Of a DNA stretch of 33,442 nt, positions 1 to 33,442 are shown in pieces; position 1 is the stretch's first letter, and the number at the start of each line of letters is the position of its first letter. This DNA comes from a virus, in IMG/VR virus record IMGVR_UViG_3300049424_000009, positions 1 through 33,442 of that record; one strand, written 5' to 3'. The notes under the pieces are model-generated. The model searched no databases. It had not been told where the DNA came from and saw nothing but the letters and a program-made list of their open reading frames with translations. The position numbers and the translations under genes are program-made.

Positions 1-1863
1 CTGAAGGAGATCATGGACTGCCTCTCGCCCAACTCGCCTGTGGAACGGGTGGTGTTCATGAAGGCGGCGCAACTGGGCGCGACTGAAATGGGCAGCAACT
101 GGATTGGCTACGTGATCCACCATGCGCCCGGGCCGATGATGGCGGTCTGGCCGACGGTGGACATGGCCAAGCGAAATTCCAAGCAGCGGATCGACCCTTT
201 GATTGAGGAGTCCGCTGCATTGCGTGAATTGATTTCACCGGCCAGGTCGCGAGATTCCGGCAACACCATTCTGGCCAAGGAGTTCCGGGGTGGCGTGTTG
301 GTGATGACCGGTGCCAACAGCGCAGTGGGGCTGCGCTCAATGCCGGTGCGCTATTTGTTCCTGGACGAGGTCGACGGTTATCCGCTGGATGTTGAGGGCG
401 AAGGCGATGCGATTTCGCTGGCCGAAGCCCGCACGCGCACCTTCACCCGGCGCAAGATTTTCATTGTGTCGACCCCGACCATCTCGGGCGTGTCGGCCAT
501 TGAGCGCGAGTACGAGGCAAGTGACCAGCGGCGCTACTTTGTTCCCTGTCCGCACTGCGATCACCGCCAGTGGCTGCGTTTTGAGAACCTGCGCTGGGAA
601 AAAGCCAAACCTGAGACCGCAGCCTATGTGTGCGAGTCCTGTGAACAGCCGATTGCAGAGCACCACAAGACGCGAATGCTCGAACTCGGCCAATGGCGCA
701 GCATGATTGCGCAAGAGTCTGCAACGAGCAGCAAAGGTCGCAAAAAGACTGCCGGGTTTCACTTGTCATCCTTGTATAGCCCGGTCGGCTGGCGTAGCTG
801 GCGCGATGTGGCTGCCGCCTGGGAGAGCGCGGTCAGCAAGGAATCCGGTTCCGCTGCTGCCATCAAGACCTTCAAAAACACCGAACTGGGTGAGACCTGG
901 CTCGAAGAAGGCGAAGCACCGGATTGGCAGCGCCTGATTGAGCGCCGCGAAGATTACCGAATCGGCAGCGTTGCACTGGGTGGCTTGCTGTTGGTGGCCG
1001 GTGCGGACGTGCAGAAGGACCGGATTGAGGTGTCGATCTGGGCATTCGGTCGCGGCAAGGAGTCCTGGCTGGTGGAGCACCGCGTGCTGATGGGTGACAC
1101 TGCGCGCGATGCCGTCTGGAAACGCTTGTCAGAGTTACTGGCCGAGCGCTGGACGCACGCCAGTGGTGTGTTGATGCCTTTGACCAGGCTGGCGCTGGAC
1201 ACCGGTTTTGCCACTCAGGAGACCTATGCGTTTGCCCGCAGTTGTCACGACCCGCGACTGATGCCCGTCAAAGGGGTGCGCAGCGGTGCGATGGGTGGCG
1301 CGGCGCTGATCGGCACGCCTACGGCGGTGGATGTGACCCAGGGCGGCAAGAAGCTGCGTCGAGGCATCAAGCTGTATTCGGTGGCGGTGGGCATGGCCAA
1401 GATGGAGCTTTACAACAACCTGCGCAAAGCAGCAGATGTGGGCTCGGACGGGACCACACCGCTTTACCCGGCTGGATTTGTTCATTTACCCAAAGTGGAC
1501 GCCGAATATGTGCAGCAGTTGTGCGCCGAGAGTTTGATCACCCGGCACGACCGAAATGGCTTTGCACACCGTGAGTGGCAAAAGATGCGCGAGCGCAATG
1601 AGGCCTTGGACTGCTATGTGTATGCCCGGGCGGCAGCGTCGAGTGTCGGTCTGGACCGCTTTGAGGAGCGCCACTGGCGCGAATTGGAAAAACAACTCGG
1701 GCTGGCGCGGCCACCCGACTCCGAGGTGAATGTCACCTCATCAAATTTGTCCATAGATTCCATTGATGCCAGCCTGACTGATGCAGGTCGCGCTGGCATC
1801 AGTGCTTCTGGACAGCCCAAATTCGGTCGACGCGTGATCCGTAGTCCCTGGCTTAAACGCTAG
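1..1863 (+). CDS. Phage terminase large subunit, GpA family (5' partial)
   Basis: ATP-driven DNA-packaging motor and nuclease that cuts concatemers and docks on the portal. The reading frame is open from base 1 (LKEI precedes the first Met at 13), so the true start is off the left edge. Numbering from the Met at 13: a variant Walker A, KAAQLGATE (17-25); Walker B LFLDEVD (115-121); a coupling motif STPT (153-156); a Cys4 zinc knuckle (C179, C182, C207, C210); and a C-terminal nuclease domain with AGADVQ (D332), LALDTGF (D396) and the late acidic motif EALDCYVYA. This order fits the lambda gpA family (about 640 residues in lambda), so only a short N-terminal piece is missing. The small terminase subunit would be expected just upstream. 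Identity is secure; only the start is unknown. Confidence 0.95.
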   Translation: MKEIMDCLSPNSPVERVVFMKAAQLGATEMGSNWIGYVIHHAPGPMMAVWPTVDMAKRNSKQRIDPLIEESAALRELISPARSRDSGNTILAKEFRGGVLVMTGANSAVGLRSMPVRYLFLDEVDGYPLDVEGEGDAISLAEARTRTFTRRKIFIVSTPTISGVSAIEREYEASDQRRYFVPCPHCDHRQWLRFENLRWEKAKPETAAYVCESCEQPIAEHHKTRMLELGQWRSMIAQESATSSKGRKKTAGFHLSSLYSPVGWRSWRDVAAAWESAVSKESGSAAAIKTFKNTELGETWLEEGEAPDWQRLIERREDYRIGSVALGGLLLVAGADVQKDRIEVSIWAFGRGKESWLVEHRVLMGDTARDAVWKRLSELLAERWTHASGVLMPLTRLALDTGFATQETYAFARSCHDPRLMPVKGVRSGAMGGAALIGTPTAVDVTQGGKKLRRGIKLYSVAVGMAKMELYNNLRKAADVGSDGTTPLYPAGFVHLPKVDAEYVQQLCAESLITRHDRNGFAHREWQKMRERNEALDCYVYARAAASSVGLDRFEERHWRELEKQLGLARPPDSEVNVTSSNLSIDSIDASLTDAGRAGISASGQPKFGRRVIRSPWLKR

Positions 1864-1894
1864 GGGCTGTGTCGCACTGGTCGACCGTTTAACC

Positions 1895-1912
1895 GGAGCG
1901 TTTTGGCGCTCC
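1895..1912 (+). other. Hairpin preceding the terminator
   Basis: Perfect 6-bp stem GGAGCG (1895-1900) / CGCTCC (1907-1912) with a TTTTGG loop. It lies between the terminase stop and the intrinsic terminator that follows 10 nt later. It has no U-tract of its own. It could be an RNA processing or attenuation element; the function is not known. Confidence 0.4.
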
Positions 1913-1921
1913 TTCAATCAC

Positions 1922-1941
1922 GGCACTTCGGTGCCTTTTTT
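1922..1941 (+). terminator. Intrinsic terminator after the terminase gene
   Basis: Perfect stem GGCAC (1922-1926), stable TTCG tetraloop, GTGCC (1931-1935), followed at once by six T residues (1936-1941). This is a textbook rho-independent terminator, although it lies inside what should be one late operon. Readthrough would need antitermination, or the downstream genes need another promoter. I saw no convincing promoter between 1942 and 1976. Confidence 0.8.
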
Positions 1942-1976
1942 ATTGCCTTTTCATTTCCTTATTTGGAGTTTTCCCC

Positions 1977-2483
1977 ATGAGTTTGCAAACACGCCTTGAA
2001 TCCCTGGTTCTACGCCTTGCCGCCGAGTTCAAGACCATTTACGGTCAGGTCGGTACGCTGGCCAACCTCTCGACAACTGACAAAACCAGCCTGGTCAGTT
2101 CCATCAATGAGCTGCGCAGCCAGATTTCCACTTTGGCTGGCGTCACCATCATTGACGATGCCAACGCGGCTGGTACGGCCACCACGTTCTCGGCATCGAA
2201 GATCACCACCTTGCTCGATGCCCTCAAGGCTGACTTGCTCGGTGGTGCCGATGCAGCATTCGACACGCTCAAAGAACTGCAAACGGCCATCCTGGATGAC
2301 CAGACGGGCATCGCGGCCTTGCTTGCCGCTGTTGACAAGCGGGTGCGCTTTGATGCGGCGCAATCCCTGACTGCCACCGAGCAGGAGCAGGCACGCCAGA
2401 ACATCGGCGCGGTCTCTGTGCTGGACATCGGCAATGCGGATACCGACTTTGTGGCGGCGTTTGAAGCTGCGCTGCTGGCCTGA
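1977..2483 (+). CDS. Small fibre-like structural protein (putative head fibre)
   Basis: 168-residue protein not matched with confidence to a named family. The N-terminal helix (RLESLVLRLAAEFKTI, residues 6-21) resembles that of the next gene. The centre is a hydrophilic, Ser/Thr/Ala-rich segment of the kind seen in trimeric fibre shafts. Residues about 124-145 contain FDAAQSLTATEQEQARQNIG, a motif often found near the ends of phage fibre shafts. It follows a terminator hairpin and has a plausible ribosome site (TGGAG, 7-8 nt before ATG). Its place between the terminase and the gpW-like gene suggests a virion fibre or decoration rather than a tail-tip fibre, because the tail-tip genes are 17 kb away. 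Fibre character is fairly likely; head attachment is inference. Confidence 0.6.
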   Translation: MSLQTRLESLVLRLAAEFKTIYGQVGTLANLSTTDKTSLVSSINELRSQISTLAGVTIIDDANAAGTATTFSASKITTLLDALKADLLGGADAAFDTLKELQTAILDDQTGIAALLAAVDKRVRFDAAQSLTATEQEQARQNIGAVSVLDIGNADTDFVAAFEAALLA

Positions 2484-2489
2484 TCGTTC

Positions 2490-2894
2490 ATGAACCTGGC
2501 CCAACACATCACCGAATTGGCGCAGCGACTGGCTCTTGAACTCAAGACCCGCATTACCGCCGATCACCCTGGGGTTGCAAAAGCCTGGGTGTGCTTCGGG
2601 GTGGTTGTAACTGGCAGCAAAGCTTCGGTGGTGGTTCGGGCTGGGTTCAATGTGCATAGCGTCACCCGCACAAGCACTGGCAAATTCCGGGTGACGTTTT
2701 TGAGCCCCATGCCAGATGCCAATTACTGCTGGCAGTCGTTCGCACGCAATGCTGGCAATCAATCCGCCATGAAACACGCTGGCGCACGCACCACAGCGGA
2801 GGCCAAGACCACCCAGTTTGTTGAGGTCGTCTGCACCACCTCAAACGGCACCTTGACCGACACCACCGAGATGAACCTGACCGTCTGGCGCTGA
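2490..2894 (+). CDS. Small fibre-like protein with C-terminal beta domain
   Basis: 134 residues. The first ~22 residues form a helix (ITELAQRLALELKTRI) that parallels the N-terminus of the preceding protein. From about residue 30 it reads as the beta domain common at the ends of phage fibres: KAWVCFG, VVVRAGFNVHSVTR, then FRVTFLSPMPDANYCWQ. In known fibres the same layout is AWVNF..., RASFNVSSIT..., Y.VNF.T.MPDANY. It starts 6 nt after the upstream stop, has no strong ribosome site and is probably translationally coupled. Its own stop overlaps the next start (TGATG). Most likely a distal fibre or decoration partner of the upstream gene. Confidence 0.6.
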   Translation: MNLAQHITELAQRLALELKTRITADHPGVAKAWVCFGVVVTGSKASVVVRAGFNVHSVTRTSTGKFRVTFLSPMPDANYCWQSFARNAGNQSAMKHAGARTTAEAKTTQFVEVVCTTSNGTLTDTTEMNLTVWR

Positions 2895-3139
2895 TGCCCG
2901 AACAGAAAACAAACACCATGTCCTTCTCTCAAACCCAACTCGAAGCCTTGCAAGCTGCACTCACGCAAGGCGAGCGTCGCGTCTCATTCGGCGACAAGAC
3001 CGTCGAATACCGCTCCGTTGACGAACTCCGCCAAGCCATTCGCGAGGTCAAGCGAGGGCTGTCTGAGCAAGCCGCATCAACTGGCATGTGGCCCAGCGCG
3101 CCGCGTCAGATTCGCGTGACCACATCCAAAGGCTTCTGA
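2894..3139 (+). CDS. gpW-like head-tail joining protein
   Basis: 81-residue protein in the position and size class of lambda gpW, which plugs the head below the portal before the tail joins. The core after Met9 (MSFSQTQLEALQAALTQGER) is followed by RRVSFGDKTVEYRSVDELRQ and a helix, matching the helix-hairpin-helix plan of gpW (FGDKTVEYRS as the beta hairpin). The ATG at 2894 overlaps the previous stop as TGATG. A second in-frame ATG at 2918 would give a 73-residue product, closer to the usual gpW length, but lacks a clear ribosome site. The stop overlaps the portal start. Confidence 0.8.
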   Translation: MPEQKTNTMSFSQTQLEALQAALTQGERRVSFGDKTVEYRSVDELRQAIREVKRGLSEQAASTGMWPSAPRQIRVTTSKGF

Positions 3140-4671
3140 TGACTTGGTACACAAAAATCAGAAGTCTGTTTGGCCAGGTGGGTCAGGGACCGATACATGA
3201 AGCAGCAGGCCGTGGCAGGCGTGCACAGGCCTGGATGCCCGGCAACCCCGGCGCTGTGTCGGCGCTGCTCGCCACCAATTCTGAGTTGCGCACCAAAAGC
3301 CGCGACCTGGTGCGGCGCAACGCCTGGGCTCAGTCTGGCATCGAGGCCTTTGTGGCCAATGCGGTCGGCACCGGCATCAAGCCACAAAGTCTGGCCGGTG
3401 ACGACACGTTCAAGGCGGCAGTGCAGACACTGTGGCGCGACTGGGTAGAGGAAGCCGATGCGGCAGGCCAGACAGACTTCTATGGTTTGCAAGCCTTGGC
3501 TTGTCGGGCCATGCTGGAGGGCGGTGAATGCCTGATCCGGCTGCGACCGCGCCGACCCGAAGATGGTTTGAGTGTGCCGCTGCAACTCCAGCTGATCGAG
3601 CCCGAGCACCTGCCACTGAATCTCAATATCGATCTCGATTCTGGCAATGTGGTTCGTTCGGGCATCGAATTCGATGGCGTTGGCAGGCGCGTGGCGTACC
3701 ACTTGTACCGTTCCCACCCCGAGGATGGCAGGCTGGCACCCATGTCCGGCCAGGGTGGTCTGGAGACGGTGCGCATCGATGCCAGTGAAATCATCCACCT
3801 GTACAAGGTGTTGCGCCCGGGGCAGATTCGGGGTGAGCCCTGGCTCTCACGGGCCCTGGTCAAACTCAATGAACTCGACCAGTACGACGACGCGGAACTG
3901 GTGCGCAAGAAGACTGCTGCCATGTTCGCAGGCTTTGTCACCCGCCAAAGCGTGGAGGACAACCTGCTGGGCGAAGGCCTGCCCGATGGCAATGGGGTAT
4001 CGCTGGCTGGTTTGGAGCCCGGCACCATGCAGATTCTGGAGCCCGGCGAAGACATCAAGTTCTCTGACCCAGCCGATGTGGGTGGCTCCTATGGTGAATT
4101 TCTACGTGCCCAGTTTCGGGCGGTGGCAGCGGCCATTGGTATCACCTATGAACAACTGACCGGTGACCTCTCTGGCGTGAACTATTCCAGCATTCGGGCC
4201 GGGATGCTGGAATTCAGACGGCGTTGCGAGATGGTGCAGCACGGTGTGCTGGTGCATCAGATGTGTCGCCCAGTGTGGGCTGCATGGATGAAGCAGGCGG
4301 TGCTCAGCGGTGCCTTGACAGCGCCGGGTTTTGCCCGGGGCGGCAACGCAAAGCGGCGGCAATACCTCGCAGCCAAGTGGATTCCGCAGGGCTGGCAGTG
4401 GGTGGACCCTGAGAAAGAGTTCAAGGCCATGCTGCTGGCGATTCGCTCGGGGCTGATGAGTAGGTCTGAAGCCATTTCGGCTTTTGGTTATGACGCTGAG
4501 GACGTTGACCGGGAAATCGCTGCTGACAACCAGCGCGCCGATGACCTAGGTCTGATTTTTGACTCCGACCCAAGACGCACCTCGAAAGACGGTGGCAGCG
4601 CGGAGCCCAACAAGCATGCGACCCAAGCCGCTTACAACGCAACCAGCGACCCGGTCACGACTGACACGTAG
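3139..4671 (+). CDS. Phage portal protein, lambda family
   Basis: Forms the dodecameric ring at one capsid vertex through which DNA enters and leaves. The open frame begins at 3088, but the ATG at 3139 (MTWYTKIRSLFG) overlaps the gpW stop as TGATG and is chosen; it gives 510 residues, normal for the family. Recognisable segments are the N-terminal TNSELRTKSRDLVRRNAWAQ block (about 46-65), VGTGIKPQS (76-84), LEGGECLIRLRPR, the HLYKVLRPGQIRGEPWLS crown/stem segment and TYEQLTGDLSGVNYSSIRAG in the C-terminal half. The tail end (ATQAAYNATSDPVTTDT) is polar and probably disordered. Neighbouring gpW and protease genes support the call. Confidence 0.95.
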   Translation: MTWYTKIRSLFGQVGQGPIHEAAGRGRRAQAWMPGNPGAVSALLATNSELRTKSRDLVRRNAWAQSGIEAFVANAVGTGIKPQSLAGDDTFKAAVQTLWRDWVEEADAAGQTDFYGLQALACRAMLEGGECLIRLRPRRPEDGLSVPLQLQLIEPEHLPLNLNIDLDSGNVVRSGIEFDGVGRRVAYHLYRSHPEDGRLAPMSGQGGLETVRIDASEIIHLYKVLRPGQIRGEPWLSRALVKLNELDQYDDAELVRKKTAAMFAGFVTRQSVEDNLLGEGLPDGNGVSLAGLEPGTMQILEPGEDIKFSDPADVGGSYGEFLRAQFRAVAAAIGITYEQLTGDLSGVNYSSIRAGMLEFRRRCEMVQHGVLVHQMCRPVWAAWMKQAVLSGALTAPGFARGGNAKRRQYLAAKWIPQGWQWVDPEKEFKAMLLAIRSGLMSRSEAISAFGYDAEDVDREIAADNQRADDLGLIFDSDPRRTSKDGGSAEPNKHATQAAYNATSDPVTTDT

Positions 4672-4680
4672 AGGATTTTC

Positions 4681-5937
4681 ATGAACCTGTTACCGCATTT
4701 GGCGGCACGCCTGTTTGGTGCGCCGCTGCTCATCCATCGCCCAAAACTTGATGTGATCCTGTCTGTGCTGGGCGCACGCGTGGGGCTGGGTGACTTGTCG
4801 GCACCGACCGGCTTTATACCGCCTGATCGAAACGCGGCCCAGTCGGAGACCAACCCTGGTCAGTCTGACATTGCCGTGATCCCCATTTATGGCACGCTGG
4901 TGCGGCGTACCCAAGGGCTTGAAGCCCAGTCCGGTTTGACCAGTTACGCCGGTATTGCCATGGCACTGGATACAGCGCTGGCCGACCCGAATGTCGCAGC
5001 CATCGTGCTCGATATTGACTCGCCCGGTGGCGAATCCTCTGGCGTGTTTGATCTGGCGGATCGCATTCGCGCGGCCACGGCCATCAAACCAGTCTGGGCG
5101 GTTGCCAACGATATGGCGTTCTCCGCCGCCTATGCGCTGGCCAGTGCTGCCAGCCGCCTGATCGTCTCACGCACCGGCGGTGTGGGCTCCATTGGCGTGA
5201 TTGCGATGCACGTTGATCAGTCTGTCCGGGATGTTCAAGACGGTGTGTCCTACACCGCCGTCTTTGCCGGGGACCGCAAGAACGATCTCAACCCGCACGC
5301 ACCCATCTCGGGCGAAGCACAAAGTTTTTTACAGGGTGAGGTCAATCGAATTTATGACCTGTTTGCCACGACGGTGGCCAAACACCGGGGTATGGGCGTG
5401 AACACCATCAAAGGCACTCAAGCAGCCCTGTTCTTCGGCGCTGACGCGGTTGCTTCTGGTCTGGCTGATGACGTCGGCACGCTTGATGACGCGATCAGAC
5501 AGATCAACTCCATGTTGCTGCCACCGGTTCCCTCGCTCTCCCGACTACTCGCCAGTTCCATCCTCACTGAAACCTCTCTTGAAAAGGAAATCCCCATGAC
5601 GCAATCTGCTCAATCCGCACCAATGCTCGCCCAATCGAGCACAGTTGCCACAACTTCAAACACTGAAGCCGCGTTTGCAGTCTCTGATGCGATTGAAATC
5701 GCGCAAAGCTGCACGCTGGCTGGCCGCACTGACCTGATCGCTGGCTTTTTGGAAGCCAAAGTGGCACCCAGTCAGGTGCGCAGCCAGTTGCTCACGGCAA
5801 TGGCACAGCAATCCACGGAAATTGTCAGCCGAATTGACCCCAATGCCGTGCATCACCAGGAAATGGCTGCCTCCAACCCGGCATCTTCCGACAACCCGCT
5901 GATTCAGGCCGTTAAAGCCCGCATTGCTGCTCGCTAA
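4681..5937 (+). CDS. S49/ClpP-fold capsid maturation protease (lambda gpC type)
   Basis: Serine protease that processes the procapsid, with an in-frame scaffold domain at its C-terminus. 418 residues. The protease domain spans about 60-280: IPIYGTLV, LDIDSPGGESSG (110-121), the nucleophile Ser148 in NDMAFSAAYA and the general-base Lys200 in FAGDRKND. The Ser-Lys spacing of 52 matches lambda gpC as I recall it (S166/K218). A Ser/Pro linker leads to the C-terminal third starting at Met306, which has its own ribosome site and is listed separately. AGGA lies just before the ATG. Flanked by portal and decoration genes as in lambda. Confidence 0.92.
   Translation: MNLLPHLAARLFGAPLLIHRPKLDVILSVLGARVGLGDLSAPTGFIPPDRNAAQSETNPGQSDIAVIPIYGTLVRRTQGLEAQSGLTSYAGIAMALDTALADPNVAAIVLDIDSPGGESSGVFDLADRIRAATAIKPVWAVANDMAFSAAYALASAASRLIVSRTGGVGSIGVIAMHVDQSVRDVQDGVSYTAVFAGDRKNDLNPHAPISGEAQSFLQGEVNRIYDLFATTVAKHRGMGVNTIKGTQAALFFGADAVASGLADDVGTLDDAIRQINSMLLPPVPSLSRLLASSILTETSLEKEIPMTQSAQSAPMLAQSSTVATTSNTEAAFAVSDAIEIAQSCTLAGRTDLIAGFLEAKVAPSQVRSQLLTAMAQQSTEIVSRIDPNAVHHQEMAASNPASSDNPLIQAVKARIAAR
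5596..5937 (+). CDS. Nested scaffolding protein (Nu3-like internal start)
   Basis: In-frame internal start inside the protease gene. ATG at 5596 is Met306 of the protease and is preceded by a strong ribosome site, AAGGAAA (5584-5590), about 5 nt upstream. The 113-residue product starts MTQSAQSAPMLAQ, is low in aromatics, rich in Ala/Ser/Gln and mostly helical, and ends IQAVKARIAAR. Lambda makes its Nu3 scaffold in the same way from the 3' end of gene C. Scaffold proteins guide capsid assembly and are then degraded by the protease. The existence of the separate product is inferred from the ribosome site and the lambda precedent. Confidence 0.65.
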   Translation: MTQSAQSAPMLAQSSTVATTSNTEAAFAVSDAIEIAQSCTLAGRTDLIAGFLEAKVAPSQVRSQLLTAMAQQSTEIVSRIDPNAVHHQEMAASNPASSDNPLIQAVKARIAAR

Positions 5938-5981
5938 ACCACGTCACAAATCAACTTTCCCCTCACTGATTGGAGAACTCT

Positions 5982-6359
5982 ATGGCTGAAATCAAACAAA
6001 CCCTCAATCTGGGCGACTTGCTCAAGTACGAAGACGAAGGCTTTTATTCGCGCGACCGCGCCACCCTGACTGCTGGCCAAACCCTGGTACTGGGCACCGT
6101 ACTTGGGTTTGTGGTCGCCACCGGACGGGTTAAACAACTCGATCCGAGCGCCACCGATGGCAGCCAAGTCGCCTGTGGCGTGTTGCTGCAAGACTGCGAT
6201 GCCTATCTGGCAGACCGGGACGACGCACTGATGCTGGCGCGCCATAGCGCAGTGGCCCAGCACGCGCTCACCTGGCCTGCCGCCATCACTGTTGCCGAGC
6301 GTGACGCTGCAGTGGCCCAACTCAAGGCCCTGGGCATTCTGGTGCGCCAAAGCGCCTGA
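5982..6359 (+). CDS. Head decoration protein, lambda gpD family
   Basis: 125-residue capsid-stabilising protein that forms trimers on the expanded head. The frame also allows a TTG start at 5970, but the ATG at 5982 (MAEIKQTLNLGDLLKYE) has GGAG at 5972-5975 and is preferred. The N-terminal arm is followed by TAGQTLVLGTVLG and a compact beta core (ACGVLLQDCDAY, RHSAVAQHALTW), then a C-terminal helix (VAQLKALGILVRQ). Lambda D is 110 residues. It sits between the protease/scaffold and the major capsid gene, the canonical lambda order. Confidence 0.85.
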   Translation: MAEIKQTLNLGDLLKYEDEGFYSRDRATLTAGQTLVLGTVLGFVVATGRVKQLDPSATDGSQVACGVLLQDCDAYLADRDDALMLARHSAVAQHALTWPAAITVAERDAAVAQLKALGILVRQSA

Positions 6360-6410
6360 CCACCAAAGCCAATTCACCTCATCCCGCTCACTCATTGAAG
6401 GAAAGCCATC

Positions 6411-7433
6411 ATGGCCATCAACAACCCGTTTCTCAATCCTGCTTTTTCCATGGCATCGCTGACAGCAGCGATCAACCTGCTGCCCAATCGCTACGACCGA
6501 CTCGACCAGTTGGGTCTTTTTTCCGCCAAGCCGGTACGCACCCGCACCATCGTGCTCGAAGAAAAGGCCGGTGTGCTCAATTTGCTGCCCAGTCTGCCTG
6601 TGGGCTCACCCGGTACGGTCGGTATTCGGGGCAAGCGCACGCTGCGCAGCTTTGTCATCCCGCACATCCCGCACGATGACGTGGTGCTCCCTGAAGAGGT
6701 CTTGGGACTGCGCTCGTTTGGCACCGAGAATGAATTTGCCTCCATTGCGGCGGTGCTGGCTGAGCACCTGGACAACATGCGCACCAAACACGCAGCCACA
6801 CTGGAATATCTGCGCATGGGTGCATTGAAAGGCATCGTGTTGGATGCAGATGGCCGGGTTTTGGTGAACCTGTACGACGAATTCAAGATCACGCCCAAAA
6901 CCATCAGCTTCAAACTCAACGTCGACACCACCAACGTGCTGGAAAAGTGTCTTGATCTCAAACGCTACTTGGGCAAAAGCCTGATGGGTGAGCGCATGAG
7001 CAGCGTTCAGTGTCTTGTTTCACCCGAGTTCTTCACCAAGCTCGTGACCCACCCCAGCGTGGTCGATGCGTACCGCCTGTTCAATGAGAGTCAGATTCTG
7101 CGCTCCGATATGCGCTCGGGCTTTCCGTTTGCAGGGGTCACCTTTGAGGAATATGCCGGTGAAGCCAGCGTACCCGACGGCTCTGGTGGCTGGTCGACCA
7201 AGTCCTATATCGATGCTGGCGAAGGGCATGCGTTCCCGCTGGGCACGATCGACACCTTTGCCACCTACTTTGCGCCGGCTGACTTTAACGAGACAGTCAA
7301 CACGCTGGGCCAGCCGATCTATGCCAAGCAGGCTCCGCGACAGTTTGAACGTGGCACCGACTTGCACACTCAGAGCAATCCGCTGCCCCTGTGCCAGCGG
7401 CCGGCTCTGCTGGTGCGCCTGACCGCGACGTGA
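6411..7433 (+). CDS. Major capsid protein, lambda gpE family
   Basis: HK97-fold shell protein, 340 residues (lambda E is 341). It begins MAINNPFLNPAFSMASLTAA and continues INLLPNRYDRLDQLGLF, the conserved N-arm of the family. Further family blocks are RTIVLEEKAGVLNLLPS, HDDVVLPEEVLGLRSFGTE, a long helix EHLDNMRTKHAATLEYLRMG (spine helix) and the C-terminal QPIYAKQAPRQFERGTDLH, followed by NPLPLCQRPALLVRL, the typical end. A good ribosome site (GAAGGAAAG) lies just upstream. One of the most secure calls in the window. Confidence 0.95.
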   Translation: MAINNPFLNPAFSMASLTAAINLLPNRYDRLDQLGLFSAKPVRTRTIVLEEKAGVLNLLPSLPVGSPGTVGIRGKRTLRSFVIPHIPHDDVVLPEEVLGLRSFGTENEFASIAAVLAEHLDNMRTKHAATLEYLRMGALKGIVLDADGRVLVNLYDEFKITPKTISFKLNVDTTNVLEKCLDLKRYLGKSLMGERMSSVQCLVSPEFFTKLVTHPSVVDAYRLFNESQILRSDMRSGFPFAGVTFEEYAGEASVPDGSGGWSTKSYIDAGEGHAFPLGTIDTFATYFAPADFNETVNTLGQPIYAKQAPRQFERGTDLHTQSNPLPLCQRPALLVRLTAT

Positions 7434-7446
7434 TGGGAGCAATCCC

Positions 7447-7752
7447 ATGACCACCTTGGTAGAAAAACTCTACCGCGCCGCTGCCAACGTCGGGTTTCTC
7501 AAGACCTGCGTCTGGCAACCCAGCGATGGCGGTGTAGATCAAACCCACTCGGTAGGGTTTTCTGCACCTGATCAAGACGTGCTCTCGGGGCTGGGAGTCA
7601 GCACCGAGTACGCGATGACCTACCCAAACTCCTGCCTTGTGGGGCTGAAATCCCGCGAGGTGGTGCAAATCGAGGGCGATGTCTACCAGGTGCGAGAAGT
7701 CATGGCCGTGGGCGATGGCTCCGAGGTGCGCGCCAAACTGATGCGGGTGTGA
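7447..7752 (+). CDS. Head-tail joining protein, gpFII-like
   Basis: 101-residue protein in the slot of lambda FII, which completes the head so that the tail can attach. The predicted fold is a short N-terminal helix (TTLVEKLYRAAANVG) followed by beta strands. It ends in VVQIEGDVYQVREVMAVGDG and VRAKLMRV, which resembles the 'G.....EENFWVDRV..DDGG' end of gpFII-like proteins. GGGAG sits 6-7 nt before the ATG. Similarity is weak, so position carries much of the call. The gene is followed, tail to tail, by the minus-strand moron gene. Confidence 0.6.
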   Translation: MTTLVEKLYRAAANVGFLKTCVWQPSDGGVDQTHSVGFSAPDQDVLSGLGVSTEYAMTYPNSCLVGLKSREVVQIEGDVYQVREVMAVGDGSEVRAKLMRV

Positions 7753-7768
7753 TCACTGACTTGTGTAG

Positions 7769-8425
7769 TCAGGTGCCAATCTTGATCCAGCCATTCCAAA
7801 GCATGCGATCCAGGGCTGCGTTGGCAGCCTTGCGGTCAAAGCGTTCAGGATCAAAGTCCAGTCCAGCCCATTCGCGCATTTCTTTGGCTTCTTCGCTGTA
7901 GGGGCTGTCCTCAAGGGTGGCCAGAGACTCCTGATAGCCCCAAATGCCACCCGCGTCTTCAGGCGGGCAGGCTCGCTGACCCGATTCCACCCATACCCGG
8001 CCAGCGTTGCTGTCGTCATTGTCCAGATCCCGTATGGACTCGACCGTGATCCGGTGCTGCCAACTGTCGCCAAAGTCGTACAGGTATTCAAACACCTCAC
8101 CTGTTTCCAGCAGTTGATTGAGACGGAATTTGGACTCATCCAAGGTTTCGATTTCCAAAAACTGGTCTTCTTCGTCGGGCGGTGCGTAACGCTTTTCACG
8201 AATCGTGAATTCATGCAAATGCGAGTCAGTCCAGCCCATGGCCGCTTGCAGGATGTGGTGAAACGCATTCAGGCGTGCGCGGCCATCGATGTAAATGCGT
8301 CGCCAGATCACGGGCTCTGAGTCCACCAACTCGACCTTGAGGATGAAAACACTCGGAGATGACTGGGATTTGAGGCTTTTTCTGCTGCCGCTGCTGGTGC
8401 CTTTGACGGGCTTGGATGTCGCCAT
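7769..8425 (-). CDS. pRiA4b ORF-3-like protein (moron gene in the late operon)
   Basis: 218-residue member of the plasmid pRiA4b ORF-3-like family (PF07929); biochemical role unknown. A basic, Ser-rich N-tail (1-25) is followed by the family core: FILKVELVDSEPVIWRRIYI (27-46), HHILQAAMGWTDSHLHEFTI (56-75), EYLYDFGDSWQHRITVE (113-129), RACPPEDAGGIWGYQE (151-166) and the C-terminal GLDFDPERFD (188-197). It runs against all surrounding phage genes, between the head-joining and tail-terminator genes, where lambda-like phages have no opposing gene. It has its own ribosome site (AGAGG, 8 nt before ATG) and a predicted promoter, so it fits the definition of a moron: a late-acquired gene expressed on its own, possibly in the lysogen. 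Family identity is strong; benefit to host or phage is unknown. Confidence 0.85.
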   Translation of the reverse strand: MATSKPVKGTSSGSRKSLKSQSSPSVFILKVELVDSEPVIWRRIYIDGRARLNAFHHILQAAMGWTDSHLHEFTIREKRYAPPDEEDQFLEIETLDESKFRLNQLLETGEVFEYLYDFGDSWQHRITVESIRDLDNDDSNAGRVWVESGQRACPPEDAGGIWGYQESLATLEDSPYSEEAKEMREWAGLDFDPERFDRKAANAALDRMLWNGWIKIGT

Positions 8426-8455
8426 GAAGAGTGCCTCTTTGAACTCAAAACAAGC

Positions 8456-8484
8456 ATTTTATGAATGACCCATAACCCATCCAA
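8456..8484 (-). promoter_or_regulatory. Predicted sigma70 promoter of the moron gene
   Basis: On the minus strand, TTGGAT (8484-8479) lies 17 nt from TAAAAT (8461-8456), 4/6 and 5/6 matches to the -35 and -10 consensus with ideal spacing. Transcription would start near 8449 and reach the pRiA4b ORF-3-like start at 8425. The -35 hexamer lies right next to the start of the divergent tail gene at 8490. Confidence 0.55.
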
Positions 8485-8489
8485 AAACC

Positions 8490-8933
8490 ATGACCCAGTC
8501 CATTCGTGAACGAATCCTGCAAGCAATCGTCGGGGTACTGACCCCGGTCGCCACTGATCAGGCAGCCACTGTGTGGCGAACGCCCAGCGTGTCCATCACG
8601 CGCGACCAGTGCCCAGCGCTGGTGGTGTTTCCTGAGAGTGAGTCACTGGCTGAGCGCGCCAACGACCGGGTCACCCGCGAGTTGACGGTGCGCATCACAG
8701 CGCTTGCGCGCGCGGTGCCGCCCGACGTTGCCGAAACGCAGGCTGATGCCTTGCTCTGTGCAGCGCATTCTGCCCTGATGCTTGACGTCAACCTAGGCGG
8801 CCTGGCGCTCGGCGTGCGGGAAGTCGAGTCCGAGTGGGAAGTGGAAGACGCTGACGGCGTTGCTGCCAGCACATCTGCGCGCTACCAGATCACCTACCGC
8901 ACCCTGATCGCGGACATCGCAATTCAAGCCTGA
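8490..8933 (+). CDS. Tail terminator/completion protein (gpU-like)
   Basis: 147 residues. N-terminal helix (SIRERILQAIVGVLTPV), then strands ALVVFPESESLAE and ELTVRITALARAV. A helix (ETQADALLCAAHSALM) and a strand pair around VREVESEWEVEDADGVAASTSARYQITYRT follow. This alpha/beta order and the final 'ARYQITYRT' strand are typical of tail-terminator proteins that cap the tail tube and join it to the head. Its position just before the tail tube gene supports this. It has no strong ribosome site; the start at 8490 lies beside the promoter of the divergent moron gene. The exact family name is uncertain. Confidence 0.65.
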   Translation: MTQSIRERILQAIVGVLTPVATDQAATVWRTPSVSITRDQCPALVVFPESESLAERANDRVTRELTVRITALARAVPPDVAETQADALLCAAHSALMLDVNLGGLALGVREVESEWEVEDADGVAASTSARYQITYRTLIADIAIQA

Positions 8934-8982
8934 ATCCTTTTCCCCATTTTTTCATCCATTCCAACTTTAAGGATCCCAAACC

Positions 8983-9756
8983 ATGAGCACCTATGCATCA
9001 TTCCAAGGCCGTGTTTACCTCGGCAAACGTGACGTTGAAGGCAACCCCATCGAGGTTCGCTCACCCGGCAACGTGGCCGAGTTGAAACTCTCGCTCAAAA
9101 CCGACGTGCTGGAGCATTACGAGAGCCAGACCGGTCAGCGCACGCTGGATCACCGCATGGTCAAGCAAAAATCGGCCACGGTGAATCTGACCATTGAAGA
9201 GTTCACCAAAGAAAATTTGGCGCTGGCCCTGTACGGCAACTACGTGGTTGGCACGCCCGGCACTGTGACCAATGAGCCATTGGCGGGCGCTTCTCCCTTG
9301 GTCGGCGAGCGCTATTTCCTGGCTCACCCCAAGGTAGCCAGCCTGGTGATTCTGGACAGCAGCGCCACACCCGCGACCCTGGTCGAAGGGGTGGACTACA
9401 CCGTCGATAAAGACTTCGGCGCTATCCAGTTGCTGCGTCTGAACGATGGAGGCACACCTGCCGTGGCCTACGCCGCCCCACTGAAGGCCAGCTACGCCTT
9501 TGGTGTCACTACCGAGATTGGCATCTTTACCCAGCCACTGCCCGAGCGTTTCCTGCGGCTGGAGGGCATCAACACCGCCGACGGTAATGCAAAGGTGTTG
9601 GTTGAGTTGTACCGGGTGGCGTTTGATCCCTTGAAGGAAATCTCGTTCATCTCCAACGAATACAACAAGTTCGAGATGGAAGGCTCCCTCTTAGCCGATT
9701 CCAGCAAGCCTTTCGATGCAACGCTGGGCCAGTTCGGCCGCATTGTCCAAATCTGA
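8983..9756 (+). CDS. Major tail tube protein
   Basis: 257-residue protein that polymerises into the tail tube. N-terminal strands (FQGRVYLGKRD, PGNVAELKLSLKTDVLEHYE) and a QTLDHRMVKQ-like loop followed by ATVNLTIEEFTKENLALALYG match the tube fold of siphophages. A central region (about 95-165) looks like an added beta module with LVEGVDYTVDKDFGAIQLL (132-150). The C-terminal part resumes the tube fold (TKPLPERFLRLEG-type strand, VELYRVAFDPLKEISFIS) and closes with FEMEGSLLADSSKP. AAGGA precedes the start. It lies between tail terminator and tail chaperone genes, as in lambda (gene V). Confidence 0.8.
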   Translation: MSTYASFQGRVYLGKRDVEGNPIEVRSPGNVAELKLSLKTDVLEHYESQTGQRTLDHRMVKQKSATVNLTIEEFTKENLALALYGNYVVGTPGTVTNEPLAGASPLVGERYFLAHPKVASLVILDSSATPATLVEGVDYTVDKDFGAIQLLRLNDGGTPAVAYAAPLKASYAFGVTTEIGIFTQPLPERFLRLEGINTADGNAKVLVELYRVAFDPLKEISFISNEYNKFEMEGSLLADSSKPFDATLGQFGRIVQI

Positions 9757-9766
9757 AAGGCGCGTC

Positions 9767-10162
9767 ATGACTGATTTGGAAAAACTCATTCCCCAGGACA
9801 CCCTGGTGCAGGTGGCAGGCGAAACCATTGCGATATCCCCCCTCAAAGTGGGCCAGTTGCCTGCTTTCCTGCGGGTGATCGCACCCGTGATGGCGCAATT
9901 GAGCCAACCGCAAATCAACTGGCTGGCGCTGTTTGGCGAGCGTGGTGACGATTTGTTGAACGCCATCGGCATCGCAGTCAAAAAACCGCGCGAGTGGGTG
10001 GACGACTTGGCAGCGGACGACGCGTTGCTGCTGGCAGCCAAGGTGATGGAGGTCAACGCTGATTTTTTTACCCGAACGGTGATTCCCAAACTCGACGGTC
10101 TGTTCAGTCTGGGCCAGGGCATTCGGGAGGCCAATACTGGTTCGACCTTACCCAGCGCCTGA
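9767..10162 (+). CDS. Tail assembly chaperone, G-like (unshifted product)
   Basis: 131-residue protein that binds the tape measure during tail assembly and is absent from the virion. The frame opens at 9716 but the ATG at 9767 (MTDLEKLIPQD) has AAGG just upstream and follows the tube gene by 10 nt. An N-terminal strand region (DTLVQVAGETIAISPLKVGQL) leads to helices (FLRVIAPVMAQL, DDLLNAIGIAV, DDALLLAAKVMEVNADFF). The ORF ends TGA at 10160-10162. A run of seven T residues at 10063-10069 provides a -1 slip site giving the longer fusion listed next. Confidence 0.75.
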   Translation: MTDLEKLIPQDTLVQVAGETIAISPLKVGQLPAFLRVIAPVMAQLSQPQINWLALFGERGDDLLNAIGIAVKKPREWVDDLAADDALLLAAKVMEVNADFFTRTVIPKLDGLFSLGQGIREANTGSTLPSA

Positions 10163-10359
10163 TCGGGCATGGCCACCGGCTGCCCGACATCCTGGACTAC
10201 ACGCTGGCGCAGTTGAAAGGCTTTGCTGCTGCCAGCTCTCGCCTGGACAGCGCGCGTGATGCCCAACTCCTGTCCCTGATTGCCATTGGCAGCCGGGGCG
10301 ACTCCAAAAACCTCGATCAAACGCTTGAACGTCTGACCACTGCATCAAACCCGAAATGA
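9767..10359 (+). CDS. Tail assembly chaperone GT fusion by predicted -1 frameshift
   Basis: Predicted 197-residue product made when ribosomes slip back one base on T_TTT_TTT (10063-10069): 101 codons in the first frame, then 96 codons in the -1 frame to TGA at 10357-10359. The -1 frame is free of stops from the slip site to the end. Its distal part reads like a real protein (YWFDLTQRLIGHGHRL, ILDYTLAQLKGFAAA, LLSLIAIGSRG, LDQTLERLTT) but has no good start codon of its own, and its stop overlaps the next gene as ATGA. Lambda makes gpGT in the same way just before the tape measure gene. The existence of the downstream coding frame is well supported; the exact slip site is inference, since the first stretch after the slip is less protein-like. 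Confidence 0.65.
10063..10069 (+). promoter_or_regulatory. Predicted -1 ribosomal slippery heptamer
   Basis: T_TTT_TTT in register with the G-frame codons GAT TTT TTT ACC, a perfect X_XXY_YYZ heptamer. I saw no better heptamer between here and the G stop at 10162. Confidence 0.55.
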
Positions 10360-11000
10360 AAATCTCCATTCGAATCGACAGCGCCGCCGCGCAAGCCCAG
10401 CTTCGCCGATGGGGTGGGGAGTTTCGCGACAAGGTCAAAAAGGCGGTGGCCAAGGCTATGGCGAAAGAGGCAGTGGAGATCAAACGAGACGTGCGCGACC
10501 AGGTGGCATCGCAACTGACGGTGGTGAAGAAGACCTTTCTCAATGGGTTCTCCGCCTACGTGATCGACAAAGATCCCAGTCGTTTGCCTGCGCTCTACGT
10601 AGGCTCGCGCATTCCCTGGGTCGGAATGCATGAGAACGGTGGCGTGATCTCGGCCAAGATGCTGATCCCCTTGCATGGCCGGGTCGGCCGCAAACGTTTC
10701 AAGGCACAGATTGCCGAACTGATGCGGGGCGGCAACGCCTACTTCATCAAAAACGCCAAGGGCAACGTGGTGCTGATGGCCGAGAACATCAAAGAGCACG
10801 ACCGACCCTTGGCCGGTTTCAAGCGTCGCTACCGCAAAGCCGAAGGAATCAAGCGCATCAAACGCGGTGCAGATATTCCGATTGCCGTACTGGTGCCGCG
10901 TGTCATGCTCAAAAAGCGACTCGACATTGAGCGACTGGTGGTGCGTCGCATCCCACGACTGGCAGCAGGCATCGAACAACAAATCCGCACGGTCGGATGA
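10356..11000 (+). CDS. Minor tail protein (gpZ/DUF6441-like)
   Basis: 214 residues, highly basic. It begins with an N-terminal strand (MKISIRIDSA) and a Lys/Arg-rich helix (EFRDKVKKAVAKAMAKEAVEIKRDVRDQVA). Next come YVGSRIPWVGMHENGGVI and a conserved-looking MLIPLHGR, and the C-terminal part is again basic (RRYRKAEGIKRIKRG, LDIERLVVRRIPRLAAGIEQQI). Such proteins in this slot, before the tape measure, are minor tail proteins that help the terminator join tail to head. The start overlaps the upstream chaperone stop (ATGA). Family assignment is from memory of the pattern and is moderate. Confidence 0.5.
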   Translation: MKISIRIDSAAAQAQLRRWGGEFRDKVKKAVAKAMAKEAVEIKRDVRDQVASQLTVVKKTFLNGFSAYVIDKDPSRLPALYVGSRIPWVGMHENGGVISAKMLIPLHGRVGRKRFKAQIAELMRGGNAYFIKNAKGNVVLMAENIKEHDRPLAGFKRRYRKAEGIKRIKRGADIPIAVLVPRVMLKKRLDIERLVVRRIPRLAAGIEQQIRTVG

Positions 11001-11022
11001 CCCTCAAATATTGAACTGACCC

Positions 11023-14000
11023 ATGGCCAACAACCGTATCGCCGTTTTAGTCGCCCTTGAAGGTGCAGATGACGGGCTTAAACGCGCCCTGAATTCTGCC
11101 CAGCAAAGCCTGGGTGAGTTGGCATCGACAGCCAAGACCGCAGGCGACAAGGCTGCGCGCGGTATGGCCGAGGTCAAAGCAGGCATGTCAGCGTTTGGCG
11201 ATCAGGTGGCGACCGCCAAAACGCAACTGCTGGCTTTCCTGTCTATCAACTGGGCGGCAGGCAAGGTGCAGGAGATCGTCCAGATTGCCGATGCCTGGAA
11301 CATGATGGGCGCACGCCTGAAGCTGGCAACAGCCGGTCAGAATGAGTTTGTCACCGCGCAAAAAGCGCTGTTTGACATCGCTCAGCGTATTGGTGTGCCA
11401 ATTCAGGAAGTCTCGACCCTGTACGGCAAGTTGCAGCAAGCGGTGCGCATGCTCGGTGGTGAACAGAAAGATGCCTTGACCATCACGGAGAGCATCTCGC
11501 AGGCCTTGCGCCTGTCCGGTGCGTCGGCCACAGAAGCCCAGTCCTCACTCTTGCAGTTCGGACAAGCCTTGGCGTCCGGTGTGCTGCGTGGCGAGGAATT
11601 CAATTCAGTCGTCGAAAACTCACCCCGTCTGGCCCAAGCGCTGGCCGACGGCTTGAACGTGCCCATTGGTCGGCTGCGCAAGTTGGCTGAAGAGGGTCGA
11701 CTCACCGCTGACGTGGTGGTCAACGCCTTGATGGGCCAAAAGGACAAGCTCGCCGCCGAGTACGCGCAACTTCCAGCAACCGTCGCACAGGCCTTTCAGC
11801 GCCTGCAAAACGCCTTCGGGCAGTGGGTCGCGCAGGTGGATGCCGCCACCGGCATCACCAAAAAGCTCGCCGATGGTCTGACCTGGCTGGCCACCAATCT
11901 TGATACGGTCATGCAGTGGCTCAAAAGAATAGCCGAAGTGGGACTGGCGGTGCTCATTTACCGGCTGCTGCCAGCGTTGGTCACCGCTTGGCAAACCGCT
12001 GGAGCCGCAGCCATCACCGCTGCCACCGCTACCTCTGCGGCCTGGGCCACCGCCAATTTATCGGTCACAGCAGCCATTGCCAGCGTCGGGCTGCTCAAAA
12101 CCGCCTTTGCCGTGCTGGGTGCGTTCGCAGTGGGCTGGGAAATCGGCACCTGGCTGTCCGAGAAATTCGAGATCGTCCGCAAAGCGGGCATCTTCATGGT
12201 TGAAATCCTGGTCAAAGCAGTCGAAGTTCTGCAATACAGCTGGGAAGCGTTTGCAGCAATCTTTACCAGTGACACCATCGATGCTGCCACCAAGCGTCAT
12301 GAAGCTCGGCTGGCCGAGATGAATGTGATCTTCGCCCAGATGTATGCCGATGCCACCAAGGGTTCGGACACCGCCAAAGCGGCCATGACCACTGCGGCCA
12401 CCACAGCAGAAGAGATTGCCAAAAAGCTGGAAGCTGTGCGTCAGGGAACCCAAGAAGCGGTCGGTCGTGGCGTTGAAGCGGTTCACTCCGCAGTGGAAAA
12501 GCTCAAATCCCGGCTGGGCGAGGTGGAACAGGCGGTCACCAAGGCCAATGGCGTGGTGACGGATGCGACAGCAAAAATGGCTGAAGCGTACAAGGGTCTG
12601 ACGGCCATGGTGGAAGCCAACCTGCAAAAACAGGTCGATGCTGTGAAAGCACGCTACCAGCAGGAGCAGACGGCACTGGATTTGTCGAAGGCGTCAGAGG
12701 CAACCCAGATCGCCAAGTCAACCCTGCTGCTCACTGACGCACTGACTCAGCAGACCACCCTGCGGCAAAAGGCCACCACGGACACCTTGAAACTCATCGA
12801 TGACGAGTCCAGCGCCAGGGTGGCAGCAGCAGCCAAACAAGGCCTAACGGAAGCCGAGCGCAGCGCCAACGTCACCCGGGTCGAAAACGAGATTCTGGCG
12901 ACCAAACGCCAGTCCATGGTCATTGCCGCCACGGAATACCGCGCCCACATTGATGCGCTCAACGCTGAGGCCAACCGGCATCTGGCAGAAATTCAGCGCA
13001 TCGAAGAAGCCAAACGGCTGCTGACGATGACCACGGAAGAAAAAATCCGTGAACTGCGTCGTCAGGGCATGACTGAATTTGAGGCCACGGAAGACCGCAA
13101 ACGTCAGATCGTTGAGTTGCAGAGCAAGGCGCGTGATGCACTGGCCGCTGGTGAATTTGAGCAAGCCAAGCAGTTTGCGCAAAAGGCCATGGATTTGGCG
13201 GTGCAAGTGGGCAGTGCCCAAACCGCTGAAGCCAAAAAGGCAGAGGAAGCCAAGAAGCAATCCGAGCAAGCGCACACCCAGGTCGTGACCCTGGAGTCAC
13301 AGGCGCGTGAGGCTTCTCGCAAACAGGAGTACGACAAGGCTGCCGACCTGATGCGCCAGGCAGACACCCTGCGGGCCGAACTGGCCCAGAAAACCAAGGA
13401 TTCTGATACTGCGATCACCCAAGGCAAGCAGGGTATCAACACGGCCATTGGTGACATCCGCACATCCGAGGAAATCCTGGTCAAGACGCTTGATGCACAG
13501 GCGCAGGCACACCAAAACGCAGCCAAGTCGGCGTTGAGTGCGCGTGACCAGATCAAGCAGACCCTGACGGATACGGAAACCCAGATCGACCAGATCACCG
13601 CCAAGCTCAAAGATGGTTTGAAAGTCACACTGGACGCGGACACCACCCGGTTTGACAAGGCCATGGCTGATCTTGATAAGGCAATGGCCGAGAAAGAAAG
13701 GCTGCTGGTCATCAAGGCCGATCTGGAACAGGCCCAGAAAAAGCTCCAGGAATATGAAGCTTTGCTCAAAGAAGGCAAGACGCTGCCGGTGGATGCCGAT
13801 GTCAGCCAGGCCAAAGCGGCGCTGGACAAACTGACCGCCTATGCAAAGCAAAACTCGCTGATCGAGCTGCAAGTCACTTCTGAAAAAGCCCAAGCAGCGA
13901 TCAACAATGTGGAAGGCATGATCAATGCACTGGGTCGCATCCGCACTGAGTCGCAGCACAGTGTGAACACCAATGCCGATGCGGCGCGCTCGCAAATCTC

Positions 14001-15051
14001 CAGCCTCAACGGCATGAATACGTCGAGCACCCACACGATCTATGTGACCAAGGTCGAAACGAACGCGACGGGTGGACTAGTGGGCGCAGGTCTGCCGCAC
14101 TTCGCTGTCGGCGGTGCAGTCGCTCCCATGGTGCAGTCTGCATTTGCCCGAATGACCGGTGGCTCCGTGCCGGGCTCGGGCGATCAAGACACGGTACCGC
14201 GCACGCTGGACGCTGGCGCGTATGTGTTGCGCAAAGCGGCGGTGCGCAAATATGGTGCTACTACCCTGTCAAAAATTGCCAATGGTGTGGCCCGGTTTGC
14301 CACGGGCGGTTCGGTGGTAACCCCCGGTTCGAACGTCATCAAGCACAACAAGGACGCGGTGGAAGCCCAGCAAATGATCGAGTTGGGTTTGTCCGGAATG
14401 CGTCAGTATGTGCAGTGGATGCGCATGCAGTACGGTGCTTCCATGAGTATCGGATTCGAGTACGACACCATGGTGGGTTACGGCCAACTGGCCAACACCG
14501 ACCGTAGAACCTTGGAGAGCCTGCTCAATCGCAAGCAACTCACAGGCAACGAAAAACAAAAGCTCGATGCCATCAAGGCCAACTGGCGGCAAGCCATGGC
14601 GCAGCCACTGGCCTATGGTAAAGACCTTGAACGCGACCTGATGGAATACATGGAGCAGCACCAGGGTGAGTTTTACCGGGGCGGTGGAGTGGCCAAGTCC
14701 GATACGGTTCCCGCCATGCTCACTCCCGGCGAATACGTGGTCAACCGGTCAGCGGTGTCGCGCTTTGGCACCGGCTTTTTTGAGTCGCTCAACAACCTGA
14801 GCCTGCCAGCGCAAGCCCTGGCCGCGCGCGTGCAGGGCTTTGCCAGTGGTGGACTTGTTCAGTCACTGGTGCCATCTCTGGCATCACCCATGTCAGTGCC
14901 AAGACCTGAATTGGCGGCGAGCAGTGCTCCGGTACGAACAGTGCGAGTTGAACTGGCGGCGGGAAACCGCAGTGTGTCAGCCACGGTCGATGCTAGGGAT
15001 GAAACCCGACTGCTGGACATCTTGAAACAAGCGAAATCACGCGCTTTTTAG
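11023..15051 (+). CDS. Tail tape measure protein
   Basis: 1,342 residues; sets tail length and takes part in DNA ejection. Residues ~85-275 are the phage tape-measure domain (VQIADAWNMMGARLKLATA, VLRGEEFNSVVENSPRLAQALADGL, PATVAQAFQRLQNAFGQWV). Hydrophobic stretches at about 305-320 and 325-375 could span a membrane. About 440-1000 is nearly continuous Ala/Lys/Glu/Gln coiled coil. The C-terminal region is Gly-rich and has two copies of a family motif: DTVPRTLDAGAYVLRKAAVRKYG (from residue 1056, shown in part) and DTVPAMLTPGEYVVNRSAVS (from 1227). No strong ribosome site precedes the ATG, so coupling to the upstream gene is likely. Confidence 0.93.
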   Translation: MANNRIAVLVALEGADDGLKRALNSAQQSLGELASTAKTAGDKAARGMAEVKAGMSAFGDQVATAKTQLLAFLSINWAAGKVQEIVQIADAWNMMGARLKLATAGQNEFVTAQKALFDIAQRIGVPIQEVSTLYGKLQQAVRMLGGEQKDALTITESISQALRLSGASATEAQSSLLQFGQALASGVLRGEEFNSVVENSPRLAQALADGLNVPIGRLRKLAEEGRLTADVVVNALMGQKDKLAAEYAQLPATVAQAFQRLQNAFGQWVAQVDAATGITKKLADGLTWLATNLDTVMQWLKRIAEVGLAVLIYRLLPALVTAWQTAGAAAITAATATSAAWATANLSVTAAIASVGLLKTAFAVLGAFAVGWEIGTWLSEKFEIVRKAGIFMVEILVKAVEVLQYSWEAFAAIFTSDTIDAATKRHEARLAEMNVIFAQMYADATKGSDTAKAAMTTAATTAEEIAKKLEAVRQGTQEAVGRGVEAVHSAVEKLKSRLGEVEQAVTKANGVVTDATAKMAEAYKGLTAMVEANLQKQVDAVKARYQQEQTALDLSKASEATQIAKSTLLLTDALTQQTTLRQKATTDTLKLIDDESSARVAAAAKQGLTEAERSANVTRVENEILATKRQSMVIAATEYRAHIDALNAEANRHLAEIQRIEEAKRLLTMTTEEKIRELRRQGMTEFEATEDRKRQIVELQSKARDALAAGEFEQAKQFAQKAMDLAVQVGSAQTAEAKKAEEAKKQSEQAHTQVVTLESQAREASRKQEYDKAADLMRQADTLRAELAQKTKDSDTAITQGKQGINTAIGDIRTSEEILVKTLDAQAQAHQNAAKSALSARDQIKQTLTDTETQIDQITAKLKDGLKVTLDADTTRFDKAMADLDKAMAEKERLLVIKADLEQAQKKLQEYEALLKEGKTLPVDADVSQAKAALDKLTAYAKQNSLIELQVTSEKAQAAINNVEGMINALGRIRTESQHSVNTNADAARSQISSLNGMNTSSTHTIYVTKVETNATGGLVGAGLPHFAVGGAVAPMVQSAFARMTGGSVPGSGDQDTVPRTLDAGAYVLRKAAVRKYGATTLSKIANGVARFATGGSVVTPGSNVIKHNKDAVEAQQMIELGLSGMRQYVQWMRMQYGASMSIGFEYDTMVGYGQLANTDRRTLESLLNRKQLTGNEKQKLDAIKANWRQAMAQPLAYGKDLERDLMEYMEQHQGEFYRGGGVAKSDTVPAMLTPGEYVVNRSAVSRFGTGFFESLNNLSLPAQALAARVQGFASGGLVQSLVPSLASPMSVPRPELAASSAPVRTVRVELAAGNRSVSATVDARDETRLLDILKQAKSRAF

Positions 15052-15064
15052 CGGTCACTCACCC

Positions 15065-15472
15065 ATGGAACTAAAAAACCTCTTTAGTGGGGCCACGTTG
15101 ACCCTGCCTGACGATTTGCTGTGGAGCGACGAACACGGCTGGAGTCCAGTGGTCTCGAGCGTGTCTTACCTGATCACTGGGTCTCTCTTGGTGCAGTCGG
15201 CCACACGGCAGGCGGGGCGGGCCATTACCCTGGTGGGCGCTGCCGACATGGCCTGGGTTACGAGATCGGTTGTCAATGTTCTGCGCGACTGGGTGGCACT
15301 GCCACTTGACGCGGTCAGTGGCCGCTTTGAGTTGACGCTCACCGATGCCCGAGTTTTCACGGTGGCATTTCGTCATGCCGACGGGGCTCTTGAAGCCGAG
15401 CCCGTCACTGGGTTTCCCGCACGGTCAGAGGCTGACTTCTACCGCATCACCTTAAAGCTGATGCAAATCTAA
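15065..15472 (+). CDS. Small minor tail protein
   Basis: 135 residues, predicted all-beta with alternating strands (MELKNLFSGATLTLP, WSPVVSSVSYLITGSLLVQ, RAITLVGAADMAWVTR, GRFELTLTDARVFTVAFRH) and a closing strand DFYRITLKLMQI. Size and place directly after the tape measure gene match the small proteins (lambda M/L slot) that begin the tail tip. I do not recognise a named family with confidence. The start is 13 nt after the tape measure stop with no clear ribosome site. Confidence 0.6.
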   Translation: MELKNLFSGATLTLPDDLLWSDEHGWSPVVSSVSYLITGSLLVQSATRQAGRAITLVGAADMAWVTRSVVNVLRDWVALPLDAVSGRFELTLTDARVFTVAFRHADGALEAEPVTGFPARSEADFYRITLKLMQI

Positions 15473-15486
15473 ATTCTGGAGCCTTC

Positions 15487-18400
15487 ATGCCCATTCTCAC
15501 TGGCGACATCAAATTAGTTGCATCCCAAGTCATGGACGACGTGCCCGAGGGCGGTGGCGCGCCCACGGCCACGGTCATCACGGACGGCACCAGCAATGCC
15601 ATCTTTCCGGACATCTCTGAACTCGACCGCGCTGGTGGTCGGGTGAATTTGCGAAAACTCCACGTCTCGGTGCAGACGATGGACACCGACACCTACATGG
15701 GCTCGAACATCATCGTCTCCGAGCCTCCAGCGGATCCCAATGTCAGTGTCACGCTGTTCAGTACCCGCGACACCTTTGATCGGCGCGATGCGGCTTCTGC
15801 CAGGGTGGAGAGCTACCTCACCAAAGGACCGATGTGGGGCGGCATGCTGCTGGAAAACCATATTGCTGGTCAGCGTGCCGTGCAAATCTTGCAGGGTGTG
15901 GATGCTGAACTGCCTCGAATTGGCCAGACCATGGTGCTGGTGCAAAACGAGGGGACAACCAACGAGAGAAACCAGTACATCCGAACCACTGAGGTCAGCG
16001 CAGTCAAGCGCAAGTTCGAGGATAGCCAGGGAAAGATGGTCGACATGAACGTGGTGACCTGTTCTATCAGCGATGCACTGCGCACGGATTTTCAGGGGTC
16101 TGAAGGCAACGCCAAGGCGGCACCAGCAGCGGGTGCGACCAAGGTGAGAGACACCACGGTCGCAGATGCAGGCTCCTACGTTGGCGTGGTGCCACTGGCC
16201 GCAGCCGCCATTCTCGGGACGTTCAGCATTCGCGCCAGCAGCGTCTACACCCAACTGGTGCCCAGTGCCCAGACGGAAACGCCTCTGGTCGATCTGAAAC
16301 CCAACGGTGAACAGGTGGTTTTATCCGCAGCTGGCGGACCGATGACGATCACCACCTCGGTGGCCCTCAACACCTCTCACACCATCAGCGTGGGCCAGGC
16401 CATCATGCCCAACACGCTCAAACTGACCACCGGCAGCTTGACCTTGGTCGATGACGGTGGCTTGTTGTCTGCTGCTGGCAGCGCAGTCGGTGCGGTGGAC
16501 TATGCCAATGGGCTGATTTCAATCACCGATCCATCTGTGAGCTACGCTGGGGCCAAGACGATCGTGTACACACCCGCTGCAACGCCGGTGCGTTCCTTGC
16601 ACACCGCCAGCTGGGCTGTCACGGCCGAATCACGCTCCAGCACCCTGGTCGCGATCTTTGATCCTGCTCCAAAACCGGGCAGTTTCGCGCTCAGCTACCG
16701 AGCACAGGGGCGCTGGTACACATTGCGCGATGCGGGCAATGGCCAGTTGCGCAGTGCCTTTGGCTCGGTGGGCGCTGGCACGCTCAATTTCAATACAGGA
16801 TCGATGATGGTCACCCTCGCGGCCTTGCCCGACGCGGGTACGCAGGTGCTCGCCACTTATGGGCTGGCCACTGCCGACACGGCTGTTTATGGTGTTGCCA
16901 TTGCAGCCCAATCCGTGTTCACTCTGGCCCACCCTGGTGTGGCACCGGGTACGGTCACATTGACCTGGGTGACCGGCGGCGTGGATAAAACCGCCACTGA
17001 CAACGGACAGGGGCTGCTAACCGGGGACGCCACCGGCAAAGTGGATTATCTGGATGGCGTGATCACTTTCAAACCACTGATCCTGCCCAGCTCTGGCGCA
17101 CAGGTCAGCATTGAATACTCGTGGGGCCCACCGATTGAAGAGAATTTCCAGGCGCCCGAGCGTTTTGCGCCAGACGGTCACATCGAGATCGTTCTGGCCA
17201 ACCCCAATGTGCTGGCGCGCACGGTCAAGGTCGAGTGGAACACCGTGTTTGATGAGAAAGACCTGACCATTGAGGGTCAGATTTCTACCCGTTGGCTCTC
17301 CCTGACCTACAAGCCCAATCGCGACCCTATCGTCATCGTCCATGACAACGGGGCTGGTGGTTTTCAGACGCGTCCGGAGTGCGCAGGCGTGATCAATTAC
17401 GCGGCTGGGACTTTGAGGTTCAAGCCCGATACCGTGATTGCATTACCGAAGCCCAACTGGACAAAGGTGGTCATCGGAACGCAGGTGATTGACAACGCTT
17501 GGTACACAGGCACCCTGGCCACGGAGAAAACGGTGTTTGGCGGGTTCACCTACCAGACCATCGGGGCCATCATGCCCACCGACATGTCCGGGTATGTCAA
17601 GGTCACTTACCGCACCAGCGCTGCTGGCAACACCAACACCGAGGTGTTTCCGGTCAAGCTTGCGGTCGATCTGACGCAAAGCTCGAGCGAGCCCATTGTG
17701 GGCGGGTCATGCAGCTTCACGTTGGGTGGAACACGTTTTATTGACCGCCAGGGCTCACTGATCACCAACATTGATCCGGCAACAGGTTCCGGTCTGACCT
17801 CGGGCAGCATCAACTACTCAACCGGTATGGCGAGTCTGACCGTGCTGCCAGTGGGTGCGACGAATTCGGGCGTCATCACCAGCATGGTGACCAGTCAGAG
17901 TCCGATGTCGGTAACAGACGTGCAATTCAGAACCAGCACAGCACCGATTCGACCCTCCAGTCTGGCGCTGCAGTTTGTGCTGGCTGACGACGATGCTCAG
18001 GTCTCGCACATCGTCACATCGGATGCCAACGGCAAGATTGAGTCGGCCAACGTTACAGGCAAGGTGGACTATGAGACCGGCATTGTGTCGCTGGCTTTTG
18101 GCAAATGGGAGTTGGCCGCAGGCAACGAAACCAAGCCCTGGTATGACGCGTCCAAAATCATCGGCGGGCATATCTTTGTGGCTTCCGCCGTCATGGCTGA
18201 CTCCATCCGTTATGCGGCGGTCGCCTACAGCTATCTTCCACTGGATGCCAATATCCTCGGCATTGACCCGGTGCGCTTGCCCAGCGATGGGCGGGTGCCG
18301 ATCTTTCGCCCGGGTGGTTTTGCGGTGGTGGGCAACACCCAATCGATCGCGGCGACTGTCGCCAACGGTCAGACCATCAACTGCGCACGGGTGCGTTTGA

Positions 18401-19110
18401 GCCGGGTACGGGTTGTCGGGTTTGATGGCAATGTCATCAACGCAGGGTACTCAGTCGACCTTGAAGCGGGATTGGTGACCTTCACCTCTGTTACAGGCTA
18501 CAGCCAGCCCGTGCGAATAGAGCACCGGGTCGAAGACATGGCGGTGGTCAGCGATGTGCAGATCAGCGGGGAGTTGACCTTTACCCGGCCACTCACCCAT
18601 GACTACCCCGTCACCAGTCCACCCAGCAGCTTTGTCTCAAGCGCATTGATCGCAGGCGACCTCAAAGCTCGTGTGTCTGTGCTGTTCGATCAGGCGACTT
18701 GGAACGGCACCACCTGGCTCGATGGGGTCAGCGGTACTGCGGCAACCGGCACGTTCAACGATGTGCTGGCACCCATTGTGGTGACCAACAAGGGCGCAGT
18801 CAGTGAACGCTGGGCGCTGGTGTTCACCAACACCACGAGTTTCAACGTCATTGGTGAGCACGTCGGTGTGATTGCCATTGGCAGTACCAACACCGATCTG
18901 AGCCCCAACAACCCTGCGACCAACACACCGTATTTCAAGGTTCCGGCATTGGGCTGGGGCATTGGCTGGGCAGCAGGAAACATGCTGCGCTTTAACACCG
19001 TCGGTGCCATGACACCGGTCTGGGTGGTGCGAACCATCCAACAAGGGCCAAACACCGGCATCCAGCACTCCTTCACCTTACTGTCTCGCGGCGACGTGGA
19101 TCGCCCTTGA
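15487..19110 (+). CDS. Giant beta-repeat tail protein
   Basis: 1,207 residues, not recognised as a named family. Residues 1-210 form a distinct N-terminal domain (TGDIKLVASQVMDDVPEGGG, DTDTYMGSNIIVSEPP, GQTMVLVQNEGTTNERNQYI) that likely docks on the tail. From about 240 to 1030 it is built of divergent beta modules. Each carries a hallmark turn: 'G-x-(V/I)-(D/N)-Y-x-x-G-x-(I/V/L)'. I find it at VDY 337-339, LNF 433-435, VDY 519-521, INY 636-638, INY 775-777, VDY 860-862 and VDL 990-992, each followed by a strand and often ending in a 'V.Y' strand. The C-terminal ~150 residues are a separate beta domain. TGGAG precedes the start. Its place between tail-tip genes suggests a surface-exposed, multi-domain tail or fibre protein. 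Confidence 0.65.
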   Translation: MPILTGDIKLVASQVMDDVPEGGGAPTATVITDGTSNAIFPDISELDRAGGRVNLRKLHVSVQTMDTDTYMGSNIIVSEPPADPNVSVTLFSTRDTFDRRDAASARVESYLTKGPMWGGMLLENHIAGQRAVQILQGVDAELPRIGQTMVLVQNEGTTNERNQYIRTTEVSAVKRKFEDSQGKMVDMNVVTCSISDALRTDFQGSEGNAKAAPAAGATKVRDTTVADAGSYVGVVPLAAAAILGTFSIRASSVYTQLVPSAQTETPLVDLKPNGEQVVLSAAGGPMTITTSVALNTSHTISVGQAIMPNTLKLTTGSLTLVDDGGLLSAAGSAVGAVDYANGLISITDPSVSYAGAKTIVYTPAATPVRSLHTASWAVTAESRSSTLVAIFDPAPKPGSFALSYRAQGRWYTLRDAGNGQLRSAFGSVGAGTLNFNTGSMMVTLAALPDAGTQVLATYGLATADTAVYGVAIAAQSVFTLAHPGVAPGTVTLTWVTGGVDKTATDNGQGLLTGDATGKVDYLDGVITFKPLILPSSGAQVSIEYSWGPPIEENFQAPERFAPDGHIEIVLANPNVLARTVKVEWNTVFDEKDLTIEGQISTRWLSLTYKPNRDPIVIVHDNGAGGFQTRPECAGVINYAAGTLRFKPDTVIALPKPNWTKVVIGTQVIDNAWYTGTLATEKTVFGGFTYQTIGAIMPTDMSGYVKVTYRTSAAGNTNTEVFPVKLAVDLTQSSSEPIVGGSCSFTLGGTRFIDRQGSLITNIDPATGSGLTSGSINYSTGMASLTVLPVGATNSGVITSMVTSQSPMSVTDVQFRTSTAPIRPSSLALQFVLADDDAQVSHIVTSDANGKIESANVTGKVDYETGIVSLAFGKWELAAGNETKPWYDASKIIGGHIFVASAVMADSIRYAAVAYSYLPLDANILGIDPVRLPSDGRVPIFRPGGFAVVGNTQSIAATVANGQTINCARVRLSRVRVVGFDGNVINAGYSVDLEAGLVTFTSVTGYSQPVRIEHRVEDMAVVSDVQISGELTFTRPLTHDYPVTSPPSSFVSSALIAGDLKARVSVLFDQATWNGTTWLDGVSGTAATGTFNDVLAPIVVTNKGAVSERWALVFTNTTSFNVIGEHVGVIAIGSTNTDLSPNNPATNTPYFKVPALGWGIGWAAGNMLRFNTVGAMTPVWVVRTIQQGPNTGIQHSFTLLSRGDVDRP

Positions 19111-19152
19111 TGCCCAACTGACCAAAACTCCCTCATTCTCAAAGGAAACAAT

Positions 19153-20439
19153 ATGACATTGCCCGTGAAATATTACGCCAACACCATGCAAGGTGCTCCC
19201 CAACTGACCAACGACTGGGGCTGCATGACCGCGCTGCTTGATGCGGTTCTGGTCACCGGCTTCAACCTCAAGACCATCGCCACTCTGACCAGCGCTGCTG
19301 GTGTGGCCGCAGCCAGCATTCCCGCAGGGCACTTGTATTGGGTGGGTCAGGTCTTGACCATCTCTGGCGCAGACCAAAACGAGTACAACGGCGAGGTGCG
19401 TGTAATTGCTGTGACGACCAGCACTTTCACCTATGCCATCACCGGCACGCCGGTGAGCCCGGCCACTGGGGCGAGCATCACCTCCAAGGTGGCACCCCTG
19501 GGCTGGGAGATTGCTTTTACGGCCACAAACAAGCGCGCTTACCGCAGCAAGAATGTCCTATCCAATCGCCCCTATCTGCGGGTGGATGACAGTTGTGATC
19601 CGGCCTACGCCACCACTTATGCCAAGAAAGCCAAGGTGACCATGGCGCAGGGCATGAGCGATATCGACACCTTTGTTGGGGCACGTGCACCATTCGATCC
19701 CGCAAATCCACACCAAAACGAAGTCGCAACGGGTTCCGGAAATACCGTGGTTGATGGTTGGTACAAGTGGTACTACGCCAGAGCGGGAGGCAATGGCCAC
19801 GACGAATACGGCCCTGCTGTATACAACCGACCATGGGCTGTCGTTGGTGATGATCGTGGTTTCTACATCTTTAACGAGGGTGGAGACTCGGGTGGCTTGG
19901 GTGGCAAGTGCTTCACTGACTTTGAGAGTTATCGCAGCACAGATGGGTTCAACACCATTTTGGGCGCACAAGACACTTATTTGGGCGCAAACGCCTATGC
20001 CAGTCAACTCGATGGTGAGGGTTACCAAAGTTCCGATTGGCGGTCTCGTTTCCCGCGAACGTTGGACGGCACGGGCAAAGTCTTGATGCGCAGCTTTCTG
20101 CAAATTGGTAACAACGTCAATCCATCGTTTACCAGCCTGAACACCAACAATGGTCAGACGACCTCGGGCTACAGCACGGGCATCAGTTGGCCTAACGGCC
20201 CCGACTACAGCATGATCCTGCACCCGACCTTGTTGAGAGAAACGTCGCATTTGCGCGGCAGGATGCCAGGCATGTTCTCGGTCCATAACGACAGTCCCAG
20301 TTTCAACCATCTCGACAACATTTCAGGCGTGGCGGGCTACCCAGGGCGCACTTTTTTACTGCTCAAGGTCGCACATGGGGTGGGTGGCGGCAATTACACC
20401 GCCACTCTTGCTTTTGATATCACTGGCCCATGGTGGTAA
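19153..20439 (+). CDS. Tail-associated protein, unknown family
   Basis: 428 residues; I do not recognise the family. N-terminal ~130 residues: an alpha/beta start (MTLPVKYYANTMQGAPQL), then a small module VGQVLTISGADQNEYNGEVR...TFTYAITGTPVSPATG. Similar modules occur in many tail and cell-surface proteins. The rest is aromatic- and Gly/Asn-rich (DGWYKWYYARAGGNGHDEYG, RGFYIFNEGGDSGG, NPSFTSLNTNNGQTTSGYS), as in exposed beta proteins, and it ends with FDITGPWW. Strong ribosome site AAAGGAAA. The stop is 3 nt before the next gene, so the two are probably co-translated and co-assembled. Confidence 0.55.
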   Translation: MTLPVKYYANTMQGAPQLTNDWGCMTALLDAVLVTGFNLKTIATLTSAAGVAAASIPAGHLYWVGQVLTISGADQNEYNGEVRVIAVTTSTFTYAITGTPVSPATGASITSKVAPLGWEIAFTATNKRAYRSKNVLSNRPYLRVDDSCDPAYATTYAKKAKVTMAQGMSDIDTFVGARAPFDPANPHQNEVATGSGNTVVDGWYKWYYARAGGNGHDEYGPAVYNRPWAVVGDDRGFYIFNEGGDSGGLGGKCFTDFESYRSTDGFNTILGAQDTYLGANAYASQLDGEGYQSSDWRSRFPRTLDGTGKVLMRSFLQIGNNVNPSFTSLNTNNGQTTSGYSTGISWPNGPDYSMILHPTLLRETSHLRGRMPGMFSVHNDSPSFNHLDNISGVAGYPGRTFLLLKVAHGVGGGNYTATLAFDITGPWW

Positions 20440-20442
20440 GCC

Positions 20443-21516
20443 ATGAGTTGGTGGACTACTGTGCCGGGCTTGTTGCCTGTAGCGGCGTTTGACGCAAGCA
20501 GAATAAGCGACGCGCAACTGCTTGATGGCGTGGGGGTTAACCACATCACCGCCACCAGCACTCTGCTGCCCAACGATTTCCAGCTCAAAGGTGTGGCGGG
20601 TAATGGCAATCCGATGGCTTTGAGTACGCCGATTCCCATGCCAGCGACTGGTGTGGTTGCCGGGTTTTGGGCGCCGAAGCGTCGCAATGTGCTGCTGACT
20701 CCGGACTACAACGACACCACCAGCTATGCACTGCACCTGTCGGACAACGGGCAGGGCTGGTATGCCGCAAAAGCCAATGCATCTTCGCCCTACGGCTTGT
20801 ACGGATCCATTGGCACGCGTTACTTTGTGGCGATGGTCACACGAGGATCAGACTCCATTTTGTATGTCGACGGCAATTTGGTGGGCGTGCCAGTCAGCAG
20901 CAGCTACACCATGAGCCAGATAGGTCAGATTGGCTATGGCGCGAACGGGAACGAGTACAACCTCGACGCTGATGAGTATTTCCATGCCCTAGGCATTTGG
21001 ACGGGTGGGGCCACACAGGCTGATGTTCGAGCCCTTGAGGCCGCTGTGCGTTTCGCGTTGGTCGGCGTACCTGCCACCTTCCACGGATTTGGCACCGACC
21101 TGAGCCGCGTAAACACCATCCAAGCGGTGAGTCTGGCGACTCAAGGTCTGGGTAATAACACGGGGCGCATCAACACCGCGCCAATGCAGGCTCTGGATGG
21201 TCTTGGTGTGCGCAGCAAGGCGATCGTGCCAATCGTGGGGAAAAACGACATTTACTTCGGTGGTGTCGGCCAGGTGGTGGGCACCGTCAAAAACTCACCA
21301 GCCACACCAGTGCGGCGGCGCGTTTTGCTGATCGAGGAAGCCTATCGCGCCGTTATTCGTGAGACATGGAGCGAAGCGGCTACCGGTGCCTATTCTTTTG
21401 GCCGGGTCGCCATGAACACCACCTACACCGTGGTGAGCTACGACCACACCCAAGCCTTTCGGGCGGTGGTGGCTGATCGGGTGGTTCCGGAGTTGATGCT
21501 GGAGTACACGTCATGA
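20443..21516 (+). CDS. Tail protein with concanavalin-like domain (candidate receptor-binding)
   Basis: 357 residues. Residues ~50-200 look like a LamG/concanavalin-type jelly roll, as in many laminin-G-like phage proteins: GVVAGFWAPKRR, TTSYALHLSDNGQGWYAAK, RYFVAMVTRGSDSILYVDGN (a typical 'G..LYVDG' strand pair), QIGYGANGNEYNLDADEYFHALGIW. Residues ~270-357 look like a small carboxypeptidase-regulatory-type beta domain (GTVKNSPATPVRRRVLLIE, TGAYSFGRVAMNTTYTVVS). This architecture suggests glycan or surface binding. The stop overlaps the next start as ATGA. Domain calls are from pattern only. Confidence 0.55.
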   Translation: MSWWTTVPGLLPVAAFDASRISDAQLLDGVGVNHITATSTLLPNDFQLKGVAGNGNPMALSTPIPMPATGVVAGFWAPKRRNVLLTPDYNDTTSYALHLSDNGQGWYAAKANASSPYGLYGSIGTRYFVAMVTRGSDSILYVDGNLVGVPVSSSYTMSQIGQIGYGANGNEYNLDADEYFHALGIWTGGATQADVRALEAAVRFALVGVPATFHGFGTDLSRVNTIQAVSLATQGLGNNTGRINTAPMQALDGLGVRSKAIVPIVGKNDIYFGGVGQVVGTVKNSPATPVRRRVLLIEEAYRAVIRETWSEAATGAYSFGRVAMNTTYTVVSYDHTQAFRAVVADRVVPELMLEYTS

Positions 21517-21920
21517 CGCTGGCCATTTCTCCTGCGCACAAGCTGGCGCGACTGACCGGGACTCTTTCGTTTGCGGATGCGGGCCCTCAAACCAGCCGCA
21601 TTCGACTTTACGCAACGACCCAGCCAGTAACCGGTGGCGACCCGGGCGGTGGATTGCTGGTGGAAATCCTGCTGGCCAAACCTTGCGGAGAGATCAATGC
21701 CAGCATGCTGACCCTCAAGCAGTCAGAGCCATCGGGTGACCTGATTCTGGAGACTGGCACTGCGCTTTGGGCACGCTGGATCAACGGCCGTGACGAAGTG
21801 GTGGCCGACGGTTCGGTGTCGGACGCTGCGGGTACCGGAGATTTCAAACTCTCGGGCACCAGCGGCACGGTGCTTTACGCCGGTGCGCGTGCGCTATTGG
21901 GGCAATGCACTTTGACTTGA
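21513..21920 (+). CDS. Small beta-rich tail protein
   Basis: 135 residues, predicted all-beta: ARLTGTLSFADAGPQTSRIR, GLLVEILLAKPCGEINAS, SGDLILETGTALWARWINGR, GDFKLSGTSGTVLYAGARAL. It is probably a compact sandwich. It overlaps the upstream gene by 4 nt (ATGA), which suggests it is co-expressed with the concanavalin-like protein. I know no firm family. It is probably a structural partner of the neighbouring tail proteins. Confidence 0.5.
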   Translation: MTLAISPAHKLARLTGTLSFADAGPQTSRIRLYATTQPVTGGDPGGGLLVEILLAKPCGEINASMLTLKQSEPSGDLILETGTALWARWINGRDEVVADGSVSDAAGTGDFKLSGTSGTVLYAGARALLGQCTLT

Positions 21921-21948
21921 TGTTCTTTGATTTGTGAGGATTCACGGC

Positions 21949-23910
21949 GTGCCAGAAAACTTGGTCTTTGCTGGTACACCGCTCATTGAATCGCTGGTTC
22001 TGGTGTTTGGGGAAGGTGTCACTGACCCGAACGCCAGAATCACTGATCTGGTTTTTGCACAGCCGCCCAAGGTGCATCCGACGCGGTTGGTTTTTGGTGA
22101 CAGTGACACCAACACCCATCCCGACTCGCTGCTCGAAGTGTCCGGGGTGCTGCCAGAACTGGTCGCACGGCTACACCTGGTCATTGGGGTGCCGGTGGCT
22201 TTGCAAGCGGCATTGCCTGATCTGGTCGGCACGGTCGCTGTGAAGTACCAGAGCCAGACGCAACGGCCGATGGTGGCGCAGGTGCAGACCTGGTCGCAGG
22301 TGTCGATGGTCACCGAGTCCGGCTTGACCCAACCACAGCAGCACGCGCAAGCAACCAATGCTGGCGCGCAGGAACAAGCGCAAAACGCTGCGTCCGAGCA
22401 TTTTGGTGTCAGCCCGGGCTATGTTGAGGCAATTCGTTCCAGCCGAGAGGTGGGATCGCAGTTTCAGGATGGCTGCGTAACGCGGTCACGCCTGCAAGCC
22501 AATTGGTCGGATGGCCTGGCTGACCGACGAGTGAATAGCACCAGTTCCTTTCAGGAAGGCCAGCGTGGGCCAACCGTTCGCGCCGTGGGCCGTTTTCAGG
22601 ACGGATTGCATGACAGGCGCGCATGGCTCGAGAACTCTTGGGCTGGCGCAATTCCTCGGGCGCTGGGTTACTCCGGTCACGCTGGTGCTGCCATCCCACT
22701 GAGGAGGTTCCTGCCATCGACCTTTCAGGAGGCTTGGGTACCGCGACCCGGTGTGCATTTGATCCCGGTGACCCCACCCATTGATCCGACGTACTGGGGC
22801 ACGGCCTTGCTGTTTGCCTGTCCGCCACTGGCGGCACCCATGCTGATCTTTGGTGCTCGCCAGTGTGATTTTCCAGAAGAACCGCGAACCTGCGTTGTGA
22901 CCGTTGCGGTCAGAAAGGTGTACTTTGTGATCAATGCTGTCAGTCTGCGCCGGGCATCCAACGGGGTGGAGGTCCCGGTCAACAGTTTGTCCCTGTCTCT
23001 TGATGCATCCTCCTGGGCTTGGGGATTTGATGCCGTACTGCCACACAGTGCGCAAAGTCTGATCGAACCAAACGGCGCTGGCGTGGTGGAACTGCTGGCC
23101 ACTGTGAACGGCACCACTTTTGCAGTCCTTGCTGAAAACATCAGTCGTGAGCGCAGCTTTGGACAGACCAGTATTCGATTGACTGGTCGTGGCAAGAATG
23201 CCGTGTTGGCTGCACCCTATGCGCCGGTGATGACTTTTACCAACTCACAGGCGCGCACGGCACGCCAGTTAATGGATGACGTGTTGACCATCAACGGTGT
23301 GCCTATGGGTTGGAATTTGGACTGGGGTCTGACCGACTGGAATGTGCCAGCCGGAGTGTTTTCGCACCAAGGAACATGGATTGAGGCTTTGAGCGTCATT
23401 GCCGGGGCAGCCGGTGGTTATCTGCTGCCACACCCCAGAGACCAAACGATTCGTGTTCGCCACCGATATCCGGTCGCACCCTGGGAATGGGCCACTGTGA
23501 CACCCAACTTTGTTCTGCCAGTTGATGCCGTGGAAAAAGAGTCCCTGCGCTGGCTGGAAAAGCCATCCTACAACCGGGTGTTTGTCTCGGGTATGGATGC
23601 CGGAGTGCTGGCGCAGGTGACCCGGTCCGGCACCGCTGGTGATTTGCTGGCACCGATGGTGGTGGATGCCCTGATCACTGAGGCGGCAGTTGCCCGTCAG
23701 CGTGGTTTGGCAGTTTTGAGTGACACCGGTCGGCAGATTGAGGTCAGTTTGAATTTGCCTGTGCTGGCTGAAACTGGAATCATTGAGCCCGGTGCATTTG
23801 TTCAGTACCGCGACGGCGGAGTTGACCGCATCGGGCTGGTTCGCTCCACCCAAGTGCAAGCCGGGTTTCCGGAGGTCTGGCAGACCTTGGGAGTGCAGAC
23901 CTATGCATAA
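21949..23910 (+). CDS. Tail-tip hub-like protein
   Basis: GTG at 21949 is chosen because TGAGGA (21935-21940) lies 8 nt upstream; an in-frame GTG at 21934 would place that element inside the gene. 653 residues. N-terminal 90 residues: strand repeats of the form 'LVFG.G...' (LVLVFGEGVTD, PTRLVFGDSDT, RLHLVIGVPV). A middle section (about 145-265) has degenerate repeats around FQDG/FQEG/FQEA, with Trp/Arg-rich spacers. The C-terminal ~370 residues read as a mixed alpha/beta hub domain, including the SQARTARQLMDDVLTINGVP helix region, EALSVIAGAAGGYLLPHPRD (a hub-type motif) and a final beta domain ending VWQTLGVQTYA. This resembles proteins that form the central baseplate/tip of long-tailed phages. 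Position next to the small OB-like protein supports this. Confidence 0.6.
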   Translation: MPENLVFAGTPLIESLVLVFGEGVTDPNARITDLVFAQPPKVHPTRLVFGDSDTNTHPDSLLEVSGVLPELVARLHLVIGVPVALQAALPDLVGTVAVKYQSQTQRPMVAQVQTWSQVSMVTESGLTQPQQHAQATNAGAQEQAQNAASEHFGVSPGYVEAIRSSREVGSQFQDGCVTRSRLQANWSDGLADRRVNSTSSFQEGQRGPTVRAVGRFQDGLHDRRAWLENSWAGAIPRALGYSGHAGAAIPLRRFLPSTFQEAWVPRPGVHLIPVTPPIDPTYWGTALLFACPPLAAPMLIFGARQCDFPEEPRTCVVTVAVRKVYFVINAVSLRRASNGVEVPVNSLSLSLDASSWAWGFDAVLPHSAQSLIEPNGAGVVELLATVNGTTFAVLAENISRERSFGQTSIRLTGRGKNAVLAAPYAPVMTFTNSQARTARQLMDDVLTINGVPMGWNLDWGLTDWNVPAGVFSHQGTWIEALSVIAGAAGGYLLPHPRDQTIRVRHRYPVAPWEWATVTPNFVLPVDAVEKESLRWLEKPSYNRVFVSGMDAGVLAQVTRSGTAGDLLAPMVVDALITEAAVARQRGLAVLSDTGRQIEVSLNLPVLAETGIIEPGAFVQYRDGGVDRIGLVRSTQVQAGFPEVWQTLGVQTYA

Positions 23911-24124
23911 CGTCTACGAGCAGTTCAAGCAATTGCTGTCTGACCCACCGCTACAGGTCGGCACCGTGTCTGAGATTGGCAACGGTGTAGTAACCGTTCA
24001 GTTGCCCGGTGGTGGCATGGTCAGGGCACGAGGCAGCGCAAACATGGGTGCGCGCGTGTTTGTGCGCGATGGCGTTCTGGAAGCCGTTGCCCCCAACTTG
24101 ATTCTGGAAATCATTGAAATCTAA
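23903..24124 (+). CDS. Small OB-fold-like tail tip protein
   Basis: 73 residues. The frame opens at 23783 inside the hub gene, but the ATG at 23903 (MHNVYEQFKQLL) is preferred: GGAG lies ~9 nt upstream and it overlaps the hub stop by only 8 nt. The core VGTVSEIGNGVVTVQLPGGG, then MVRARGSANMGARVFVRDG, has the glycine-turn pattern of small OB-fold proteins (as in gpV-like spikes) that sit at the base of the tail tip. It is the last gene before a terminator-like hairpin and the lysis cassette. Confidence 0.55.
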   Translation: MHNVYEQFKQLLSDPPLQVGTVSEIGNGVVTVQLPGGGMVRARGSANMGARVFVRDGVLEAVAPNLILEIIEI

Positions 24125-24150
24125 ACCCGCCTGAAATAATTTTTTAACCT

Positions 24151-24200
24151 GAAACCCGCTTCGGTGTGCATCACGCGCATCTGGCGGGTTTCGCATTTTT
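24151..24200 (+). terminator. Terminator-like hairpin between tail and lysis genes
   Basis: Perfect 9-bp stem GAAACCCGC (24151-24159) / GCGGGTTTC (24184-24192), a 24-nt loop, then GCATTTTT. A partial copy of the left arm, AAACCCGC, also occurs at 24123-24130. The long loop weakens the call. It may only attenuate expression of the lysis genes. Confidence 0.5.
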
Positions 24201-24212
24201 GGAGCATGAAAA

Positions 24213-24506
24213 ATGGACGCGAATCAAACTGAACGACGCAAGATGGTGACGATGCCACATGACGACTTTGAGCAGATGCTTGAGCGTGCGGCTGAGAGGG
24301 GTGCGCGTCACGCACTGCATGAAGTGGGACTCGATGGTGAGGACGCGGCCCACGACATCCGTGAACTGCGCAATCTGCTTGATGCATTCAACGAGGCCAA
24401 GAAGACTGCAGGGCTGACCATCATCAAGATGGTGGTCACCGGGCTGGTGATGGCGATCCTGACCGGCACCCTGATCAAACTCAAATTGTTCGGAGGTGCC
24501 CAATGA
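24213..24506 (+). CDS. DUF6127-like small membrane protein of the lysis module
   Basis: 97 residues. The hydrophilic N-terminal part is a charged helix (DDFEQMLERAAERGARHALHE, then GLDGEDAAHDIRELRNLLDA). A single C-terminal membrane segment covers about 68-92 (LTIIKMVVTGLVMAILTGTL). This matches the pattern of the DUF6127 proteins found beside phage holins. Role unknown: possibly a holin partner or antiholin. GGAG stands 8 nt before the ATG. The stop overlaps the holin start (ATGA). Confidence 0.7.
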   Translation: MDANQTERRKMVTMPHDDFEQMLERAAERGARHALHEVGLDGEDAAHDIRELRNLLDAFNEAKKTAGLTIIKMVVTGLVMAILTGTLIKLKLFGGAQ

Positions 24507-24979
24507 TCGAAACACTGCTGGGTGGATTGTTGGGTGGGGCGTTTCGGCTGGCTCCAGAATTCCTGAAATGGCTGGATCGGAAGGGCGAACGTGGCCACGA
24601 ACTGGCGATGCAGGACAAAGCACTGGAATTCGAGAAGATTCGTGGCGCGCAGCGCATGGCTGAAATTGGGGCCAGTGCTGACGCGGCATGGAACACGGGT
24701 GCCATTGAGGCACTGCGTGATGCAGTGCGAACCCAGGGAGAGAAAACCGGAGTCTGGTGGGCTGATGCCCTGTCGTCAAGCGTGCGACCGATCATTACCT
24801 ACTGGCTGATGGCGTTGTACTGTGCGGCCAAGACGGTGGCGTTCGTTGCGGCGCTGAACGCTGGGGCTGGCTGGGGCGCTGCGGTGTTGGCGGCTTGGTC
24901 GGAGGCAGATCAGGCGCTTTGGGCCGGTGTGCTGAACTTCTGGTTCCTTGGCCGAGTGTTTGATCGGGGTCGGCCATGA
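24503..24979 (+). CDS. 3TM-type holin
   Basis: 158 residues. Pattern of the 'holin of 3TMs' family used by phages and gene-transfer agents: a short N-terminal hydrophobic helix (MIETLLGGLLGGAFRLAPEF), an amphipathic charged helix (MQDKALEFEKIRGAQRMAEI) and ADAAWNTGAIEALRDAVR. Then follow two membrane helices (SVRPIITYWLMALYCAAKTV, VAALNAGAGWGAAVLAAW) and the conserved ending ALWAGVLNFWFLGRVFDRG. It makes holes in the inner membrane that let the lysozyme out. GGAGG lies 6 nt before the start; both ends overlap neighbours by ATGA. Confidence 0.8.
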   Translation: MIETLLGGLLGGAFRLAPEFLKWLDRKGERGHELAMQDKALEFEKIRGAQRMAEIGASADAAWNTGAIEALRDAVRTQGEKTGVWWADALSSSVRPIITYWLMALYCAAKTVAFVAALNAGAGWGAAVLAAWSEADQALWAGVLNFWFLGRVFDRGRP

Positions 24980-25434
24980 TTGCTGTGCCGCAAGCAGCCG
25001 TGGAACTGGCCAAGCGGTTTGAGGGTTTTCACAGGGTGCCGAAAATTGATCCATTGCGCCGAGCCCATCCCTACATCTGTCCTGCGGGATTTTGGACTGT
25101 GGGGTTTGGGCATCTGTGCAAACCAGACCATCCGCCGATCTCTGAGGCTGAAGCTGAGGGCTATTTGGCCCAAGACCTGATGACGGCGCTCACCGCCACG
25201 TTGAGGTATTGCCCAGTGCTGACAACGGAATCTGAATCGAGGTTGGCTGCAATCGTGGATTTCACTTTCAACCTCGGTGCGGGCCGGTTGCAAACATCGA
25301 CGTTGCGGCGGCGAATCAACCAGCGGGACTGGTATGGAGCAGGGCAAGAGCTTAAACGCTGGATTTACGGTGGCGGTAAAGTACTACCAGGACTCGTTAT
25401 GCGCCGAGAAGCTGACTTGGTGCTGCTGCTATGA
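24976..25434 (+). CDS. GH24 phage lysozyme (endolysin)
   Basis: 152 residues; cleaves peptidoglycan at lysis. Catalytic Glu16 lies in AKRFEGF. The strand YICPAGFWTVGFGH (33-46) carries the TVGFGH hallmark. Where T4 lysozyme has Asp, this branch has Cys35 in 'Y.CPAG.WT', a known subtype. A helix block with IVDFTFNLGAGRLQTSTLRRR and ELKRWIYGGGKVLPGLVMRR closes the fold. There is no signal peptide, so export would rely on the holin. The last residues (READLVLLL) end abruptly where the opposing mcrC stop overlaps by 6 nt, so a few residues may have been lost or changed at a junction. No Rz/Rz1 spanin follows. Confidence 0.9.
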   Translation: MIAVPQAAVELAKRFEGFHRVPKIDPLRRAHPYICPAGFWTVGFGHLCKPDHPPISEAEAEGYLAQDLMTALTATLRYCPVLTTESESRLAAIVDFTFNLGAGRLQTSTLRRRINQRDWYGAGQELKRWIYGGGKVLPGLVMRREADLVLLL

Positions 25435-26565
25435 CCCGAGCGATTGCAGTGATGACTCGCATAGCAACAACAACTGTGATCGAATGTCAGCCGGTGAGGC
25501 TGATAAATCCACCGTCGCAAACCGAATATGGTGACCCTGGATCGCCGCTGTTTCGTCGACTGTCTGGCCGATTGCAGGATGCAGCAGCAATCCGCTCGCA
25601 CAATCCGCCAGTGCATCGCCGCGCCCAACCTGAGAACGCAGGTAGGCGTATATCTGGTACACGTAGCCGCTGCGCAGAGATTCCTCGCGGTACCAGCCGC
25701 TTGTCACAATCGATGTGAACTTTGTGTCGATGACGATCCGCCGTCCGGTTGTTGGGTGATCGAGAACAACGTCGGTTCGCATCGTCGGCAGGATATTGTC
25801 GATCCCAGCAGTCTTCTGCTCAATCTGCCAGCCCATCGTGCCTCCACACCGCACACGCCATTCTTGTGGGCTTAACACCACGTCGTAGAACCCTCCCACC
25901 GCGCGCTCGAACAGTCGACGCACCCATATCGCCTCACGATCTGGCAGAGAGAGCACATCCGCTCCTAATCTCTCAGTGGGTAGCGCGAGATCGAAAGCCA
26001 GCTTCGCAGCTGCCATCATGAAGCGGTCGTCTGCATCGTTTCGGCTAAAACGATCGGTACTCATTTGGGCGCGCGATGGTGCCTCACCAGACACGCCCAT
26101 TGCCTTCATACCATTTGCAAGTGAGCGGCAGCGATGAGACAGGTCCTTCCTTCGCACAATTCTTGAAATGGTTTCCAGGGCTGCCCGGACAAAGCGATTT
26201 CGTGGCGTGTCGATGGTCAGTTCGTCAAATCGACACGCCACCAAGCCACGATCCAGCAACTGATTTCGTTCAGTGGTCAGGACATCAATGCGGCCACGCA
26301 CTCGATTGAGCGGGGCATTACGAGAGCGATAGCCGAGACTCAGGCGACGACGCTGCCGTACTTCAACCGCGTGGGCAAGAATCTCGGCGACCAGGTCTGG
26401 CAGATCGTCCGGGCTGTCTTCCAGACCGACCTTGCCTATGCCGCGAGTGCGAAACAGATCTGATGCATATAGCATCAGCAGCCAAAGGTTGCGCACCGGA
26501 ATGCGTCCGATGAACCCCTCGACGCTCGCGGACGAAGTTACAGCCTGTTCTGCGACGGCGCTCAT
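25429..26565 (-). CDS. mcrC: McrC-type restriction nuclease subunit
   Basis: Nuclease subunit that works with the McrB GTPase in modification-dependent restriction. The frame opens at 26625, but the ATG at 26565 overlaps the mcrB stop as TGATG and is chosen, giving 378 residues. The N-terminal part (GFIGRIPVRNLWLLMLYASD) and RGRIDV (90-95) are typical of the family. The PD-(D/E)xK nuclease core is D265 (MRTDVVLD), then D280-T-K282 (IVIDTKF), followed by QIYAYL (304-309). It is the last gene of a four-gene minus-strand operon. Its stop (25431-25429) overlaps the lysozyme 3' end. Confidence 0.9.
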   Translation of the reverse strand: MSAVAEQAVTSSASVEGFIGRIPVRNLWLLMLYASDLFRTRGIGKVGLEDSPDDLPDLVAEILAHAVEVRQRRRLSLGYRSRNAPLNRVRGRIDVLTTERNQLLDRGLVACRFDELTIDTPRNRFVRAALETISRIVRRKDLSHRCRSLANGMKAMGVSGEAPSRAQMSTDRFSRNDADDRFMMAAAKLAFDLALPTERLGADVLSLPDREAIWVRRLFERAVGGFYDVVLSPQEWRVRCGGTMGWQIEQKTAGIDNILPTMRTDVVLDHPTTGRRIVIDTKFTSIVTSGWYREESLRSGYVYQIYAYLRSQVGRGDALADCASGLLLHPAIGQTVDETAAIQGHHIRFATVDLSASPADIRSQLLLLCESSLQSLGS

Positions 26566-28769
26566 CACCAACCCTGCGTTAGCCGTGCAATTGCCTTTTG
26601 TGCCTCGTCGGGCGCGTCGAACCAATATTCATCCAGTAGTGGGCCAATCTCCGTCTCCACGATCTGCTGGAACCACTTCTTCGTATCTCCTGCTTCCAGT
26701 CGATGCGCAGGTGTCACATAGCTGTGACCAATCCGGAACTGTTTGCCAAGACGGGCATCCGCCGAAATCTGGTCATTCAGTTCGGCGATTCTGCGTTCTA
26801 TATCAGCCACACGCGCTGGATCGACTGCACACTCTTTGACCACCCAGTACCGCCAAACTGGACCCAACCTTGGCTCCAGTCCAACGAAGGCAAAGCGTCG
26901 ACGCAGCGCCAGATCGACCAGCGCCAACGATCGGTCGGCGATGTTCATCGTACCGACCACATAGAGATTTTCGGGAATGTGAACCGGACGACGCTTGCCA
27001 TCAGCATCCGGGTAGCAAAGCTCCAGTGCTTCGTTGGGTGTGCGCTTTCCTGCCTCCAAAAGCGTCAACAGCTCGCCAAAAATTTGCGCCGGGTTACCAC
27101 GGTTTATCTCCTCGATCACCACAACAAACTTTGATGACGGCTCTTTGCTGGCCGCCTTTATCGCTTCCATGAATACCCCGTCTGCCAGCGACAACTTGCC
27201 TTCACCAGTTGGTCGCCAGCCTCGGACGAAGTCCTCGTAGGAGAGGTTTGGGTGGAACTGAACTGCGCGGACTTTGCTGTCATCCTTCTGCCCCATTAGC
27301 GCGAACGCCAGCCTCTTCGCCAGCCATGTCTTGCCCGTGCCTGGAGGCCCTTGAAGAATCAGGTTCTTCTTGGTTCGTAGGCGATCCAGCAGAAGATCAA
27401 TTTCGGATCGCTCAAGGAAACATCCTTCCTTGAGGATGTCATCGACCGAGTACGGAACGATAGGCGCAGCAGCTCGAACGGCTTCCTGCGCACCTTCCTC
27501 AGCATTTGCATCGTCGGCAACTGCATCTGTAGTTGTCGTCTCACTGGTGGGGTCCTTGAATACCCATGCTTCAAGTGACAGCTCAGGGTATGAATGAACC
27601 GGATAGGATGCTTCCTGAAAGCGAGGCTCCAGCGCCTCCATCAACGCAAGGTAATCGGTCGAGTTGCAGCGCTTTTTCGGGCCGTGAAGGCCAATCGGTA
27701 CACCTAGCTTCTTGCTAACGTAGACCTGCGAGTTTTGGTCAAGGCTTATAAATGACCAAGGCCTTATCCAGTACAAGCCAAACGTCAGGTTCCATGCAAC
27801 AAATAACCGGCCATTGGCCTTGTCGAACGCCTTCGCAAACTGACCGCGAGCCTCTTCATCATCAGAATCAGCGAACTTGATCGCTGCTGCGAATACGTCC
27901 CACAATGCGTCGATGTGATCCGGGTCACGGCTCTTCTCGAAAGGGAAGAACCATGAATTCTGAAGATTTAACAGTGGAACGCCGTCAAATGTGTTTGGTG
28001 CAGACTCTTCAACCCCGAGAAATTTTCCAAGTTCAGTTGCAATGATCTTTCGGTTGGCATCAGTCAAGCCGCGATTGAATAGCCCCATCGTCGTGAAAGG
28101 ACAGATGTCCTTGACGAAGCCTTTAGTGTCGTCCGCGAACTGGTCCTGCAAGTGTCCAATACCTTCGACGCGCGCCGAGATATCTTTCAGGCCATCAATC
28201 AGTGCTGCACGGTTGTTTCGGTAGGTGAGCAACTTGTCGGCAATGGCCTCGTAAAATTTCGTCCATCTAAATCGGCGCTTGTCCGGTGCTGCCGAACCGA
28301 ATCGTTCCTTCCAGTAAGGGGCGTTCCGGAAGCGGTCGATGTCTTGTGGCTTGCCATCGAAGGTGAAGGCAATCAACCCATCGGTCGTCCAATCGCCAGG
28401 CAGAACGCGCCAGACCGTCCCCCGGTAGGTATAGAAATACCACTCCTGAATCGGCTCGACCTTGGTCCAATCAACTTTGACTCGCTTACCATCGTTCAAG
28501 TTTTCGGTGATCGTGCCGATCGCCTTGATCGCCATCACTGACACAGTTTGTCCACGGTTATCGAAAGGTAGCCCATTCTTGCGGGTGTAAGACGATTTGA
28601 TAGCGATTCGATCACCTGGTCGCATCGATCGAACCACGTCGAGGTGTTTGTCGTCGTATCCATTTTCCCAAATTCCATCATTCAGGAAACGGGACGTTTG
28701 ATCGTCGGTCCCAGCATAAGCGGCGCCGACGAACCAGTTACTGCTGGGCTCTGATGTTGCTATGTCCAT
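26565..28769 (-). CDS. mcrB: McrB-type AAA+ GTPase with long N-terminal extension
   Basis: 734 residues. The AAA+ core lies at ~440-734: Walker A GPPGTGKT (474-481), VVVIEEINRGN (549-559; Walker B with the EINRG signature), VGTMNIADRS (605-614; the GTP-specific McrB motif) and RRRF (623-626). The N-terminal ~460 residues are much longer than in E. coli McrB (465 in total). Residues ~10-145 (NWFVGAAYAG, GDRIAIKSSYTRKNG, VSVMAIKAIGTITEN) read like a PUA/EVE-type modified-base reader. Residues ~160-400 are a second domain with LYWIRPWSFISLDQNSQVYV. The reader role is inference. The start is 3 nt after the res stop, and the stop overlaps mcrC. Confidence 0.88.
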   Translation of the reverse strand: MDIATSEPSSNWFVGAAYAGTDDQTSRFLNDGIWENGYDDKHLDVVRSMRPGDRIAIKSSYTRKNGLPFDNRGQTVSVMAIKAIGTITENLNDGKRVKVDWTKVEPIQEWYFYTYRGTVWRVLPGDWTTDGLIAFTFDGKPQDIDRFRNAPYWKERFGSAAPDKRRFRWTKFYEAIADKLLTYRNNRAALIDGLKDISARVEGIGHLQDQFADDTKGFVKDICPFTTMGLFNRGLTDANRKIIATELGKFLGVEESAPNTFDGVPLLNLQNSWFFPFEKSRDPDHIDALWDVFAAAIKFADSDDEEARGQFAKAFDKANGRLFVAWNLTFGLYWIRPWSFISLDQNSQVYVSKKLGVPIGLHGPKKRCNSTDYLALMEALEPRFQEASYPVHSYPELSLEAWVFKDPTSETTTTDAVADDANAEEGAQEAVRAAAPIVPYSVDDILKEGCFLERSEIDLLLDRLRTKKNLILQGPPGTGKTWLAKRLAFALMGQKDDSKVRAVQFHPNLSYEDFVRGWRPTGEGKLSLADGVFMEAIKAASKEPSSKFVVVIEEINRGNPAQIFGELLTLLEAGKRTPNEALELCYPDADGKRRPVHIPENLYVVGTMNIADRSLALVDLALRRRFAFVGLEPRLGPVWRYWVVKECAVDPARVADIERRIAELNDQISADARLGKQFRIGHSYVTPAHRLEAGDTKKWFQQIVETEIGPLLDEYWFDAPDEAQKAIARLTQGW

Positions 28770-28772
28770 AGT

Positions 28773-31295
28773 TCACACTGATATCGAATTGAAGAGGTCG
28801 TCAAGTTGCGGATTACTTGTGATCAACAGCAATTTTTTGATCGTGGCTGCCTGATTGATATTAAGTCGCACAAAATGCTCACCCCCTGCCGAAGACTGCT
28901 TTCGGATGAGCTGTATTCGCCCAAACAATGCACCGTGCTTTTCAGCAAATTTGGCTAAACCGACGGCTTTTTCGAAGTTGTCACCCAGGCTTGGATCGTG
29001 CGGCTCAAGGATGTCGATGACAAACTCATCATTCACTTTTCTGACCACGACGAGGTCCGGGAACATCGGGCGGACGTCGCCGCCCGTCTCATATGGAATC
29101 TCCAAAGACCACGGCTTGCGGTCTAGATTTCGCAACCAGCCGACCACCTTGGAATTAGCTAACTCTTCCTTCAACACACATGCTTCCCAATTGCCCAACT
29201 CGGCACGGAACTGGCCGTTGCTTTCCACATAGAGGTGGCGTTCCCACAGTGGATCGGTCGGCAGACGCTTGAAATCGATGGACGCAGGTAAATGCCATGG
29301 CACCTCATTGGGCTTGGCAGTTGCTAAGCGCAGCTTCTCGTATTTGATTCGCCGCTGCTCCTTGAGCTTGTGGATGACTTTCTTGTGCTTGTCGTAGAGG
29401 GCGTCGAACGCTGCCTCAGCCAGTGATTCCAATGCGGCCATTTCTGCGGCATTGCGCGCCAAGACAATTGCCTCGACCTTTACTTCCACTGCGTCGCGGT
29501 CAGCGTGGGCGCGCCAATACTCCATTTGCAGGCCATGGCTGAGGGCACGGCCCGCCTCCTCAAACAAGCGGTCGATGTCCACATCGGATGCGTCAATGAG
29601 ATAGTCCGCAGAAGGCTCTGCTACACCCGTGCCGTTGTTAACCGCCATCGTGCGTAAGCCGACCTGGGTGATCGCCTTGGCTGCTGCATCGAACTGGCTT
29701 GCCGCTTTGATCACGGCAATGCGCTGATCCATCCACTCGACGATCTGGCGTTTGGCCGCATCCCAGGTATGCTCGTCGATCTCGTCGATGGTCAAGCTGC
29801 GTGAGATGGCCATGTAACGACGCAGGGGGCTTTGTGCGCGGGCCGCATTCACTCGGTAGGTCACCACTTCATCCAGCGCGGTGAATATGTCGTCGGTGCC
29901 GTCACGGCGCTTCAGGATCACTAAGTTGCGGCTGGAACCCGTTTCGGCAGGCGGCACATCTTCTGCGTTGTGCAACGAAGCCACCACGCTTTCCACCGCA
30001 CCCGTATCGAAATACGGCAAAAATAGATGCACGTCGTTCAAGGCGGCATCTTTCTCAATACGACGCGCCAACGGCGTGCGCACCATCCGGCCCAGCAACT
30101 GCGCGATGTAGGTATGGTCTTCCGCACGACGGAAAGACATCATTACTTCCGCGCGCGGGCAATCCCAGCCGGTCGACAGACTGGTCTTGAAAAACACAAC
30201 GCCGATATTCTTGTCGGCATCGATGCGTGATGCCTCCACCTTTCGAACACGGCGCCCACCTACGTCCAGGTCACCCGTGTCATGCATGGCGTGCGTCACT
30301 TCGCCTTCGTTCAGACGCCGATTAATAGCGCTCTCGATCACTGTCAGGGCCGCGCCCAGGTCGGTCTTGGTGAGCTGCCGATCACTGCCGTTCTCCACCT
30401 GTACCACCAGGACCGGCCAGACGGTTTGCTCTTTCTCGTCCATGCAATAGGCGCGCCAAGCCTGTGTCATTTGTCCCCACCGGCGCGCAGCCTCTTCCAG
30501 CAAGGCCATCTCGGCGGTTGTGGCCGCCTCAGGGTGATGGATCAGGATACGATCTTTCAGAAGGCCGGATTTGCGCACTTCTTCAGCCGGAACCGCCACC
30601 TTGTGCGTAGTCACTGTGTGTTCAGCATGGGCAATCAGGTCCAGAAAGCGCTTGGGCGTTGCCGATACCCCAATGACCAGAGGCATCTTCACCAGCCCCA
30701 CTTCCGGGTAACCCAGCAGGAAGCGCTGCATCAATGTTTGGGCCGCCTGCGCGCCCTTGCCCGAGGTCATGCCCCTGTGCGCCTCGTCAATGACTACGTA
30801 GAAGCGGTCGGGAATAACCCGTGCCGTATTGGTCAACGTTTCCCAAATCAGATGCTCCCGGCCATCACCCAGGTTGGTCAGTGGCTGATTGATGGCCAGC
30901 TTTTGCGTGTTAATGAAGTAGATGCGTCCACCATCCAGGCGCGGCGCGTCAAAATGGGCATCGATGTTGATGAGCTGGTTAACCCGGTACACCTTGTCAG
31001 ACTTGCTCTCGATCTTGAGTTTGGTCTGCTCATTCAGTTCGGGCATGTCCGACACCCATAGGATCACTGCATCCGGCTGTGGCGCCCAGTCAAGTGGCCA
31101 TGCTAGTTGATCGTCAGGCTCATCCAAAATCGCCTCGAACAGCGCCGTCATCATGATGGTCTTGCCACTCCCCGTGGCTGCCGAAAAGGCCACGACATGC
31201 TGGTCGTCCGACGACACTGCTTTGCGAGCCTTTACCAATGCCTTGCGTAAATCGTTCAGCGCATCTTTCTGAAAATCAAACAATGTGACCTTCAT
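28773..31295 (-). CDS. Type III-like Res helicase-nuclease
   Basis: 840 residues from the ATG at 31295, which overlaps the upstream methyltransferase stop as ATGA (the frame has a GTG two codons earlier). Superfamily 2 helicase: Walker A ATGSGKT (40-46), VIDEAH (168-173), GVSATP (209-214) and QLLGRMVR (motif VI). A long middle helical region leads to a C-terminal restriction-nuclease-like domain: MFPDLVVV (PD at 746-747), then VIDILEPHD. The expected (D/E)xK is E764-P-H766 here, so a Lys is replaced by His, possibly a family trait. Type III Res enzymes cut DNA after ATP-driven communication with Mod. Overlap with both neighbours indicates one operon. Confidence 0.85.
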   Translation of the reverse strand: MKVTLFDFQKDALNDLRKALVKARKAVSSDDQHVVAFSAATGSGKTIMMTALFEAILDEPDDQLAWPLDWAPQPDAVILWVSDMPELNEQTKLKIESKSDKVYRVNQLINIDAHFDAPRLDGGRIYFINTQKLAINQPLTNLGDGREHLIWETLTNTARVIPDRFYVVIDEAHRGMTSGKGAQAAQTLMQRFLLGYPEVGLVKMPLVIGVSATPKRFLDLIAHAEHTVTTHKVAVPAEEVRKSGLLKDRILIHHPEAATTAEMALLEEAARRWGQMTQAWRAYCMDEKEQTVWPVLVVQVENGSDRQLTKTDLGAALTVIESAINRRLNEGEVTHAMHDTGDLDVGGRRVRKVEASRIDADKNIGVVFFKTSLSTGWDCPRAEVMMSFRRAEDHTYIAQLLGRMVRTPLARRIEKDAALNDVHLFLPYFDTGAVESVVASLHNAEDVPPAETGSSRNLVILKRRDGTDDIFTALDEVVTYRVNAARAQSPLRRYMAISRSLTIDEIDEHTWDAAKRQIVEWMDQRIAVIKAASQFDAAAKAITQVGLRTMAVNNGTGVAEPSADYLIDASDVDIDRLFEEAGRALSHGLQMEYWRAHADRDAVEVKVEAIVLARNAAEMAALESLAEAAFDALYDKHKKVIHKLKEQRRIKYEKLRLATAKPNEVPWHLPASIDFKRLPTDPLWERHLYVESNGQFRAELGNWEACVLKEELANSKVVGWLRNLDRKPWSLEIPYETGGDVRPMFPDLVVVRKVNDEFVIDILEPHDPSLGDNFEKAVGLAKFAEKHGALFGRIQLIRKQSSAGGEHFVRLNINQAATIKKLLLITSNPQLDDLFNSISV

Positions 31296-33340
31296 GCCCA
31301 CGCTCCCTGTCTTTGACCGGCAGCGCGGTCCTGGTTTTTGTTGATCATGAAATTGAGCAGGTAATCGCGGTAGAGCTGCACCACTTGCAGGCCGGGGTTG
31401 GCCTTGCCCGCCACCGCGCGTACGTCCTGCGCCATGGTTTTAAAAGACTCGTCCGCATCGGTGACGATGAACACTTGCGACAAGCTGGTGCGGCCGTCCA
31501 GCGTTTTCAGTAAACGGCCCATGCGAACTTCATCCAACAGCACCACGAAGTTGTTGCCCTCGGGCGCCAACAGGGCGGGTTCGGACTCGCCGCGCTTCAA
31601 ATCCACTCTTGGACCCACGGCACCCGCCTTGAGCCACAGCAGCGGCAGAATTTCGCGGAAGGCGCGGCGCAGCGAAACGCGCTCCTTCTCCAGAAAGTCC
31701 AGCTTGAAGTAGGCCAGGTTGGCGGCAAAACCTTCGCTCATCGGACGCTTATCTTCTTCCTGCATCAAGAGCGGCCCGAGCAGTTCCACCACCAGGGCTT
31801 TCAGCTGATCAAACACGCGCTTGGTAGGCGTGACGATATAGAAGTCTGTGATGTGCTCCTGCCCATCCAGTGCTTCCAGCCAGTCCTCGGCGGCGCCAGG
31901 GTCGAACAGTACGCTGCTTTTGTGATCCTCCGACACGATGAAGGGGCACGCGTCTTTTACCAGCGTTTGCGGCAGGCCGTCAATCAGTGCCACCACCTGT
32001 TTTTTCTTTGGCAGTGTGTCGAGCGTTGCCGGATCGACAAAGCCGATCTGCGTGAAGTTGCGTGCCTTTTCACGTTCCACCTGCTTGCCGGTCAGGTATT
32101 CTCCGGACAGCACCGAACTGTCGTCACGGCGGCCAAGGATGGTGTATTTGCTGCGCGGCCAGGTCACCGATCGGCAGATGCCTTGCGCTTCCCACTCCGC
32201 GTCACCTGGTTGCTGGCCACTAGCACTCAGAGCGGCCGCTTCCTCTGCGGACACCTCATTGTTAGTCACCAGGATGCATCGACGCTGACCGTCATCGGCT
32301 GCGTTTAGCAGATTTACAGCATTCAGAGTGGTGCCGCTGCCGGCGAAGAAGTCGACGACCAATGCGTTCGGCTTGTCCTCAAGGTAAAACCGAAGTGTGT
32401 CTCGTACAGCGTAAAGGCTCTTGGGGAACGGAAATCTACGGTCGGGAAGGATATCCCCGAGCAATCGGGAGCCATATTGCGTGGCGTCATGACTTGCAAT
32501 GCGCCACTGGCTACCGGGAATCGCAGCCACGAAGCTTGCATCGCTATCTTCAACGATGATTGACCCGTCAGCGGCACGCCCACTTTCTTGGAACTCGCCC
32601 CTTTGAATCTTAGCGTACTCTCCGTCTTTCAGGATGTAAATAACAAATCCACGTTTTTCATTGCCACCGACTCGAACTCGACCAAGTGCCATGCGCTCCT
32701 TGAACGTGGCTGGTGACCATTGCCAATTGCCTTCACTTCTATTTTTCCTGATTGGCAAAAGTGCCACCAACCCTGGTATTTGTTCTGCGACCTGCTGCCC
32801 AATCGGTAGTGCAGCGCCAACCTTTTCAATTGTTCGTTTTATCGGATCAATATAAATCGGGTAAAAGCATCCCGGTGAGTGGCTTCTTTCGGCATTCGTC
32901 CCCGACCGTCGAAGTAAATCCCAACGAACATTTCCCGTGTGCGTTCGTCCTTTCCCGGAAACCCATTCTCGACCGAGACGAAGTCGTCCTGGCGCGGCAG
33001 AGCCAAGCATCACCACGAAAATATATTCATCACTCCGGCCAAATCCACCAACCCTCGCGACGCTAGCAGGATTGATCATGGTGCTGATCATCTGTATCCG
33101 TGCTTCTGGGAATCCCTGCTCTAGCAACATCCCGAGATGCAGGTACTCCTTCTCATCAATCGTGACGATCAAAACACCGGTGTCCGGCTTGAGTAGTTGC
33201 TTGGCTAGCTTCAGGCGCTTTTCCATGAACGCCAACCACTTGCTGTGCCTCCAACCATCGTTGCTATCCACGTAATCGTTGTTGTATTTCCAGTCGCGCG
33301 CGCCGGTGTTGTAGGGTGGGTCGATGTAGATGCAGTCCAC
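31292..33340 (-). CDS. Mod-like adenine-specific DNA methyltransferase (5' end damaged or incomplete)
   Basis: Beta-class amino-methyltransferase of the kind paired with Res-like helicases. DPPY (7-10 from the GTG at 33340) comes before the FFAGSGTT SAM motif (331-338); the target-recognition part lies between. Family blocks include ARDWKYNNDYVDS, VLIVTIDEKEYLHLGMLLEQ, RRFPFPKSLYAV and VTNNEVSAEE. The GTG has no reason to be a real start: the same frame is open further upstream to a TGA at 33401-33403, and DPPY normally follows 30 to over 150 N-terminal residues. The N-terminal region is therefore off-window, out of frame or lost. The protein would lack proper SAM-binding support if it truly began here. 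Stop overlaps res (ATGA). Confidence 0.75.
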   Translation of the reverse strand: MDCIYIDPPYNTGARDWKYNNDYVDSNDGWRHSKWLAFMEKRLKLAKQLLKPDTGVLIVTIDEKEYLHLGMLLEQGFPEARIQMISTMINPASVARVGGFGRSDEYIFVVMLGSAAPGRLRLGREWVSGKGRTHTGNVRWDLLRRSGTNAERSHSPGCFYPIYIDPIKRTIEKVGAALPIGQQVAEQIPGLVALLPIRKNRSEGNWQWSPATFKERMALGRVRVGGNEKRGFVIYILKDGEYAKIQRGEFQESGRAADGSIIVEDSDASFVAAIPGSQWRIASHDATQYGSRLLGDILPDRRFPFPKSLYAVRDTLRFYLEDKPNALVVDFFAGSGTTLNAVNLLNAADDGQRRCILVTNNEVSAEEAAALSASGQQPGDAEWEAQGICRSVTWPRSKYTILGRRDDSSVLSGEYLTGKQVEREKARNFTQIGFVDPATLDTLPKKKQVVALIDGLPQTLVKDACPFIVSEDHKSSVLFDPGAAEDWLEALDGQEHITDFYIVTPTKRVFDQLKALVVELLGPLLMQEEDKRPMSEGFAANLAYFKLDFLEKERVSLRRAFREILPLLWLKAGAVGPRVDLKRGESEPALLAPEGNNFVVLLDEVRMGRLLKTLDGRTSLSQVFIVTDADESFKTMAQDVRAVAGKANPGLQVVQLYRDYLLNFMINKNQDRAAGQRQGAWA

Positions 33341-33442
33341 CTGAGCGGCATACAGGTAATCGGCCGTTTTCAGGCTAGTTGTCGCATTTATTTTGGATAG
33401 TCAGGCTGTTTTTCGTAAGTTGTTTTGCTCCATCGGTTTGGG
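33341..33442 (-). pseudogene. Disrupted 5' segment of the methyltransferase gene
   Basis: Directly upstream of DPPY the Mod frame reads LSKINATTSLKTADYLYAAQ back to an in-frame TGA (33401-33403). Another frame, from 33440, reads NSLTIQNKCDN and stops at TAG (33377-33375). One extra base (T33377), or a short deletion, would join it to SLKTADYLY and give a more normal '..CDN.SLK' entry to the methyltransferase. A short ATG ORF (MEQNNLRKTA) also ends at the TGA. Whether this is mutation, sequencing error or frameshifting cannot be told here. Confidence 0.35.

Follow-up and report, generated by a model that had tools for sequence, protein, structure and literature searches.

An IS3-family insertion sequence as the probable cause of a truncated type III methyltransferase gene at the edge of a phage contig

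The window analysed here is an entire IMG/VR virus record of 33,442 bases, at whose right end the gene of a type III methyltransferase (mod) is found without its 5' part. The evidence strongly favors an explanation in which an IS3-family insertion sequence (IS) interrupts the 5' part of mod, the foreign 82 nt at the contig tip being the right end of that element. The truncation of mod is real and its cause appears plain, an insertion being an ordinary event; there is neither a frameshift to chase in the raw reads nor a lethal restriction enzyme devoid of Mod to explain. The surrounding region is somewhat more interesting than the insertion itself, because in related phages this site is occupied by a wide variety of defence genes.

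The plus strand of the window carries lambda-type late genes (terminase, portal, protease, tail and endolysin), and the right part of the minus strand carries the McrC, McrB-like, Res and Mod genes, with the Mod frame heading towards the right contig end. The relevant features are the following:

33361..33442, minus strand: right (3') end of an IS3-family insertion sequence, very probably (88-93% identity to L128, L129 and L122; L128 and L129 diverge from the window at 33361)
33401..33442, minus strand: putative last 13 codons of the IS transposase (OrfB), PKPMEQNNLRKTA, plus stop (alignment with the tails of L128, L129 and L132)
33361..33385, minus strand: probable right inverted repeat of the IS, GCGACAACTAGCCTGAAAACGGCCG (position, and core GCGACAACT..CCG as in the right ends of Polaromonas and Caballeronia IS3 elements)
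31292..33360, minus strand: remainder of the type III methyltransferase gene mod, without about the first 150 codons (Pfam N6_N4_Mtase; PADLOC MTase_III, 2.6e-147; homologues)
28773..31301, minus strand: res, full-length type III restriction helicase/nuclease subunit (Pfam ResIII; 842 aa)
26565..28769, minus strand: gene for a McrB-like AAA protein (AAA_5, 3.2e-30; NCBIfam McrB model, 249 bits, under the cut-off of 637)
25429..26625, minus strand: McrC gene (NCBIfam PRK09736 McrC, 450 bits, over the cut-off of 338)

A second virus record, IMGVR_UViG_3300049423_000004 (L166), is 100% identical to positions 20001-22519 of the window and ends there, so that mod is not covered by it.

The N-terminal region of Mod

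An earlier note on this DNA had claimed that the DPPY motif lies seven residues after the only usable start and that the protein has no N-terminal region, and both statements were borne out. The sole ATG, GTG or TTG start listed for the Mod frame is the GTG at 33340-33338, and DPPY, the catalytic motif IV, is present at 33322-33311, from residue 7 of the ORF; a sequence resembling the AdoMet motif, FAGSGTT, is found farther along the mod remainder. The comparison of the N-terminus with intact homologues that the note had suggested proved to be the right test. A protein search with Mod yielded 120 homologous loci (80 from genomes and 40 viral), of which 119 were judged, L015 being excluded as it is cut by its own contig edge. 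At least 91 open codons precede the VDCIYIDPPY stretch in 118 of them (median 160), and the only homologues with fewer than 100 are L112 (33) and L117 (91). An (A/G)(D/E)N motif upstream of DPPY was recovered by a motif search in 97/119 homologues, and the 22 misses, once printed, show it by eye. In agreement with this, the best PADLOC type III methyltransferase model places residue 1 of the window ORF at profile position 162 of 709. Some 150 N-terminal residues of a complete Mod reading frame are absent, and the window copy is a disrupted member of the type III family. The idea that Mod homologues naturally start near DPPY, so that nothing would be missing, can appeal to the formal ability of GTG 33340 to start translation, but it is in effect refuted for this family by the open upstream codons of the homologues and by the profile position.

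The junction at position 33361 and the relatives of the foreign DNA

The nature of the missing part became apparent from an ungapped comparison of the window DNA with 12 close mod homologues. Identity amounts to 54-59 of 60 positions at 33340-33281 and 14-20 of 22 at 33362-33341, and to only 11-15 of 80 at 33442-33363 in all 12 cases, where equal base frequencies would give 20; the homology thus breaks off sharply at 33361/33362 in 12/12. Likewise, when the last 80 nt were aligned with the 400 nt upstream in the homologues, the best local alignment was equalled or beaten by 15-92 of 200 shuffles at the four loci concerned. These results bear directly on the earlier proposal of a frame-broken 5' end, in which an otherwise normal mod would have suffered a one-base frameshift, or a sequencing error, near 33377. 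The two marks on which the proposal was built do exist: the in-frame TGA is present (33403-33401, minus strand), and the alternative frame 33440-33378 is open for 21 codons, down to a TAG, its peptide ..LTIQNKCDN being faintly like the homologous ..LIEADNYHAL. The joining of both frames by a single change near 33377 fails, however, since the upstream DNA is not Mod-like. A change of one base would keep the DNA alike in some frame, whereas here the likeness just ends, which argues against a frameshift; moreover, these last 80 nt match IS ends at 88-93% identity. The DNA comparison with the 12 homologues leaves this reading with practically no probability. Beyond about 33361 the DNA corresponds to the 3' end of an IS3-family element, with nothing Mod-like in it, and Mod would have lost its first 150 or so residues by insertion instead. 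The TGA would be where translation of the IS transposase stops, and chance accounts for the alternative frame.

The assignment to a mobile element derives from the presence of the same end elsewhere. The last ~82 nt of the window match three other genomes at 88-93% identity (as measured for L128, L129 and L122). A search of 399 genomes from the family to which G001, carrying the Rhodoferax homologue, belongs gave a single match, G353 (93% over 75 nt, E 2.6e-25), and a draw of 399 genomes from the order returned G353 alone again. Among 103 genomes of the genus of G353, three match, namely G353, G407 and G450, the last with two contig starts (L128 and L129). The window, L128 and L129 have common DNA up to ...AAAACGGCCG, followed by three different sequences; such common DNA, running through ...GCGACAACTAGCCTGAAAACGGCCG into differing flanks, is the signature of the end of a mobile element. 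The match stops at the same base in all three; L128 and L129 are contig starts and the window is a contig end, both G450 contigs starting at the same place. In two further copies, L122 (G353) and L127 (G407), the agreement with the window ends a few bases short of the terminus, and these may be decayed. Base 33361 (G) may be part of the IS or of its target.

The IS end was absent from all six genomes (6/6) with a close mod homologue; viral contigs scanned for exact matches to it (two patterns) and to a mod 30-mer gave no other record, and the bare 93-nt end found weak short matches at most (best E 0.7), or none, in plasmids and E. coli. No full-length copy closely similar to the window IS was found in these searches, the nearest named match being a Polaromonas plasmid (72% over 103 nt, E 0.002, with L128 as the query).

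In this plasmid the matched DNA is the 3' terminal part of an unannotated ORF that has an integrase core and scores weakly with the IS3 model (51 bits against a cut-off of 160). The frame preceding the TGA probably encodes the conserved C-terminal tail of an IS3 transposase, 13 codons and the stop being contained in the window, and the OrfB tails align: each is followed by a stop codon, the window ending in ..PKPMEQNNLRKTA, L128 and L129 in ..PKSTEQHNLRKAA, and the Polaromonas locus L132 in ..PEIKEPQHTQKTA. The OrfB of L137 reaches 188 bits with the NCBIfam transpos_IS3 model (cut-off 160), contains rve domains, and is followed by a right end of the same spacing. Counted from the first base of the stop, the ..CCG terminus is 42-43 nt away in the window, L128, L132, L134, L135, L137 and the Caballeronia copies. 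The right terminus is common to five Caballeronia copies with five different flanks, and four of these copies also share the left end. The core of the right end recurs in inverted form at the left end of both L136 and L137, and the same scan did not recover it in L134 and L135. A protein search of nine genomes with the Polaromonas transposase tail gave one match only, a more distant copy. Altogether, the window end has in common with IS3-family elements of Burkholderiales (Polaromonas plasmids pH1NP1, pH8NP2 and pW11NP2, and plasmid p2 of Caballeronia sp. Lep1P3) a tail that aligns with the C-terminus of OrfB, with its stop codon, the 42-43 nt to the terminus, the GCGACAACT core and the ...CCG end; it differs from the Polaromonas and Caballeronia elements in that DNA identity beyond the core is modest, the window element being known from 82 nt.

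Other elements were considered as the source of the 80 nt. The loci of G353 and G407 are full of elements that we take, in part, to be of the IS21, IS66 or IS5/IS1478-like types, and these were discarded on the grounds that the matching DNA ends in a terminus, and encodes a transposase tail, of its own. Also rejected was the transposase adjoining the IS end in G407; it has a second copy in G407 without the IS end and was taken as a different element. At L123 and L130 (G353 and G407), pieces of several other insertion sequences lie crowded beside a sigma-factor-like gene.

These data can be integrated in a model in which the IS would have inserted about 150 codons into mod, where the homologues encode the D of LLDYLY, and just before the codons for YLY..VDCIYIDPPY. 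Transposase and mod would lie in the same orientation, the last transposase codons being followed by the stop TGA 33403-33401, the right terminal repeat and the mod remainder; the remainder of the IS, with its left end, OrfA and any target duplication, would lie beyond the contig end, as would the beginning of mod. Short-read assembly halts at repeats, and the most likely reason for the contig to end after 82 bases of the element is that the latter occurs in more than one copy and was impassable to the assembler. There is a general trap in this, in that a repeated insertion sequence shows itself at a contig tip as a truncated gene together with a stray stop codon.

Two variations on these events deserve comment. 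The foreign DNA sits at the very tip of the contig, and contigs that end in a repeat are easily extended falsely, so an IS end from elsewhere in the sample might have been joined to an intact mod by the assembler. Such a chimera is improbable: the junction coincides to the base with the terminus of the element, and two independent contigs show the same, whereas a random join would more often fall inside it, and no long word is common to the IS end and the mod homologues at the junction. The second variant accepts the IS and adds a deletion, the 5' part of mod being lost so that none of it would be found beyond the element. Insertion sequences often cause adjacent deletions and the left side lies outside the contig; the window itself is neutral on this matter, but a simple insertion needs fewer events, and we consider the deletion unlikely, albeit less so than the chimera. 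In the portions of the literature that were searched, no report of such an insertion was found.

Consequences for the type III and McrBC modules

The transposase translation ends before the junction and the only listed later start is GTG 33340, so any Mod product would lack the region before motif IV. Judging from the sequence, the Mod of the sequenced molecule has very probably lost its function, as the earlier note had supposed, and a type III module with an inactive Mod would neither methylate nor restrict.

The neighbouring res gene follows mod in most homologous loci and in the window it overlaps the mod stop by 10 bases. Res is 842 aa long, compared to 832-841 aa in 10 homologues, and it contains the helicase motifs ATGSGKT and DEAH, Walker A being conserved in 10/10 homologues (one as GAGKT) and DEAH in 10/10. 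Its C-terminal nuclease-like stretch (residues ~746-800) presents PDL...D(I/V)LEPH in all 11 sequences, including that of the window, and the lysine usual in PD-(D/E)xK is absent from its expected place. The system resembles the EcoP1I and EcoP15I type III enzymes (Mod plus Res) in its adjacent mod and res genes, DPPY methyltransferase and ResIII helicase, and differs from them in its interrupted mod and in a Res with a conserved FPDL...DILEPH stretch and no obvious PD-(D/E)xK lysine.

The same note had reasoned that Res and McrBC would be left unbalanced in the absence of self-methylation. McrBC acts on modified DNA and is, hence, not restrained by self-methylation. For classical type III systems the argument does not follow either, because Res needs Mod: passages on EcoP1 and EcoP15 state that Mod recognises the site and directs and stabilises Res, and that EcoP1 res has its own promoter inside mod (PMC3874151), and a further account mentions that purification of unmodified Res without Mod was attempted and failed (PMC4005696). 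By analogy, the loss of Mod would silence the type III system rather than unleash Res, and the concern about toxicity finds no support in these passages. Expression of res driven by the IS is likewise unsupported, consensus scans having shown no outward promoter at the junction and no promoter in 25300-33442, a result of little weight.

With regard to McrBC, the McrC model is passed over its cut-off and a McrB-like AAA protein adjoins it, as in type IV restriction. In contrast to this arrangement, the flanks available for the 120 homologous loci contain no McrB or McrC match next to the type III genes, so McrBC looks like a module separate from the type III genes. It may still be active if transcribed.

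Defence genes behind the endolysin

A tentative proposal can be made for the surroundings of mod, namely that the gene lies in an exchange site for defence genes behind the endolysin of lambda-like phages, a site undescribed in those parts of the literature that were searched. Phages would exchange its cargo among themselves and insertion sequences would erode it, and here the type III system would be silenced with the adjoining McrBC intact. Comparable hotspots have been described for P2-like phages and for P4-like satellites (PMC9122126). In related phages, a defence hotspot behind the endolysin is possible, in a stretch that may be phage or flanking host DNA.

Tail-gene relatives in viral contigs provided 31 loci that were aligned with the window. 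Synteny ends at the end of the endolysin gene: 25/31 loci reach 25332-25415 and none (0/31) passes 25415, the other six stopping earlier, most of them at their own ends. Some of the loci are near duplicates (L143, L144 and L164; L156 and L162). The ORFs beyond the endolysin were listed in 20/31 loci, and 20 proteins were picked by eye, a choice that was not random. Of these, all 10 that were compared with PADLOC matched its defence models (CBASS cyclase, SspB, SspC, type I and III restriction, TIR/SEFIR, and Orf5/HEC-06 type), and 7 of the 10 compared with Pfam matched its families, including McrC, BrxL, D12 methyltransferase and N6 methylase; one of the Pfam-matched proteins is a sigma-54 regulator and not a defence gene. 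Defence genes beyond the endolysin are seen in the window at 25415-33442 (McrBC and type III) and at L140, L141, L144, L148, L154, L158, L160, L167 and L170.
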